The notes beneath the pieces are model-generated. The model was not told where the DNA came from. It searched no databases and saw only the letters and a list, made by a program, of their open reading frames with translations. From Natrialba magadii ATCC 43099 (lineage in GTDB: Archaea; Halobacteriota; Halobacteria; Halobacteriales; Natrialbaceae), in the NCBI RefSeq assembly GCF_000025625.1, contig NC_013924.1, positions 186,001-250,000 on the forward strand: a stretch of 64,000 nucleotides of DNA. Direction: 5' to 3'. Both the position numbers and the translations under genes were made by a program. Below, piece by piece: positions 1-64,000 of this stretch. Position 1 is the stretch's first letter, and each line of letters opens with the position of its first letter.

Positions 1-332
1 TGAACGACCCTGCGGCCTCAACGACTGAAACGCCAGCAGACTCGCGAATGGAGCCGAGGTCCTCGCTCCATGCGTTCGTTCGTCGACGCGGCAGCGTCGA
101 AGTCTGTACCCGCTATGCAGCCACATATACCGATTGTATCTACCCACACGCGTTTCCTACGTACAACTGCTGTACACCGTCGAATCACAACATCACGATC
201 TGAGTCGGCACCGTAGCAGTCTCAAAAGGATACATTCGGTACGCACTGACGGTCGGATTCCGCTTGATGCAGCGATGGTTTCCGGTTGTGTGCGCCTTTT
301 ACGCACCGGTCGTGAAGGCCGCGAACAGCACA
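1..332. other. Upstream region of the ABC exporter, no confident gene
   Basis: No complete gene is visible. On the minus strand a frame starting with ATG at about 127 stays open to the window edge, preceded by a TATA-like stretch, so a gene running off the left edge is possible. Its short translation is arginine-rich and matches nothing I recognise. The remainder is probably promoter DNA for the exporter. Confidence 0.3.
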
Positions 333-2423
333 ATGGCCGGATCCGATCCTCACGGCAGTTTCGACGATATCCGCGAGGAGATCGACGGCAATCCGATGCT
401 GATGCTGTTCCAGTACGCAATGCCCTACTGGATCCCATTGAGCATTGGCTTTGTCTCGACGATGATCAACCGCGCCGCGCGGCTGTTCCCGGCGCTGATG
501 CTCGCGGCTGCGATCGATCTCGTCATCACGCAATCGGGCGGCGTCGATCAGTTACTCGCAGCGACGGGTCTCGTCCCTACCGAACCGATTCCCGCGTCAC
601 AGACCGGCGAGCGACTCTCCCTGCTGTACTATCTGGGGGCGCTCACGGTCGCAGCCTACATCGTGCAGGCCATCACTCACTACATGTCGCGGTACTTCTT
701 CCAGACGACGGCCCAGCATATCCAGCACGACCTCAGGCTCGACACGTACGACCACATGCAGCGGCTGTCACTCTCGTTCTTCAACAACCACCAGACCGGC
801 GGGATGATGGCGATCCTGAACAGCGACGTCAACCGCCTCGAGGAGTTCTTCAACAACGAGATCCGCCAGATCACGGAGGCGGTGATGATCTTCTCGCTGG
901 TTGGCGGCTACATGCTCTACACGGAGCCGTGGCTCGGCGCGTTGGTATTGTTCCCCGTGCCGATTATCGCTCTTATGACGGCGAAGTTCATCATCTGGAT
1001 CGAGCCAAAGTACAAGCGCATCCGCGAACGCGTCGCGCAACTGAACACGCGGCTGTCGAACAACCTTGGCGGCGCAGCCATCGTGAAGTCCTTCGATCGG
1101 TACGCGGTCGAGAACAGTCGTGTCGCCGAACAGAGCGAGGGATACCGCGACGAGAAGATCAGCGCGATTACGGTCCGAAAGGCGTTTTTCGCGTCGCTTC
1201 GGCTTCTCGTCGGCGTGATGTTCGTCTCGATTCTCGTCGCCGGCGGCTACTCCGTGGTCACCGCCGGCGGGCTGACCGCCGGGACGTTCGTCGTCTTCTT
1301 CATGTACTTGCGGGAACTCGACGGCCCGATGACCCGGATCGGCAAGACCGCGAACAACTACCAGAAAGCCAAATCCAGCGCCGAGCGGGTCTTCGGCATC
1401 CTCGCAACCGACGCCAACGTCCAGTCGCCGTCCGACCCCATCACCCCCGATGCAGTCGAGGGTGAGGTCGCCTTCGAGAACGTCGAATTCAGCTACACCG
1501 AGAACGGCGAACGGATCCTCGACGGGATCGACCTCGAGGTCGAACCAGGCGAGACGGTCGGCTTCGCAGGAACCAGCGGTTCCGGGAAATCGACGCTGCT
1601 AAAATTGGTGCCGCGATTCTACGACGTCGACGAGGACGGTGTCCGTCTCGATACCGACAGCCACACCCGCGCTGACGGCGGTCTCGACGTCGACAGCGAG
1701 GCCAGCGATACTGACTGGGATGGAAGCGGCTGGGCCAAGCCCGATCACAACCGCCCCCGCCGCGACGCATCCGACCATGGTGCAAGCGCGGTGCGAATCG
1801 ACGGCGTCGACGTCCGTGAGTACGACCTCCAGATGCTGCGCGACCGGGTCGGCGTCGTCGAACAGGACCCCTACATGTTCTCCGGAACGATTCGGGAGAA
1901 CATCGCCTACGGCGACGGTGAGCGATTCCGAACAGTGCTTGCGGCTGACGACACCGACGAGGTCCCAGACACTGTCGAGACGGAAATCCGCGAGGCAGCA
2001 GTCGCCGCCGGTGCACACCAGTTCATCGAAGAACTGCCCGACGGGTACGACACAATGGTCGGCGAGCGTGGCGTCAAACTCTCCGGCGGCCAGCGCCAAC
2101 GTGTCTCGATCGCGCGGACAATCCTCAACGATCCAGACATCATCGTGCTTGACGAAGCAACTAGCGACGTCGACACCGAGACCGAGAAGCTCATCCAGCG
2201 CAATCTCGACGATCTCACGGCGGACCGCACTGCGTTCGTTATCGCACACCGGCTCTCGACGATCCGGGACGCCGACCGAATCGTCGTCATGGACGATGGC
2301 GAGGTGATCGAGACCGGAACCCACGAGGAACTCGTCGCTGCGTCGGGCACCTACGCCGATCTCTGGACCTCACAGACGAGCAACGACGACGGTGGCAGCG
2401 GCGACCATCAGTCACTCGAGTGA
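333..2423 (+). CDS. ABC exporter half-transporter, membrane domain fused to ATPase
   Basis: A type I exporter subunit of the MsbA/MdlB kind, expected to act as a dimer in the membrane; the substrate is unknown. Hydrophobic segments fill residues about 25-330. The ATPase follows, with Walker A GTSGSGKST (about 413), EQDPYMFSG near the Q-loop (510), signature LSGGQRQRVS (582), Walker B IIVLDEATSD (605) and H-loop AHRLST (637). An unusual acidic, Asp/Gly-rich insert of about 60 residues lies between Walker A and the Q-loop (nt 1625-1800). I chose ATG 333 because the acidic MAGSDPH start is typical; ATG 264 is in frame but adds an atypical leader. It converges with the oxidase at 2532. Confidence 0.9.
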   Translation: MAGSDPHGSFDDIREEIDGNPMLMLFQYAMPYWIPLSIGFVSTMINRAARLFPALMLAAAIDLVITQSGGVDQLLAATGLVPTEPIPASQTGERLSLLYYLGALTVAAYIVQAITHYMSRYFFQTTAQHIQHDLRLDTYDHMQRLSLSFFNNHQTGGMMAILNSDVNRLEEFFNNEIRQITEAVMIFSLVGGYMLYTEPWLGALVLFPVPIIALMTAKFIIWIEPKYKRIRERVAQLNTRLSNNLGGAAIVKSFDRYAVENSRVAEQSEGYRDEKISAITVRKAFFASLRLLVGVMFVSILVAGGYSVVTAGGLTAGTFVVFFMYLRELDGPMTRIGKTANNYQKAKSSAERVFGILATDANVQSPSDPITPDAVEGEVAFENVEFSYTENGERILDGIDLEVEPGETVGFAGTSGSGKSTLLKLVPRFYDVDEDGVRLDTDSHTRADGGLDVDSEASDTDWDGSGWAKPDHNRPRRDASDHGASAVRIDGVDVREYDLQMLRDRVGVVEQDPYMFSGTIRENIAYGDGERFRTVLAADDTDEVPDTVETEIREAAVAAGAHQFIEELPDGYDTMVGERGVKLSGGQRQRVSIARTILNDPDIIVLDEATSDVDTETEKLIQRNLDDLTADRTAFVIAHRLSTIRDADRIVVMDDGEVIETGTHEELVAASGTYADLWTSQTSNDDGGSGDHQSLE

Positions 2424-2531
2424 TCCAGCTACTGGTCGAGTGGAGTGTCGGCTTCCTCCATGGGGTCAAACCCCGTGGCATCCGCCTCGTACCGCCTGTA
2501 AAATTGGCGTGGAGACAGTGGATCGACCAGA

Positions 2532-3944
2532 TCACCACGTCGTCGGCTCGATATTCTGAGTTGGGCTGAAGAGGTTGGTCGGATCATATTCGTTTTTCAG
2601 CGCGACCAGTCGGTCGTATGCATCGCCGAACGTCGTTTCCAGCATCTCGTCGCTATCCTCGTAGAATCCCGGAAAGTTGAGATACACCGAGCCGTCGGAG
2701 AACTGGCGCATGTCATCCAGACAGTCGCGTGCCCACTCTACGTTCGCCCCATCTTGCCGGGGGTCCTCCCAGTTTGCCTCTACACCGAGGAGATACGGGG
2801 CTTCTCGACCAGCGAAGGCACTCTCGTCGTGACCGACATCGGCTATCGCACCTCCCAATGGCCAGATGTCGACCGTCGAGAGCCGTGATGGGGCCGCCTC
2901 CGCCCACTCGAGACTGCGGTGGATGACGTCGTCGGAGAGCGACGCGAGATACAACGATTTCCAGTAGTATCGCATGCCGTCGGGATAGTCGTCGTCGAAC
3001 AGTTGTTGGAACTCCGTATAGGGAATCCTGCCGCTGAAGTCTGCCAGTGGTTCGCCGAGCTTCCGCAGTGGCTCGATGACCGTCTCACCTTGTCCAGGTG
3101 CGTCTGCGTACACCCCCAGAATAGCGATCTTGAATTTGTCGACCGCGTCTACTGGGAAGAGCTCTTCCTCGGGGAACACCCCCATGGAAACAAGCGTGGT
3201 GAGCTCGTCCGGTGCCGATTCCTCGTAGTCTCGGAAGGCAGGCAGCACCGTAACAGCGAGATCACCAGGGTAGAACACTAATCCAGTGGCGACCTCGGGC
3301 CCAACAGGATGCAGATCAAACTCAAACCCCGTCACGATCCCGAACGTGCCACCGCCGCCGCGTAGACCCCAGAACAGTTCTTCATTCTCGTTTTCGCTGG
3401 CGGTGCAGTACTCGCCATCCGCGGTGACAATACCGACGGATGTGAGGTTGTCACAGCTCAATCCGTATTTGTTCCGGAGGTGACCGATTCCTCCGCCGAG
3501 GGTGAGCCCTGCGACCCCGGTATCAGAGACGACTCCGAGGGGTGTTGCCAGGCCGAACACCTGCGTCTCGTGGTCGACGTCACCCAGCGTTGCACCTGCC
3601 TGGGCCCACACAGTCCGTTCGTCGGGATCCACCCATACACCGTTCATTTCAGCGAGGTCGATGACCATCCCGTCGTCGCAGACCGCGCTTCCAGACACGT
3701 TGTGACCGCCGCTCCGAACCGCCACGAGGAGGTCGTTCTCTCGGGCGAAATTCACCGCGCTGATGACGTCGGCGGTTCCCGAACAGCAGGCGATTATGGC
3801 GGGATACTTCTCAATCATCCCGTTCCAAACTACCCGGGCATCATCGTAGCTCGCATCCTCGGGAAGTACTATCTCACCGTGGAATCGCTCCATCAAATCC
3901 TGAACGACATCCGCTGAAAATGATGATGGTGTTGCTTCGGCCAT
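2532..3944 (-). CDS. FAD-linked oxidase with berberine-bridge C-terminus
   Basis: A flavin oxidoreductase of the berberine bridge enzyme-like group. The PCMH-type FAD domain is in the N-terminal half, with RSGGHNVSGSAV; its His is the usual 8-alpha-FAD attachment residue. LGGGIGHLRNKYGL lies where bicovalent members have a Cys, and there is none, so attachment through His alone is inferred. The C-terminal substrate domain ends in LKNEYDPTNLFSPTQNI, a hallmark of the family. Substrate unknown; sugars, alcohols or aromatic compounds are typical. Start MAEATPS chosen; ATG 3968 would add eight residues. Confidence 0.88.
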   Translation of the reverse strand: MAEATPSSFSADVVQDLMERFHGEIVLPEDASYDDARVVWNGMIEKYPAIIACCSGTADVISAVNFARENDLLVAVRSGGHNVSGSAVCDDGMVIDLAEMNGVWVDPDERTVWAQAGATLGDVDHETQVFGLATPLGVVSDTGVAGLTLGGGIGHLRNKYGLSCDNLTSVGIVTADGEYCTASENENEELFWGLRGGGGTFGIVTGFEFDLHPVGPEVATGLVFYPGDLAVTVLPAFRDYEESAPDELTTLVSMGVFPEEELFPVDAVDKFKIAILGVYADAPGQGETVIEPLRKLGEPLADFSGRIPYTEFQQLFDDDYPDGMRYYWKSLYLASLSDDVIHRSLEWAEAAPSRLSTVDIWPLGGAIADVGHDESAFAGREAPYLLGVEANWEDPRQDGANVEWARDCLDDMRQFSDGSVYLNFPGFYEDSDEMLETTFGDAYDRLVALKNEYDPTNLFSPTQNIEPTTW

Positions 3945-4147
3945 GGGTTGCCCATTCCTATGTGGCACAGTCCCATATCGTCACTCTGTGACGAATTTGC
4001 GAGAGGTGACGTAAAATCAACCGATGAAAGATACGCCCCCTGTATCCTGCACGGACAAGACGTACCCCCATCAGAAATGGCTAGAAGTAGCGTGCGACAT
4101 CCAGAGGGAGAGTTCAGCATCGATCCTATACGATGAGAAGCAGAAGC

Positions 4148-4162
4148 ACCCTATATCTATTT
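4148..4162 (+). promoter_or_regulatory. TATA-box region for the serine hydrolase
   Basis: The sequence CCTATATCTATTT lies about 25-30 nt before ATG 4183, the spacing expected for a haloarchaeal leaderless transcript. This supports 4183 rather than the in-frame ATG 4024 as the start. Confidence 0.5.
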
Positions 4163-4182
4163 CACCCACCTACTCAGTCCCA

Positions 4183-6143
4183 ATGGGGTCTACGCACACG
4201 CAGTTCAACTCTAACGCGGCCGTTCTAACGATTTGTCTACTTCTCGCAATGGCCGTGCTTGGGCCATTCGCAATGGGTACTGGGGACGCTGCGGATGCAC
4301 AAGAAGAAGATGCACTACCTACTGGTGACGAACCACTTGAACCGAAGGTTATCGATGCGATGATTGAGGAGACGATGACTGAACACGACGTGGCTGGGGC
4401 AACGGTCGCGTACGTGGAGGGAGACGAGATTGTCCACGCTGAAGGCTATCGGTATGCCGACTACGAGACCGGTGAGTCTGTCGATTCGGATGAGACCTCC
4501 TTCATGATCGGATCGGTCTCGAAATTGCTGGTCTGGACGGCAGTAATGCAGGGTGTAGAAGATGGTACGCTCGACCTCGATGAACCAGTCGGAACGTACC
4601 TCGATGACTACGAGTTCGAAGGCGACGACGAGGTAACGCTTGCACACCTTGCAACGCACTCAGGAGGATACGATGACCGCTTCAAAGGGATCTTCGTCCA
4701 GGAACACAGCGAGATCGAGGAATGGGAAGAAAAACTCGAATCGGAGATGCCGCCACAGATCTGGGAGCCTGGCGAGACGATCTCGTATTCGAACCACGGA
4801 ACCGTCCTTGCTGGCCTCGTCGTTCAGGAAGCGTACGACAAATCACTCGAGTCCCACATTGAGGACGAAATTTTCAGCCCACTGGAGATGGACAGCGCCA
4901 CGTTTGTCCAACCCGCTCCAGAAGACCGAACGCTTTCGAAGGGGCACGTCCCGGTCGACGACGGGTTCGAAACGCGTGATCCGACGATTGTTGGAATTCC
5001 GCCAGCTGGTTCGGTGAGTGCCACCGGACCCGACATGGGTGCATTTGCGCTCGCTAAACTCCAGGACGGGACAGTCGAACACGGCGGTGAGAATGTCCAG
5101 ATCCTTGAGGCCGCCTCGGTCGAAGAGATGTTCGAACAGCAGGCGGCGAATCATCCGGGTGTACACGGGGTGGGGTACGGTTACATGCTGAGCGAGTATC
5201 GCGGCGAGAACTCGTCGTGCACACCGGCGGAACCGAACACTTCCACACGTTGTTCGTCTTGTTTCCCGAACACGACGTTGGTCTCTTTGTGAGTTTCAAT
5301 TCGATGGCCCCGTTCGACGACATCCTTGGCGAATTCGTCGACGAGCGATTCGCACCGGCCGAGGATGCGATCGAAGCGGATCCGACGACGGCTGATCGCG
5401 CGGACGAGTACGCCGGGGAGTACCGGATGACAACCTTCCAGACGACACACGAAAAGTTCCTGGGACTAGCTCAAGGGACAGTGACGGCCTCCGTGACTGA
5501 TGACGGCGTGCTCGAACTCATATCACCAGAAGGTGAGAAGAGTCGATGGGTCGAGGTCGAACCGGGCGTGTTCGAGCCCAAAACTGACGATGATGCAAGC
5601 TTCGGACAGACGAGCGTGGCGATCGAGGATGACTACCTCTACATGAACGCACCAGCACCACCATTCGAACGCCTCTCGTGGTACGAGACGGCGGGCTTCC
5701 AGGTCAGTCTCGCTGGCACAGTTATTCTGACTCTCCTCTCACCGATTGTTATCTGGCCGATCAACGCCTATCGGCACCGTGGTTGGGGAGCGATGCGCGG
5801 GTATCTAAACCGCCCTCGCCTCGCAATCTTGGGATGTGTTGCCTTTCTGGTGGCGTTTATTGGTGGCGTCGCGTTGAATCCGCCGTTCGATATGGCGTCC
5901 TGGGTGTACGGCTTCATACTCTGGCAACGGCTGGCGTTCGGGCTACTATACGCCTTGGCCATCGGAGCCGTAGTCACGGTGGTCTCGGTTGGCATTGAGT
6001 GGCAACGAGTTTTCGTCGCCCGTGACCTTGATGCAGGATCAACCAGCCGGTACGGTCTGGTATATCTGACCACGCTGGTAATGGCACTTCTCGTCTTACT
6101 CTGGCAAGCGTGGTACTGGAATCTATTCACAGCGGCGTTTTGA
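4183..6143 (+). pseudogene. Serine beta-lactamase-like hydrolase, frameshifted
   Basis: A class C beta-lactamase/penicillin-binding-protein fold enzyme with an N-terminal export segment (residues about 10-35), and a C-terminal domain with several membrane segments (nt 5690-6130). Catalytic SVSK (about residue 110) and YSN (about 201) are in the first frame, 4183-5292. The third motif, HTGG, and everything after it are in another frame, 5217-6143. The break is at about 5210, where two bases too many (or one too few) separate SEYRGE from LVVHTGG. No later damage is seen, so the frameshift is recent or a sequencing error. Upstream-only translation would lack the third active-site motif and the membrane domain. 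Confidence 0.85.
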
Positions 6144-6189
6144 ACACCACCTCCCCCTACGCAGTTTGAATCTCATCGTCCCCCGTAGA

Positions 6190-6340
6190 TCGCTCTCAGT
6201 CGGTGTCACATCCGTGCTGTGCAATCAGTAGAAACTGAACGCCTTACTCAGATTCTGTCAGAAACTGCGTGCTGAATCTAACGCATGGACGCAGCACAGC
6301 AGCCGAGTTTGTTTCACACCAGAATCGGTGAGTCAGCCGT
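6190..6340. repeat. Decayed cassette ends (GGCTCTGTTGAAA family)
   Basis: Around 6190-6240 is a degenerate right end (pattern CAGT-N-GTG-CACA-CCGTGCTG). At 6252-6340 follows a degenerate left end (ATTCTGTCAGAAACTG, then GTGCTGAATC, then GCATGGACGCAGCAC and GTTTGTTTCAC). Compare the well-preserved left ends at 21732 and 37945. These look like remains of two adjoining passenger-gene elements. Confidence 0.5.
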
Positions 6341-6352
6341 CCAGTCGACTTC

Positions 6353-6589
6353 TTATTTGTCGGTTCTCGTGGCCCAGTCAGGTGCCGGGAGAGATGTATT
6401 TACGGTGACTATCGCAATCACAGCAGATAATATCAGAAACACCACTGCGATTGTCGCTAACCCAGTGATGTCAACTTGTCCGGGAGTTTCCACCATTATC
6501 CCCCCGAAATACTGTAGGACCGCGATAACGAGAACAAGGACGACTGCCGATTTAAAAATCTCTCTAAAATTGAGTTTGGGGCCCTGCAT
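6353..6589 (-). CDS. Small two-TM membrane protein, unknown function
   Basis: A 78-residue protein with two predicted membrane segments (about residues 13-31 and 41-63) separated by a short acidic loop. I do not recognise the family. It lies next to a decayed left end of the cassette family (6252-6340), in the position passenger genes occupy elsewhere in the window, so it may be a stranded passenger. An AT-rich stretch precedes the ATG. Reality is supported by hydrophobic organisation rather than homology. Confidence 0.55.
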   Translation of the reverse strand: MQGPKLNFREIFKSAVVLVLVIAVLQYFGGIMVETPGQVDITGLATIAVVFLILSAVIAIVTVNTSLPAPDWATRTDK

Positions 6590-6708
6590 ATACTGTTATT
6601 CAAGATTATACCATCTCAAACTTTCGAATACCTGTATCGTCCGGTCACTCTTGCTCGAGCGTTCTGGTCAGTGCGGAGGAGGTCTCCAGGAAAGAGAAAG
6701 ACGAGAAT

Positions 6709-7347
6709 GGCTCTGTTAAAACCCTCTTCTTTAGACATTTATTCGCATGAATCTACTGCACACTACACGTGCAAACTGGATATGAAGAATTATACACAGT
6801 TGTCCCATCTCCGCCCATATGAGAAGGCGGGAGTTCATTGCAGTTGGCTGCTGTTCTGTTTGTGGAATTAGTGCCGGCTGTCTCGATGAGGACGACTCTG
6901 AGCCTGTCCCCGAGATTGGTAGCTTAGAAGTCCGAAACGATCAACGGGAAGAAGATCACGAGTTCATGGTTCAAATTGAGGACGAAGAGGGAACCGTGTT
7001 CAAAGAGACATATCACCTTGAAGCAGCCGACTCGGGTGAATCCGCTATCGCGCTCGAAGATCCCGTTGAGCCGGGAGCGCATACCGTCCGAGTCGAGGTT
7101 GATGAGTACTCCGCAACTATGGATGCGCAAGACCGTATCACAGACGATCAAACGTGTATCCGTTTGCAATTCTATCTGGGTCCTGAAACCCTCCACAGCG
7201 AATATCAATTGTACGACCGATGCGAGTGACGATCGAAAAGTGGATCATTCACAGGGCATTACTGTTCCTCTAAACGTTAGGTGTATTCCCTGTACTTACC
7301 GCACAGGGTGCCAAAACTATCATTTTCTAAGGGTTTCAACAGAACTG
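6709..7347. mobile_element. Passenger-gene cassette A (639 bp)
   Basis: The left end starts GGCTCTGTTAAAACCCTC at 6709. The right end, read inward on the minus strand, starts AGTTCTGTTGAAACCC from 7347. Flanks are ACGAGAAT (left) and GCGAGAAT (right), an 8-bp target duplication with one mismatch. The only gene inside is the lipoprotein at 6819; there is no transposase. The ends match those at 47924, 48575, 59235 and 59847. Confidence 0.75.
6819..7229 (+). CDS. Tat-exported lipoprotein, unknown function
   Basis: A 136-residue protein that begins MRRREFIAVG and has the lipobox-like ISAGC, with Cys at about residue 21. This is the usual haloarchaeal combination of Tat export and lipid anchoring. 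The mature part is acidic, and the spacing of its hydrophobic residues suggests a small beta-sandwich; two late Cys could form a disulfide. It is the sole passenger of cassette A. AATTATACA, about 28 nt upstream, fits a leaderless promoter carried within the cassette. Family not recognised. Confidence 0.8.
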   Translation: MRRREFIAVGCCSVCGISAGCLDEDDSEPVPEIGSLEVRNDQREEDHEFMVQIEDEEGTVFKETYHLEAADSGESAIALEDPVEPGAHTVRVEVDEYSATMDAQDRITDDQTCIRLQFYLGPETLHSEYQLYDRCE

Positions 7348-7368
7348 CGAGAATTGCAAAAGTGGACT

Positions 7369-7746
7369 TCACGGCCGTGACATCACGAAAAGGCCAGCCA
7401 GAATCGCCAGGTTCGCCAGAACGCCCGCGGAGGCGACGGTCCAATCAAGCATCGTGAGAACAAGTGAAAACACGGTAACTGCGAGCAGCATCTCTCGCCA
7501 ATAGCGCCAGTCAGTTACCAGCGCGACAGCCGAAGCGACGAACCCGACACCGGCCACGGCAGTCAACACGGCAAAGACCCGAATTCCAACATCCCCCACG
7601 TCAACGGCACCGCCGAGCAGGGTGGTTTTGTACGGGAGGTCTGCCATCTCGAGTAGCTCGAAGTAGACCCCGATCCCGAGAAAGTGAATGACTCCGTGGA
7701 TCCCAACTGCAATTGCTGCGAGGTACGTGAGGTTCCTGACCATCAA
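7369..7746 (-). CDS. Four-TM integral membrane protein, unknown function
   Basis: A 125-residue, very hydrophobic protein with about four membrane helices and short polar loops. Conserved-looking features are the HGVIHFLG motif in helix 1 and DWRYWRE between helices. It resembles small DUF-type membrane proteins common in haloarchaea, but no function is inferred. MM at the start gives a second option at 7743. Cassette A ends 21 bp after its stop codon and left the gene intact. Confidence 0.7.
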   Translation of the reverse strand: MMVRNLTYLAAIAVGIHGVIHFLGIGVYFELLEMADLPYKTTLLGGAVDVGDVGIRVFAVLTAVAGVGFVASAVALVTDWRYWREMLLAVTVFSLVLTMLDWTVASAGVLANLAILAGLFVMSRP

Positions 7747-7930
7747 CGGTTCACCACGTTCGAACTGGGAGACCTGTTATCAATCGGTAATCTAGCCGAA
7801 TCACGTCAGGAACTGTAAAACACCGGGTAGGAGGTGCCGTTGTAGCCCGTGTCCCGGCCCCGACTCTCACGGACGAGGTTGTGAGATGGAGAACCAGTAG
7901 GCGGCGGGCGGCTTGGAGCAAACAAGAGTG

Positions 7931-8263
7931 TCAGGAAGGAGAGAATAGGCAGGTAGGGGAGTCCCGATCGAGGAAGGGGACGAGGTCGTCGAACTTCGGG
8001 CCTTGTCCGACTTCGTTCTGCGTCGAGTCCCACTCGATGTAGTCCAACTCGTCCAGCATCGGGAGGTGGTTGTGGTGGAACATAACCATGGAAGTGCTGG
8101 CATCGTTGCCTTCCAGGAGGTCCGAGAGCGCGACCATTTCCGTCGGGCCATGCGTCGCGAGGGTAGCCAGTAGCTGGCGGCGCTCTTGCTTGGCGAGGGC
8201 CTTGAACAGCGCGTCGGTCGCGTCGGTCGCGTCGGTCGCGTCGGTCACGGAATACTCAGACAT
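7931..8263 (-). CDS. DUF7344-like winged-helix regulator
   Basis: About 110 residues. ALFKALAKQERRQLLATLA followed by a predicted winged helix (residues about 18-85, including MFHHNHLPMLDELDYIEWD) is typical of the small haloarchaeal ArsR-like regulators grouped under DUF7344. Start MSEYSVTD at 8263 is preferred; ATG 8305 would add an atypical hydrophobic leader. The N-terminus carries a DAT repeat encoded by a 9-bp tandem repeat. The C-terminus (FLDRDSPTCLFSPS) is shorter than I would expect and may be altered. Confidence 0.7.
   Translation of the reverse strand: MSEYSVTDATDATDATDALFKALAKQERRQLLATLATHGPTEMVALSDLLEGNDASTSMVMFHHNHLPMLDELDYIEWDSTQNEVGQGPKFDDLVPFLDRDSPTCLFSPS
8211..8247. repeat. 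9-bp tandem repeat inside the regulator gene
   Basis: About four tandem copies of GCGTCGGTC. On the minus strand they encode DATDATDATDA, directly before the winged-helix domain. Copy number changes would keep the reading frame and alter only linker length. Confidence 0.8.
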
Positions 8264-8496
8264 TAACAGCAAAAAACTGCTCCTATGCAGTAGGCGCACT
8301 ACCATTATATCCAGGAGGGTATATATACTAGTAGAGGATTGGAAAACAAAACAGATAGTCTATCCGAAAGCAATATCGGCAGTTCCTTGGGTGAGACCAG
8401 CGGTCCCGGGAGGAAACGCTTTCACGGGGATCACCGGGCGTCTTCGAGGAGGTCGTCCAGGGTTTTCTGTTCACGGTGTTTACCCCGGGGTTTCTA

Positions 8497-8577
8497 TAGT
8501 AGCCACTGCAAGTCACTGCACACCTGATCGCCAGATGACTCGGCGATCAGTGTGTAAAATAGTTGCAGTTGTTACTA
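8497..8577. mobile_element. 81-bp MITE, IS630-type (copy 1)
   Basis: The ends are TAGTAGCCACTGCAAGTC (left) and, read inward, TAGTAACAACTGCAACTA (right), flanked on both sides by TA. The centre holds an inverted pair (CTGATCGCC / GGCGATCAG). TA target duplication and palindromic structure point to a Tc1/IS630-type non-autonomous element. It interrupts the universal stress protein gene. Other copies: 13831, 23497, 44792. Confidence 0.85.
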
Positions 8578-8579
8578 TA

Positions 8580-8803
8580 GCTGCCGCGAGCAGTACGTCT
8601 GCTTCCTCCTCGAGGCGTTCCGAGAACTGCTCCCCGCCGAGCCACGACGAGAAACTCGTCTCGTAGGGATCGATCACGTGCAACGCCGTCACGTCGGCGT
8701 CAGGGAACTCGGTGACCGCGTACTCGAGTGCCGCGTCCGCGGGGTCGGAGTCGTCTATCGGCACGAGAACATGCAGACGTGTTGGTTCGCCGGCACCGAT
8801 CAA
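8580..8803 (-). pseudogene. UspA-family stress protein, 3' truncated by a MITE
   Basis: The first 75 or so residues are a good universal stress protein N-terminus: LHVLVPIDDSDPADAALEYA (beta-1 and helix 1), then VTALHVIDPYE. After EEEADVLLAA the frame runs into the MITE at 8577. The second half of the domain, with the ATP-binding G-2x-G-9x-G(S/T) loop, is missing and is not seen beyond the MITE, so material was also deleted. Almost certainly non-functional. Confidence 0.8.
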
Positions 8804-8845
8804 AAAGGTAGACCACGAAACGAGCGATTTACAGCGGAACGAGCG

Positions 8846-9451
8846 TCAGGCCTCGAGATACCGGGCGGGAACGTAGCTACGAACCGGTGCCGGGAGCAGG
8901 CGAGCGAGGCGTGCGGCAAGCGCGGCGAGACGCTTGCGAAGGAGTACATACACGGCCGAAATCGTGAGGAACCCGACGGCGACCGCTGCGATCAGCGCGT
9001 CACCTGCGACCGCGATCGGCACCGCGGCGACGCCGGCCAGCGCGAGGTCCTCCGGCGCGCCGTCGTACCGGACCAGCCGTCGGGGTCGGAGCCACTGTCC
9101 GTGGTAGTGGCTGTAAACCGCTCGCTCGGAGGTTCCCTCCCAGGGCCGGAGCTCGAGGCCGCCACCGAGGACGTCGCTGCCGGCGTGTAGCGCCGCCGCC
9201 CCGAGGCCGACCGCGAGCGCGACGGTCGCCGTCGAGGGGAACACGACCGCGAGGACGATAGCGGGGACCGCGGCCAGCGACGCGTAGACGGGGTAGTGAA
9301 GCGTCTTCCGGTGTCCCGTATAGAGATCGAGGTCGGGGGCGAGACCGCCGACGAGGCCCGCGACGAACGCGGCGAGTGCGTACTCCGGGGCGGCCGCAAT
9401 CACCGGGAGGGCGAGGGCCATCCCCCACAGCGCGTGGGTCGTCGCCATCAT
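8846..9451 (-). CDS. YdjM/DUF457-type membrane-bound metal-dependent hydrolase
   Basis: 201 residues with several membrane segments. The N-terminal MMATTHALWG, followed by APDLDLYTGHRKTLHYPVYA, matches the Thr-His / Asp-x-Asp / His pattern of the YdjM-DUF457 family, annotated as inner-membrane metal-dependent hydrolases. A second His-rich stretch (SHYHGQWLRP) follows. Substrate unknown; phospholipid-related roles have been suggested for relatives. The arginine-rich C-terminus is probably cytoplasmic. ATG at 9448 is an alternative start. Confidence 0.8.
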   Translation of the reverse strand: MMATTHALWGMALALPVIAAAPEYALAAFVAGLVGGLAPDLDLYTGHRKTLHYPVYASLAAVPAIVLAVVFPSTATVALAVGLGAAALHAGSDVLGGGLELRPWEGTSERAVYSHYHGQWLRPRRLVRYDGAPEDLALAGVAAVPIAVAGDALIAAVAVGFLTISAVYVLLRKRLAALAARLARLLPAPVRSYVPARYLEA

Positions 9452-9549
9452 TGTGACCTTCCATAAGCGACGGAAGGATATGAACGTTTCCCGGCTTGGA
9501 ACGGCCGGACGGGGATACGAATTTGAAGTCGTCGTTCGAATAGTCGGAC

Positions 9550-10869
9550 ATGGAACGCACGGACGATCTGGGGGCCTTACTCTCCGAGACGGGTCCGAAC
9601 GCTATCGTCGGCTGGGTCGTCGTCGTTATCCTGTCGTTGACCGCGGTTCTGTCGGCCCTCGAGGGGGCGTTCGACTGGACTTTCATCGCGCTGGTAGTCG
9701 TCGTGATCGTCCTCGTTCCCGGAGGTGCGTTCCGGGATCCGCGCGTGATGCCGCCGTGGGAACTGGTCGCCATCGCCGCCGTCCCGATCCTCTGGGAGGC
9801 GCTGCTGGGTCGGGCGTTCGTAACCGACGTGCCGGCGTATCTCGCGGTCGCCGCGCTGGCGCTGTTGATCGCCGTCGAACTCCACCAGTTTACCGCCGTC
9901 CGGTTGAACCACGGGCTCGCTATCGCCCTCGTGGCGTTGACGACGCTCGCGGTCGCCGGCATCTGGAACGTCCTCCAGTGGGTCGCCGACGTCCTCGTTG
10001 GCACGTCGTTCGTCCTCGACAGTCGCTCGCAGGACGCGATCAACGCCGACATGATGATCGAGTTCATTTACGCCGGCATTGCTGGGATCGGCGGCGGTCT
10101 CCTGTTCGATCTGTATTTCCGCTCGCGAAACAGGATGCCGACCGAGCGGACGTACGTCCCGCCGAAACCACGGGGTGAACTCGAGACCGAAGCCGACGCG
10201 GCGTCGACCGGCGAACCCGACTCGCCGAAGCTCCGGGACCGTCTCGGCATCTCTCCCCGGCGACAGCGCCAGGCCAGTCGTTCCATGCAGGTCGTCCTCG
10301 CCGTCGTCCTCGTCTGGGGGCTGTACGTTCGGGATCTGCCCACGATTGCCAATGCCGCGGTCGCGCTCGCGATCACGTTCGTCCCGGCGATCCTCGAGCG
10401 GGAGTACGACCTCCCGATGGACGCCGGGCTGGTGCTGTGGATCACGACTGCTGTCTTCCTCCACGCCCTGGGGTCGGCGGGTCTGTACGACGCAATCGAT
10501 CCGTGGGATCACCTGACCCACGCGTTGTCGGCGTCGGTGGTTTCGGCCGCCGGCTACGCCATTTTCCGGGCGATACACGTGCACACCGACCGAGTCTACA
10601 TCCCGCCGAAAGTGATGGCCGCGTTCATCCTGATCTTTGTGTTCGCGGCCGGGGTCCTCTGGGAAATCCTCGAGTTCATCATCGACCAGAGCGCGATCGT
10701 CTTCGGGCTCGACGCCGTTCTCGCACAGTACGGGATCAACGATACGATCGTCGACCTGATCTTCAATGCCGTCGGGGCGATTATCGTCACGCTGTGGGGG
10801 ACGGCCTACCTCACGGACGTCTCCGACTCGCTGTCCGAACGGTTCGACCGGTTGGTCGAGACCGAGTAA
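9550..10869 (+). CDS. Polytopic membrane protein with internal duplication
   Basis: 439 residues with roughly ten or more membrane segments. The two halves look homologous: GIWNVLQWVADVLVG... (residues about 137-195) aligns with VLWEILEFIIDQ... (about 374-430), each followed by an acidic loop and a Gly-rich helix. The second half carries WDHLTHALSAS, which reappears as WDHLTHVHSAS in the shorter protein at 12361. A charged cytoplasmic linker (EADAASTGEPDSPKL) separates the halves. No enzymatic family recognised. The 449-codon reading frame on the opposite strand is a GC-rich shadow. Confidence 0.8.
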   Translation: MERTDDLGALLSETGPNAIVGWVVVVILSLTAVLSALEGAFDWTFIALVVVVIVLVPGGAFRDPRVMPPWELVAIAAVPILWEALLGRAFVTDVPAYLAVAALALLIAVELHQFTAVRLNHGLAIALVALTTLAVAGIWNVLQWVADVLVGTSFVLDSRSQDAINADMMIEFIYAGIAGIGGGLLFDLYFRSRNRMPTERTYVPPKPRGELETEADAASTGEPDSPKLRDRLGISPRRQRQASRSMQVVLAVVLVWGLYVRDLPTIANAAVALAITFVPAILEREYDLPMDAGLVLWITTAVFLHALGSAGLYDAIDPWDHLTHALSASVVSAAGYAIFRAIHVHTDRVYIPPKVMAAFILIFVFAAGVLWEILEFIIDQSAIVFGLDAVLAQYGINDTIVDLIFNAVGAIIVTLWGTAYLTDVSDSLSERFDRLVETE

Positions 10870-10959
10870 ACTGATCGCTCTCGCGTCGCCACGAGGTTCC
10901 GTCTCAGCTGCTGATACGTCCCACAATCGTTAGCCGGACGGCCGGTGTACGGTGGGTCG

Positions 10960-11721
10960 ATGGCGAGTATTATCCTGCCAACCTTCGAGTGGACGCGGTC
11001 GTGCGCACAGCTGGCTCGCCAACTCGAGCCCGAGGACGAACTGCTGGTCGTCTGCGACCACGAGGACGATCCGGTGGCGAGCGCGGAGCTCCCCGAGAAC
11101 GCCGAGCTGCTCGTCGCCGGCGAGCCGGAGGGCTGTTCGGGGAAGGCAAACGCCGTCGCCCTCGCGCTCGAGCACGCCTCGCAAGACCGGATCGTCCTGA
11201 CCGACGACGACGTCGATCGCACGAACTGGGTGACCTGGGGTGGCGGCGTGACGTTCGACCGCCGCGAGATTGATCTCGAAGGCTACGTCGGCGACCTCCG
11301 GCGGACGGTCTCGGACGACGCCCTGCTGGCGGAGTACACCGACGAAGTCGTCGCCTCGCGGGAAATCGTCAACAAGGTGTACGTTCCTGGCGGTCCGCGC
11401 GTCACCTACGAGCGGATCACGCGTTTCGCGACGATCTTTTACCGATTTGCGCCGCGACGGACTCTGGCGATTCTGGGGCTCTTCCTGGCGGTCGCGGCGG
11501 CCGGGATCCTCGCCCCGTTGCTCGTCGCCTTCGGCGTTACGTACATCGCGCGCGATCGGTACCGCTCGCTCGGTGTCGATCGACGGACGTGGGTGTTTGC
11601 GGTTCCATCACTGCTCCTCGCTCCGTTTTTCGTCCTCGCGGGAATCGTCAGGCCGACGTTCGTCTGGGGCGGCAGGCGGTATCACTGGCCCGATACGTTC
11701 GACGTGACCGTGGTCGACTGA
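10960..11721 (+). CDS. GT2-type glycosyltransferase with internal deletion
   Basis: The N-terminal GT-A fold is recognisable (SIILPTFEW, EGCSGKANAVA, and the nucleotide-binding VLTDDDVDR). Two C-terminal membrane segments follow (RTLAILGLFLAVAAAGI...). About 50-60 residues normally found between the DDD motif and the VTWGGGVTFDRREID block appear to be missing, because TDDDVDRTNW joins that block directly. The reading frame is preserved. Relatives run to about 310-350 residues. It may be inactive. Start MASIILP; ATG 10945 is an alternative. Confidence 0.7.
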   Translation: MASIILPTFEWTRSCAQLARQLEPEDELLVVCDHEDDPVASAELPENAELLVAGEPEGCSGKANAVALALEHASQDRIVLTDDDVDRTNWVTWGGGVTFDRREIDLEGYVGDLRRTVSDDALLAEYTDEVVASREIVNKVYVPGGPRVTYERITRFATIFYRFAPRRTLAILGLFLAVAAAGILAPLLVAFGVTYIARDRYRSLGVDRRTWVFAVPSLLLAPFFVLAGIVRPTFVWGGRRYHWPDTFDVTVVD

Positions 11722-11775
11722 CCACTCCTCCGTTCCCCCACTGGCGACGATCGATTGGATACGGCCTCGAGGAAC

Positions 11776-11960
11776 GCAGCGACCACCGTCGCGTTCGTGC
11801 TTCCGGTGGCGCGCCCCTCAACGCCATCGTCTTCCGCAGCGGCCATCTCACCGTCCCAAAGATGGCCTCGGTCGGAGTCAGTATGAACCTCATCGGCGTC
11901 CTGCTGGTGCTCGCGTTCGTCCAGAGTGGCTCCCGTTTAGCTGGGGGATCGACCCCGGAG
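11776..11960 (+). pseudogene. Remnant of an SLC13/DASS-type transporter C-terminus
   Basis: Translation gives AATTVAFVLPVA, then after a frameshift PLNAIVFRSGHLTVPKM followed by VGVSMNLIGVLLVLAFVQ. This resembles the last helices of SLC13 (anion:sodium symporter) permeases. No upstream part of such a gene is present. The rest of 11722-12360 shows no convincing coding sequence. Confidence 0.5.
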
Positions 11961-12360
11961 AGCTCCCACCGTGGTACGGCTGAGTCGCGCAATTTCAGAC
12001 GGTCGAATCGGCGGGCCAATCCGACCATCACCGGGTCCAACGGAGCTGCCGGGATCAGCTTCGCTTCTCGAGGTGCCGAAACCGGGTGTCGGGAACGGAT
12101 CGTTCCGTTCGGTCCTCCGGCGGCCCCATCGGGCCAACGCCTAACCGTGTCGCGGTGGTACGGTTCCGCTAACAGTTCATGACAGGGCTCGCTCGAAACC
12201 GGGAACTGCGTTTCGACCGTCGGCCGTGCGGAGACGGCGGCGACCGCGGCACGATCCGACGGACTGCGACCGGTCCCGGATCACCTCGCCGTCCGGCCAA
12301 TTCGCACGGGAGGACTACGACGGCCCTCGCTCACCGCCCTGAGAGTCGGGGTGTCAGTAC

Positions 12361-12927
12361 GTGAGCTCGACGCGCGGGTCGGTCGCCAGCGTCGGCGTCC
12401 GGGCCGTCAGGCTCGGGATCGGGCTCGTTTTCGTCATGGGAGCCCGTCGCAGGAACCCCGGCGCGGTCGTCAACGCCGTCATCGCGTACGTCGGGACGTA
12501 TCTTCCGTCGGTCGTCGAACGCTGCTGGAACGTCGAGTTCCGGCCGTGGCAGCGCCTCTACGCCGCGGTGGCGATGGTGACTCACGCCGCCGGCATGCTC
12601 GGTCCGTACGACGACGTCTGGTGGTGGGACCACCTCACGCACGTCCACTCGGCGAGTCTCCTCGGCGGGCTGGCTCGCGTCGCGGCCCACCGCCGCGGGT
12701 ACGATCCCGACGCGACCGTCCTTCGAACCGTAGTCGCCGGGGGCCTGCTCTGGGAGGCCCTCGAGTACGTGATCCACCTGTACGCCCGCCGGCGGGGTTT
12801 CGAGCCGCTACTCGTCACGTACGGGAAGGTCGACACCGCCCTGGACCTCTGTTTCAACCTCGTGGGAGCGATACTGGTGGTCGTGTTCGGCGACCGGTTC
12901 CTCGAGAACCTCTACGGATCCAACTAG
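12361..12927 (+). CDS. Membrane protein related to the second half of the 9550 gene
   Basis: 188 residues starting at GTG 12361. About five hydrophobic segments. WWWDHLTHVHSAS and GLLWEALEYVIHLYA match WDHLTHALSAS and GVLWEILEFIID of the 439-residue protein at 9550; both continue into an Asp-containing segment and FN-VGA. The conserved Trp-Asp-His and Trp-Glu pairs within the membrane suggest a metal or proton site, but this is inference. Function unknown. Confidence 0.7.
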   Translation: MSSTRGSVASVGVRAVRLGIGLVFVMGARRRNPGAVVNAVIAYVGTYLPSVVERCWNVEFRPWQRLYAAVAMVTHAAGMLGPYDDVWWWDHLTHVHSASLLGGLARVAAHRRGYDPDATVLRTVVAGGLLWEALEYVIHLYARRRGFEPLLVTYGKVDTALDLCFNLVGAILVVVFGDRFLENLYGSN

Positions 12928-13030
12928 TGCGGCTTCAGACCTGAACTGCTAGCTTTATCTGCGTGAGCGCCTCTATGGTTCGTTCAGAATTTCTCTGAAG
13001 TCACTCATGCCACGAACACAATAGTACTCT

Positions 13031-13377
13031 GTCGATCTGTCTGCTGATGCGCGAGCGGAACTGAATGCGATGCTGTCAGCGGGCACGTACAAAACTCGGG
13101 AACTCACCCGTGCACGATGTCTCTTGCCTTCGGATGACGGCTTGCCCGTCAACACGAGATCCGTCCACGAATCAAACACCGTGAGTTCACACCGCTTCAC
13201 AAGGCATGGAACGCACGCTTAGACGCCGACCTCTACGGCCAACGGAGTCAATCAGAGACAGTCAACTTAACGCTCAAGCGGAAGTACGGCGCGTTCGTCC
13301 GTTCACGACGCTGGTGGAAGCAGTTCCGTGAACTCGCTCTTGCGTGTCTCGTCCACAATCTTGACCAAGCAATCTAA
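13031..13377 (+). pseudogene. Fused transposase fragments (IS630-like N-terminus, IS5-like C-terminus)
   Basis: From 13031 the + strand encodes LSADARAELNAMLSAG followed by TYKTRELTRARCLLP, resembling the helix-turn-helix start of IS630-type transposases. From about 13159, in another frame, it encodes IRPRIKHREFTPLHKAWNAR and later FVRSRRWWKQFRELALACLV, ending at TAA 13375. This is the C-terminus of an IS5-family transposase (compare the intact gene at 29243). Neither has catalytic residues in a complete domain. Confidence 0.65.
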
Positions 13378-13429
13378 CGACCAGTTCAGGGAAAGCAGTT
13401 ACCGAAGCAGCTATTGATTTGTCCGAAAC

Positions 13430-13625
13430 ATGTCAAAAGTCGGCTGCTGAATATAGAAGATGAGTTCAGCAAGATGACCACGTTTATTCCATACGTCTCC
13501 AGCCGCTCAGTACACTTGCGTATTGAGCACTGAACGGTATTTCAGGGCTAGTAGATATTCAGAATACCGTGCTGAATCATACCGCGAATGTGCCACGCTG
13601 TGTACTGACTCTGGGCGAAGATGCG
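13430..13625. repeat. Decayed cassette-family ends
   Basis: GGCTGCTGAATATAGAAGATGA at about 13442 and GTGCTGAATCATACC followed by GCGAATGTGCCACGC at about 13570 match inner parts of the long inverted repeats of the cassette family. The outermost GGCTCTGTTGAAA is no longer recognisable. No gene is seen from 13378 to 13830. Confidence 0.5.
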
Positions 13626-13830
13626 GAGGAAGCCACAGTACTTTTAGGAGGCACCGGTCACCACCGGGCAGTTCACGTTCGAACGCGCGGACAAGAAAAC
13701 GAATGTTTCTGCACCGAGTAGTGTGTAAAGCGTTTCAGTCGTTGCTGTATACGAGACCGCGTAATCTCCTCGTTCGGTTTGATTATCGTCGGAACGGTGC
13801 TTGGGGTCGTGTTTCAGTCCATGGGAACTA

Positions 13831-14130
13831 TAGTAGCCACTGAACGTCAGTGCACACCCACTCGCACGGCGGCTGCGCGGTTCGGAGCGAGCGCGGTTCG
13901 GAACGAACGAAGTGAGTGAGAACCGCGGACGAGGAGCGGGGAACAGCCTGACCCGCGAGCGAACGAAGTCAGTGAGAACCGCGGATGACGAGCGGGGAAC
14001 AGCCTGACCCGCGAGCGAACGAAGTCAGTGAGAACCGCGGATGACGAGCGGGGAACAGCGTGACCCGCAAGCGAGTGGAACGAGTGAGAACCGCGGCTGC
14101 GCGATTGGTGTGTACACAGTTTCAGTTGTT
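13831..14130. mobile_element. MITE copy 4, enlarged, truncated by IS1595
   Basis: The left end TAGTAGCCACTGAACGTC follows a TA, as in the 81-bp copies. On the right, GTGTGTACACAGTTTCAGTTGTT runs into the IS1595 terminus at 14131, so the final ACTA is lost. The interior is expanded by about 56-bp tandem repeats, making this copy more than three times longer than the others. Confidence 0.7.
13905..14110. repeat. 56-bp tandem repeats, about 3.7 copies
   Basis: GAACGAAGTCAGTGAGAACC recurs at 13905 (with G for C), 13961 and 14017, and imperfectly near 14073: an exact 56-bp period. Each unit contains GAGCGGGGAACAGC. No spacers differ between units, so this is not a CRISPR array. Confidence 0.85.
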
Positions 14131-15131
14131 CGCTCTTCTGTAGGAGATTGTTGATACTGCTCAGCTGTCGCTGTGGAATCGAAGAGAGCAAGGACACCGC
14201 GTCAGCGGTGTCCGTTAGGCATGATTCCGCTAGATGTGTTTGGATCGGAATCGGTCGCAGCGGACCTGTTGGCGCAGGCTCGCTGGCGTAACGGTGTTAC
14301 TTGCCCTCGCTGCCGTTCTGACCTGACGGTCAAGAACGGCAGCTATGGACACTTTCAGCGCTATCTCTGTAAGAATTGCGACCGCACATTCAACGACAAG
14401 ACCGGCACGATCTTTGCCCATTCGAAAGTTGCACTCAGAAAGTGGCTATTCTCGATTTACGCGTTCCTCCGGTTTAACACGAGTCTTCGCCAACTTCAGC
14501 TAGAGATCGACGTTCAGTACAAAACGATCTACCAGCGCGTCGAGCGCTTCACGAAGGCGCTCGACGCGCCTTCCCTCGACCTCGTTGGTCCAGTCGAGAT
14601 CGACGAAGTCTACGTTTCTGCAGGGCTGAAAGGCCGCGAGCGCGACCAAGAGTCGCGCTCGCGTGGCCTGTCCACGCGTGGGCGATGATCATACGAGCAG
14701 GACAAACCGCCGGTGTTCACGATCGTCGATCGTGGCACCGGCAATCGGTACGTGATCCCCGCGAAATCCGCCGACGAATCGACGGTTCGGCTCCTTCTTG
14801 CAAACCGCGAGAAGGAGCCACTGACTGTCTACACCGATGGATTTCGTGCCTACGATCCGTTAGCCGAGGACGACGCATTCGACCGCGAATACGTCGTCCA
14901 CGGCGACGGCGAATATGCCGACGAAGACGTTCACGTCAACACCTGCGAGAGCCACGGATCACTGCTGCGACCGTGGCTCTCGCCTCATCGAGGCGTCTCA
15001 AAAGACAAGCTCACACAGTATCTCCGAGCGTTCCAACTTCGACGAAAGCTACTACGGAAACCAGGAAGAGAAGCGCTCAAACACGCTGTCAAAGCCACGC
15101 TGTGAAATCAACAAAGTGCTACACAAGAGCG
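14131..15131 (+). mobile_element. IS1595-family insertion sequence, copy 1 (1001 bp)
   Basis: The termini CGCTCTTCTGTAGGAG (14131) and, read inward, CGCTCTTGTGTAGCAC (15131) are imperfect inverted repeats. The length equals that of copy 2 at 54340. The flanking 8-mers (CAGTTGTT and TTGATTGA) do not match, unlike copy 2. The left side lies in a MITE and the right in a nuclease gene, so sequence next to one end has been lost or exchanged. Confidence 0.9.
14221..15105 (+). pseudogene. IS1595-family transposase with in-frame stop
   Basis: The gene has an N-terminal zinc ribbon (CPRCRSDLTVKNGS, CKNC) and an ISXO2-like DDE domain starting VEIDEVYVSAGLKG. It matches the intact transposase at 54366 almost codon for codon. 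One GGA (Gly) codon is TGA at 14686-14688, after TRGR, cutting the protein within the catalytic domain; the remaining frame is open to 15105. Without readthrough it is inactive, but copy 2 could act on its ends. Confidence 0.9.
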
Positions 15132-16056
15132 TTGATTGAATGTAGTCTTCGAGCTGGTCAATGATCCTGGACTTGTTTGAAAGACTTTTCTTTACCTCGA
15201 TACCGAGTATTTCAGTTTCATTTGTACTCTCATCAAGCACGTGCTTGTTCCCCACCACTAAGTCTGCCTTCCGATAGTCTCCCCGTAGTTTCCCAGAGAG
15301 CTTGTGACGGTCACTATCAGCAGTATAGTCCAATCGTCGCCGGTCATACGGTGACGTTCTGAACCCTACCTCAGACGTTACGATCATCTCTTTATTTGTA
15401 TAATAGTTCCATAGCGCAGTCACTAATTCTGCCTCCCCACCAATGTTTTCGTCCAAATATTGTTGTGAGAAGATTGTGTCTCTATTTGTTTTCTCTACGG
15501 TGTAGGATAGTTTGCCGGTGAAATAATCATATGTTAGCCATCCGTCACCGATCTTTTCACCAGTGGTGTCTTCTGCCCATGGCTCTTCTCTTGGAAGTGC
15601 AACCCAGATGCCATCAAAGAGATATAACTCATCTGAATTATAGGCCTGGCCTTGCTGGTCGACAGAGATACGATGTGAATCAATAGGAGTCGAGTTCCGA
15701 TAGCGTTCGACCTGCTCACGTAATTTATACGACGGTGTGTTCTTGTAGTCTGAGAAACTTTTGACTTCAATTCCAATAAGTCGGTCCGACTTTGGGGCTT
15801 CCCAAACAATATCAATTCTACCCTCACCCTGTAACTTCACTTCGCAGTAACAATTCCCGTATTTATTTAGAAGTGAATAAAGTTGATACTGGGTTACAGC
15901 TTGACTTCGATAACTGATACTATTGGCATCCAAATGATATGGAATACTGTATTCTTGAGTACCCCGGGTAACTCGTCGTAGTCGATTATCCAACCATTGT
16001 GGTAGCAATCGACTTGCCTCGATAGTACCCTGACCTTGTACCGGGATCATCAACAA
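15132..16056 (-). pseudogene. Double PD-(D/E)XK nuclease-like protein, 3' truncated by IS1595
   Basis: Two nuclease-like cores are visible. The first has RIDIVWEAPKSDRLIGIEVKS (Asp ... Glu-x-Lys) at residues about 78-98. The second has RKADLVV followed by ILGIEVKKS at about 262-290. Each is followed by a QxExY helix (QVERYRNS, QLEDYIQS), suggesting tandem duplication. Codons and base composition are much more AT-rich than the neighbours, pointing to transfer. The frame enters IS1595 at 15131 and the native C-terminus is lost. A defence or restriction role is possible, but no partner is seen. Start ATG 16056; ATG 16050 is an alternative. Confidence 0.7.
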
Positions 16057-16421
16057 TATTAGCCATCCCTGGAAATTAATTCCTCTGTTGAAGTGAGTCT
16101 TCTGGGGAGCACGCCGGTCAAAATCATGCCTCGGACCCTCGATAGCAATTCTTGGACCGGTAGATGTGTGTTAGTGACAATATACAAACAATATCATTTG
16201 ACTGGTGCGGTTGCTGGGTTTCGTCAACCGCGACCCCCGACTGTTTCGCCGTCGGTAGGTTGGAGAAATAATCAATCAGATGAGATTCCCAGTGCCAGGT
16301 TGTCGGCCGCATAGCTCTCGCTGACCAGGTTTGAGAGCATTGATCTAAAGAGTTCGTGGTCTGTCTAATTGTTCGGAGGAGTGGCCGCACCTTTATTTGA
16401 TTGTGCTACTATAGTATTACC
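16057..16421. other. Non-coding stretch with a doubtful transposase trace
   Basis: No complete gene. On the minus strand, KQSGVAVDETQQ (about 16220-16260) recalls the VAVDET block of IS6-type transposases, but the flanking sequence does not support it. The last 40 bp hold the promoter of the next gene. Confidence 0.3.
16388..16400 (+). promoter_or_regulatory. TATA-box region for the vapBC-like operon
   Basis: CACCTTTATTTG lies about 25-30 nt upstream of ATG 16422, consistent with a leaderless transcript. The longer in-frame start at 16401 would overlap it, so 16422 is preferred. Confidence 0.4.
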
Positions 16422-16751
16422 ATGAAGTACGCCAACGTCAGCGTCAAGTTTCCCGAAGAACTCGATCGGGAACTCGAGCAGTTCCTCGAAGAGACGGGCG
16501 TCTACACGAACAAGAGCGAGTTCATCAAGGAGTCGGTTCGCCGCCACCTGATCGAACTGAATAACGAACCAGCGATCGCGGCGCTCCGCGTCGAGCAGTT
16601 ACTCGCTCGCGCCGAACAGAAGCCGGTGAGTGACGACGAACTGCACGGCCGACTCGACGAGCTTCGTCAGCGCGTCGACGAAGAAGAGGTCGCAGACGCG
16701 GTTGCAGCCGCTCGCGAAGAGATAGTCGACGAGTACGCCGATCACGCGTGA
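16422..16751 (+). CDS. Ribbon-helix-helix antitoxin
   Basis: About 109 residues. The N-terminal MKYANVSVKFPEELDRELEQ with KSEFIKESVRRHL is a ribbon-helix-helix DNA-binding domain (residues 1-45). The acidic, helical C-terminus (HGRLDELRQRVDEEEVADAV) would bind the toxin. It overlaps the PIN gene by 4 nt, so the pair is translationally coupled. It probably represses its own promoter. Confidence 0.85.
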   Translation: MKYANVSVKFPEELDRELEQFLEETGVYTNKSEFIKESVRRHLIELNNEPAIAALRVEQLLARAEQKPVSDDELHGRLDELRQRVDEEEVADAVAAAREEIVDEYADHA

Positions 16752-17215
16752 AGATCCTCGATACGAACCTCTGGGTTTTCGGAACGCTTGGAACGAACGA
16801 TCGAGCGGAACGTCTCCTCGACGACATCGAACGGGGCGAGACGGTGTCGGCGATCAACGCATACATGGTCCAGGAGGCACTCAACGCGTTCGATCGGACA
16901 CCCGGGCTAACAGCGAGAGAACGAGACGAGCTGAAGACACTATTCCTGACTCGACTTACCCGAATGACCGGACTCATCGAAGCCCCTTCGAGTCGCGACT
17001 TCGCCGACTCCTTACTCGACGAACGACGAGCGAACGTTCACACCCAACTCCTCGCCAGAATTACGGGCGTTCAGCCGAAAGATATCCCGATCGTCGTTCT
17101 GGCATTCGAGCATCGAGATCGGGAACCGACGGTCTTAACCAACGATGCCGACTTCGCTGCGTTTGCTCCAGCCGAGCACACTCTCTCGAAACTCGCTCTC
17201 GAGTACGTCGATTGA
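16748..17215 (+). CDS. PIN-domain ribonuclease toxin (VapC-like)
   Basis: 155 residues with GTG start 16748 inside the antitoxin stop. The PIN pattern is present: first Asp in MKILDTNLWVFG, Glu in MVQEALNAFDRT, and TNDADFAAF near the C-terminus. PIN toxins are metal-dependent RNases, usually cutting tRNA or rRNA. Its operon partner is the antitoxin at 16422. Confidence 0.88.
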   Translation: MKILDTNLWVFGTLGTNDRAERLLDDIERGETVSAINAYMVQEALNAFDRTPGLTARERDELKTLFLTRLTRMTGLIEAPSSRDFADSLLDERRANVHTQLLARITGVQPKDIPIVVLAFEHRDREPTVLTNDADFAAFAPAEHTLSKLALEYVD

Positions 17216-17262
17216 ACCCCTATATCGACTGCTAATTACTCTACGTACACCAAGACACCAGA

Positions 17263-18303
17263 TCAGTACTGCGGTTTGAACGAGAGTTCATCGTGCCCGT
17301 AAGAGTACGACTTGATACCTGCCTCATCACAACGTGATTCGAGCTCCGCCGGCGGAACGTACGTTTGCTCGCCAAACTCTTTTTCGAGATGTTTGCAGAA
17401 CACGATAGTGATATCCCGGTCGTCGTCACCGTCTTCTGCGACCTCGAGAACGACTGCTAAATCGGGATCCTCATAGTCTGGTTTGATGACGTAGTCGCCT
17501 GGAGTGAATGGATTCTCTGCGTACTCAAGGTTTGTGTGTTTGTACGTATAGAGCTGGATATCCTGATCGTCACAGTAAGATGCAAGCTTCGCTGGATGGA
17601 TTTCACGCCAGTTCCCCGGCCCGTCATCAAGCATATTCGGGAATGCAACACTGACGGCTTCACCATCCATCGTCTGACCATAGAGAGAAACGTCCTTCTC
17701 AGGCGGGACAACCTCCACGACGACTGCAACTGACGCGTCGTCATCGCCTGCTTTTCTTACTCTATCGCCGGGTTTGAACGGATTCTGTGGCTTCTGGTTC
17801 ATGTGAGCCGTGTTCGGCCCCAGATCCTGCAACTCGTTCATTGGGCGAGCAGCGAGATGGGCGAGTTTCTCAGGCTCCTCACCAGAATACGCGTCCTGTG
17901 TTCTGACTTTTGACTTGAGGGTTTCAGTTCGCTCCCAGCCGAGAAGAATCAGTGCATCTTCGTTGTCGCGATGCCAGACCATCACAATGATGTCGTCGTC
18001 AGGGTCGTTCTCGAGGAGGTTCGCTGGACGAAACGCCGAGACGTCTCTCGAGGTCTTCACGTCGATTTCGTAGCCAAAGACCTCGAAGTCGTGACCCGAG
18101 AAACTCTCGGCATTACAGCGGCGAATTGCTTCTTCGTTTTCCCACTCCCACATCTCCACCGGGAGATACTCCCGACAGAATTGCTCGAACGCGAGTTCAC
18201 CAAGGTTCCCGATTCGCTTGACGTCTAGATTGTCTGCGCCCTGTATGACTGCCTGGTGGTGAGCTCGCTCTCGATCAATTTCATCCGGCGTATAGAGATA
18301 CAT
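17263..18303 (-). CDS. PD-(D/E)XK nuclease-like protein with two SH3-like repeats
   Basis: 346 residues. The N-terminal domain (about 25-150) has GNLGELAFEQFCREYL, then GHDFEVFGYEIDVKTSRDV, fitting the Glu ... Asp ... (D/E)-x-Lys nuclease core. The C-terminus has two repeats of about 85 residues (172-255 and 260-343), each starting NPF-PGD-V and ending Y-Y-H--L-(Y/F). Their size suggests SH3/KOW-like nucleic-acid or nucleoprotein-binding modules. It is transcribed alone. A restriction-type or plasmid-defence role is inference only. Confidence 0.7.
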   Translation of the reverse strand: MYLYTPDEIDRERAHHQAVIQGADNLDVKRIGNLGELAFEQFCREYLPVEMWEWENEEAIRRCNAESFSGHDFEVFGYEIDVKTSRDVSAFRPANLLENDPDDDIIVMVWHRDNEDALILLGWERTETLKSKVRTQDAYSGEEPEKLAHLAARPMNELQDLGPNTAHMNQKPQNPFKPGDRVRKAGDDDASVAVVVEVVPPEKDVSLYGQTMDGEAVSVAFPNMLDDGPGNWREIHPAKLASYCDDQDIQLYTYKHTNLEYAENPFTPGDYVIKPDYEDPDLAVVLEVAEDGDDDRDITIVFCKHLEKEFGEQTYVPPAELESRCDEAGIKSYSYGHDELSFKPQY

Positions 18304-18738
18304 TACATTTCGATTAGTTGTTTCCGTAATATATCTTATGCATCGGTCAGCGCTATTACAAGTAGTCTCTCAGGCACACCAGAGGACCGTCTTGCTCAAT
18401 AGTGCTGGGAGCACACAAAATTCGAGCACGCGATTAGTCCATGAACTGATCAAAATACACCCCCTACTTTTACTAGAGAACTGGAAGGGACTCCCGTTCA
18501 ACTTGTTGTAATCTTCCAGTGGCAGTGAGAAACGAATAGAACGACAGCCGACTCGCGTTCAGCCCGAAATATCGACCGATTATGTAGCCGCTGACTTCGA
18601 ATTCGCATTTTGGTCGTACTGTGAATCTCCTCGTGTTGTTCAGTGGGAACCGCTATGGAGAGTAAGCGCTGAGCACGAGAACTTACTTATTCGACGATGC
18701 ACTATTTTTTCATAGAGGAGTACATCTCCAGTACTACC
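18304..18738. other. Intergenic, no gene seen
   Basis: 435 bp of moderately AT-rich DNA without a convincing frame, IS end or strong palindrome. The last 30 bp (CACTATTTTTTCATAG) may be the promoter of the 34-residue frame. Confidence 0.4.
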
Positions 18739-18843
18739 ATGGAATTCGACGAACAACTCCGGTCGCTAGAAGAACGGTATGACATCTCCGAGAGTGAGCG
18801 TGCTCGAGAACTTGGTCGTACCGTCGCCCAGCTGCGGGACTAA
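18739..18843 (+). CDS. Small 34-residue protein, unknown
   Basis: The frame gives MEFDEQLRSLEERYDISESE followed by RARELGRTVAQLRD. The second part reads like a recognition-helix segment, so a minimal DNA-binding or antitoxin-like protein is possible. It ends 10 bp from the convergently transcribed Doc-like gene. Codon use is haloarchaeal and an AT-rich TATA-like stretch lies 25-30 nt upstream. Confidence 0.5.
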   Translation: MEFDEQLRSLEERYDISESERARELGRTVAQLRD

Positions 18844-18853
18844 CGCTCGAGCC

Positions 18854-19711
18854 TTACTCGCTGATTTCTAGATACTCGAGGAACCCCTGTTCGTCGAGCC
18901 CATCCTCAAAGCGCAGATGCGACGCTCCGGCTCGCGTCACTGATTCGATGATGAGTCCGGTACAGAGCTCGGTATGGTGAGTCGCATACGTCGACAGGGC
19001 TTCTGACTGGGGCATCTCAAGGTCGTACTCCGAGAGCTCAATTTCGATCTCACCTTTTCGTAACACGATCTCACAGCCCCACTCACTGAGCATCCTGAAC
19101 GGGGTTGTGTTTCGTCGAACAGTGAGCAGTCGCTTCGAGTCGACGATGTATGGGTCGACCCACTCCTGCCAATCGTAGCTCTCGGTCGCCAATTTCGGAA
19201 GTGAAAACGACGACTCGGCACTCTCGAGGTACCACTCGGCGAACGCGATCGATGTACGGTGGTTGGCATTCGGAAGGGAATGTGCCAAAATGAGTGATGA
19301 CAGCAACTGCCCTGCGACCTCGACTACTGGTCTCGACCAGTCGACGTGCTCGAGTGCAGTCGGGATTCGACCAACGTCGATCTGCTTATAGATCTCGAGT
19401 TTCTCTCCCTCCTCGAGTTCCATGGCCTCGAGGACACCTTCGAAGGTCTGGAGAATACGCATTGTCACGAGCCGGTCTGATTCGTCCATTTCGTCCAGTA
19501 TCGCTTCAAAATTCTCGGTGATATCGTCGACCGTCCCACTCGCTCCGGAGTTGGTGTAGAGGACGTGTACCGTTTCCTCGAGTTGGTAGGTTTTTATCTT
19601 CCCGTCATCGGGGTTGATCTCGTCACGATCGAGTGTAACGTATGCGAGCGAATAGTGCTCGTCGTCAGGGTGATGGTAGTGGACGAGACCGGTCATTGGA
19701 CTCAAAAACAT
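18854..19711 (-). CDS. Doc/Fic-like protein with variant motif
   Basis: 285 residues. HSLPNANHRTSIAFAEWYL (about 142-160) matches the Doc form of the Fic motif, HxFx(D/N)(A/G)N(K/G)R, except that Leu replaces the usual Phe and His the Lys. Fic/Doc proteins transfer AMP or phosphate to target proteins. The N-terminal about 100 residues and C-terminal about 110 residues are not recognised; no antitoxin gene precedes it. ATG 19696 is an alternative start. Activity is uncertain. Confidence 0.65.
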   Translation of the reverse strand: MFLSPMTGLVHYHHPDDEHYSLAYVTLDRDEINPDDGKIKTYQLEETVHVLYTNSGASGTVDDITENFEAILDEMDESDRLVTMRILQTFEGVLEAMELEEGEKLEIYKQIDVGRIPTALEHVDWSRPVVEVAGQLLSSLILAHSLPNANHRTSIAFAEWYLESAESSFSLPKLATESYDWQEWVDPYIVDSKRLLTVRRNTTPFRMLSEWGCEIVLRKGEIEIELSEYDLEMPQSEALSTYATHHTELCTGLIIESVTRAGASHLRFEDGLDEQGFLEYLEISE

Positions 19712-19830
19712 ACTGGAGACACATAATGACTATTTTTCGGGCCCAGAAAATCAAAAGAAGGGAGGGGATAGAGAACCCACTGTCAATCAACTTCAGCGTG
19801 ATTGCCGGGAGTCCACATCAAATCCCCATC

Positions 19831-19879
19831 TGCGAACGGCCCGGCCGTTCGCATGGTCCGTGGGACCGACGGTCCCACG
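19831..19879. terminator. Two adjacent perfect palindromes
   Basis: TGCGAACGGCC-C-GGCCGTTCGCA (19831-19853) and CGTGGGACC-GAC-GGTCCCACG (19859-19879) lie side by side, about 50-100 bp after the minus-strand stop at 19932. They could form tandem RNA hairpins as a terminator or processing signal, or be protein-binding palindromes; no U-run follows. Confidence 0.5.
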
Positions 19880-19931
19880 CTACCCTCAAGGACCGAGGCG
19901 CGTCTGTGCCGAGAGAGTAGGGTGGGGTAGC

Positions 19932-21631
19932 TTACCTGTGTCCGTACTCCTCGAACACGGCCTCAAACCCTTCATCGAGAACCTGCTGCACAAGGTCAGC
20001 GAACGTGTCACGATTGCCTGGATCCTCAACGAGTGAGCGAAACGTGCTCTCGAAGTGATGTCCATGCGACGGTCGGTTCGTACTCGAGGTCTGGTGCGCT
20101 GCTTCGTGCAGCAACACCAGATACAGGTCATGCATCCAGACTGCGCGCTGGCGACTCGTTACTGCCGAGTCAGTGATCACGATATACGACCTGCCATCGG
20201 TCCAGGCATCGGCACTGGCCTCACCGTAGTACACATCCCGATCGATACCAAGTTCTAGGGCCAACACGCGAGCAAAGCGGAGATAGCGTCGCTGATCTGC
20301 GTTCAACTGCGACTCATCGTCGATTCGATGATACCCGGTCCACACGCCTTCTGACTCGGCTTGCTTCCCGACATCGAACGTCAACGGAAGGTCGATCGAT
20401 GTCTCCTCATCAGTAGCCAGCTCACGAAGTCGATGTGTTGCTGTGTCGCTCGTATCGAGGACGACGTAGCCTCGCTCAACGAGTTTGTCCGCACCTTTCT
20501 CCGCGCCAGTGACCCAACCAATCTCCGGAGCAGCCTAGATCTTCTCGAGGCTAATACGGGACTCCGTTGCCAACTGGAACAGCTTCCGACCGGCCCACTG
20601 GTCCTCTCTCTCTTGGAATCAGCTGCCAGCTCTTCGACCATCACTTCCCGGCTCTCGGCTGTCAATCGGTCATCCGAGACGTCCGCGTACAGCTCATCAC
20701 GGGCCTGCTCGAGTGCGTGTCCGATCCGCTGCCAGCGCTTACAGCCAGACTGGATCTCGTTACGTGCAAAGTTCAGCGTGAGATTCCCTTTCGAGACGAC
20801 GACTCCACCGAGTCCGTACTCGCGTTTCGTCGTCACGTACAACCCGTTACTGTAGATGTCGAGTCCCTCATGGGGAGCGTACTCGAGTGCGAGGATCGCA
20901 TCGTCGGTCTCTCGAATGAGCGATGGATGGGGCGAGTTTGCCACCGCCTCGAGTGGGTCTCCGTTGTCGACCGATTCGCCGTTGATCACGACCGAGACGT
21001 CCGTTCGTGACTGCACGTACGCAAAGCACTTGCGGAGATCGCGAACGTAGCGCCGCCAGCGGTAGCTATCCGAATCAGGGACTTCGTGCTCGTAGTGATC
21101 GATCTCGACGAGCATCCCCTCGAGGTGATGGTCAGTATCCTCTAGCTGGCCATCGCGACCGTTGATCTCTGCCCACGGTCCGGAGTTGCGTCGATCTCGG
21201 TAGTCAAAGTGGAGTGCAGTGTCGTGGCTCCAGATCCGGACCGCACCTTTTGCGATGATTGCTCCCTTGCCGATTCCCCACTCACCGATCGTCTCGTCGT
21301 CCGATCGTTGCTTGCTCCCCGCGCCAAGTACCGAGAGGTCGCGTCGTCCCTCGGTCGACGCGAGGTCGACACCAGCACCATCATCGAGGATGAGCGACCG
21401 CTCTGGTGAGATGCTGACCAGCACACGGGTTGACCCTGGACTGTCAATGCCGTTTTGAACTGCTTCACGAATCGCATCTGCGAGGTTTGCCATCTGATCT
21501 TCGATAAGGTACGTTGCAACTCGCTCGTCAGCCGTCATCGTCACGGTCTCGTCAGTCGATGGCTGACTGGCCGGTCTCGAGTCAGTGGCTTCGTTCGTGG
21601 CGAACTCCGATAACGTCGGATGTTTTGTCAT
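19932..21631 (-). pseudogene. GHKL ATPase fused to zinc-metalloprotease domain, broken twice
   Basis: The 5' frame (from 21631) has a GHKL/Hsp90-type ATPase: N-box EAVQNGIDS, G1 ILDDGAGVD, and GEWGIGKGAI. After SKRE, two extra bases in a CT run (20604-20613) shift the frame. Read in the restored frame it continues DQWAGRKLFQLATESRISLE, meets TAG at 20535-20537, then runs ADKLVERGYVVLDTSD into 19932-20384. That part holds HEAAH and, 11 residues on, GHHFE, a zincin-like motif. The original product was one protein of about 560 residues. The 3' part could be translated alone from ATG 20384, leaving an isolated protease domain. Confidence 0.8.
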
Positions 21632-21731
21632 GGTGTCCGCCCCTGTGGCACCACAAAAACCGAACAGAGCAACTCAGACGCTTTCGTCTAGCGCGGTTGC
21701 TGCTGGAATTGGTGGATAGATTCGGTCAACC

Positions 21732-22557
21732 GGCTCTGTTGAAACTCTCACAACCAGACAAGAGAGAGCTGCTGAATACAGAGCATGGATGCAGGACAAC
21801 GACCTCGTTTGTTTCACGACGAAAGCTGTGAAGCATCCGCTCACTTCAGGCACTTATTGAGTGCTGAAGACGCTATCAATTTACATCTCTTATGTCCGAA
21901 TACTTCCATCCAAAAGCATTTACTCGCATAACCTCTATCAAATGTCATGAATCGACGCTCGGTGCTGGCTGCTGGTGTAGCAGCCGCCTTTGGCGGCGGT
22001 CTTGGATACCGCGTTCTGCAAACTCCACCTACTCCGGGCCCCGTTACCGGTATTGACTTCGTAGCCCGAGAAACTGACCCTAGCGACCAGTCAGAGGAGC
22101 CACCAAGGATAGACGAGACAGACGAACATGAATTCTTCGTGACGGGGGAATTTATTGTCGGCAACTCGTGTAACGCGGCTATGCTTGACACAGTCGAATA
22201 CGACGAATCTGCGGATGAATTGATTATTGAGGTGGTTGGGGAAGATGACAGTTGGCCATGGGAGTTCCGTTGTACCGACATTGAGCAGTATAATGAGTAC
22301 GAGTTGACCGTAGACGTTGAGTCGTTACCAGCACGTATTACGGTAATCGAACGAGGATCATTTGACGACACTCATACGAGCAAAGAATTATAGTGCCGCT
22401 CGAACCCGTCCTCTCTATAGAGGTGTCTTAGTAAGAGAGTTACTCTAAATGAACAGTATAATTTATCGCTACACTACTGTTTATCTCTCCTGTACTGACC
22501 GTTCGATCTTCCGCGTTGATCGCTCCTCAGTCCGTGCCACATTCGCGCTCTGAGTTC
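21732..22557. mobile_element. Cassette D, degenerate right end
   Basis: The left end GGCTCTGTTGAAACTCTC at 21732 continues with GCTGCTGAATACAGAGC and GTTTGTTTCACG. On the right, TCCGTGCCACATTCGCGC and TTCAGCACG (about 22515-22557) match the inner part of the right end of cassette E, but the outer 35 bp have diverged. The Tat-exported protein gene at 21947 lies inside. Confidence 0.6.
21947..22393 (+). CDS. Tat-signal exported protein, unknown function
   Basis: 148 residues. It begins MNRRSVLAAGVAAAFGGGLG, a Tat-type signal with twin Arg, without a lipobox. The mature part is acidic, with two Cys (NSCNAAM, EFRCTD) that may pair. It resembles small haloarchaeal secreted proteins of unknown role. 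It is the only gene inside cassette D. The region 22394-22494 after it has no gene. Confidence 0.75.
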   Translation: MNRRSVLAAGVAAAFGGGLGYRVLQTPPTPGPVTGIDFVARETDPSDQSEEPPRIDETDEHEFFVTGEFIVGNSCNAAMLDTVEYDESADELIIEVVGEDDSWPWEFRCTDIEQYNEYELTVDVESLPARITVIERGSFDDTHTSKEL

Positions 22558-22650
22558 AGCACGTCCCGCTCAATCTGTCCAGTAGCTGGTAGAAAGCGCG
22601 TGCAAGATACAGAGGATAGGTACAGCAGAGCGACTTTATTTCGTTCATCA
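22495..22650. repeat. Adjoining cassette ends (right end of D, decayed left end)
   Basis: GATCGCTCCTCAGTCCGTG belongs to the right end of D. From about 22575, AAAGCGCGTGCAAGATACAG, then CAGAGCGACTTTATTTCG resemble a degraded left end like those at 13440 and 21732. The next gene at 22867 would then be another stranded passenger. Nothing else is seen up to 22866. Confidence 0.45.
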
Positions 22651-22866
22651 GACAGAGGATGAACCCATCAGTAAATCTCCGTACAGGGAATGAAGATTCG
22701 TCTCTATGGCTATCGAACAAGTCGGTTGGTTCATACTGACAGGGCCATGGGAAAATCGGCCTATCGAGTGTTACGGGTGCCGATGACCAGTTCTACGTGT
22801 AGTAATTCACACAGCACTAGGACTACCCTAGTGTATTTTTGTTGAAGGAGACGACCTCTCGGTAGG

Positions 22867-23178
22867 ATGAGCGACTCACAGTCCTCGGTCCAAGAACAGA
22901 CCCGTGCTCTCTCAGCCGAAGCCGTAGAGACCACAGGGAAGGTAGATGCCGGTGCGCTCGGCCTCTCGGCAGGTATCATCTGGGGTGCAGTGGTTGCTTT
23001 CCTGGAACTGGCAGCTGGGACAAAATACGGAGAACGCTGGCGACTGTTGCTTGCGGACCTCTACCCGGGATACAGCCATGAGCCAGGGGATCTCGTTTGG
23101 GGCACAGTTCTGGGCTTCATCGATGCATACATCCTCGGGTACCTGTTTGGGAGACTTTACAACCGACTGGCGGAGTGA
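22867..23178 (+). CDS. Holin-like small membrane protein
   Basis: 103 residues with two clear membrane segments (about 32-50 and 79-97) around a loop containing LYPGYSHEPGDLVWGTVLGF. This layout is shared with haloarchaeal proteins often labelled bacteriophage holin. That label is by family resemblance only; lysis activity is not implied. The N-terminal 30 residues are polar and probably cytoplasmic. Confidence 0.7.
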   Translation: MSDSQSSVQEQTRALSAEAVETTGKVDAGALGLSAGIIWGAVVAFLELAAGTKYGERWRLLLADLYPGYSHEPGDLVWGTVLGFIDAYILGYLFGRLYNRLAE

Positions 23179-23458
23179 AGTGTCATTCTTGTCATCTTAT
23201 CTATATCGGCCAATTTGGCAGTTGATGATGCTGAACCTAACGATTGACTGTCGCCCGTCCGCCGAGACGACTGTAGGCCCCGACGGACAAACCGCCACCC
23301 AATATTCTTTGCACCCACGTAATCCGCATTCTGTGTTGCACCGCAGGACTCACACTCAAACCACAAAAATACGACTCATGGCATATAAACACTCAGGAGC
23401 CAACTGTCTACGTGCACTCGTTCTGTCTCGGTAGCCACGCATAGCTGTACTCCACTCA
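23165..23458 (-). pseudogene. TnpB (IS200/IS605 OrfB) C-terminal remnant 1
   Basis: WFECESCGATQNADYVGAKN followed by IGWRFVRRG is the second half of the TnpB zinc ribbon and the RuvC-III segment (NADYVGAKNI). Upstream, in another frame, DEWSTAMRGYRDRTSAR is the preceding part of the same protein. The start, RuvC-I and RuvC-II are absent. Confidence 0.75.
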
Positions 23459-23569
23459 TCTGCAACAACGTGCTCATTGAAAGTACCTGTCCAGTATAGT
23501 AGCCACTGCAAGTCACTGCACACCTGATCGCCAGCCTGCTCGGCGATCAGTGTGTAACTATAGTAGACG

Positions 23570-24061
23570 TTAGAAATGATTGCTCACCTTTGGGAGCGAA
23601 AGTTGATCAAGAGCGGTATCAATCGCTGTTGTGAGCTCAGGAAGCGAGTCAAAGAACCGGTTGCTGAGGGCTGCCTGGAGCTGTCTCCAGCACTCCTCGA
23701 CTGGGTTGAGTTCGGGAGAATACGCCGGTAACCTCACGAAGGTGAGGTCGTCACGGGCCGCCAGGTCCGTGACGGCCGACGCCTGAAAATACGGCGCTCC
23801 ATCTAGCACGACAATCAAATTATCTTCGAACTCTTGGCATAACGCAAGAATGAAATGTTTTGCGTGGGCGGCGGTCACGTACTCTTCGAATCGAGTGAAA
23901 AAGCGATCACCGTTCTCGGTGATCGCGCCCAACAGACACGTCCAGTCGCGTTGCCCAGACAGTTCGACGGACGGCCGTGTGCCGCGCGGAAACCACGCGG
24001 CACGCGGCTCAACTTGCACGGATTTCTTGGTTTGATCGATACAGACTACCGTGGCGTCCAT
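23570..24061 (-). CDS. IS630 transposase, second frame (DDE catalytic part)
   Basis: It contains all three acidic blocks of the DDE domain: VVCIDQTKKS, LIVVLDGAPYFQAS, and LPAYSPELNPVEECWRQL. It overlaps the first frame by 16 nt and is probably made as a fusion by frameshifting at the A7 run, although MDATVV offers its own start. No stop or deletion is seen, so the element may be active. Confidence 0.85.
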   Translation of the reverse strand: MDATVVCIDQTKKSVQVEPRAAWFPRGTRPSVELSGQRDWTCLLGAITENGDRFFTRFEEYVTAAHAKHFILALCQEFEDNLIVVLDGAPYFQASAVTDLAARDDLTFVRLPAYSPELNPVEECWRQLQAALSNRFFDSLPELTTAIDTALDQLSLPKVSNHF

Positions 24062-24567
24062 TTCCCGCCGCTTTTTTTGAGTTCTTCGCGGAACGTTTCT
24101 TGGTCCTCAGCATCTGATTCGGCGGCTGTAGGTCGTGGTTTTTGATAGCTCAATCCCGCTTCTTTGAGCAACCGCCGACAGCTCGGGATTGAGTACTCGA
24201 CATCGTAGGTTTCGTCAAGATACTGCTGGACGAGCGCCGGCGTCCACGCCGGCGCGTCTACCCCAACTTCTTCGGGAGATTCGTGGACTGTGTCTTCGAA
24301 CTCTTGCTGCTCTTTTTCTGAGAGTTTTCGTTTTCTCCCAGATCGGTGAGCATCAGTAACAGCCTGCTCAAGCGACTCGTCAGTATCGAGTCGCTTGAGC
24401 CAACTGTAGATTGTTCGCCGGCCGGTGTTATGCCACTCAGCTAGTTCAGTCTGCGTAACGCCGTTTTTGTACTCAATTGCCGCTATCAGTCGCTGTGTCG
24501 GCTTCCTCCCCTCGACGTTGTTGAGTGCGTCGTGAAGTTCTTCGACGGAGATCTCGTCGAGATGGTC
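24046..24567 (-). CDS. IS630 transposase, first frame (helix-turn-helix part)
   Basis: The N-terminal half has RKPTQRLIAAIEYKNGVTQT, the ELAEWHNTGRRTIYSWLKRL helix-turn-helix, and the winged-helix-like part QQYLDETYDVEYS. It ends ELKKSGGKWTPR. At a run of seven A (T7 at 24072-24078 on the + strand) a shift of -1 changes this to ELKKKRREMDATVVCIDQ, joining the catalytic frame. IS630 elements commonly use such programmed frameshifting. Start at ATG 24567. Confidence 0.85.
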   Translation of the reverse strand, partial: DHLDEISVEELHDALNNVEGRKPTQRLIAAIEYKNGVTQTELAEWHNTGRRTIYSWLKRLDTDESLEQAVTDAHRSGRKRKLSEKEQQEFEDTVHESPEEVGVDAPAWTPALVQQYLDETYDVEYSIPSCRRLLKEAGLSYQKPRPTAAESDAEDQETFREELKKSGGKWTPR

Positions 24568-24768
24568 CATTAGTAGCTTCAACAATCTGTGGGCGGAAAG
24601 TTCTAGCGGTTACTATAGTTGCAGTTGTTACTATAGGTTGCCAGCCTACCGGAGCTACACTGAGGGCTGCAAGCGTGTCAACGACCAATCCACACCCGTC
24701 GAAAGCATGGTGGTCAATAAACGAAGTTGTGATGCTGTACTCATCCCTTGATGTGAATCGCCCCGGGA

Positions 24769-25437
24769 TCAGGCCCCGGGGTGATTCATGGTTGCGGGAA
24801 TCAGTTTTGCCTCAGCTTTCTGTAGGTGCATTGTTACGGTGTTTGGCGCACACCCGACCTTTGCCGCGATTTCGGCGTGTGTCGTCCCACGTGGCTGATC
24901 ATAGTATCCCATTTCGAGTGCCAACGACACGACTTCTTGCTGCCGATCGCTCAACAGTTGTTCAGGAGCATCCACCTCGCCGGGGAACGACTCGATTCGG
25001 TCAACACGCAACTCAAAATTCGATGGAACATCATTGATGATCGACTGAAGTGATTCCGGTTCGCCGACGATCCGTGCGTGCGAACAGTTATCATCAATGA
25101 CGATCGGCTTTCGAACAATCATTCCTGCTCTGCCTACGAGTTCCATTAACGTGTCGAATAGCGGAATCGCATGCACTTTCGCCTTGACAACGGCGTACGA
25201 CCAACCTTGGCTGGATTTGGTAACATCAGTAGTGACGATGCCGTTCGCCCCGTCGAGTGCGTCGCGAAACCGTTCTTCGTCACCATCGACAACATAAATA
25301 ATCGTTCCAATATCGTCGGCAGCTAAGTTCCAGTCGACGAGCTGTAGTTCGCTGATGTCCGGTGAGTCAGACACGATTGAATAAAACGGGGGGAGGTCGT
25401 TTGGGTCAAGCGTCAGTTGTACACGGATCTGTTTCAT
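24769..25437 (-). CDS. HTH-10 (Bat-type) transcriptional regulator
   Basis: About 222 residues. The C-terminal HTH-10 domain reads LSDRQQEVVSLALEMGYYDQ ... GTTHAEIAAKVGCAPNTVTM, as in bacterio-opsin activator relatives. The N-terminal about 150 residues form the accessory domain found in such regulators, without an obvious cofactor motif. Start MKQIRVQL at 25437 is chosen over 25464. It is divergent from the acetyltransferase at 25531, which it may regulate (inference from position). Confidence 0.85.
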   Translation of the reverse strand: MKQIRVQLTLDPNDLPPFYSIVSDSPDISELQLVDWNLAADDIGTIIYVVDGDEERFRDALDGANGIVTTDVTKSSQGWSYAVVKAKVHAIPLFDTLMELVGRAGMIVRKPIVIDDNCSHARIVGEPESLQSIINDVPSNFELRVDRIESFPGEVDAPEQLLSDRQQEVVSLALEMGYYDQPRGTTHAEIAAKVGCAPNTVTMHLQKAEAKLIPATMNHPGA

Positions 25438-25530
25438 CTCCCTGCGTGTCGCCACTCCATACACGAATATATAAATCGGGTGCGGATACTCTGGGAAACC
25501 TTCTGGTACTGTTGGAGACAGTCATACGCT

Positions 25531-26067
25531 ATGCAAATCAGGACTCTGAAGGGGCCTGACGACATCGCCGGCGTCGTTCGAACACACGGGCTGGCGTGGC
25601 GAGAGGCTTACACTGGCGTACTCCCGGAAAACGTTCTTGAACAGGTCCCGACGAATCCAAATCCGGACGTAGTGGAACGGTGGTACGAACGAGTCAAGAC
25701 GGACCGGGACCGATTCCTCGTTGCCGTCGATGACGGTTTCGTCCGGGGATACGCCTACTTCCGATGGGGACATAAGACAAAGGAGTTCGTCGGAGAAGCG
25801 GAAGCGGGTCTCAAGGAGATATACGTCCACCCAGACGACTGGGGAAAGGGGATCGGTACGGAGTTGTTACACACTGGCCTTGAAATGCTCCCGAAGGACC
25901 TCGAGGCAGTTTCACTCGAAATGCTATCGGGAAACGACGTCGGCAGCCAATTTTACGAAGCGCGTGGGTTCGAACAGATCGACGAAAGAACGTACAGGAT
26001 CGGTGAGCGTTCGTACCCGACCGAGATCTATCGTCTCTCCTTGCCCGACAGCGACAGGAACCATTGA
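25531..26067 (+). CDS. GNAT-family N-acetyltransferase
   Basis: 178 residues. LKEIYVHPDDWGKGIGTELL is motif A, with the acetyl-CoA pyrophosphate loop (Q/RxxGxG/A as WGKGIG). SLEMLSGNDVGSQFYEARGF is motif B with the usual Tyr. It probably acetylates an amino group of a small molecule or protein N-terminus; the substrate is unknown. The 38-codon upstream extension lacks coding character, so ATG 25531 is the start. Confidence 0.9.
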   Translation: MQIRTLKGPDDIAGVVRTHGLAWREAYTGVLPENVLEQVPTNPNPDVVERWYERVKTDRDRFLVAVDDGFVRGYAYFRWGHKTKEFVGEAEAGLKEIYVHPDDWGKGIGTELLHTGLEMLPKDLEAVSLEMLSGNDVGSQFYEARGFEQIDERTYRIGERSYPTEIYRLSLPDSDRNH

Positions 26068-26284
26068 CAGTCACTGTACACCAGATTACGGATGTCTGAA
26101 ATCGGTGAATTCTACACATGTGATGTACTTGACACCTCCGACCTGACGGGAAGGATTCTCGAGCGTTGGGATATTACGCAGTCCACGTGTTCCCCTCGAC
26201 TCGAACTGACCCGAAGGTTGAGTCATCTGCCCCGCGCACGGTGGGACGGGGAATCCGCCTCGCTACCTAATTTAAACACGTAGA

Positions 26285-26640
26285 CTCCTGGCCGTGCCAA
26301 ACGACCGGTACTCATATCCACGTTGGAGGATCCCAGGTTATCTTTCGCCGAATATTCACCGCTCCATGCACGTCCGCGTTCAGCACGAATCACAGACGTA
26401 CAGGCCACGCTCCACTCGGTTTACCTCTTCTTCCGCCCGCAACACGAACACGTCTTAGACGTGTCGCGCTCCGACTTCCGCGTCACGAAGATACCGTGCT
26501 CTTCCGTCTGGCATTCGAGTAACCGCGTGAAGCTGTCGAACCCCCAGCCATGAAGCAGCTTGTTGCCACGCTTGCCCCAGTTGCGAGAACCGCCTTTCTC
26601 CTCGTTTCGGGTTTCACTGAGGTCGCTCAATCGCTATAGC
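26285..26640 (-). pseudogene. TnpB C-terminal remnant 2
   Basis: WGFDSFTRLLECQTEEHGIF, then SERDTSKTCSCCGRKKR, is the segment before and including the first zinc-ribbon knuckle of an IS1341-type TnpB. After a frameshift come NRVERGLYVCDSC, a stop, and then NADVHGAVNIRRKIT in another frame. The N-terminal half is missing. No gene is seen from 26068 to 26284. Confidence 0.7.
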
Positions 26641-26713
26641 GCGGGGATACGCGCCTGCACAACCCATAAACCCAGTGGCTATGCTCCGGAGAAACCTTTC
26701 CTGAGGTGTCGCC

Positions 26714-27145
26714 GTGACTGTTTATATGGAAAAGTCAAATTCGAGAAGGAAACAGATTGCATCCACTGTTGCGGTCGAAAGGGCCTCGCGAACCCTACCC
26801 TGGTTTCGAGTGGTGTTTGGCGTCATCGGAACACTGTCTCCTGGTTTGCTTGGCCGGTGGTATGGATTGACAGAAGGTGACGCCAGTTCACAGTCGGTAG
26901 CACTCCGGTACGCCTGTATTCGAGCACTTGGGCTCGGGATTGGCCAACTCACTGCATCATCGGAACGAAGGCGCGAGTGGGATCGTGTGGCGCTGTTAGT
27001 TGACGTGCTCGATACGGCGATGGTCTGTAACGCGGGAATTCGGGGGCGAATTTCGACGAGGAGTATGCTAGTGATGATGAGCGGAACAGCAACCGGAGTG
27101 GTTGTGGGCTTTCTCACACGGCAGAGTGAGACCAGGGAACGATGA
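26714..27145 (+). CDS. Membrane protein, possibly DUF4267-like
   Basis: 143 residues. The N-terminus is basic; about three hydrophobic segments follow (LPWFRVVFGVIGTLSPGLLG, the ALRYACIRALGLGIG region, and MLVMMSGTATGVVVGFL). The RYxxxRxxGLGIG arrangement recalls DUF4267. Its stop overlaps the start of the CPBP gene by 4 nt, so the two form an operon. ATG 26726 is an alternative start. Confidence 0.65.
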   Translation: MTVYMEKSNSRRKQIASTVAVERASRTLPWFRVVFGVIGTLSPGLLGRWYGLTEGDASSQSVALRYACIRALGLGIGQLTASSERRREWDRVALLVDVLDTAMVCNAGIRGRISTRSMLVMMSGTATGVVVGFLTRQSETRER

Positions 27146-28092
27146 AACGCATCCGCGAGAAAAACTCACAACAGCTGCGGGCAAGTGTTCGTGGATCACT
27201 TCCGGCGATAGTGACAGGCACGATCTTGGTCATTCTACATATTTCGATGGCGATCATACTCGGCCCAACCGCAACTGAGTTTTCGCTCGCCGAAGCGGTC
27301 GGAATCGTGGGTTTCCAGCTACTCGTGGCGGTTATTCTTGTCGTTATCGCGCTCGGTCTTGCAACGAGGCTAGACGGGAAGCCGATCAGAGCCTACGGGC
27401 TCGAGAGTTCCGCGACGTGGGCTCGGGACTTTTTGGCCGGGATCGCGATCAGCGCCGTTGGAAGCGGTCTAGCATTCGGTTATCTCGATTACAGAGGATA
27501 TGCATCCATCAGCGTGGAGGTGAGCGGTCTCGGTGTCACCGGTGGCCCGTTTGTAGTGAGTAGTGTCCTCGTCGTGCTCCTCGGCTACGTGCTCGCAAAC
27601 AATGTCTACGAGGAGGTCGTCTTTCGCGGGATCATGCTCCCGAATTTCACGGAAGGGCTGGAGGGGCGCGGGCTCTCACCGACTCTGGCGGTCGTCCTCG
27701 CGGCCGTGGGGAGCCTTTTCGTGTTTGGGCTATGGCACATTCCACTCGGAGCGGGAAATCCGATACCCGAAGTGATCACAAGCTTCGTCATCGGTATCGC
27801 CTTCACGCTGGCGTACCTGTTCACGGGACGTCTCGGGCTCCCGATCGGCGTCCACTTCGGCGGTGTTTTTCTCGAAGGCGCGCTCGGAACGTCGTTTCTG
27901 GGATTAGAGCTGCCGACACTCTTCGTTTTGGAAGCACATACAACAGTCACCTACGAGTTCTCCGTCGTCCGGGCACTTCTGGTGAGCCTGCTCGTCGTCG
28001 GATGGGTTCGACTGACCTACGGTGATGTGAGGATTCACGAAGCTATCTACCAGTCCACCCCAGTCCGGGAGGAGAATTCTGATGATACGTGA
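27142..28092 (+). CDS. CPBP-family intramembrane metalloprotease
   Basis: 316 residues with about eight membrane segments. The family motifs are present: EEVVFRG (EExxxR, about residue 156), FGLWHIPLG (about 195), and the late GVHFGGVFLEG. In bacteria these proteins process CAAX-like or other membrane substrates, and some are linked to bacteriocin immunity. It is coupled to the small membrane protein at 26714, whose role may be accessory. Confidence 0.88.
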   Translation: MKRIREKNSQQLRASVRGSLPAIVTGTILVILHISMAIILGPTATEFSLAEAVGIVGFQLLVAVILVVIALGLATRLDGKPIRAYGLESSATWARDFLAGIAISAVGSGLAFGYLDYRGYASISVEVSGLGVTGGPFVVSSVLVVLLGYVLANNVYEEVVFRGIMLPNFTEGLEGRGLSPTLAVVLAAVGSLFVFGLWHIPLGAGNPIPEVITSFVIGIAFTLAYLFTGRLGLPIGVHFGGVFLEGALGTSFLGLELPTLFVLEAHTTVTYEFSVVRALLVSLLVVGWVRLTYGDVRIHEAIYQSTPVREENSDDT

Positions 28093-28376
28093 GCGTTCCT
28101 ATCTATCAATCCTTGCTATAAAAGAGGCGAGAATGCCTCGCCCTCAAGGAACGACCCACCGCGGCTGTGGCGAGCAAGTAGGACAAACAGGCAGGCCAGA
28201 CGAGAGTGAAACACTGGTCTGTTGAGTGCCATCAACTGCTGCCCCATAGCATAACCAATTGGCTGTTACATGTACTCAATCAGTCGGCTCTGTTGAAACT
28301 CATACTACCTGACACGAGAGGGGTGCTGAATACAGCAAAGCAACCTGGCGGTTCCGAACAGCTATGTTCATATCAA

Positions 28377-29093
28377 ATGGCTACACCTACTCTCTCAAAA
28401 GTTGTCAAATCAAGACATTTTAATAAAATTAGCCTTATTATCAATATAATGATTGGGGTGTTACGGCGTTCCCAAGCAACTGTGTTGTTTTTGGTGACAG
28501 TCTGGGTATTGTATGGGCTCAGGTTGGGAATTGAATCCCTCTACGGCAAGGAGATTGCCCTTTCACTATTCGCAGTACACTTCTCTCACCTAGAGTATGT
28601 ATGGACCTGGGTGACTGCGCCCCTTGGCCACGGCAATCTCGCACATTTATTGTTCAACAGTTGGCTTGCATTGTTTATTATCCCACCAGTTGAACGGGTC
28701 TTAGGGACCACGAAGACGGGCGTGGCTTACATTGTGGGTGGAGCACTCTGTGCTATCATCGGGACCGTACTGGTCGTATTCGTCCGTCTCCCGTTCCTCC
28801 CTGATGCGACTACTTCTGGTGGGATAGGGTCAAGTATTGGATTGTTCGTTCTCTTGGGGTTGAGCCTTCGCCACTACTGGTCGTATCAGAACCCACCGTT
28901 GGCAGAGAGCGGCATTGATATGAAAAATTCCACGTTTTTCAGCATACTGTTAGTGATCAGTCTCGGTGGGGTTGTATTCGATATCTGGCGGAAATCAGTC
29001 GGATTGGCATTTCCTGGACTGGGCCATCACTATCACGCTGTCGGGCTTGTGCTCGGAGCGTTGATCAGCGACGTGATTTCAATACAGAATTAA
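28377..29093 (+). CDS. Rhomboid-like intramembrane serine protease
   Basis: About 239 residues with six or so membrane helices. Signature elements are present: APLGHGNLAHLLFNSW (the HxxxN oxyanion helix), GGIGSSIGLFVL (GxSxG with the nucleophile Ser), and LGHHYHAVGLVLG (catalytic His). Rhomboids cut transmembrane substrates within the bilayer. The start is uncertain: ATG 28377 or 28449; earlier ATGs lie in the cassette end. AT-rich coding compared with the GC-rich neighbours suggests separate origin. Confidence 0.8.
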   Translation: MATPTLSKVVKSRHFNKISLIINIMIGVLRRSQATVLFLVTVWVLYGLRLGIESLYGKEIALSLFAVHFSHLEYVWTWVTAPLGHGNLAHLLFNSWLALFIIPPVERVLGTTKTGVAYIVGGALCAIIGTVLVVFVRLPFLPDATTSGGIGSSIGLFVLLGLSLRHYWSYQNPPLAESGIDMKNSTFFSILLVISLGGVVFDIWRKSVGLAFPGLGHHYHAVGLVLGALISDVISIQN

Positions 29094-29207
29094 TAAGGGA
29101 AATTGTTTTTAGTGATAGGAGGTTATATCATTTGTCTTGCATTATTTATTGACTCATCTATAATCATCAGTTTGTGAGGGCGGCGTATATTTGTGCAATA
29201 CATGCGC

Positions 29208-30145
29208 TATCGGGCTTGTTTAGGCGCGGGAGATTAGTGGTCTCAGAGCTTCACAGCTTGCTCGATGTTCCTAACGGCAGTCTTTAGGACGAGTTCTCTG
29301 AACTGGCCAAACCACGTTCTAGCCCGCAACGTCTCGCCGAACCGATGCTTCAGTGCAAAGAAGATCACCTCGGCGATCGACCGGCGGTGATAGACGGTTT
29401 CGTTGTGGCGAGCGTTGTGCGCTTTATTGAGTGCGTAGAACTCACGATGTTTGATCACCGGGCGGATGCCAGCGTCCCTGAGTTCGTGCCGGAGCGCGTC
29501 CCAGTCGTAGCTTTTGTCAGCGGCGATCGTGCTCAATCGGGTGCGATTTCTCGTCAGTACCTGCCGTCCAACTTGGGTATCATGAGGTTGTTTCATCGAG
29601 CAATGAATGTCGAGGATGACGCTGGTATCGCAATCGACGAGCGCTGTCGTCTTGATGTCGTCAAAATTGTAGCCGACGCGGAGAACGTAGTGACGGCTGG
29701 CCTGATGCCGTTTGAAACCAGTTGCGTCGATCGCTTGGACGTCGCCGAGTTCGTGCAGTGAGACAGACAGCCGCAGCAACACCCGCCAGATCCGCATTCT
29801 GAGATCCTGCTTCCGCGTGCAGACGGTGGTAAAATCCGGAAGCTGATCCACAGACAGTCCGAGTTTAGCAGCAATTGCAGGCATTTCGTACAAGATATCG
29901 AGTAATCGGCGGTAGGGCTGATTCAGATACTCTCTGAGACAGTGAATCGAGACGATCACCCAGTCAGCATAGCCGCCGTCACCCTTCTCGACCGCCGGTG
30001 CTGGCTCGCCAATGACAGCATCCTGGGACAAATCGACGCATCGGTCGGTGAAACGAGCGAGTTGCGACGGCATACTCGCCGCTTCCTTACTCAACTCTAC
30101 ATAATCCCGGTCGAGACATCAACTGAGCGGCGTCTAAACATGGCC
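29208..30145 (-). mobile_element. IS5-family insertion sequence (about 0.94 kb)
   Basis: The left terminus GGGCTTGTTTAGGCGC (about 29208) and right terminus, read inward, GGCCATGTTTAGACGC (about 30145) are imperfect inverted repeats around the transposase. No clear target duplication was found. The boundaries are good to a few bases. Confidence 0.75.
29243..30094 (-). CDS. IS5-family transposase (ISH1-like group)
   Basis: 283 residues, uninterrupted. DDE elements: VQAIDATGFKRHQAS (first Asp), STIAADKSYDWDALRHEL (second Asp), and NETVYHRRSIAEVIFFALKH (Glu region). The C-terminus FGQFRELVLKTAVRNIEQAV is typical. ATG 30073 (MPSQLARF) is an alternative start. The C-terminal fragment at 13159-13377 is from a related but different element. 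Confidence 0.9.
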   Translation of the reverse strand: MSKEAASMPSQLARFTDRCVDLSQDAVIGEPAPAVEKGDGGYADWVIVSIHCLREYLNQPYRRLLDILYEMPAIAAKLGLSVDQLPDFTTVCTRKQDLRMRIWRVLLRLSVSLHELGDVQAIDATGFKRHQASRHYVLRVGYNFDDIKTTALVDCDTSVILDIHCSMKQPHDTQVGRQVLTRNRTRLSTIAADKSYDWDALRHELRDAGIRPVIKHREFYALNKAHNARHNETVYHRRSIAEVIFFALKHRFGETLRARTWFGQFRELVLKTAVRNIEQAVKL

Positions 30146-30439
30146 CGCGCCCCGTATTCAGCACGGTTGCTAAAACCTATCACTGATTAATGATTTCAAC
30201 AAGGCCGAATAACCCACAGTTGGAGTTTTAGGCGAGAATGCGTAGCCCGTGAACCCCGATGGTGAATCGCTCCGTTCGTCCCGCTCGCGATCTGTAACAT
30301 CCCATTCGTAGTCGGTTGGTTTAATCTCGGCTCCGAAGCCGTGTCAGTTTGCGTGTTCGGAGCGACTGAGAAGTTCGATATTCCCTGGCTTGTTGTCCCC
30401 ACCTAACGCCATTTGTATCGAGACAGGTACATTACGTGG

Positions 30440-30697
30440 TCAGATCTGTTCAAGCGACTCACGCTCGGTAGCAGACACTGTGTTTGACGTAACTACTACA
30501 CGAAACCCTCGAACCGTAAACGAAACCGCCACAGAGTCGTTTCCTGCATTCATCAACTGCTTGAGTGCTTCCATCTCGACGAAGTCATAGAGACGATACG
30601 AATCTGGATCAACTCCTTCTGCCTCGAGGGCAGTGAGAATCGCAATGAGCGGATCATCATACTCGTCGACAGTTGTCCCTTTCTGTCTATCACTCAT
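30440..30697 (-). CDS. HalOD1 output-domain protein
   Basis: 85 residues. DDPLIAILTALEAEGVDPDS, LYDFVEMEALKQLMN, and VSFTVRGFRVVVTSN fit the HalOD1 domain, a small haloarchaeal module found alone or at the end of signalling proteins. The role is presumed regulatory; no sensor partner is adjacent. It is divergent from the PhiH1-like regulator at 30785. The gap 30207-30439 holds no gene. Confidence 0.85.
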   Translation of the reverse strand: MSDRQKGTTVDEYDDPLIAILTALEAEGVDPDSYRLYDFVEMEALKQLMNAGNDSVAVSFTVRGFRVVVTSNTVSATERESLEQI

Positions 30698-30784
30698 CTT
30701 CTAGCCCTCCTTTTTCACCGTTTAAAGAATTGTCGGTCAACTACAGGCTCTAATAGATTCTCTGGTTGACTTAGCGCGGCTACA

Positions 30785-31072
30785 ATGTCCGTGGAGCAGT
30801 CAGCGTTGAATATGCGTTTCGACGACGACTGGATGTCGCGTGCCGATGACAGGATTCTTGAACACCTCTCAGAACGCGGCCCAGATACGCCGAAGGAAAT
30901 GGCAGATAGTGGCCGTGTTCGCTTCTCTCGGCAGCATATTAACCAGCGATGCAAGAAACTCGTTATTTATGGGCTGCTCGTCCACCTCGGTAACGGCGTC
31001 TACGACATCTCCCCTGAAGGGGAACAATATCTCGACGGGGAACTTGACGCTCGCGATCTGGAGGCGAAGTAA
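30785..31072 (+). CDS. PhiH1-repressor-like winged-helix protein
   Basis: 95 residues. MSRADDRILEHLSERGPDTP followed by RVRFSRQHINQRCKKLVIYG is the winged-helix domain shared with the PhiH1 phage repressor family of haloarchaea. The wing GNGVYDISPEGEQYLDGELD follows. Likely a local DNA-binding repressor, possibly of the divergent HalOD1 gene. Confidence 0.85.
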   Translation: MSVEQSALNMRFDDDWMSRADDRILEHLSERGPDTPKEMADSGRVRFSRQHINQRCKKLVIYGLLVHLGNGVYDISPEGEQYLDGELDARDLEAK

Positions 31073-31256
31073 CGTACTTTCTTCCACAGCGAAACAGTGG
31101 TTGCTGAAGTAGCCAAGCGACGATTGTCGTCGCGGTCGTTGTCTCGATCTGGTCGACACAACCGAGGCAAGGAATGTAACTCACGCGGCTTCATCACTGC
31201 TGTTTCCGGACCCGTAAGAACCGTTCCGAAGCCAACAGACTCCGCTGACGGCGACA

Positions 31257-32477
31257 CTACGGGTCGTCCACAGGATCCGAATTAGGTTCAGGTAGAGCCC
31301 GCTCGGAAAGCGCTGTGTCGGTATCCGAACCTGCGATCGTGTCAGAATCCGGTTCGGGTCGATCCCACGGCTCCTGTGGAGGGTCGTAGACGTACGTCCT
31401 GTTCCGATGATGGACGACGTACCGCTGACTCGCTCGCACCTCGAGGACGGCCGAATCGAAGTCAATCGCGAGGGTCGCGAGTTCCTCGAGTGTCGGAATC
31501 TCGATGAAGGGTGGGTCCACCGTCGCTGGCAGATTCGCCCGCACGATTACTGTGTCGTACTCCTCGCGGGCGTCACGATAGCTGATCCACTGGCGTTCGG
31601 CTTCCGACAGTGGCCGCCGAGTAACGGTCACGACGATACCACCGCCAACGACACCCAGCACGAACAGGAGTGGGCCACCGGCGGTGTAGATTAGGTCGGA
31701 CGAGTCGGTGACAGTGATCGTTTCAGTGTCGGTTCCTTCCTCGGTAAACGAGCCATCACCGTCAAAGCTGTACGTCGACTCGTCAATCGAGAGGTCCATC
31801 CGTTGCTGACGGGTAGTCGATACCTGCTCACCTTCGATCGTTCCATCGAGTGAAACGGTCGCGTCGACGTACGTCTCAGTGTCGCCAGGACTCGCACCGA
31901 GTTCACTCTCGATTTCGTCGATCCGCTCTTCGATTCGAGAGACCTCGAGTTCGAACGAGGCAGCCACCGTCTCACCGGGTTCGACGTTCTCTCGTTCGAC
32001 ACGGTCGAGCGGCTCAGAGACGTCCCAGTAGACGGTTCCGTCGTCAACCGCCCGTGAGACGACCTCGAGATCGATCTCGAGGTCGACATCGGACGCCTTC
32101 GCTGTGTCGTACTCGACGGCGACCGCTCCGTTGGCAGTCGGCGAGACCGACCTGTAGTACACTGGTTCGTCAGTTACCTCTACGCCGCCGTCGTCTCCGT
32201 AGACCGTCGTCGGTTCGACCACGGTGGCACCGTGGGAGATTGTCCCCGTCATCGTCCAGGTTTCAGTCGTCCGTTGCTCTGTCGTCTCATCGGGAGCGGC
32301 GTACGCCGCGTACGTCAACCATCCACCCAGACAGAGAAGACAGACGACCGCCACGACGGCGAGCGCTCGTCGGTCAGCGAGGAGAGCTCGGGCGCACAGA
32401 ACCGTCTCGTTCGTCCACAGTCCGTCGACATCTCGGTCACTATCGTCGCTGGTACTCATAGATCTCTTGTCGGTCAC
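31257..32477 (-). CDS. DUF5305 membrane protein
   Basis: 406 residues. GTG start overlaps the signal peptidase stop (GTGA). It has an N-terminal membrane helix (LAVVAVVCLLCLGGWLTYAA), a large outside domain (about 65-260), a second helix (GGPLLFVLGVVGGGIVVTV), and a cytoplasmic tail with ERQWISYRDAREEYD. This is the layout of haloarchaeal DUF5305 proteins, which repeatedly sit beside a signal peptidase. The role in maturation of the exported protein at 33649 is inferred from the operon. Confidence 0.85.
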   Translation of the reverse strand: MTDKRSMSTSDDSDRDVDGLWTNETVLCARALLADRRALAVVAVVCLLCLGGWLTYAAYAAPDETTEQRTTETWTMTGTISHGATVVEPTTVYGDDGGVEVTDEPVYYRSVSPTANGAVAVEYDTAKASDVDLEIDLEVVSRAVDDGTVYWDVSEPLDRVERENVEPGETVAASFELEVSRIEERIDEIESELGASPGDTETYVDATVSLDGTIEGEQVSTTRQQRMDLSIDESTYSFDGDGSFTEEGTDTETITVTDSSDLIYTAGGPLLFVLGVVGGGIVVTVTRRPLSEAERQWISYRDAREEYDTVIVRANLPATVDPPFIEIPTLEELATLAIDFDSAVLEVRASQRYVVHHRNRTYVYDPPQEPWDRPEPDSDTIAGSDTDTALSERALPEPNSDPVDDP

Positions 32478-33592
32478 CCACGTGTTCGTAAACGGTCCTG
32501 TTCTCGAGCCGTTCGAACGTCCTGATAGCCAGCAACGCGTCGTCCGAGTGCGTACGACACACTACCGAGTGTGACGACGATCGCGACGAACGGGGCCCAC
32601 GGGTGAACTGCGTACAACGCGTCGATCACCCCTCGCGGAAGGACGTGGAGATACCGCCGCTCGAGAACCGTTCGGTCGTTGTGGCCGGTCGCCTCAGGAG
32701 CCTCGAGCGTAACCCCGACCACCTCGCTATCGCGTCCCGAAACGGACATCGATTTGCGCTCGACGGAAACACCGTCGTCGACGGGCTCGAGATACGCGAC
32801 GATCGGTATGAACCCCTGGTTCGAAACATGGTAGGACGTCTGGGCCGTCCCGCCGGGTTCGGTGACGAGTTCGACGTCCGGTGCCGGATCGGAGCTGATG
32901 ACCGTAAGCGTCTCCCCGCCCGCTGGAACGAGCATCGCTGCCGACGCGGCGATCACGACGAACAGGGCGAACCCAAGGCCGAGGGCCAGTCTAGAAGGGG
33001 CGGCGACAGTGTCGCCAGATCTGTCTCTCTCCGACGACGACCGGTCACGGGCTGTCTCGAGTGCGTAGCCGGTGAGTGAGAGGACCAGCAGTGCAATCGG
33101 GAGCACCGCCGTGCCACGGAGTTGGTCGAGTCCGGTGAGGTCGATCAGCCACAGTTGGGCGGTCTCGGCTGCTGCCCCTACGCTCGTCGCTACGGTTCCC
33201 AGTCCAGGAATCGTAACGACCGTCCCACCGACCTGTACGGCCGTCGCGAGGACGTCGTCCTCCTCGAGTGGTGGATCACCCCGGGCCTGGTCAGTGATGG
33301 GATTCGCGTCACCGCGGGTGACGTAGCCCTCGTCGGTCTCGTCGACGACGCGGTGGGTTACCAGCCCGCCGTCCCCGTCCGCCTCGTAGACAACCACGTC
33401 GCCCACCTCCACCTCGCCCGTCACGGCAGCCGGTACGGCGACGAAGCCGTCACCGGCCTCGACCGTCGGCTCCATACTGTCGCTGGTGACGTAGCCCAGC
33501 AGGATCGGCTGGCCGAGCAGTTGACCGGCGACGACGATTGCGCCGACTAGCAACGCGAACTCGAGTGACCGGGATATCGTCGAGCGTCCCAT
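32474..33592 (-). CDS. Archaeal signal peptidase I with extended C-terminus
   Basis: 372 residues. The catalytic Ser39 lies in VTSDSMEPT after a membrane helix; His80 in VTHRVV replaces the bacterial Lys, as in archaeal and ER-type enzymes. GDANPITDQ supplies the conserved Asp. Beyond about 170 residues it adds two more helices, an outside beta-rich domain (240-320) and a last helix, much longer than the basic enzyme. With DUF5305 downstream and a Tat-type substrate upstream it forms a dedicated export cluster. Confidence 0.9.
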   Translation of the reverse strand: MGRSTISRSLEFALLVGAIVVAGQLLGQPILLGYVTSDSMEPTVEAGDGFVAVPAAVTGEVEVGDVVVYEADGDGGLVTHRVVDETDEGYVTRGDANPITDQARGDPPLEEDDVLATAVQVGGTVVTIPGLGTVATSVGAAAETAQLWLIDLTGLDQLRGTAVLPIALLVLSLTGYALETARDRSSSERDRSGDTVAAPSRLALGLGFALFVVIAASAAMLVPAGGETLTVISSDPAPDVELVTEPGGTAQTSYHVSNQGFIPIVAYLEPVDDGVSVERKSMSVSGRDSEVVGVTLEAPEATGHNDRTVLERRYLHVLPRGVIDALYAVHPWAPFVAIVVTLGSVSYALGRRVAGYQDVRTAREQDRLRTRG

Positions 33593-33648
33593 TATATCAC
33601 GTCCTGAAGTACAGTTGGAAGATAGACCACCAGCTTTTTCGAAGTGGC

Positions 33649-35088
33649 CTACGGCTCGTAGGAGTTCGGACGGTATTCCTCGGCGATGTCGGCGTCGAAG
33701 TCGTCGAGAGTGACGATGTCTGCCTCTTCGAGGTCGTCGTAGGTGTCGACGTACGCGAGGGCGTCGTCGTAGGCGGCGAACGACGGCGGATTCGCCCCCA
33801 TGATGTGATGCTGCGTCTCTCGGCTCGCGTCGTAATCGAGCACGAAGTACGCCTCGTGTCCGTCGATGAGGTCGGTCCCGTCACCGGTGCGATTACCGTC
33901 GTCGTCGAGGTCAGTGAAGTCGACGACCCAGACTCCCTCTATCGGAGCGTCCGGAACAGTGACGTAGTCACCGTCGTACTGGCCTGGATCGACAACATAC
34001 GGGACGATACACCCATCGGAGCAAAACTCCATTCGGTCGCCGTTTGCGTGTGTTACTTGTCCGTGGGAGTCCTCCCAGGTTTTCGTCCCCATGTTACATA
34101 CTGGACAATTTACATCACCGTCCGGTTCGTAGAACTTGATCGCCGCATCTTCGACATCGAGCGTTCCGGTGACCGCGTCTGTTTCACCGGCGTAGTCGAC
34201 TGTCACCGTCCAGTCGGTCCCGTCGAACCGGAAGTCACCGTGTCGTCCGGACTCGGTGTCGTCTGCGTCGAGATCGTCATACACCGTCGGGACCTCGAAC
34301 GTGGCCTCCACCTCGCTGTCTTCGGGCACGGTAATCGTCTCTTCGTGCGGTTCCAGTTGGTTACCCTCGATGTCGAGTGTGACTGTCGCGTCCCCGCCGC
34401 CGTGTCCCTCGTCTGTGACTGTGGCAGTAACGTCGAAGGTGTTGTCCGAGCCGACCGTGACATGATTGTCGGCGTCGACCTCGAGAACTCCGTCCCCGTT
34501 TTCGGTGTCGTCCTCTTCATCATCGTCGTCGTCCTCGTCTGAGTCCTCCTCACCGCTACCGCTGTCGGCGTCCGTGGTCTCGGCGACAAACCGAACGGTA
34601 TGGGTGTCGTCGTCACCGTCCGTGTCGGGAAGCGCGTCCTCGACGGTATCGTGACCGGTCGCATCGACCAGAACGGTGAACGTTTCGCTGTTGTCTCCCG
34701 CCGCGTCCTCGAGGGTGACGCCGTTGTCTTCGCCCACGACGGTGCCGTCGACCCGATAATCGAGCACGGCGTCCGCATCGTCGCCAAGCCACTCTTCATC
34801 CCCAACGTAGACGGTGACAGGCTGTGTCCCCGTGTTCGTCACGCGAAGCAAGTCGTCGAATCGGATCCACTCGTCGTCCCCGACCTCGACGTCGAGCTCG
34901 AGGGGATCCTCGGTGACGTACGACCCAGCATCGCCCTCGTACTCATCGTTGAGTTCGACGTGGAGGTCACTGTCACCAGCCTGGATCGAAACCCCGTGTC
35001 CAGTACCGGCCGCACTGAACGCGCCAGTGCCTACCAACAAACCGGCACCTGCGGCGGTCGAACCGAGCATGAATTTCCGGCGTTGCAT
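33649..35088 (-). CDS. Exported SipW-type surface protein with NosL-like copper-site domain
   Basis: 479 residues. It begins MQRRKFMLGSTAAGAGLLVG (Tat signal). The N-terminal part (30-170) resembles DUF1102/camelysin-like surface proteins. An acidic linker (EEDSDEDDDDDEEDD) and a beta domain (about 205-310) follow. The C-terminal part has DVNCPVCNMGTKTWEDSHGQ and MEFCSDGC, the pattern of NosL, the copper chaperone of nitrous oxide reductase. A standalone NosL is a small lipoprotein; here it is fused to a surface protein served by its own signal peptidase. No nos genes are in the window. Confidence 0.75.
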   Translation of the reverse strand: MQRRKFMLGSTAAGAGLLVGTGAFSAAGTGHGVSIQAGDSDLHVELNDEYEGDAGSYVTEDPLELDVEVGDDEWIRFDDLLRVTNTGTQPVTVYVGDEEWLGDDADAVLDYRVDGTVVGEDNGVTLEDAAGDNSETFTVLVDATGHDTVEDALPDTDGDDDTHTVRFVAETTDADSGSGEEDSDEDDDDDEEDDTENGDGVLEVDADNHVTVGSDNTFDVTATVTDEGHGGGDATVTLDIEGNQLEPHEETITVPEDSEVEATFEVPTVYDDLDADDTESGRHGDFRFDGTDWTVTVDYAGETDAVTGTLDVEDAAIKFYEPDGDVNCPVCNMGTKTWEDSHGQVTHANGDRMEFCSDGCIVPYVVDPGQYDGDYVTVPDAPIEGVWVVDFTDLDDDGNRTGDGTDLIDGHEAYFVLDYDASRETQHHIMGANPPSFAAYDDALAYVDTYDDLEEADIVTLDDFDADIAEEYRPNSYEP

Positions 35089-35398
35089 ACTAGTACATCC
35101 CTTCTACATGGCCGCGTGTTCCTGGGAAGCGCCTCTGAGTCGATCGGGACGTGTCGTGTTCCGGCATAGTACAGTAAGATATGCTGATGTAATTACCTAA
35201 CAATTTGTGGTGCATTCGTGGAATGAACTAGTATGACTGTAGAAAGGAGGCAATTATGTTTTGAAAATTTTCGACTAGTGGACCAGAACAGATTGGGTGT
35301 GTCGCCGCTACTACCCACGTGATGGCGTGTCAGTCTGCTGGAACAGCCCGGGAACAGACCACCGAACGAACACGGCTGAAGGCACTGAGGTAATACTG

Positions 35399-35782
35399 AT
35401 GAGAGTGAGCCGCCGCCGACTGTTTCTAGGCCTCGCTGGGCTCTCTTCGCTTGCTATCCTCACAGAGACCGACGGCGCCTCAAGAATCGGAGTCGGTCAG
35501 GCAACTGCCATCGACACAGCCGACGACGAGTCCGCTCTCCAACTCAGTTTCGAAGAATCGAACGACGCCCTCACTATCGACTCCACACTCGAGAGTGCGG
35601 AGGTGACGGAATTCGATGCCGAAAAAATAACGGTCGGCTCGAATCCAACCGGGGAAACTGTACCAGTCACTATAGAGGTCGAAACGGACGGACACGACGA
35701 AGATACCGTCACCGCTCGCCTCGAGAAAGAAGATATCCAGGTGGAGGCCGAACAACGACTCGTCCTCGAGGGAGACGGCTAG
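35399..35782 (+). CDS. Tat-exported small protein, unknown function
   Basis: 127 residues. MRVSRRRLFLGLAGLSSLAI is a Tat-type signal. The short acidic mature part (about 35-127) has alternating polar/hydrophobic strands, ending LEKEDIQVEAEQRLVLEGDG. It is divergent from the 33649 export cluster and may be part of the same surface system. An upstream in-frame start at 35297 would add 34 uncharacteristic residues. Confidence 0.65.
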   Translation: MRVSRRRLFLGLAGLSSLAILTETDGASRIGVGQATAIDTADDESALQLSFEESNDALTIDSTLESAEVTEFDAEKITVGSNPTGETVPVTIEVETDGHDEDTVTARLEKEDIQVEAEQRLVLEGDG

Positions 35783-36345
35783 AACGTCAGCCACTCCGTC
35801 AGGAGCCCGACGCACTACACTCGTACCCGTCAGGGTCGACACCCACCGTCTCGAGGGAGTCGGTGTTCGCCGGTTCACAGCGTGGCGCAGTGTCGACGAC
35901 GCTCGCGCATTCCCGAGACGGTGCCCTCGGGGTTTGCCAGTTCGTCGAACTGCGGTGCGTGTGCGAACACGGGTGTACCACCAGTTCGGTTCGTCGTCGT
36001 TCCGCACCGAACACGAGATGGTGACTACGTCTGGCTGGTCACCAACCGTGATCTCGACGTCGGCACTGACATCGAAATCGCTCACCACTGGCTCAAGCGT
36101 AGCGCCGTCGCTGGGGCATTGAGACGTCCTATCGGAAGAGAACTGAGTTTCTCCCACGAACGTCGCCACCGACGTTCTCGGTACGACTGTTTACTTCCTT
36201 TTTGTCGTCGCGCTGTACAATTAGGAGTGGTAACAAATATAGTCGTCACTCCACGTCGGGCGGTCGGGACTGACCCAGTCGTCCCGACCAGCCTGTTTCG
36301 TACGTTTCTCGGACAAATACCGTACAGTGAGCGCTTGGTTCGGCG
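35783..36345. other. Possible degraded minus-strand gene, otherwise empty
   Basis: On the minus strand, DFDVSADVEITVGDQPDVVT followed by SCSVRNDDEPNWWYTRV (about 36080-35940), then in another frame DTDSLETVGVDPDGYECSA-like text ending near 35800, looks like the remains of a small secreted protein with a frameshift. I cannot assign a family and see no intact start. Confidence 0.3.
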
Positions 36346-36376
36346 ACTGAGTCGGGCTAATTCAGCCCGACTCAGT
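36346..36376. terminator. Perfect 13-bp inverted repeat with 5-nt loop
   Basis: ACTGAGTCGGGCT (36346) and AGCCCGACTCAGT (36364) flank AATTC. It lies about 125 bp after the TFB stop and could be a hairpin terminator for TFB or a binding palindrome. No T-run follows. Confidence 0.5.
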
Positions 36377-36501
36377 ATACCTCTCAGTACTGGCAAGACT
36401 GAGAGAACAACGGGTAACCGAAAGCTCTGGTCTCTGGCTCCCGTCATACTCTTTGAGCAGCACTGAGCACAGTTTCACGGAGTCAGATCCGATGCAGAGC
36501 G

Positions 36502-37467
36502 TTAGTCGTGAATCCCCATTTCGGCGATTTGCTCTTGGTACCGATTTCGAATAGTGACCTCAGTTACCTGAGCAACATCTGCGACTTCCCGCTGGGTCTT
36601 TTTCTTATTGCAAAGGAGCGCAGCAGCGTAGATGGCAGCCGCGGCATACCCTGTTGGCGATTTCCCCGATAACATCCCTTTCTCAGCCGTCGTATCGATG
36701 ATTTCGTTGGCCTTCGATTGTACTTCATCGGGAAGTTCGAGTTCGGAACAGAAACGGGGGACGTATTTCTTGGGATCAACAGGCTGCATTTCAAGGCCCA
36801 GTTCCTTCGAGATGTATCGGTACGTGCGGCCGATCTCCATCCGTTCAACCCGTGAGACGGCGGCAATTTCATCGAGCGATCGTGGAATCCCTTCCATCCG
36901 ACAGGCCGCATACAGCGTACTCGTGGCCACACCCTCGATTGAGCGTCCTCGGATAAGGTCTTCCTCGAGTGCACGTCGATAGAGGACGCTTGCGACTTCG
37001 CGAACAGAGCGGGGAACGCCCATGGCAGAGGCCATCCGGTCGGTCTCAGAGAGCGCAAACTGGAGGTTGCGCTCGCCAGCGTCCTTTGTTCGGATCCGCT
37101 CTTGCCATTTCCGCAGCCGATTCATCTGGCTGCGTTTCTCCGAGGAAAGAGACCGACCGTAGGCGTCCTGGTTTTTCCAGTCGATTGTCGTGGTCAGTCC
37201 CTTATCGTGCATCGTCTGGGTCGTCGGCGCACCAACGCGCGATTTGCTGTCACGTTCAGCCGCGTTGAACGCCCGCCATTCTGGCCCTCGATCGATAGCC
37301 TCCTCTTCTAAAATCAGTCCGCAGTCCTCGCAACTGATTTCGCTCCCATCAGCGCTCCTCGCAAGCGTTGTTGAATCACATTCAGGGCAGCTTCGAACAC
37401 CCTCTTGTTCAGAGGTTTCTTGCCCTGTTTCAGTATCGCGCTCTTTCTGCTGGGGCAGGCGTTCCAT
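36502..37467 (-). CDS. tfb: Transcription initiation factor TFB
   Basis: 321 residues, full length. N-terminal zinc ribbon: [12 protein letters not shown] and [14 protein letters not shown]-finger/linker region around [19 protein letters not shown]. Two cyclin folds follow (about 125-215 and 220-310), with [20 protein letters not shown] and [15 protein letters not shown]. The C-terminal helix-turn-helix ([20 protein letters not shown]) binds the BRE. Haloarchaea carry many TFB paralogues with overlapping roles; this one stands alone in an accessory region. Confidence 0.95.
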
Positions 37468-37695
37468 TACCTAGAATAATGTGCTCTGTCGGGTTAAACG
37501 CTGGGTACAATACTGAGACAAGAATTATGCGAAATTCCGGCGTTTTAACAGCCGTAAAACGTGAAATGACCGGAACAGGCAGATGAGTGGGTCAGTGGGG
37601 TGTGGGTGATCGGGCACCAGCAAAAAGAGAGCACTCGTTTGGTTATGTATGCGAGGAAGGTATCGGAGAAATGCTGCCAGTGAGTGTCTCCTGCA

Positions 37696-37968
37696 TTACA
37701 CACCTTCCTTGTCAGCATTACGGGCTGCTGTCCAGCCTCGATGGAAAACAGCAAGCTGAGTGCTCGAGTCAAAGGCGGTCCCACTTGGTTCGTGGACGAA
37801 CACCCGCTTGCCAGGGACTGGTGTCACCAGATCGTTATCGACAAGTTCGGTAACGAGCTTTCGGGCGGCTGTGTCGCCGATATCTGCTGTCACGACGCGA
37901 GTTGCATCCCGATCATGGGCAACGAGTCTGGCTTCGAACCGTCTGGCTTTGTTGAAACCCACAATCAC
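37696..37968 (-). CDS. Small haloarchaeal protein, 5' end replaced by cassette E
   Basis: 90 residues as read. RRFEARLVAHDRDATRVVTA, ELVDNDLVTPVPGKRVFVHE, and FDSSTQLAVFHRGWTAAR read like a conserved haloarchaeal family with a winged-helix-like outline; the function is unknown. Codons before RRF (from 37945 upward) belong to the inverted repeat of cassette E, so the native start is lost and ATG 37968 is accidental. The region 37468-37695 has no gene. Confidence 0.55.
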   Translation of the reverse strand: MIVGFNKARRFEARLVAHDRDATRVVTADIGDTAARKLVTELVDNDLVTPVPGKRVFVHEPSGTAFDSSTQLAVFHRGWTAARNADKEGV

Positions 37969-38461
37969 TGATAGTTAGGGATGGTCGTGCTGAATACAGA
38001 GCATTAGTGCAGCACGGCCGCATCGCTTGTTTCCCACGTTAATCAACGAACAAGAATTCAATCGACTTGTAAAAGTGTCGGTCACTCGTTAAGAAAGAGT
38101 AGATAATATGCCATCATCATTCCAAGAAACGCTCCACCGAACACAACAAACCCAACGGCTGTTCCAAGATATCCTCCACCAAAGACAGTGCCAGCCGCGT
38201 TTGCAAGCCATCCTGCGATAACGAGTGTAAGTAGCAAGTATGCGATATTTGCTAACCAACGTAGAGACTCTAAGAGATTTTCAATTAACACTTGTTTCGT
38301 GATATCCATAAACTGGTCTATGACTCTACAAAATATGATTCTTCTGGTTCCAATCTGTACTGCCGATCATATACTCACAAATCAATCCAGAGTCCGTACC
38401 ACACTCGCGCCCTGTATTCAGCACGACAATCCTATCACGTTCTGAGGGTTTCAACAGAGCC
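37945..38461. mobile_element. Passenger-gene cassette E (517 bp)
   Basis: The left end starts GGCTTTGTTGAAACCCAC at 37945, with GTCGTGCTGAATACAGAGC inside. The right end, read inward from 38461, starts GGCTCTGTTGAAACCCTC with GTCGTGCTGAATACAGGGC. Similarity between the ends extends about 60 bp or more. Flanks AACCGTCT / AATTGTGA do not match. The single gene inside is the membrane protein at 38082. Confidence 0.7.
38082..38309 (-). CDS. Small two-TM membrane protein, passenger of cassette E
   Basis: 75 residues. Two membrane helices (about 18-37 and 49-72) with a Gly-rich turn (GTVFGGGYLGTAVG). The coding sequence is more AT-rich than the chromosomal-type genes around it. No family recognised. 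Its position inside the cassette parallels the membrane protein in cassette F. Confidence 0.65.
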   Translation of the reverse strand: MDITKQVLIENLLESLRWLANIAYLLLTLVIAGWLANAAGTVFGGGYLGTAVGFVVFGGAFLGMMMAYYLLFLNE

Positions 38462-38616
38462 AATTGTGAGTTGATTACTTGTTGTACTCATCTCTTGCAA
38501 AACTCTATAAGCGAAAGCCCGGAAGCGAAGCGGCCTATGGCCGTGAGCAGCCCGGAACGTGGAGGTGGTGGGTGGTGGCGGTGATCGTACCTACCAGCAA
38601 AAAAGGGCATGACCGG

Positions 38617-39480
38617 CTATTCCCACCACGTCTCCCGCGCTGGGAACCGGACTTCCGACCACCGAGTGAGCGCGATTGAACACCGACCGTTGTACCAGTT
38701 CTTCGCCGCAGCCCTGAACCGCACCCGTTCGCCCTCGTCGACCAGCGGCTGTCTGCTCTTCCGCCAGACCGTGAACTTCGTTCGCCCCGTCTCGTCCGCA
38801 AGCAGCCCAACCTGTTGTTGACTCGAACAGGCTGGCTCCCACAGTTCGATCACACGACCTTCAACGCTGACCTCGCCGCGATTGATCTCCTCGAGTTTCC
38901 CAATCGGTACGATCGTCCCTGCCTCGTGGAGCAGCTCCTCTTTCGTCTCCATCACAGCCTCGAACAACTCTGTTCCGTCGAGAACGCGACTGGCGATCCG
39001 CTTCGCGATGACCGCCCGACTGTAGCCACCCCGGACGTTGTCAGCCAACCGCTGTGCCTGTTGATTGACTTCCGCCAACTGCTCGCACTCGAGTTGCTCA
39101 CGGGGATCGCTTCGAGATACCGACCGGCGCTGTTCACGGCGCATCGCTTCGACTTCCTGCCGGGTTCGTCGTGCCCGCCCATTCTGTTGACCGAACTCGG
39201 CCTGGGCACTGATGCGCTCGAGTTCCTCCTCTCTGGCCCGGATGCGCTCTTCCTGAGCCAGGGTCGCACCGTAGATTCGCTCGTCGCTCGTGTCGACGAT
39301 CCCATCAGGGTGGTTCGCATCCACCTTCGCCTGGATTTCCATCTCGACCGTTGCCCGGAACTCCGGGATTTCGTCGACGATGTACTCTGCATCGGAATCG
39401 TGCTCCGCTCGAGTGTCCGCCTGTTCGTATGCCTGTTCATCGACCGAAACGACCTTACTGACTGAATTCTTAGTAGACAT
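38617..39480 (-). CDS. OB-fold DNA-binding protein, RPA-like
   Basis: 287 residues. The N-terminal about 190 residues are helical and charged, with likely coiled coil (LAQEERIRAREEELERISAQ). The C-terminal OB fold (about 198-285) has VEGRVIELWEPACSSQQQVG, GRTKFTVWRKSRQPLVDEGE and NWYNGRCSIALTRWSEVRF, as in archaeal replication protein A relatives. Such single-OB proteins are common on haloarchaeal plasmids. Single-stranded DNA binding is inferred. Confidence 0.75.
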   Translation of the reverse strand: MSTKNSVSKVVSVDEQAYEQADTRAEHDSDAEYIVDEIPEFRATVEMEIQAKVDANHPDGIVDTSDERIYGATLAQEERIRAREEELERISAQAEFGQQNGRARRTRQEVEAMRREQRRSVSRSDPREQLECEQLAEVNQQAQRLADNVRGGYSRAVIAKRIASRVLDGTELFEAVMETKEELLHEAGTIVPIGKLEEINRGEVSVEGRVIELWEPACSSQQQVGLLADETGRTKFTVWRKSRQPLVDEGERVRFRAAAKNWYNGRCSIALTRWSEVRFPARETWWE

Positions 39481-39579
39481 TGGAATTCTAACTTCCGAAG
39501 GCGCTCACTCGGCGTCTTCTTCTGACACCACGACTCTCCAGCCGTGGCTCTCGACATCGACCGACTCATTCACCATGTG

Positions 39580-39720
39580 CGCTCTCGCTCGCGCCCCACA
39601 GGGACGCGAGCGAAGGCGCGACCATCGGGGAGCGCCTCGAGGCGAACGGTGAACGGAGTGAGCCGTGAGCAAGCGGAGGGCGGCAGCGACGAGCGGGGCG
39701 GGCCGCAACCGTAGATCAGT
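39580..39720. repeat. GC-rich palindromic repeat region
   Basis: CTCTCGCTCGCG and CGCGAGCGAAGG form an imperfect hairpin near 39587-39617, followed by GAACGGAGTGAGCCGTGAGC and GCGACGAGCGGGG. These are the same kind of words as in the 56-bp repeats at 13905. It resembles the REP-like repeats seen between haloarchaeal genes. Confidence 0.4.
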
Positions 39721-39743
39721 CAACCAACTCAACTAGTATCCAG

Positions 39744-40052
39744 TCAGGGCTCCTCGAGGAACGACCGGGCTCGCTGTACGTAGCTGTTCACGTCCCAGCT
39801 GCGGGCAGCGCTGATCTCGTCGAGGTGCATCTGAGCATCAGCAACTGATAACCGCTCAGTTCGAACGAGGACAGAGAGCAAGGTTTGCGTAGTCACAAGC
39901 CGGGTATCGGCGAGCGACGCGTGAATCAAACCGAGTTGGTTGAACTCATCGCAGAGACACAGTGCAGCGTCAAGTTCGTTCGCGAGGGTGACAGCAGCGT
40001 TCTCGCCGTCGTCAAGCGGAAACTCGGCATCGAGGTCGACCGACTATGTCTC
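39744..40052 (-). pseudogene. PIN-domain (DUF3368-like) toxin, 5' truncated
   Basis: From 40052 down the frame reads DAEFPLDDGENAAVTLANEL, CLCDEFNQLGLIHASLADTR, then DEISAARSWDVNSYVQRARS. This is the second half of the haloarchaeal PIN-type family with C-terminal SYVQRA. An in-frame TAG lies just upstream and the N-terminal catalytic Asp is missing. The internal ATG gives only 61 codons. Non-functional. Confidence 0.65.
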
Positions 40053-40169
40053 GAAAGAATCATTTTTAACGCCGAGAGGACGGAACGTCGTTGTTCGACG
40101 GACTGCGGGACGCGAGAGAACAAGGTCGCGAGTGTGAGAAGACGATCCGGGAGAGGAGCCGCGTGTCGA

Positions 40170-40476
40170 AAGCATCGAGGAGTCGCTCTCCGACACACGC
40201 GAGGAACTGGCAAAGGCGAGTGCCGAAACCGACGCGACGTCCAAACCAAACTCGGCCACCATCGACGACCTTTCGGAACGAGCGTTACAGGTGGACCGCG
40301 TCGCTATGGCCCTCTCGGAACTCGACCACGCGTGCGACGTGTTGCGGCCGGAGCTGGATTCTGAGGCTGTCGCGTCAACAGCCGTTTTCCCGGACGAAGC
40401 CCGAGCCAAGGGCGACAACGTGACGACGCCACCGGATGCAGGCGACCGCCTGTCAACACGCCTTTCCCGAACGTGA
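40170..40476 (+). pseudogene. Degraded gene of unknown family
   Basis: Translation gives SIEESLSDTREELAKASAET, then IDDLSERALQVDRVAMALSE, ending at TGA 40474. The acidic composition and codon use are those of a real haloarchaeal protein, but there is no start, the upstream frame is broken, and 40477-40703 shows only more fragments. Confidence 0.4.
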
Positions 40477-40703
40477 GGTGGCGATCCTGGTGTCGCCGGC
40501 AGGCGAGTGAAACGTGGAGTGGTCGAAGGAGTGGCCCCAGGAGATGCTCTGGCAGAAGTTCTGCGCTGAGATCAGCAACGCCGACAGAGAAGACGCGTTC
40601 GAGTTATAATGCGTGGTCAGAGACGCAGCGCGAGAACGGTGTGGAGTCGGTGCTTGCCGTCTCTCTCCCGTTTATCACTGTCCGAATTCGAGACCGGGCC
40701 GCC

Positions 40704-42671
40704 TTACTCGTCGTCCGCCACCGGATCGATCCGAGGCAGGTCATCCGCCGGTTCGAATCCGAAGACCTCGCCGTAGAACGCGAGTTCCGATTCTGTGGCA
40801 CGCTTGCGAGAGTCCGCCCGGCGGAAGCCGTGGCGCTCATCGTCGAACACGAGCAACGAGTGCGGAACGTCGTTTGCGGTGAGGGCGTCGACCATCGCCT
40901 CCGCCTGCGAGAGCGGGACCACGGGATCGTCCTCACCCTGCAACAGGAGCACAGGTGCGTCGATGCGATCGGCGTGTTCGACGGGCGAGCGCTCGCGGTA
41001 GGTGTCCGCCGCCTCGGGATACGACCCGACCAGTTGATCGAGATAGCGTGACTCGAATTTGTGCGTTAGTTCCGCGAGGCGAGCGAGATCCGCGACGCCG
41101 AAGTAACTGGCACCGGCGTCGAACGCGTCGTGGAACGCGAGCGCCGCCAGCACGACGAACCCGCCGGCGCTCCCGCCGCGGACGGCCAGCCGATCGGGAT
41201 CGGCCCGACCCGTTTCGGCCAGGTGGACCGCAGCGTCAACCGTGTCTTCGACATCGGTGATACCCCACTCGCCGTAGAGCGCCTCCCGATACGCCCGACC
41301 GTACCCCGTCGATCCGCGGTAGTTGACGTCCGCGACGGCGAATCCACGGGAGGTGAAGTACTGGATCGTGAGATTCAGCGCCGGAGTCGTCGCGCCGGTC
41401 GGCCCGCCGTGAGCGAACACCACCAGCGGCGGGCGTTCGTCCGACGGCGCCTCAACCTCTGGATTCGTCGGCGGGTAGACGTACGCGTGGGACACGTCGC
41501 CGTCGCGGGTCTCGTAGCTGACGTGCTCCGGCGTCGCCAGGTACGCGTCGTCCACCTCGAGCGCCGTGCTCCGGCGAACGACCTCCGGATCGTCTCCGGG
41601 CGTCCACCGGACAACGCACGTGGGTGTCCGCGGGCCGCCGGCGATGAAGGTCATCGTCTCGCCGTTCGACCTGACGCGTGGGGAGACGGTCTCGAAGGGC
41701 AGGTCCGCTACCTTCCGATCCCCTCCCTCAAGAAGTTCCACCCGTTGAGTCCCGTCTTCGGTGGCAACGGCGACGATCGTTCCGTCGTCGAGGACGGAGA
41801 ACGTCGCCATCCCGAACTGCCAGAGTGGAGCCCCGTACTCGGCGGTGCGTTCGAGCACCGGTTCGGGGGAGCTTCCGTCGAGGGGAACGCGGTAGAGGTT
41901 CCACCAGCCGCTCCGATCGGAGGCCACGTACAGGTCGCCGTCGGGAGCCCAGGTCGGCTGAAAAACCGCCTCCGAGTCCCCGCCGAGAACCACGCGTTCG
42001 TCAACGAGGGCTCCGTCGTCCATCACTGTCGCGACGTGTAACTCGGTGCCATCCCAGGGCATTCGCGGGTGATCCCACGTGAGCCAGGCGAGTCGATCGC
42101 CGTCGGGCGAGAGTCGCGGCGCGGCGTAGAAGTCATGCCCCGATGCAATCACCGCCGGCTCGTCGCTTCCGTCCGCCGCAAGCCGAACCAGCGCGTTCGT
42201 CGGCTCCTCGGCGCCGTCCTCGTCAGCCGTCACATCGTGGTTCTCCCTGACGCAGTAGACGTGGCGACCGTCCGAGGCCACCTCGAAGTCGGCGTATCGC
42301 AGTCCTCGCTCGCTTTCCGGTGCGGGTGTGATGGCGACCGGGTCGCCATCCGGGGGCTGGCGGTAGACGCGCTGATCGTCAAACGCCGTGAAGAACACGG
42401 TGCCGTCGTGGACCGTGAAATCGCCGCCTCCGTACTCGTGGACCAGCGTGCGAACGTTGACTCCGTCGGGTGTGACGCCCTCGATCCCCTCGCCATCGTG
42501 TCGAACGATGACGCCGCGACCGTCCTCTGTCGGGCGCTCTTCGCGCCAGTACACCTCATCACCGTCGACTGCGACGTGCCCGAACGTGCGAGCATCGCTC
42601 GCGACCACGTCGGCGGAAATCGGCGACGGCCAGGTCCCGTACGGTTCCGTTCGAGTTCCATCATCACTCAT
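40704..42671 (-). CDS. Prolyl oligopeptidase family (S9) peptidase
   Basis: About 655 residues. The N-terminal beta-propeller (to about 395) contains repeats such as AAPRLSPDGDRLAWLTWDHP. The alpha/beta hydrolase domain has the nucleophile in AVRGGSAGGFVV (about residue 495), the Asp in LLLQGEDDPVVP, and the His in DDERHGFRRAD. It is probably a cytoplasmic acylaminoacyl- or oligopeptidase, since no signal peptide is visible. Start MSDDGTRTEP; ATG 42710 would add 13 residues. It is divergent from the metallo-beta-lactamase-fold gene. Confidence 0.9.
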   Translation of the reverse strand: MSDDGTRTEPYGTWPSPISADVVASDARTFGHVAVDGDEVYWREERPTEDGRGVIVRHDGEGIEGVTPDGVNVRTLVHEYGGGDFTVHDGTVFFTAFDDQRVYRQPPDGDPVAITPAPESERGLRYADFEVASDGRHVYCVRENHDVTADEDGAEEPTNALVRLAADGSDEPAVIASGHDFYAAPRLSPDGDRLAWLTWDHPRMPWDGTELHVATVMDDGALVDERVVLGGDSEAVFQPTWAPDGDLYVASDRSGWWNLYRVPLDGSSPEPVLERTAEYGAPLWQFGMATFSVLDDGTIVAVATEDGTQRVELLEGGDRKVADLPFETVSPRVRSNGETMTFIAGGPRTPTCVVRWTPGDDPEVVRRSTALEVDDAYLATPEHVSYETRDGDVSHAYVYPPTNPEVEAPSDERPPLVVFAHGGPTGATTPALNLTIQYFTSRGFAVADVNYRGSTGYGRAYREALYGEWGITDVEDTVDAAVHLAETGRADPDRLAVRGGSAGGFVVLAALAFHDAFDAGASYFGVADLARLAELTHKFESRYLDQLVGSYPEAADTYRERSPVEHADRIDAPVLLLQGEDDPVVPLSQAEAMVDALTANDVPHSLLVFDDERHGFRRADSRKRATESELAFYGEVFGFEPADDLPRIDPVADDE

Positions 42672-42964
42672 GTGGGTCGCCTCTCGTTGCCCAACGAAAT
42701 ATTGATTCATAAAGGTGAGTTCTCCGGTGATCGACCGTCCTGAGGAGGCGAGTCGAACAATTTGTCACTCTCTATCCGAGTTCCCTCCTGCAGTTGTTCT
42801 CTCCGAGACGATATCGGTGCTGCGGCGTGGGATCTGCAGGATTGAAATCGGAACTCGATTGATTCACACCCGCATGCATCGATGATCGGTCGGTTGTGTG
42901 TATCCAATCTGTCTAACACAAAACTGAAATTCATGCAGTGGTGAATTGAAACAGTCCACCACGT

Positions 42965-44602
42965 ATGCGTGTCTCCTACCAACATGCGAACGTTCACAGC
43001 GGTAACGAATCGACGCTCCTGCGCTTCACCACAGAGGATGGCACGCGTGCGTGTGTTCTCGTCGATGCTGGCGACAATGTCGACGTCGAATCCATGCTCG
43101 GCGACGACGAGTACCTGAACGCAATTTTGCTCACTCACGCCCACATTGATCACTACCAAACACTCGCGAGAAACGTTCACCACAGCGCTTCGATATACAC
43201 CTCACCTGCAACGGCGACAGTCCTCGAGCAGTCGTTACCCGAAGCCCAGAAGGACAACAACCTCGGCGATATCTCGGTTGCACTCGACGCTCTCGAACCG
43301 ATCGACGACTGGACGTCGATCCTCTCCACACTCGAGGTCCGACCGGTTGCAGCTGGACACACCCCTGGTGCTGCCGGATTCATACTCAGATTTCGCGACG
43401 AGAACTCGAGTGACGACCCTCTCAGCGGCGAACAACACCTCCTCGTCACCGGCGATTTCACGACGCGACCGTGTGCCGGGTATCCTGGACTCGAGACCGC
43501 GTACCCGTTCGATATCGACTGTGTGTTGCTAAACGTCTCGAACGACGATTCGTACACGGCCGCACTCAACGAGTCACTCGAGACGGTACTCGAGCGTGCG
43601 TTCGCCGGTTCGAGAGTCGTGGTCGCAACGAGTTCGCTCACCGGCGTACACTACGCGACGCTCCTCGCTCGCGTTGCAACGGAACTCGAGCGCGAGTTAC
43701 CGATTACCCTCGTCGGGCAGGCTGCCAAACTGTACACTGCACTCGAGTACGACGAGCCATCAGTCACGCCTGTTGAAGTGTTCGAACGACCTGCGGAGGT
43801 ACTCGAGGACGGTGGCGTGACGATTACAGGCCCGGAGTCGGCGACGACTGGGAGTTCTCGGCGACTGCTCGAAACAGTTGGCGACGATCCAGGAGCGCTG
43901 TTTCTCCAACTCGCGACAGGAAACGGCGACGGTATCCCGAATACCCAGTGTACGACGCAATCGGTTCGGCTATGCAATCATCCCACACTCGAGACGATCG
44001 ACGACGTCGTCCGCTCACTCGCTCCGATCGAGGTCGTGATCAAACACGCAAGAGGCGAGACGCTCAACCGGTTTCAACGCCGCTTCGATCGGTGTTTCAC
44101 CTGGGGGACGAACGATCAGGACATCCACCGACTCTACGAAGATGGACGCTGGAACGCGCCCGGGTGGATCCCGGACACGACTGCAAGTCAGATCCGCAGA
44201 CGACACTGGGAGGCGGTACAGGAACAATCTCTCGAGGCACCTACCACACTGGATGTCAACCGGCGCGAACCGATCACTCTCGAGGCCGAAGGCGTCAACC
44301 TCGACGTCCTCGAGGAAACGTTTGTACGGACTGTGGCAGATCCATATGCGTCGACGGACTCCGATGGTGTGACAGCTGACACTGAGACGCTTCCTGCAGA
44401 AACGGAATCACTCGAAGAACAGTCGCTTGAGGCAGAACTCCTCGCTCGACTCGATGCGATCGATGCGAAACTCGAGTGTTCCGAGGAGACAGTTAGAGCT
44501 CGTGTGCTGAGTGGCGGAGAGGATGAGCAGTTCCTCCAACTGCTGGATCAGGCAGAACTCGAGGCAGGAGAGGTCATTGAATTATCGATCAAATCAGCGT
44601 AG
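42965..44602 (+). CDS. Metallo-beta-lactamase-fold hydrolase with beta-CASP-like architecture
   Basis: 545 residues. The metal-binding pattern is LTHAHIDHYQT (about 56-66), GHTPGAAGF (about 131), and VTGDFTTRP (about 161). A long insertion (about 190-400) follows, as in beta-CASP RNA-processing enzymes, though their canonical motifs are not all evident. The C-terminal tail LLARLDAIDAKLECSEETVR is an add-on that recurs as a broken copy at 51389-51576. A role in RNA or DNA processing is possible but unproven. Confidence 0.75.
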   Translation: MRVSYQHANVHSGNESTLLRFTTEDGTRACVLVDAGDNVDVESMLGDDEYLNAILLTHAHIDHYQTLARNVHHSASIYTSPATATVLEQSLPEAQKDNNLGDISVALDALEPIDDWTSILSTLEVRPVAAGHTPGAAGFILRFRDENSSDDPLSGEQHLLVTGDFTTRPCAGYPGLETAYPFDIDCVLLNVSNDDSYTAALNESLETVLERAFAGSRVVVATSSLTGVHYATLLARVATELERELPITLVGQAAKLYTALEYDEPSVTPVEVFERPAEVLEDGGVTITGPESATTGSSRRLLETVGDDPGALFLQLATGNGDGIPNTQCTTQSVRLCNHPTLETIDDVVRSLAPIEVVIKHARGETLNRFQRRFDRCFTWGTNDQDIHRLYEDGRWNAPGWIPDTTASQIRRRHWEAVQEQSLEAPTTLDVNRREPITLEAEGVNLDVLEETFVRTVADPYASTDSDGVTADTETLPAETESLEEQSLEAELLARLDAIDAKLECSEETVRARVLSGGEDEQFLQLLDQAELEAGEVIELSIKSA

Positions 44603-44751
44603 ACCGCATCGATGCCGGTATAAGTCCCGAACTGGAGTACTGCACGCTCATTGCTTGCATCCAGTTCATCAGTCTCGGCAGTCTGAATGAACTGGAGCGT
44701 GTCCTCTCGGAGCTGTGCTCGATCGCCGACGGTGATGTGAAGCGTGGTCAT
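44548..44751 (-). pseudogene. N-terminus of a haloarchaeal HTH regulator, truncated
   Basis: From ATG 44751: MTTLHITVGDRAQLREDTLQ, FIQTAETDELDASNERAVLQ, FGTY. This is the start of a common haloarchaeal regulator family in which a winged helix follows. Here the sequence degenerates within about 20 residues and runs antisense into the end of the 42965 gene, so the DNA-binding part is gone. A MITE sits about 40 bp upstream. Confidence 0.6.
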
Positions 44752-44791
44752 GTTCGGGTGTATTGGATGTGTATTGTATCTGCTGTCAATA

Positions 44792-44871
44792 TAGTAGCCA
44801 CTGCAAGTCAATACACACCTGATCGCCAGCCTGCTCGGCGATCAGTGTGTAACTAGTTGCAGTTGTTACCA
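44792..44871. mobile_element. 80-bp MITE, IS630-type (copy 3)
   Basis: TAGTAGCCACTGCAAGTC at the left, GTTGCAGTTGTTACCA at the right, TA on both sides, and the central CTGATCGCC / GGCGATCAG pair. The internal AACTAGTTGC shows the TA that is the IS630 insertion point in copy 2. Confidence 0.85.
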
Positions 44872-44991
44872 TAGTAGTCAGTCATCTCTTGCGGATGGCT
44901 TCCCTCGTTATGGTATTTCAACTTCAGGTGGTGTGCAACTGATTCAACACCTGGAAAATCCTCAATTAGATCAAAATCGAGGCACTACCGC

Positions 44992-46137
44992 CTACTCTAG
45001 AATGTCGAACACCTCGACTGCTTTGTACTCCTTCCCGCGCTCTTTGCCAGTCACTTCTTCGATGAGGCCATCCGATTCGAGGTCGTCGACGACCTTGTAG
45101 GCAGTTCGGCGTGAGACATCGAGATACCCCATGAGATCTGGTGCCTTAAAATACGGATACTGAAGTAGATGCCGAGCGAACGTGTCCGTATTCGTGCTGC
45201 CTGGGTACTCTTTCTCGTAGCGCTCTTGGAGATCGCGGAGTCGGTGCGTCCGGTCGTACGACGTCTCGGCTTGACTTCGGAGTCCTTCGAGGAAGAACGT
45301 GAGCCACTCGTCCCACGCACCGTCCTCACTCACCGCACGCATCCGCTCGACGTACTCGACTTTGTGCCGATTAAAGTACGCGCTCGGGAAGATGTATGGA
45401 CTTTCGAGGTATCCTTCGCTCGCCAAATACAGAATTATGAGTAACCGACCGAGTCGACCGTTCCCATCCGAGAAGGGGTGAACCGTCTCAAAGAAATAGT
45501 GGATGATGCCGGCGTCGACGAGCGGATGGTACTGCCCACCCATCTGAATGTACGACTCAAGTGAGTGCATGAGTCCAGTGAGCTCCTCCGGAGTCGGTGG
45601 GACGAACGGACGCTGTCCTGGCTGTGGGCTAGTGGGATGAACCATATGGTCGCGGAAGTCACCGACGACGTCACCCTCGTTTCGGACATCCTCGAGCAGC
45701 ATCGAATGGAGTTCTTTGATAAGCGAGAGCGTGATCGATGTCCCACTCTCGATTCTGTCGAGCCCGTATGTGAGGGCAGTCTCGTAATTGAGGGCCTCTT
45801 TCAGGTCTTTCTCGATTGTCGTGCCAGCCCCGCCTGCAGGGTGCTTTGTGTGGTACGCTTCGACGTCTTGATACGCGACGTCTGCCCCTTCGATACGTGC
45901 TGACTCGACGGCCTCGATACGTATGAGAGAGGTGTAGAGAACTGCGGAGAAGTCGACTGTCGAACTGATACCGTCGACACGACCGATTTGATACGCTGCA
46001 TCGGCCACCAGATCGTGTGTTTGGTCGGAGAGTTCGAGCTTCGGTTCTACTGGGAGCGGCTCCGGTGAATAGTATGGGTTCGGATGATAGGGGACGTATT
46101 TTCCCGGCGCATTATCGGGCAGCTCTTTCGTGGGCAT
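44992..46137 (-). CDS. Fic-family protein with C-terminal winged helix
   Basis: About 381 residues. The complete Fic motif HPFSDGNGRLGR is at about 217. The N-terminal part has the DUF4172-like region and VESARIEG, which fits the (S/T)xxxE(G/N) inhibitory helix that blocks ATP in class II Fic proteins. The C-terminal domain, LMGYLDVSRRTAYKVVDDLE followed by SDGLIEEVTG, is a winged helix that suggests autoregulation. The expected activity is AMP transfer to Tyr/Ser/Thr of a target protein. Start MPTKELPDN is preferred over 46281, whose leader is atypical. Confidence 0.9.
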   Translation of the reverse strand: MPTKELPDNAPGKYVPYHPNPYYSPEPLPVEPKLELSDQTHDLVADAAYQIGRVDGISSTVDFSAVLYTSLIRIEAVESARIEGADVAYQDVEAYHTKHPAGGAGTTIEKDLKEALNYETALTYGLDRIESGTSITLSLIKELHSMLLEDVRNEGDVVGDFRDHMVHPTSPQPGQRPFVPPTPEELTGLMHSLESYIQMGGQYHPLVDAGIIHYFFETVHPFSDGNGRLGRLLIILYLASEGYLESPYIFPSAYFNRHKVEYVERMRAVSEDGAWDEWLTFFLEGLRSQAETSYDRTHRLRDLQERYEKEYPGSTNTDTFARHLLQYPYFKAPDLMGYLDVSRRTAYKVVDDLESDGLIEEVTGKERGKEYKAVEVFDILE

Positions 46138-46417
46138 TTCAGTGATACCACTATCTGCTTCTATTGGTATAGTTGGTTTTATAGTAGATATACGTAGGGG
46201 CTGTGCGAACTCTATCTTGGAAGATCTACCGCGAATAGTATACGTGCGAACGCCGGAACGAGATCTATGTATAGTAATCATATAAATGGGTATACTAATA
46301 CCGAGGGGTTCTGGGCTACTGTGTTACGATAGCGCTGCTGTTGCACATTTACCGATACCCATTGACATCTTCAGGTGTCTCCTCCAGTAGGCATCTCTCG
46401 GTTGTTCTCAACATGTG

Positions 46418-46762
46418 CTAGAGCCATAGTGTCTCTATGCGTTGCTCTATTGCCGTGAGGACGGTAGAATATACTTCGAGTGGATGGAGCGACGGGAGTT
46501 CGAGGTCGGTAATTTCGGTGACAGACGGTGGCTTGTGGAAGTGCAACCGGGCGTTATGCGTGTTAGGGTGCCGGTCCCAGCGACACTCCCAGCGTTCCCC
46601 GTTCTCGTGCCCTTCGACGTAGTGGACCGAGAAATCGCCAGTCGTGAACCACCGAATGCCAAGACGGGCTGCTGTCACTGAGTCCGGGTATCGTCCAGCG
46701 TCGAGCAGTCCACGAAGCAGCCGAGGTTCGTAGGAGTCCGGGTCAAACGCAGTCTCCGCCAC
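46418..46762 (-). CDS. TumE-like (DUF6516-type) protein
   Basis: 114 residues from GTG 46762. ARLGIRWFTTGDFSVHYVEG, WECRWDRHPNTHNARLHFHK and a final helix AIEQRIETLW are the family hallmark, shared with the split gene at 59059-60093. Some members are described as toxins paired with TumA antitoxins; assignment here is by resemblance. The frame is open further upstream without a start (RQTLRLLERHLSSDSL precedes it), so the N-terminus may be trimmed. Confidence 0.65.
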   Translation of the reverse strand: MAETAFDPDSYEPRLLRGLLDAGRYPDSVTAARLGIRWFTTGDFSVHYVEGHENGERWECRWDRHPNTHNARLHFHKPPSVTEITDLELPSLHPLEVYSTVLTAIEQRIETLWL

Positions 46763-46861
46763 GAGTGAATCCGACGACAGGTGTCGCTCCAGTAGGCGCA
46801 GTGTCTGTCGATCCGGTAGGCCTGTCGAGTGTGGCGCCGAATCCTTCGGTGGCTAGCTCAT

Positions 46862-47090
46862 TTACGCCGGAATCAAATGCCCGTCGTTCTGGGAGAGCTG
46901 GCGAGCAAGCTCGTACAGCCTGATATCCCGGATCACGCCCTGCCACTCGCTGACTGCGATCATCCGCTCATGGATGGTTTCGTGATCACCGTGGTCAAAC
47001 ACGTTGACAGTCGTTGGGTCGGTCGTCTCGAACTGTGATTCGTATTCCGTCCACTGCGCTTCAATGGAACACGTGTAGCCGATATCACGG
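46862..47090 (-). pseudogene. Conserved-looking coding remnant without start
   Basis: The frame gives IEAQWTEYESQFETTDPTTV, NVFDHGDHETIHERMIAVSE, WQGVIRDIRLYELARQLSQN, then DGHLIPA and TAA. Regular charge and helix spacing suggest real protein, but no start exists and the 5' end runs into the repeat region at 47106. It lies directly upstream of the TumE-like gene and may be what is left of its partner. Confidence 0.4.
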
Positions 47091-47105
47091 ACTGGGCCTA
47101 ACGAA

Positions 47106-47710
47106 CCCCTCCCCCCTTTTTCGAGTTGTAAACTCGTGACGACGGGTAGGGGGTGAACAGGAAGAGGGACTGCAAAACAGCCGATTGTGGCAGATACACG
47201 CGATAGAAGACCTGAAAATCCATTTCTCCAAATTACAACTAGGAAAGTGAATGTTTATGATACATTATCCAATCATATCTTCAATGAGTACAAAAGAAAC
47301 CAATCATCTAGCCCAGCTAGAAGATTGGAATTTCTGGGTATAGAGAATATCCTCATCTCGCACATAGTCCCAATCCCGAGAACTATCAGGTTTCATCGCC
47401 TCTACGTCCTATTTTGTGAACTCCATTCTCACTCCATGGGGTCTGGAGTGGTCTGCACCCGGCGACTTACAACTCGAAAAAGGGGGTAGAATGTTCGAGT
47501 ACACCACACGAACTTCACCAACCACCATGTTTGTTAACCAATATCACCCTCATTTGTGAACTGCTCCTACGAGCGTTACCCTTTCGCGACAATTCTGGTG
47601 CTTACTACTCGAAAACGGGGGGTGAGTGACCTTAGAGATACGACGTTCTATAGCATGTTGATGTGCTGTCTCCTCTCCCCCTCCGATTTACAGCTCGAAA
47701 ATGGGGGGTG
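47106..47710. repeat. G-string repeats resembling archaeal origin recognition boxes
   Basis: Four copies of TTACAACTCGAAAAAGGGGG or close variants: inverted at 47106-47132, direct at 47466-47488, 47601-47624 (TACTACTCGAAAACGGGGGG) and 47687-47710 (TACAGCTCGAAAATGGGGGG). The 330-bp interval between the inverted and first direct copy is AT-rich and has no gene. A dyad-like core followed by a G-string, in inverted arrangement around AT-rich DNA, is the architecture of archaeal origins. No Orc1/Cdc6 gene is in the window. Confidence 0.6.
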
Positions 47711-47830
47711 GATCTCACGATTTTTTAATCGTCGTCGGTCTCCTCGATGAGGACGTCGTGGAGAAACCTCCTGCCGTTCGGGGACTTCTGGTATTAAGAG
47801 CTTCTCAATCACGGCACCCCTGGTGGTAGA

Positions 47831-47887
47831 CCATTCACACTGAGGGGTGTCGGTAAACCGATCCCATTCACACTCTGGGGGGTGTCG
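47831..47887. repeat. Two direct repeats with G-string
   Basis: CCATTCACACTGAGGGGTG (47831) and CCATTCACACTCTGGGGGG (47864), each followed by TGTCG, are spaced 33 bp apart. They may be a second class of binding box next to the repeats at 47106-47710. Cassette F inserted 37 bp to the right. Confidence 0.6.
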
Positions 47888-47923
47888 TCTGCTGAGGGTT
47901 CAATGGTGCTGAAACAAACCTTC

Positions 47924-48575
47924 GGCTCTGTTGAAATCCTCAGAGAGTGATATGTTTCTGTGGTCGCGCTGAATATATCGCGCGAATCGGTCACTACTGG
48001 TGATTGATTAAGTGCCTCGAATACGAGTGATAAGATATGCCAGAAATAAATCCTCCACCGCTCTTCGAAAAGAAATATGAAGGGCGACCACCAGTAGATA
48101 TTCTCGGTCTTGTAGCTGGATTAGTAGTGTTTGCAGGCTTCTCATTCTTGTTTGCGGCATTATCCCAGTTATCGGGGCCGGTTGTTGAAACTGGGATCAG
48201 TCCCCAAACTGTCGCCGCTCTCCAATGGAGTGGGGTAGGAATTATCCTTGGTGTATTGGCGATCTTTGTGTATCAACGAAGGCCTATCGGCTGGTACGGA
48301 ACACTCGTAGCGGCGATAGCTGGGGCGATTCAGGCATTGAGACTAGATATTCCATTTGGGTCGGTTTTGATCATCTACCTATCTGTTCCGCTGGTCGTGC
48401 TCACTCTCCTGTTGGTACGTCGTGACATGTTTTTGGGTCGGTAGATACGCAGTTCGTGTGACCAGTTCTTTCACCTTATCGGGGTAGAAACGAACGCCAG
48501 TCTCGTGCTGCATCTATCCTCTGTATGCAGCACGACGCACGAAACCTATCATCACTTGAGAATTTCAACAGAGCC
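47924..48575. mobile_element. Passenger-gene cassette F (652 bp) with perfect target duplication
   Basis: The left end starts GGCTCTGTTGAAATCCTC at 47924. The right end, read inward from 48575, starts GGCTCTGTTGAAATTCTC, with GTCGTGCTGCATACAG inside. Both sides are flanked by AAACCTTC (47916-47923 and 48576-48583), a perfect 8-bp target duplication. The only gene is the membrane protein at 48037. This unit looks recently inserted. Confidence 0.88.
48037..48444 (+). CDS. Four-TM membrane protein, passenger of cassette F
   Basis: 135 residues. It has a polar N-terminus (MPEINPPPLFEKKYEGRPPV) and four membrane helices (about 22-43, 62-79, 85-103, 107-126). No family recognised. Low GC relative to neighbours. 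A TTAAG stretch lies about 27 nt upstream, a position suitable for a leaderless promoter inside the cassette. Confidence 0.75.
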   Translation: MPEINPPPLFEKKYEGRPPVDILGLVAGLVVFAGFSFLFAALSQLSGPVVETGISPQTVAALQWSGVGIILGVLAIFVYQRRPIGWYGTLVAAIAGAIQALRLDIPFGSVLIIYLSVPLVVLTLLLVRRDMFLGR

Positions 48576-48602
48576 AAACCTTCGGCTCTGGTTCAATCTC
48601 GT

Positions 48603-48750
48603 CTATTCGTCGGGACTGACGGGGCCTTTATATTGAGATCGGATTTTTTCTCCGTCTCGCCACTGCCAGTAGTAGTAGCGATTGTCGTTGATTTCTTTTA
48701 TCGTGATCGTCGCCTTTGCAGGGACGTCGTCTGGAAGGTCTTCGGGGCGA
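48603..48750 (-). pseudogene. DUF6788-like protein, C-terminal fragment
   Basis: RPEDLPDDVPAKATITIKEI, NDNRYYYWQWRDGEKIRSQY, then KGPVSPDE and stop. It is nearly identical to the C-terminus of the intact gene at 55794. The first about 60 residues are missing; upstream the frame reads antisense to another fragment. It is part of the locus duplicated at 55.8-56.7 kb. Confidence 0.7.
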
Positions 48751-48784
48751 TCATCGACGTCGTCCTCACGACTGACGGGAGCAA

Positions 48785-48919
48785 TGTTGACCACGAGACC
48801 GAACACGAGTTCTCGACTGATGCGTCGGAGCTCCTCGAAGAGAAACCAACTGACGATGACGACACACAGGCCTCGTTCACCCACCCGGTTGACGTGGCTA
48901 CAACACCACTAGCTGGCTA
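48785..48919 (+). pseudogene. Fragment matching the small gene at 56266
   Basis: EHEFSTDASELLEEKPTDDD followed by DTQASFTHPVDVATTPLAG and TAA. It matches the 48-residue frame at 56266 in almost every position and likewise ends against a DUF3006 start. Its own start is not clear because the upstream 10 or so codons differ. Confidence 0.55.
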
Positions 48920-49195
48920 ATGACCAAGACCTACATCGCAACCCTCGATCGGATCGTCGACGGACAAACAGCCGTGCTCTTGTTCGAAGAGGACGACGAG
49001 ACGGTTGACCAACTCGACGTCGACGTAACGACGTTGCCACCGGAGGCTCAGCACGAAGGGGCAGTTCTCGAGATCGCTGTCGAAGCAAACGAACTCTGCG
49101 AAGCCGAATACCTTCCTGAAGTCACACAGTCTCACAACGAGTCTGTACAGGAGCGCCTCGACCGGCTATCAACGAAATTGTCTGAAAAAGACTGA
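48920..49195 (+). CDS. DUF3006 domain protein, copy 1
   Basis: 91 residues. ATLDRIVDGQTAVLLFEEDD, ETVDQLDVDVTTLPPEAQHE, GAVLEI is the DUF3006 core, a small beta-barrel-like domain of unknown role, often encoded beside metallo-beta-lactamase or competence-type hydrolases. The start overlaps the preceding stop (TAATG). Over 85 percent identical by eye to the copy at 56412. Confidence 0.85.
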   Translation: MTKTYIATLDRIVDGQTAVLLFEEDDETVDQLDVDVTTLPPEAQHEGAVLEIAVEANELCEAEYLPEVTQSHNESVQERLDRLSTKLSEKD

Positions 49196-49209
49196 ACTGG
49201 TTACAATCT

Positions 49210-49725
49210 TCACCGGAGTAACCACCTGAACCCACCAGCACAACTGTATGATCCTCCAGATCCGGATTCCTGAAGAGTAAACGAGTGTGACTGGCCACGG
49301 CTCCCGCAACTGATGGTTCGAGATGTGACGTGTTCTCGTTGGGACCCACGCTCATTGACGTACACTGTCACATCTTCCGATGACCATCCGTCAACGAAAC
49401 CGTGTTTAGTCTCGCCGGGTTCGACGACGAACGTCTGTGTGTTGACTCCGTCGTCGACGAGCGTCACGTTTTGGTAATATCCTGCCCAGACGAGATCTTC
49501 GTACGTGGCGAGTTGACGCTCGCCGTCATCGGTCGTCACCTCGAAGTTGAGGTAACCGGCGGCGTCCTCGTCTGGGACGGTGTGTGCAGTCACGTAATGG
49601 GTCTCGTTGTCTTGGTTTTCCAGAGTGACCGTCGGTTCGGGTGTACCGACACCAATCGCGAGCGCTACAATGAAACTAGCTAATACGAGGGCGCCTCCGA
49701 GGAGGAGAAGGCGACGGGGGACCAT
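49210..49725 (-). CDS. Membrane-anchored exported protein, unknown function
   Basis: 171 residues. MVPRRLLLLGGALVLASFIV is a signal anchor, followed by an outside beta-rich domain. There are two Cys (ISCGSR, YSCAGG) that could pair. The C-terminus GGFRWLLR is short. No family recognised. It converges with the DUF3006 gene, 14 bp apart. Confidence 0.7.
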   Translation of the reverse strand: MVPRRLLLLGGALVLASFIVALAIGVGTPEPTVTLENQDNETHYVTAHTVPDEDAAGYLNFEVTTDDGERQLATYEDLVWAGYYQNVTLVDDGVNTQTFVVEPGETKHGFVDGWSSEDVTVYVNERGSQREHVTSRTISCGSRGQSHSFTLQESGSGGSYSCAGGFRWLLR

Positions 49726-49902
49726 GGGTTAGCGTGTTCTTCCGTCAATAAAAATACCACTCTTTCTACAGAGAAAACAGGTCGAGTATTTCGGTTGTCG
49801 ACCTCGAGGAAGGTAAAGGTATACGGGCGCCAGCGAACCGAGCGTTTCTATAAGATCGGTAGAATCAATTAGAACGGAATACTTGTTGGGGAACAGACTC
49901 GA

Positions 49903-51117
49903 ATGCCCTCCAGACGACGCGTTCTCATCGGAGCCACCACTCTAACGATTGGTGGGTGTGTCGCCGCCGTCACCGGACGGTCGGCGAAGACGATCACAGC
50001 AAACCATGACTGGCCGATGGCTCAGTACGACTCGGCAGGCACCGGATACAACCCGAACGTCTCGGGGCCGACATCTGCTGTCGAACTTGCGTGGGTCTAC
50101 GAGACGCCGTCGTGGTTCCACGGGGCAAGTGCCCCGATCCGGCTCGGTGATACCCTCTATGCGACCGGAACAGGCGTAGTTGCAGTTACCGTTACTGATG
50201 GTACCGAACGGTTCGTCCGACGAGGTCCATACACGTCCAGCTTGGCCGCTGTCGACGCGGAGCCATATCGAACGCCGACGCTTGCCGTCACGTCTACCGG
50301 TGGGATATATGGCGTGAACGCCGGCGGTGGGGTCGAAATCCCAGGAACCAATCGTGGAATCGGCAGTGAGCGCTGGGAAGGTCCGCCCCAGGGAGAATAT
50401 CGGCCAACGGTCGATCACCTCCCGACGGTCGATCCAGTCGCTCACGATGGGACCGTATACGCGCCTGTCGTCGGAACTAACGATATCGCTGCGATGAATG
50501 CGACAGATGGATCCGTCCGCTGGCGTGTTACCGTCGAGGAAGACGACGTCATCTCGGCATCGTTCGGGCGACCGACGATCAAGGATGGAACACTGTTCGT
50601 CGCGAACTGGCCAAACCAGGTCTCGGCCTACGATCTCGAAGACGGGACGCTGCACTGGGAGCGAGAGCGCGCCGATCAGATGCAACTCTGTACGCCAGCG
50701 ACAGACGCGGGAATCATCGTCACGTCACGGAATGGTGTCGCATTGCTCGATACCGACGATGGAGAACCCATCTGGGAGCGTGATCTAAACGGGAACGCAA
50801 CTGGAGGGACGGCGGCCGTGGCAGACGAGACGGTGCTGTTGAGCGACGGGAACGATGAGTTCCACGCGCTCGATCTCGAGACGGGCGAATCCCATTGGTC
50901 GATAGACTTCCAGGATGAGACGCAACCAGTCGTCGCTGACGACATCGTCTACGCCGTCGAGCGGGGGAAATCGCTTCGCGCGTTCGAGGTGAACACCGGA
51001 ACGGAACGGTTCAGATACGAGCCGGAGGAAGTCCCACTCTCACCACCGATTGTCGGTGATGGCCGATTGTATCTGACGAATCGCCACCGCGTGATCGCTC
51101 TGGAGGAATCAACGTGA
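49903..51117 (+). CDS. PQQ-like beta-propeller Tat lipoprotein
   Basis: 404 residues. MPSRRRVLIGATTLTIGGCV gives a Tat signal with lipobox Cys19. About seven to eight propeller blades follow, each with a Trp-containing repeat: DGSVRWRVTVEE, DGTLHWERERAD, DGEPIWERDLNG, TGESHWSIDFQD. Similar proteins act as extracellular scaffolds; true PQQ dehydrogenase catalytic residues are not evident, so it is not called an enzyme. Confidence 0.88.
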   Translation: MPSRRRVLIGATTLTIGGCVAAVTGRSAKTITANHDWPMAQYDSAGTGYNPNVSGPTSAVELAWVYETPSWFHGASAPIRLGDTLYATGTGVVAVTVTDGTERFVRRGPYTSSLAAVDAEPYRTPTLAVTSTGGIYGVNAGGGVEIPGTNRGIGSERWEGPPQGEYRPTVDHLPTVDPVAHDGTVYAPVVGTNDIAAMNATDGSVRWRVTVEEDDVISASFGRPTIKDGTLFVANWPNQVSAYDLEDGTLHWERERADQMQLCTPATDAGIIVTSRNGVALLDTDDGEPIWERDLNGNATGGTAAVADETVLLSDGNDEFHALDLETGESHWSIDFQDETQPVVADDIVYAVERGKSLRAFEVNTGTERFRYEPEEVPLSPPIVGDGRLYLTNRHRVIALEEST

Positions 51118-51142
51118 CTGGACCGCAAGACTCGAACGTGGT

Positions 51143-51397
51143 ATGGGCGGTTCGCCGGATGGTCCGTTGAACACCACCTCCAACGACCAGTCATCCCAGA
51201 GTGATGACGACCCACGGGCCGTCGCAACAATTCTTTCCAGTTTTCGATCGGAACCAACAGTTTGGATACCGTTCCTCGTCGCTGGCTGTCTGCTTTGGTT
51301 GGTCGATGTGCTTCGCGAGCGGGACTCACTCCCGGTACAACCGTCGGGCTCGGCGTCGACACTCGAGATCACCTACTCCCTGTATCCGGTCGCTTGA
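51143..51397 (+). CDS. Membrane protein N-terminus, 3' truncated
   Basis: 84 residues. RAVATILSSFRSEPTVWIPF followed by LVAGCLLWLVDVLRERDSLP is the first membrane segment of a haloarchaeal polytopic protein in which more helices normally follow. At 51389 the sequence switches to a copy of the tail of the 42965 gene and the frame stops within 10 bases. Non-functional fragment in all likelihood. Confidence 0.55.
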   Translation: MGGSPDGPLNTTSNDQSSQSDDDPRAVATILSSFRSEPTVWIPFLVAGCLLWLVDVLRERDSLPVQPSGSASTLEITYSLYPVA

Positions 51398-51576
51398 GGC
51401 AGAACTCCTCGCTCGATGCGATCGACGCGAAACTCGAGTGTTCGAAGGAGACAGTCAGGGCTCGCGTATTAAGTGGGGGAGAACGCGACCGCTTTCTCCA
51501 CCTTCTGGATCCGGCAGCACTCGAACCGGGAGAGATTATCGAGATAACGGGTAAGACAGCTTCACACGGCGAGTAG
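51389..51576 (+). pseudogene. Duplicated 3' tail of the metallo-beta-lactamase-fold gene
   Basis: From GTCGCTTGAGGCAGAACTCC (51389; same words at 44422) the DNA parallels the last 180 bp of the 42965 gene. It has a 5-bp deletion after CTCGCTCGA, then DAIDAKLECSKETVRARVLS and GEIIEITGK, ending at 51576. It implies that a second copy of that gene once stood here or that the tail was copied by recombination. Confidence 0.8.
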
Positions 51577-51618
51577 CCGAAAAGCTGATCACGTCGGCAG
51601 GGTTTCCAATCGACTGAC

Positions 51619-52056
51619 CTATACACCATCCTCACGAAACCGGACTAGATCGACATCGATCGGAAGCGCCTCAAAGTCGTCATCAGCACCGGTAATAAGT
51701 GTTGCATCCCTCTCGTGGGCGAGTGCAACGCCATGAGCGTCCGCGAACGAAATGTGACCGTCTGCCTTCACTTCGGCGGCAAGTCGCCAGTCAGCTCGTT
51801 CGATGTGAATTCCCCCCCGCTCGAGCGCACGGAGATCGCGATCGGCAGTCCGAAGTGAGTCTGTCGTGGGTTTGTCGTCGACTCCTTCGAAGCGGGCAAC
51901 CAGATAGAGGACTTCACTAGCGTTGGTCTCTGCCAGCAGCCCTTCGACATCCCCGTCACGAACGTCTCGAAGATTCGCTTCGACGACGCTCCGACCTGGC
52001 TCGTCGTAGAGATATGCGATGATCGCTTCGGTGTCAAAGACGTACCGGTCGCTCAT
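51619..52056 (-). CDS. PIN-domain toxin (VapC-like)
   Basis: 145 residues. MSDRYVFDTEAIIAYLYDEP (first Asp), AETNASEVLYLVA (Glu), HISFADAHGVALAHERDATL (Asp) and ITGADDDFEAL complete the PIN active site. The ribonuclease target is unknown. Its start overlaps the AbrB-type antitoxin stop by 4 nt. Confidence 0.9.
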   Translation of the reverse strand: MSDRYVFDTEAIIAYLYDEPGRSVVEANLRDVRDGDVEGLLAETNASEVLYLVARFEGVDDKPTTDSLRTADRDLRALERGGIHIERADWRLAAEVKADGHISFADAHGVALAHERDATLITGADDDFEALPIDVDLVRFREDGV

Positions 52057-52358
52057 TCATCCTCCGAGTCAGCCGGTCGGAGTCGGTCAGCACGGACCTC
52101 TTCACGCCGGCGTTCCTCGTCTTTCAGTTCACGAACCCGCTCGAGCACGTCGCCACGCTTGCGGTCGGTGTCGGCGTGAATCCCACCTAACTCTTCGAGT
52201 GACGGGATTGGTTCGACGATGATCCGCTCGTCTTCCTCGTAAATGAACACCTCACCAGGGGTGTCGATCCCAAACTTCTCTCGGAGCGTCTTCGGGATCG
52301 TTGCCTGTCCCTTCTGCGAGACGCGTACTACCTCTGGGTCTCGAGTACTACTCGACAT
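52053..52358 (-). CDS. AbrB/SpoVT-type antitoxin
   Basis: 101 residues. VVRVSQKGQATIPKTLREKF followed by GIDTPGEVFIYEEDERIIVE is the swapped-hairpin AbrB DNA-binding domain. The acidic tail (RVRELKDEERRREEVRADRL) would contact the toxin. First gene of the pair; it probably represses its own promoter. The 300 bp upstream hold no gene. Confidence 0.9.
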   Translation of the reverse strand: MSSSTRDPEVVRVSQKGQATIPKTLREKFGIDTPGEVFIYEEDERIIVEPIPSLEELGGIHADTDRKRGDVLERVRELKDEERRREEVRADRLRPADSEDE

Positions 52359-52656
52359 GATATGTTGTACTATGGATCCAGTGTACTACTAACTGTCGGT
52401 GAAAAACCTCCCGGCCCATCCAATGTCTTTACTCGGGGGGATCGGACTCTGCTTGGGTGCCATTTCCTTCGTCTAGGGAAGAAAGATCCATCTGATCGTG
52501 GACATCCGGAAACAGATGCGTGAAGAAGGGATCATGCGTCCGGCCACCAGTCGGCACTGGCTCGAGCGCATAGATAGACTGTCACACCGGGTGCGTTCAA
52601 TTCCCCCGCGCCTCCTTGGGGGTCGAAAAACTATCCCCAGCTGTTACCCTCTGGTG

Positions 52657-54072
52657 TTACTGATCGGCTTTGCTCTCAAGAACAGCAACGATATCGGATA
52701 GATCGAAGAGGCGAAGGTCATCACGCTCGTCTGCAGCTTCCTCAACCGAGCGTTTGAACCCGGATCGGCTGAATAAGGCGAGTTCATACGTCGGCTCACC
52801 GCCTGTGGTGGGCGTCCAGTCGATGTGCTCCACGTCGTCTTCGAGGTCAGCGAGTACGTCGTAACCGAGGGGAGTGTTGGTGAATTTCACTTCGCCAGCG
52901 ATCAGCGTTGACTCGTCGGTTGGTGCGACGACATCAACTTCCCGGCCCTTGTACCACCACTGGCTTGGCACCTGTGTGAGCTGGTAGTCTGTATAGAGCG
53001 CCGGCACCGCTTGGTGACAGAGTGATTCGAACGTTTCGCTGACGAAGTCGGGCAATTCCGGTTCGATGAGATCCGTGTAGGCGTTCTCGCCGTAGAGTTC
53101 GTACTGTCCCCCGCGGCCGTAGAGATAGCGAAAGTAAAACCGGAACACGGGATCACGGATTTGGTATCGCGTCCGCTTGCTGCGTGCCGGGTCTGCGAGT
53201 GCTGGATGGTGTTTCTCGATGATCTGAAGCGTTTCCAGCCGGTCGAAGTAGTACGACGTGTTGGTGCTCTCGATGCCGGCTCCCTGGGCGATCTCGTTTC
53301 GACTGCGGTTCCCGCTGGCCATCGATTCCAGGACGGAGAAATACGTGTTCACCTCATTGAGCTCCATCTGGAGGACGGTTTCGGGCTCGTCGTGGAGTGG
53401 GCCATCCGGGTCGCACAACAGCCGCGTGATGTTCTCTCCGAGGCTCTGTGATGGATCGAGAGGGCTGAGATATCGGGGTGTGCCGCCGAAGACGCCATAG
53501 ACGAACACCCGTTCTTCGGGATCATACGTCGGCACGAACTCTTGGATGGAACGAAACGGCAGCTGGGTGAGTTCGAGGCGGCCATTCGGTGTCTGGGACA
53601 CCCGTCCGTAGAGTGGCGCACCGCCATCGAGGACATGGGTATGAATCATGCCGATTGCAGAGCCTGTGAGTACGAGCGTCGCCTGACTCTCGTCGACAGC
53701 TGTATCCCACAGGTGTTGAATGACCGACGGAAGCCCCTCGTTCGATTCAATGAGGTACGGGAATTCGTCGATGACAATGATGGCGTCTCTGTCGGTGAGG
53801 TACGTTAAGAGCGGTTCCCATTCCTCTTTGACGGCTGTGATGTCTGGATAGGTCGTCGCTGCTGCCTCGACGAATCGCCTGAGCTGTGTCGTCGCTGTTC
53901 CTTGGACTGCCTGATAGTACACGGCATCGTCGCGGTCGGCAATCGATTGGCGGACGAGTTCGCTCTTGCCGATCTGGCGGCGCCCATAGATAATTGCGAG
54001 TTCTGCAGCGTCACTCTCATAGAGGGCCTGTAACCGATCGAGTTCATCGATACGATTGACGAACTGGTCCAT
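52657..54072 (-). CDS. Archaeal ATPase, DUF234 type
   Basis: 471 residues. Walker A is the variant IIYGRRQIGKSEL (about 28-40), Walker B IIVIDEFPYLIE (about 98-109), and sensor region LVLTGSAIGMI (about 133). A winged helix (NEVNTYFSVLESMASGNRSR, about 240-290) follows. The C-terminal DUF234 domain has AGEVKFTNTPLG, a nuclease-like E-x-K. Haloarchaea have many such orphan ATPases, sometimes linked to mobile DNA or defence. Transcribed alone. Confidence 0.88.
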   Translation of the reverse strand: MDQFVNRIDELDRLQALYESDAAELAIIYGRRQIGKSELVRQSIADRDDAVYYQAVQGTATTQLRRFVEAAATTYPDITAVKEEWEPLLTYLTDRDAIIVIDEFPYLIESNEGLPSVIQHLWDTAVDESQATLVLTGSAIGMIHTHVLDGGAPLYGRVSQTPNGRLELTQLPFRSIQEFVPTYDPEERVFVYGVFGGTPRYLSPLDPSQSLGENITRLLCDPDGPLHDEPETVLQMELNEVNTYFSVLESMASGNRSRNEIAQGAGIESTNTSYYFDRLETLQIIEKHHPALADPARSKRTRYQIRDPVFRFYFRYLYGRGGQYELYGENAYTDLIEPELPDFVSETFESLCHQAVPALYTDYQLTQVPSQWWYKGREVDVVAPTDESTLIAGEVKFTNTPLGYDVLADLEDDVEHIDWTPTTGGEPTYELALFSRSGFKRSVEEAADERDDLRLFDLSDIVAVLESKADQ

Positions 54073-54122
54073 ACTTCCAGTCGTGGTGGGAGATACATAC
54101 GTGTTCCGAAGTTAGGGGCAGG

Positions 54123-54162
54123 ACTATAATAGTTTGAACTATAATAGTCTGAGCTATAATGG
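54123..54162. promoter_or_regulatory. Three 15-bp direct repeats upstream of the ATPase gene
   Basis: ACTATAATAGTTTGA, ACTATAATAGTCTGA and GCTATAATGG follow one another with a 15-bp period, 50-90 bp before the ATPase start (54072, minus strand). Each unit holds a palindromic TATAATA/TATTATA-like core. Likely an operator, possibly for self-regulation. Confidence 0.5.
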
Positions 54163-54339
54163 AGGGTAGTAGCTAGTCGCTCCACTACATCGCAGCAAAT
54201 TCTTCACCGGAATCAGGGGGGGATATTCGATGATGCTCCGGTGTGCACCGAAATCGCTAATTGTTGTTTGGAGCGCGTCGACGACAGTCGCTCACTAGAT
54301 AAGAATGATGGAACATCCCCTCCCCACTATTTCCAGTAA

Positions 54340-55340
54340 CGCTCTTGTGTAGCACTTTGTTGATTTCACAGCGTAGCTTTGACAGCGTGTTCGAGTGCCT
54401 CTCGCCCTGGTTTCCGCAGTAGTTTTCGTCGAAGTTGGAACGCTCGGAGATACTGTGTGAGCTTATCTTTTGAGATGCCTCGATGAGGCGAGAGCCACGG
54501 TCGCAGCAGCGATCCGTGGCTCTCGCAGGTGTTGACGTGAACGTCTTCGTCGGCGTATTCGCCGTCGCCGTGGACGACGTATTCGCGGTCGAATGCGTCG
54601 TCCTCGGCCAGCGGATCGTAGGCACGAAATCCGTCCGTGTAGATGGTCAGTGGCTCCTTCTCGCGGTTTGCGAGAAGGAGCCGAATAGTCGATTCATCGG
54701 CGGATTTCGCTGGGATCACGTACCGATCGCCGGTACCACGATCGACGATCGTGAACACCGGCGGTTTGTCCTGCTCGTACGATCCTCGTCCACGCGTGGA
54801 CAGGCCACGCGAGCGCGACTCTTGGTCGCGCTCGCGGCCTTTCAACCCTGCAGAAACGTAGATCTCGTCGATTTCGACCGGCCCGACGAGGTCGAGTGAC
54901 CGGGCGTCGAGCGCCTTCGTGAAGCGCTCGACGCGCTGGTAGATCGTTTTGTACTGAACATCGATCTCTAGCTGAAGTTGGCGAAGACTCGTGTTAAACC
55001 GGAGAAATGCGTAAATCGAGAACAGCCACTTCCTGAGCGCGACCTTCGAATGGGCAAAGATCGTGCCGGTCTTGTCGTTGAACGTGCGGTCGCAATTCTT
55101 ACAGAGATAGCGCTGAAAGTGCCCATAGCTGCCGTTCTTGACCGTCAGGTCAGAACGGCAGCGAGGGCAAGTAACACCGTTACGCCAGCGAACCTGCTGC
55201 AACAGGTCCGCTGCGACCGATTCCGACCCAAACACATCTAGCGGAATCATGCCTAACGGACACCGCTGACGCGGTGTCCTTGCTCTCTTCGATTCCACAG
55301 CGACAGCTGAGCAGTATCAACAATCTCCTACAGAAGAGCG
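54340..55340 (-). mobile_element. IS1595-family insertion sequence, copy 2 (1001 bp)
   Basis: The termini CGCTCTTGTGTAGCAC (54340) and, read inward, CGCTCTTCTGTAGGAG (55340) are flanked by TCCAGTAA on both sides (54332-54339 and 55341-55348). The perfect 8-bp duplication is the expected size for IS1595. Same length as copy 1 at 14131. Confidence 0.95.
54366..55250 (-). CDS. IS1595-family transposase (ISXO2-like), intact
   Basis: 294 residues from MIPLDVFG. Zinc ribbon CPRCRSDLTVKNGS ... CKNCDRTF (about 33-60). Catalytic domain: VEIDEIYVSAGLKGRERDQE, later FTIVDRGTGDRYVIPA, and TYTDGFRAYDPLAEDDAF-like region with YTDG. C-terminal NTCESHGSLLRPWLSPHRGI and HGSLLR block typical of the family. 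No stop or frameshift, so this copy could mobilise itself and copy 1. Confidence 0.93.
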   Translation of the reverse strand: MIPLDVFGSESVAADLLQQVRWRNGVTCPRCRSDLTVKNGSYGHFQRYLCKNCDRTFNDKTGTIFAHSKVALRKWLFSIYAFLRFNTSLRQLQLEIDVQYKTIYQRVERFTKALDARSLDLVGPVEIDEIYVSAGLKGRERDQESRSRGLSTRGRGSYEQDKPPVFTIVDRGTGDRYVIPAKSADESTIRLLLANREKEPLTIYTDGFRAYDPLAEDDAFDREYVVHGDGEYADEDVHVNTCESHGSLLRPWLSPHRGISKDKLTQYLRAFQLRRKLLRKPGREALEHAVKATL

Positions 55341-55793
55341 TCCAGTAAAGTTCTACGAAAGAGAGTCATATAGTGGAGGAGAACTCTAAATTAGTGAAAT
55401 GTTTATATTTGTGCCGTCCAAGCTAGTCCGTAGGAGAGTTAGAGATAGGTTTATTTTGGATCTGTTTCAGTGGAGGAAAATGGCGCCACAACTTAGCAGA
55501 CCCTTGTTACTAACTTTACTGGAAACAGTGGGGGAGAGTGGATGGGATACGATCCTCACTTCATTGTGTAAGTGTATTAGCGGAAATGGTGGTGTCTGAC
55601 TCTCGTTAGACGGCTTGCACAGATTAACCAACAAGTGAGCGTGTTTCCGTCTTCTGTTGGTTAATTTGCTTCGTGAGTAAAACGCCGTTCTAACCGAGAT
55701 CGATGAACAACTGGGATCAGTATTCCCAACTACCACACCACTGTTTCCAGTAAATCGATGTCTCCCCGACCAACCAACCAACCTAAACAGGGA
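55341..55793. other. AT-rich intergenic stretch with an inverted repeat
   Basis: No convincing gene. The base composition is lower in GC than the surroundings. The only structure seen is the TTAACCAACA inverted repeat at 55624-55664, listed separately, and CCAACCAACCAACC near 55770. Confidence 0.4.
55624..55664. repeat. TTAACCAACA inverted repeat, copy 1
   Basis: TTAACCAACA (55624-55633) and TGTTGGTTAA (55655-55664) are separated by 21 bp. A sister structure with the same arms lies at 56134-56174, on the other side of the DUF6788-like gene. Confidence 0.75.
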
Positions 55794-56117
55794 CTAATTC
55801 TCTGGACCGACTGGGCCTTTGTACTTTGAGCGTATCTTTTCACCATCCCGCCACTGCCAGTAGTAGTAGCGGTTGTCGTTAATCTCCTTCACTGTGATCG
55901 TGGCCTTCGACGGGACGTCATCTGGACGGTCCTCTGGTTGCTCCTTGATCTGGTTGTTCCCTTCGTTTTCCGCTAGTCGTGCTTCTCGCTCGTGGTACTC
56001 CGCGAGCTCCTCGGTATACCTGGCGACGTGCCGAAGGAGTTCAGGCGAGTAGTCGTTGAGTGTATCGACGACGTCGGCGGGAAGCTCCTGTGGGGGTGTC
56101 GGTGGCTCGTAGGACAT
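55794..56117 (-). CDS. DUF6788-like small protein, intact copy
   Basis: 107 residues. ELPADVVDTLNDYSPELLRH followed by VARYTEELAEYHEREARLAE is helical. The C-terminus KATITVKEINDNRYYYWQWR and DGEKIRSKYKGPVGPEN is the conserved part, also left as a fragment at 48603. Tyr/Trp-rich strands suggest nucleic-acid contact, but the function is unknown. It is bracketed by the two TTAACCAACA inverted repeats. Confidence 0.75.
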   Translation of the reverse strand: MSYEPPTPPQELPADVVDTLNDYSPELLRHVARYTEELAEYHEREARLAENEGNNQIKEQPEDRPDDVPSKATITVKEINDNRYYYWQWRDGEKIRSKYKGPVGPEN

Positions 56118-56133
56118 GGTAACTCAATCCGCG

Positions 56134-56174
56134 TTAACCAACAAGGGCGTTACTACCGTAGGATTGTTGGTTAA
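56134..56174. repeat. TTAACCAACAA inverted repeat, copy 2
   Basis: TTAACCAACAA (56134-56144) and TTGTTGGTTAA (56164-56174) are perfect 11-bp arms around 19 bp, just upstream of the DUF6788-like gene start (56117, minus strand). It could be its operator or one end of a mobile unit. Confidence 0.75.
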
Positions 56175-56265
56175 GTCTGTGTGAGACGGCTCTCGTTCAA
56201 CTCTCGCCTCCGGTGTAACACAGCACGAAACATGTATTTCAACGAGTTTAGAGTAGTGTTACACC

Positions 56266-56412
56266 GTGCTGCGACGAATCGAACTCGAGACGGAACACGA
56301 GTTCTCGACTGATGCGTCGGATCTCCTCGAAGAGAAACCAGTTGACGATGACGACACACAGGCCTCGCTCACCCACCCGATTGACGTGCCTGCAGCACCA
56401 CTAATGGGCTGA
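56266..56412 (+). CDS. 48-residue acidic protein upstream of DUF3006
   Basis: GTG 56266 gives MLRRIELETEHEFSTDASDL, LEEKPVDDDDTQASLTHPID, VPAAPLMG. The stop overlaps the DUF3006 start (TGATG), indicating coupled translation. The copy at 48785 keeps the same arrangement. It may be a genuine small protein or the tail of a lost larger gene. Confidence 0.5.
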   Translation: MLRRIELETEHEFSTDASDLLEEKPVDDDDTQASLTHPIDVPAAPLMG

Positions 56413-56687
56413 TGGGAGAAACCTACACCGCGACGCTCGATCGGATCGTCGACGGACAGACAGCGGTGCTCTTGCTCGAAGAGGACGACGAGACCGTCGA
56501 CCAACTCGACATCGACGTAACGACGCTGCCACCGGAGGCTCAGCACGAGGGGGCAGTTCTCGAGATCGCTGTCGAAGCGAGCGAACTCTGTGAAGCCGAA
56601 TACCTTCCTGAAGTCACACAGTCTCGCAAAGAGTCTGCACAGGAGCGCCTCGATCGGTTGTCGATGAGATTGTCTGATCGAGACTAA
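56412..56687 (+). CDS. DUF3006 domain protein, copy 2
   Basis: 91 residues. TATLDRIVDGQTAVLLLEED, then LPPEAQHEGAVLEIAVEASE; the same domain as the gene at 48920, differing at scattered positions. Function unknown. Coupled to the 48-residue frame before it and followed by a VapBC pair. Confidence 0.85.
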   Translation: MGETYTATLDRIVDGQTAVLLLEEDDETVDQLDIDVTTLPPEAQHEGAVLEIAVEASELCEAEYLPEVTQSRKESAQERLDRLSMRLSDRD

Positions 56688-56727
56688 CCAAAGACCGAAA
56701 TAGCGTCAACGCGAATGTCAACGCAAG

Positions 56728-56976
56728 ATGGGAACGGCTGATGAGCAGATCCGTGTGAGTAATACGGTGAAACGCGAACTGGAGAAACGGAAGCGCGAAG
56801 GCGAGAGTTACAACGATGTCCTTGAGCGTGTGCTTGGCGAGAAAGTCGTGGGCGACTTCTACGACGGATTTGGTCGCTGGTCTGACGAGGAAGCACAGAG
56901 CGTCCGCGAGGCGCGCCAGAAAGCCAAAGAGAAGCGGAAAAAGCGGATGCGACGACGAGCCGAGAACAGCGCATGA
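56728..56976 (+). CDS. VapB-type antitoxin (DUF7557-like)
   Basis: 82 residues. IRVSNTVKRELEKRKREGES followed by YNDVLERVLGEK is the short ribbon-helix-helix-like N-terminus of haloarchaeal VapB proteins. The basic C-terminal helix (KAKEKRKKRMRRRAE) is unusual for an antitoxin. The stop overlaps the PIN gene start (ATGA). Confidence 0.82.
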   Translation: MGTADEQIRVSNTVKRELEKRKREGESYNDVLERVLGEKVVGDFYDGFGRWSDEEAQSVREARQKAKEKRKKRMRRRAENSA

Positions 56977-57374
56977 AGGTCCTTGATGCGTCGTTTCTGA
57001 TCGACTATCTGGATGGTCTTGGGGAGACCCGCGACTTCTATGAATCCGCAGGTGGTGCTGATGTCCGCTGGGTAATGCCCGTCCCAGCGTACGCAGAGGT
57101 CCTTGTTGGTGAAGGGAATCTTCCGAACGGCGATGTCGACGGAGCACGTGCAGACCTCTCTTGGGCCGAAGTCTACACTGTTGATGAGCAAACGGCGACA
57201 CTGGCAGGCGAGATTGCAGACGAAATCGCGCCTGGAGGTCCTTACCTCGATGGGCCAGACGCGCTGATTGCAGCTGTAGGTCGCGAACTGGACGCGCCTG
57301 TCGTCTCTGGAGACGGTGAGCTCACGCACACAGAGACCAAAAAAGTCATTCAGGTCGAAGAGTACAAAAACTGA
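56973..57374 (+). CDS. PIN-domain toxin (VapC-like)
   Basis: 133 residues. MKVLDASFLIDYLDG (first Asp), VPAYAEVLVGEG (Glu), GPDALIAAVGRELDAPVVSG (Asp), and SGDGELTHTETKK complete the PIN fold. Predicted RNase of the third VapBC-type module in this window. Coupled to the antitoxin before it. Confidence 0.88.
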   Translation: MKVLDASFLIDYLDGLGETRDFYESAGGADVRWVMPVPAYAEVLVGEGNLPNGDVDGARADLSWAEVYTVDEQTATLAGEIADEIAPGGPYLDGPDALIAAVGRELDAPVVSGDGELTHTETKKVIQVEEYKN

Positions 57375-57420
57375 CTCACCACTCTCTTTCAGACCACTTT
57401 CGTTTCTACCGATTATTGAG

Positions 57421-58674
<1,254 letters not shown>

Positions 58675-58754
58675 ATGTCATATGTAGAACTAGTATTTCT
58701 TAAACATTAGGGGGTCGGCCTGTCACTGTAGCGTGGTTTGATTCAGCAGTGACA

Positions 58755-59058
<304 letters not shown>

Positions 59059-59234
59059 TTACGGTGGGTTTGACGCACTATTCAGCTGATCGACGTCGTC
59101 GTCCTCGTACGCTGCTCGCCACATCGCATGGACTGCACGAGTGACGAGTGACACTTCGGTCACGTCGATACAGGACGGTTCGGCTGCCGTCGTGGTGGCC
59201 TCGGGAGGAGGATGGAAATGAATTTCGGGTGAGT

Positions 59235-59847
59235 GGCTCTGTTGAAATCCTTAATGAGTGATATGATTCAGCAATCAAACTGAATACAGAGCGCGAATGC
59301 CGCATGGCAAATTGATCAAATTGTGTAGTCAGACCGGTTTCTATGTCAAAAAATTCATTACCCGCGTTAGTTAAGTGAGTGAATGATGAGGAAGTGGAAA
59401 GAAGTAAAACGGGACCTCCAAGCTGCGGGCTATAGGGGGTTTGAATTCGACAGTGGTGAGACTGTCATACCAGAACTGCGAGGTAAGTGGGTCGTCGGAA
59501 AGATCACGCCCAAAGACCATTTCGATGGTGAAGATCAATCGCTCTGGCAGCAATTAACTAGCTTGCTAGGAGGAAGCAACGTCGTTGCATGTGCTGGCCC
59601 AGCGGACGTTCCCGACCCCATCCGAATCATCGCTGACCGGTACGATCTGAACGTCGTGATTGTTAGCGTCTCTTCAGAGTACATCCGTATCGCTCTCTGC
59701 GAACCGCCTGAGAATAGCCTACCCAGCTAATGATTCGACCGTCTCGTTCCGTGTCAGTACCGATGCAAGACAAACGGTACTGAATTTATCCTCTATATTC
59801 AGCACGACGCCCGAAACCTATCACCACTTGAGGATTTCAACAGAGCC
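59235..59847. mobile_element. Passenger-gene cassette G (613 bp) with perfect target duplication
   Basis: The left end starts GGCTCTGTTGAAATCCTT at 59235. The right end, read inward from 59847, starts GGCTCTGTTGAAATCCTC with GTCGTGCTGAATATAGAGG inside. Both sides carry GGGTGAGT (59227-59234 and 59848-59855). The only gene is the 115-residue protein at 59383. Inserted in a TumE-like gene. Confidence 0.9.
59383..59730 (+). CDS. Soluble protein, passenger of cassette G, unknown function
   Basis: 115 residues. MMRKWKEVKRDLQAAGYRGF, then KDHFDGEDQSLWQQLTSLLG and an alternating C-terminal half (IRIIADRYDLNVVIVSVSSE). Predicted alpha/beta, cytoplasmic. No family recognised. It sits in the same place and orientation relative to the cassette left end as the passengers of A and F. 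ATG 59386 is an alternative start. Confidence 0.65.
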   Translation: MMRKWKEVKRDLQAAGYRGFEFDSGETVIPELRGKWVVGKITPKDHFDGEDQSLWQQLTSLLGGSNVVACAGPADVPDPIRIIADRYDLNVVIVSVSSEYIRIALCEPPENSLPS

Positions 59848-60093
59848 GGGTGAGTGTGTATTCGGGTGCCGATCGAATCGCCAGTTGACGTCTTCGCCGT
59901 CGACGTAATGAAACGAATACATCCCCAGTTCGCTCCACTGGATATCGAGTCTCGCAGCGTCGGCGTCTCCAAGACCGTCGCTGAGACTGATCTGCAGTTC
60001 CGTGGGTGCGACGACGTCATCGTACGAGGTTGCGTCGACTAACGGCTCAAGCTCGAGCCAGAGGTCACGAATCCGCTGGAGCGCTGGGAGATA

Positions 60094-60225
60094 GAACAGC
60101 GCGACGACGTCGAGTTTTCGCTCTCGCTGGATGGGATTCGTTGCGCGAGCGCGCTCGCGCAACTCATCAGATGGAAACACTCTTTGAATTCGGTTCACAA
60201 CTACTGAATCCGGTAGGGTGTACAC
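60094..60225 (-). pseudogene. N-terminal fragment of an ISH8-type (IS4) transposase
   Basis: VVNRIQRVFPSDELRERARA followed by TNPIQRERKLDVVALFY is the start of the IS4-family transposases of the ISH8 group. It is cut after about 44 codons where the TumE-like sequence begins. The rest of the IS is not in the window. Confidence 0.7.
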
Positions 60226-60378
60226 ATTCTCTACCGGATTCTCACACTCCTAGTTACTGACGATTCTAGTTCGGCGTCTCTGGGTACCTCGGCTCGCTAA
60301 ACTAGAACGGATGGTTCGTTGGTATAGACGCGGGACTGCGTACGTACGAGCGCAAAAATTGAGCTAGGGGATTTCAGC

Positions 60379-61839
60379 TTACCGGCGACGCATGAAGACA
60401 ATTGAGGCTCCGAGAACGGCCGCAAGAGCGACGAGGGCCCCAAAGCCGGGAATGCCATCATCATCGACATCGTCAGTGTCGTCCTCGGGGATGTCATCAT
60501 CGACATCATCGGTAACTGTCACCGTCCCAGCTTCGACGTTGTCAATGAATACGTCGTGGGTCCCGGTGTCGTCAACGGCACCACTAAGGGTGACGGTCGC
60601 TGTCTCTCCAGGGCCGACCTCAACATCTTCCTCAGCGACGACTTCGTCATTGATATTCAATGTGGCTGTGTGAGTCCCCTCGGCTTCGCCGGTGTTCTCA
60701 AGAGATGCGTCCACAGTGACCTCCTCACCCGCCTCGATTTCCGGTGTTTCGACGTTCGCGTCAACGACTTCTATGTCGGCGGGCGTAACCCCATCTTCGA
60801 CGACGGTTAGCGTCCCGGCCTCGAGGCCGTTGACCGAGATGTTGTATTCACCAGGGTCGGTGAAAGTCTCGGTGAAGGTTACCGTCTCCGAGCTTGTTGC
60901 TTCGACAGAAACGTTCTGACTGTCGACAACTCCGCCGTCGACCTCGAGACTGACCCCAGCCTCGCCGGCTTCCTCACCGGTGTTCTCGATATCAGCGGTC
61001 ACGTCGACGGATTTGTTCTCGTCGATTGTGGTGGCGCTCAGATCGGCCTCAGTCACCGTGATGTTTGCCGGCTCATCGTCTGGTGGGGCGGGGGGGACCG
61101 ATGGCGGGTCATCTTCACCAACCCCTATAATGACTGCGTCGCTTGCATCGGTCGTCGAGATGACCGCCTCAAACTCGCCTTCATCAGCGAGTTCAACCGA
61201 GTACTCGAGAGTCTCGGTTTCGCCAGCTTCGAAGACCTGTTCGTCCTCAGTTGCAAGGGTCTCGCCATCGAGTTCAAACGTGGCGTCAGAGACGCCTTTG
61301 ACATCCTCAGTGTTCTCGAGGTCAGCGACGACGGTAGCGGTCTCGTTCGGATCGACAGAGAGGTTTGAGGCGTCCGTATCAATCTCGACGTCGATGAACG
61401 CCTCACCGATATCACCGACCTCGAGATCGACTTCCTCGATATCACCGGATTCCCATTCCACGTTTGATGGGTCGGTTTCGGCCTCAACACCGTTTACGAG
61501 GAACGTAACTTCCCCGTCACCAGTGGTGCCGGGAACCTCGAGTTTGTCATCGTCAACACTGGGCCCACCATACTGGCCAAGCTCGTCGGTGACCAAAGTG
61601 TCGCGCTCTTCGCCATCAACAACCGCGGTGATTATCGTGTCTTCGGGTGCTGGTTCACCGTCGATTGTCACCGAGCCGTAGTAAGCAGCCGGTACCTCGG
61701 GTGGTCCATCATCGGCTGTAGCCACTCCACCCGCAATGGGCAAGACCATCATCCCAGCAGCAAGTACGAGCACAAGCATGACTGTGCCCATACCAACAAC
61801 TGGGCGTCCGCCGAGTTGGCTGTCAGTATTCCATTCCAT
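60379..61839 (-). CDS. PGF-CTERM surface protein with CARDB-like repeats
   Basis: 486 residues. Signal-type segment LVLVLAAGMMVLPIAGGVAT (about 22-41), then a Thr/Asp/Glu-rich exterior with several immunoglobulin-like CARDB repeats (for example the VTADIENTGEEAGEAGVSLE and VDASLENTGEAEGTHTATLN strands). C-terminus: GIPGFGALVALAAVLGASIV followed by FMRRR, a PGF-CTERM sorting signal processed by archaeosortase A. It lies 21 bp downstream of the beta-helix protein and is probably co-transcribed and co-displayed with it. Confidence 0.9.
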   Translation of the reverse strand: MEWNTDSQLGGRPVVGMGTVMLVLVLAAGMMVLPIAGGVATADDGPPEVPAAYYGSVTIDGEPAPEDTIITAVVDGEERDTLVTDELGQYGGPSVDDDKLEVPGTTGDGEVTFLVNGVEAETDPSNVEWESGDIEEVDLEVGDIGEAFIDVEIDTDASNLSVDPNETATVVADLENTEDVKGVSDATFELDGETLATEDEQVFEAGETETLEYSVELADEGEFEAVISTTDASDAVIIGVGEDDPPSVPPAPPDDEPANITVTEADLSATTIDENKSVDVTADIENTGEEAGEAGVSLEVDGGVVDSQNVSVEATSSETVTFTETFTDPGEYNISVNGLEAGTLTVVEDGVTPADIEVVDANVETPEIEAGEEVTVDASLENTGEAEGTHTATLNINDEVVAEEDVEVGPGETATVTLSGAVDDTGTHDVFIDNVEAGTVTVTDDVDDDIPEDDTDDVDDDGIPGFGALVALAAVLGASIVFMRRR

Positions 61840-61860
61840 GATATGATAAGATGGTAGTGT

Positions 61861-64000
61861 TCAGGGAGTTACCAGGGATGGTGAAGATACTGAGGATGCA
61901 GCGCCCTCGTCCTCATCATCAACAACCTGATCGAAATGTTCTACGTCAATATTCTGCCCGAACTCAGCCTGAATGACTAGTTCAATCGATTGAGAGGTGG
62001 CATTCTGCACTTTCGTCTCATGCTCGTCTGGTGCATCCGAGACAATAGTCTCGGCGGCATCATCGAGCGCTTTGAATTGCTCTGTTGAGTTATTTGCATC
62101 CTCAATTTCATCCATGAGATCATTTTTAATGAGCGCGATCAGGGCCTCTTCAGTTTCCTTATCAGAGACTCCTTCAGTCTCGATGACTGACTCGATGGTC
62201 GCGGTTTCCGGATGGTCTTCGTGGGCAGAGATATTCAGCTCATCGAACATCTCTTCGGCAGTTGGGTCGGCTGCGACTTGAGATGGCATCGTGCCATCCG
62301 ACTCGCTGTAGACGAAGTACCCTTCAAAGGGACTGACATACCCAGCATCACCGTCACCGAAGATATGCGTCCGATCTAATTCCCCTTCAGGCCCGAGCTG
62401 GTTTCCAGGGGCTTCCTGGAGGCTCATTATCATCTCTGGTTCAAATGAGCCAATTTCAAAGGCGGATTCTGCGTCTAGGTGTGCTGGCGCGGTCACGTAG
62501 TTCCATCCCTCTTCGAATTCGTGCTGTCCTGGTGCCGATGGATTATCATCGTCTGACTGGAAGTTGAAGTCCAATTTGGCGTCGCTTTCAGATACGACCA
62601 CGAGTGCCGCGAGCGTATCTACCGAGTCGTCACCAGACTTCATTTTCCACTCTTGCTCATCAGCGTCAAATCCGTAGATGGCGCCTTCGAAGTTGGCTGG
62701 GACGATCTCTCCAATTGTCTGTTCGCTTGGACCAGGCAACCCGATACCGTAGGATTCGTTGGCTTCGACCTGAAGATGGTATCCAATCTCAGTCGTATCC
62801 ATGCCCTCCTCAACGCTTGGTGGGCTGGTCAAGTGAGGACTGTAGTCGGTTGGGCCGTCAGCGATGGGTTCTTGTCCATCGCGCTCGCCGAGGTAGTTCA
62901 TGCGCACATCGATCCTTTGGTCCGTTTCTATGACCGTGTCAGATTCGGAGAAATCGTTTAGATAGTACGATGGTGGGCCATTCCAGTCGCCATCGATGAC
63001 ACCGACCTCCGAATCGAAGTAGTTGTGATGGACTTCAGGGGGCATGTTGACCGATCCCTCATCAAGGCCGACAGATGCGTTTTCGATGTGGTTATCATCG
63101 ACAGACTCAACGTTACCTGAAACGCCTAACTGAATACCAACATCCGCGTCTGTGATGACGTTGCGATCGGTCTCACCATCATCGGTGTCGATTAGCATCC
63201 CGGTTCCGACATCGTAAATCTCGTTATCGACCACATCGTGACCCGAAGAGACGTGGTCGGTCATGATTCCCGTATCAGCTCCGGTAATGGTGTTATTCTG
63301 GATTAATCCATCGTCGGCAGCCCAGTAGTAGAAGACGCCTGTCTCATCAGCTTCGATATAGGAATCTTCTACAACATGGCCAATGTGACTGAGATCAGAC
63401 CACAAACCAGTCGAAGCATTTGTTACGGTGACATCACTGACCGTGTAGTTGTGCGCTTCGGTCGCGTAGGAGCCGACCTCTCCACCTGCGTCAATGTCGA
63501 ATCCGTCGATCGTGACTCCGTCGTTATGTCGTACATATACGACTGGAGTTTGATCGTCAGTCTGTAAGTTATAGGCGGGCATTTCGACCGCATCATCAGG
63601 AAGCTCGAGCGATGGCTCTGCGTCTTCAGCTGCTTCGATTGTCACGTCGTGATTCGCGTCCGCCCACATTACCACCTGCTCTTTGTAGGTCCCATCCTCA
63701 ACGACGATAGTCGCTTCAGGAATAGCCAGATCAACTGCATCTTGTATCGTCTCTGCGTCGCCCTCCTCACCTACTTCGATTGGTGGTTCATAAACCGATG
63801 TTGGACCAGTGAACCCGTCGACTGATTCTCCGCCAACGTCGATATCATGTTCGAGCGCCACAATTCCCGTTTCGCCATCTTCCGGAACCACGGTAACGTT
63901 AATTGCATCGTTGAACCGTGTATCGGTTGGGTCGATTGGCTCATCTGGTTCGATAGGTTCTCCGAAGGCATATTCTGTTTCTTGGACGTACAGTGTCAGG
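61861..64000 (-). CDS. Surface beta-helix (NosD-like) protein, 5' end outside window
   Basis: At least 713 residues; the frame remains open to the window edge (LTLYVQETEYAFGEPIEPDE at the top), so the start is not seen. AETIQDAVDLAIPEATIVVE with DGTYKEQVVMW and repeated N-x-I / DN-x-I turns (VDNEIYDVGTGMLIDTDDGE) form a right-handed parallel beta-helix of the NosD/pectate-lyase type. A beta domain and a helical acidic tail follow. Probably secreted; operon with the PGF-CTERM protein. Confidence 0.85.
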   Translation of the reverse strand, partial: LTLYVQETEYAFGEPIEPDEPIDPTDTRFNDAINVTVVPEDGETGIVALEHDIDVGGESVDGFTGPTSVYEPPIEVGEEGDAETIQDAVDLAIPEATIVVEDGTYKEQVVMWADANHDVTIEAAEDAEPSLELPDDAVEMPAYNLQTDDQTPVVYVRHNDGVTIDGFDIDAGGEVGSYATEAHNYTVSDVTVTNASTGLWSDLSHIGHVVEDSYIEADETGVFYYWAADDGLIQNNTITGADTGIMTDHVSSGHDVVDNEIYDVGTGMLIDTDDGETDRNVITDADVGIQLGVSGNVESVDDNHIENASVGLDEGSVNMPPEVHHNYFDSEVGVIDGDWNGPPSYYLNDFSESDTVIETDQRIDVRMNYLGERDGQEPIADGPTDYSPHLTSPPSVEEGMDTTEIGYHLQVEANESYGIGLPGPSEQTIGEIVPANFEGAIYGFDADEQEWKMKSGDDSVDTLAALVVVSESDAKLDFNFQSDDDNPSAPGQHEFEEGWNYVTAPAHLDAESAFEIGSFEPEMIMSLQEAPGNQLGPEGELDRTHIFGDGDAGYVSPFEGYFVYSESDGTMPSQVAADPTAEEMFDELNISAHEDHPETATIESVIETEGVSDKETEEALIALIKNDLMDEIEDANNSTEQFKALDDAAETIVSDAPDEHETKVQNATSQSIELVIQAEFGQNIDVEHFDQVVDDEDEGAASSVSSPSLVTP

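What the first reader, a model, noticed from the sequence alone, without database searches (positions are those of the whole stretch)
59059..60093. Cassette G split a TumE-like gene; clean excision restores the frame
The gene text ...DRHPNTHSP stops at the GGGTGAGT duplicate (59848-59855). On the far side of the cassette, after the second duplicate, the same frame continues EIHFHPPPEATTT and reaches a normal stop at 59059. This shows insertion rather than shared ancestry of the flanks, and independently validates the cassette boundaries.
Basis: seen in the sequence. Interest (0 to 1): 0.8.

Follow-up and report, generated by a model that had tools for sequence, protein, structure and literature searches.

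The report
Transposon cassette splits a toxin-like gene
In a salt-loving archaeon, a small mobile cassette that carries a gene of unknown function but no transposase has jumped into a toxin-like gene; the insertion is real, its kind is already known, and the split gene had already lost its start to another transposon.

Summary
A 613-bp insert (59235-59847) with matching inverted ends and an exact 8-bp target duplication (GGGTGAGT) interrupts an open frame. The two halves, searched separately, hit the same uninterrupted gene in more than 20 haloarchaeal genomes, two codons apart, and the closest relatives have the octamer once. Insertion and boundaries are confirmed.

Two corrections. (1) The upstream half is not the gene's own start: residues 1-45 (60225-60092) are the 5' end of an IS4-family transposase, fused in frame to the gene from its 15th residue. 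The start and the DUF7342 winged-helix partner gene are gone. Excision would give a transposase-toxin chimera, not the ancestral gene. (2) 'TumE-like' is plausible but marginal: the nearest intact orthologue scores below Pfam's TumE cut-off, although two more distant relatives pass it.

The insert is a MIC-like, non-autonomous mobile insertion cassette. Its ends match IS5-family (ISHla2-like) elements in the same genome; its cargo is a 115-aa protein of unknown function. The same cargo family sits in an equivalent cassette, with its own exact 8-bp duplication, in another haloarchaeal family. The window holds three more such cassettes with other cargo. ISH2 is a known haloarchaeal parallel. New member of a known kind.

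The parts
59227..59234 (.). target-site duplication copy 1, GGGTGAGT
   Evidence: single copy in the empty site of five relatives
59848..59855 (.). target-site duplication copy 2, GGGTGAGT
59235..59847 (+). 613-bp transposase-less insertion cassette with IS5-type inverted ends (GGCTCTGTTGAAATC, 15/15; 57 bp at 75%)
   Evidence: the same ends on IS5-family elements in the genome
59383..59730 (+). cassette cargo: 115-aa protein of unknown function, patchy in haloarchaea (38-48% identity)
   Evidence: no Pfam, NCBIfam, PADLOC or confident structural match
59848..60092 (-). upstream remnant of the TumE-like gene (native residues 15-95 of a 150-aa protein)
59059..59229 (-). downstream remnant of the TumE-like gene: the native C-terminal 55 residues plus stop (the first codon lies in the duplicated target)
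60092..60313 (-). remnant of the 5' end of an IS4-family (ISH8-like) insertion sequence; its transposase start (60225-60092) is fused in frame to the TumE-like gene with about 4 nt of overlap at the junction
47924..48575 (+). second cassette of the same kind: 652 bp, exact duplication AAACCTTC, cargo a 135-aa membrane-like protein (48037-48444)
6709..7346 (+). third cassette: 638 bp, duplication 7 of 8, cargo a lipoprotein-like ORF (6819-7229); left end nearly identical to the right end of the genome's IS5 element L070
37945..38461 (+). fourth, older cassette: 517 bp, no duplication left, 75-aa ORF (38082-38309, - strand)

Best explanation
The insert is a non-autonomous mobile insertion cassette: IS5-family (ISHla2/ISH1-type) ends around a cargo gene, with no transposase. 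It was moved in trans by a related IS5-family transposase, probably one like the intact 273-aa enzymes encoded elsewhere in this genome. On insertion it duplicated 8 bp. It landed in a plasmid-borne, TumE-like toxin gene that had already lost its first 14 codons and its DUF7342 partner gene, because a deletion fused it in frame to the 5' end of an IS4-family element. The result is two dead fragments: a chimeric ORF ending in 8 cassette-encoded residues, and an orphan C-terminus. Shown: ends, duplication, empty sites, homology of both halves, IS4 fusion, IS5 elements with the same ends. Inferred: transposition in trans, the order of events, and loss of toxin activity.
For: Exact duplication and 15/15 ends. 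Natural empty sites with one octamer. Both pieces match one ORF, 2 codons apart, in more than 20 genomes. IS4 homology covers 60092-60313 and gene homology stops at 60095 in the close relatives. IS5 transposases with the same ends in the genome, one element with an exact 8-bp duplication, ACTCTTCT (L070). ISHla2 in Halorubrum lacusprofundi has the same left end and one mismatch on the right. The same cargo family in a 517-bp cassette with exact duplication AATATAGA in another haloarchaeal family (L115). At least one such end within 200 bp of the cargo gene in 7 of 24 loci against 0 of 26 control loci, p=0.003.
Against: Most cargo homologues (17 of 24) show no recognisable ends nearby, so the cargo may also live outside cassettes or the ends decay fast. 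The cassette's subterminal sequence differs from the ISHla2-like elements beyond the first ~16-17 bp, so the exact mobilising transposase is not fixed. TumE membership is marginal. No transposition or toxicity data.
Confidence: 0.9

Rival explanations
1. The two halves are unrelated ORFs that happen to flank the cassette; the frame continuity is chance.
For: The downstream piece is short and no Pfam or NCBIfam family recognises it on its own.
Against: Both halves align to one uninterrupted ORF in more than 20 genomes at up to 97% and 95% identity, two codons apart, with the octamer once.
Confidence: 0.01
2. The insert is an IS6-type miniature element (8-bp duplications and GGCxCTGTTGxAAx ends also fit IS6/IS26).
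For: End sequence and duplication length resemble IS6; weak PF13610 hits exist in the genome.
Against: Complete elements in this genome with exactly these ends encode IS5-family transposases (NF033579, 223-241 bits against a cut-off of 140), as does ISHla2.
Confidence: 0.06
3. The insertion is domesticated: the chimeric ORF or the cargo is expressed and selected as a regulator of the TumE-like locus.
For: Both remnants and the cargo have no stops or frameshifts; cargo residues are conserved at 38-48% identity across families.
Against: Open frames are expected for a recent event (95-97% identity to relatives); the C piece shows 4 nonsynonymous codons against 2 synonymous changes; the partner gene is lost; no other genome searched shows this arrangement.
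Confidence: 0.05

Closest known systems
Mobile insertion cassettes (MICs) and transporter ISs as defined by ISfinder authors (PMC3129680)
   Same: IS-type ends and target duplication around a passenger gene, no transposase, cognate transposase available in trans; related ISs in the genome also carry passengers (DUF4870 protein, L068/L069).
   Different: IS5-family ends in a haloarchaeon, with a cargo family of unknown function; mobility not demonstrated.
ISH2 of Halobacterium and HqIRS32 of Haloquadratum (PMC10264941, PMC3119063)
   Same: About 520-530 bp transposase-less element with a protein-coding ORF, mobilised in trans by a related IS.
   Different: ISH2 has ISH8 (IS4-family) termini and 10-bp duplications; this one has IS5-type ends and 8-bp duplications. 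The cargo was not compared with the ISH2 protein.
ISHla2, IS5-family insertion sequence of Halorubrum lacusprofundi
   Same: Ends GGCTCTGTTGAAATC and GGCTTTGTTGAAATC.
   Different: It encodes a transposase; the cassette does not, and subterminal sequence differs.
TumE (PF20126/DUF6516), toxin of the TumE-TumA systems (PMC10584680)
   Same: Intact relatives lie directly downstream of a winged-helix partner with overlapping ends; two relatives pass the TumE cut-off.
   Different: The closest intact orthologue scores 16.3 bits against a cut-off of 23.4; the partner is DUF7342, and no RelB-like antitoxin was seen.

Membership tests
Mobile insertion cassette (MIC) | inverted ends shared with a known IS | tested here: met
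   15/15 ends shared with IS5-family elements L068-L070 and with ISHla2
Mobile insertion cassette (MIC) | target-site duplication of the length made by that IS | tested here: met
   8 bp exact; 8 bp also for IS5 element L070 and ISH1 (PMC10264941)
Mobile insertion cassette (MIC) | no transposase, but a passenger gene | tested here: met
   sole cargo ORF of 115 aa with no transposase match
Mobile insertion cassette (MIC) | mobilised in trans by the cognate transposase | not testable with these tools
   needs a transposition assay; intact candidate transposases exist
TumE toxin (PF20126) | match over the Pfam cut-off | tested here: inconclusive
   nearest intact orthologue 16.3 against 23.4 bits; two relatives that match the window gene pass (G118, G030); profile comparison weak (16% probability)
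TumE toxin (PF20126) | bicistronic with an antitoxin partner | tested here: inconclusive
   intact loci: DUF7342 winged-helix gene directly upstream with overlapping ends; in the window the partner is lost
TumE toxin (PF20126) | toxic on expression, neutralised by the partner | not testable with these tools
IS4 family (ISH8-like) remnant | homology to the 5' end of a complete IS4-family element | tested here: met
   60092-60313 90-93% identical to L044-L046; transposase NF033592 271.6 bits; 37% identical to the ISH8 transposase
IS6 family | IS6-type transposase bounded by these ends | tested here: not met
   complete elements with these ends encode IS5-family transposases

The most novel reading that the evidence does not exclude
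Haloarchaea hold a long-lived lineage of IS5-type cassettes in which one small protein of unknown function has been kept together with the same ends across families (38-48% aa identity), so the protein may help the cassette itself (for example in transposition, target choice or maintenance) rather than being a random passenger.
Probability: 0.25. Interest if true: 0.5.

Novelty: new member of a known kind. Interest (0 to 1): 0.25.

Why it matters
It gives precise, independently verified boundaries for a gene-carrying, transposase-less cassette in haloarchaea and shows that such cassettes can break toxin-like genes on plasmids. The recurrence of the same cargo inside equivalent cassettes in another family makes it testable whether the cargo is selected with the element. 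It also warns that ORFs next to cassettes may be chimeras with other insertion sequences.

Tried and rejected
IS6 origin (suggested by ends and 8-bp duplication) was dropped when the full-length elements with the same ends proved to be IS5 family. IS1595, whose transposase lies at 54366-55298, was considered and dropped for the same reason. Rfam scan of the window: no match. Cargo function: nothing in Pfam, NCBIfam, PADLOC or PDB sequence search; the AlphaFold model (mean pLDDT 74.6) has no confident fold match, best E 0.06. The TIM-barrel family hint (12 of 20 members, best E 0.003) is too short and weak to use. Viral contigs: no cargo relative. ISHtu1 in Haloterrigena turkmenica: no pair with these ends found. 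The in-silico removal of the insert and joining of flanks was not done.

Full report
What was claimed and what is there. The insert occupies 59235-59847 (613 bp), bounded by identical 15-bp inverted ends (57 bp at 75% identity when extended) and by an exact 8-bp duplication GGGTGAGT at 59227-59234 and 59848-59855. The upstream frame reads to ...FDRHPNTHSP at the duplicate; after it the present ORF runs only 8 more residues (GSVEILKW) into the cassette. The downstream piece PEIHFHPPPEATTT... is open to the TAA at 59059-59061.

Insertion tested without joining the flanks. The two pieces were searched separately. Both hit the same ORF in more than 20 haloarchaeal genomes; where the N piece ends, the C piece begins 6 nt later, i.e. 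the residues HS. In Natronorubrum bangense plasmid NZ_CP031308.1 the two flanks match at 97.2% and 94.7% nucleotide identity, the two alignments overlap by the duplicated octamer and a neighbouring base on each side, and the octamer is present once. Five relatives have exactly one GGGTGAGT; three more distant ones have a one-base variant.

The upstream half is a chimera. Query residues 1-49 match the N-terminus of 447-aa proteins present in many copies, while residues from about 42 onward match the gene family. At DNA level 60092-60313 is 90-93% identical to the 5' end of an IS4-family element, and gene homology stops at about 60095 in the close relatives, leaving about 4 nt of overlap. The transposase is IS4 family (271.6 bits) and 37% identical to the ISH8 transposase. 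Intact relatives are 150 aa and begin MSEDDRAGEFGPIYLPALQ; the window has native sequence only from residue 15. In intact loci a DUF7342 winged-helix gene lies directly upstream with overlapping ends, and in several a SWIM zinc-finger gene lies downstream. Neither was seen next to the remnant in the window (homology to N. bangense ends at 58936). The gene was thus already truncated, and excision would not give back the ancestral gene.

Is it TumE? The nearest intact orthologue matches Pfam TumE over the conserved middle at 16.3 bits, below the 23.4 cut-off. Two relatives that match the window protein (G118:C41, G030:C1) do pass the cut-off at 25.0 and 23.7 bits. A small profile-profile comparison aligned only the Y-FHY...RFD core. 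TumE proteins are experimentally supported translation-targeting toxins in bicistrons with an antitoxin, mostly downstream of the partner (PMC10584680). 'TumE-like' is a fair lead, not an established membership.

What the cassette is. Its sole clear ORF is a 115-aa protein without known family. Elements elsewhere in this genome with the same 15-bp ends encode 273-aa IS5-family transposases (NF033579, 223.5 bits): L068 and L069 (1471 bp each, with a DUF4870 passenger), and L070 (1382 bp, exact 8-bp duplication ACTCTTCT, but its longest transposase ORF is only 209 aa). ISHla2 of Halorubrum lacusprofundi has the same ends apart from one mismatch. The genome has 40 matches to the end pattern (up to 2 mismatches) against 8 for the reversed control. 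Three more cassettes lie in the window with other cargo (47924-48575, exact duplication; 6709-7346, 7 of 8; 37945-38461, none), and L076 (715 bp, 7 of 8) and a 125-bp MITE (L072, exact) lie on the chromosome.

The cargo travels with the ends. Cargo homologues occur in 26 of 293 genomes of the order, 38-48% identical. In L115, from another haloarchaeal family, the homologue lies in a 517-bp cassette with ends at 0 and 1 mismatches and exact duplication AATATAGA. L107 and L108 also have both ends (532 and 530 bp), without duplications. Overall 7 of 24 cargo loci have at least one end within 200 bp, against 0 of 26 control loci (p=0.003). The control loci are those of the TumE-like gene, a convenience control rather than a random sample.

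Comparison with the known. This fits the definition of a mobile insertion cassette, with passenger-carrying ISs as its relatives (PMC3129680). Haloarchaea have a direct parallel in ISH2, a 531-bp MITE with an ORF, mobilised by the ISH8 transposase (PMC10264941), and its Haloquadratum relative HqIRS32 (PMC3119063). ISH1, an IS of 1130 bp with 8-bp duplications, is listed in PMC10264941; that it is IS5 family is from my own knowledge. The finding is a new member of a known kind.

Limits. No transposition, expression or toxicity data. The exact mobilising transposase is inferred from the ends only. The order of events (IS4 fusion first, cassette second) is the likeliest reading, since no antitoxin partner remains, but it is not proven. 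The cargo structure model (mean pLDDT 74.6, three sequences) has no confident fold match.

Noticed in passing
window 6709-7346, 37945-38461, 47924-48575: Three further transposase-less cassettes with the same IS5-type ends and different small cargo ORFs (lipoprotein-like; 75 aa; 135-aa membrane-like).
   Followed up: partly
L076 2099-2813; L073 972-2118; L072 352-476: Chromosomal relatives: a 715-bp cassette whose lipoprotein-like cargo is weakly similar to that of window 6819-7229 (23%, E 5e-05), a 1147-bp element with a methyltransferase ORF, and a 125-bp MITE with an exact 8-bp duplication.
   Followed up: partly
window 28286-30206: An IS5-family transposase about 91% identical to ISHtu1, next to a rhomboid-like protease ORF, between ends of this type but without a matching duplication.
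   Followed up: partly
window 57421-58800: IS605-type TnpB (RNA-guided endonuclease family) gene next to the split gene, with a palindrome CCCACGGCTAAAGCCGTGGG near 58762-58782 that may be its right end.
   Followed up: no
window 56728-57374: VapB antitoxin-like and PIN-domain (VapC-like) gene pair on the far side of the TnpB gene.
   Followed up: no
window about 46559-46819: A second, distant relative of the TumE-like protein (about 40% identity), seen as L007/L009 136-396.
   Followed up: no
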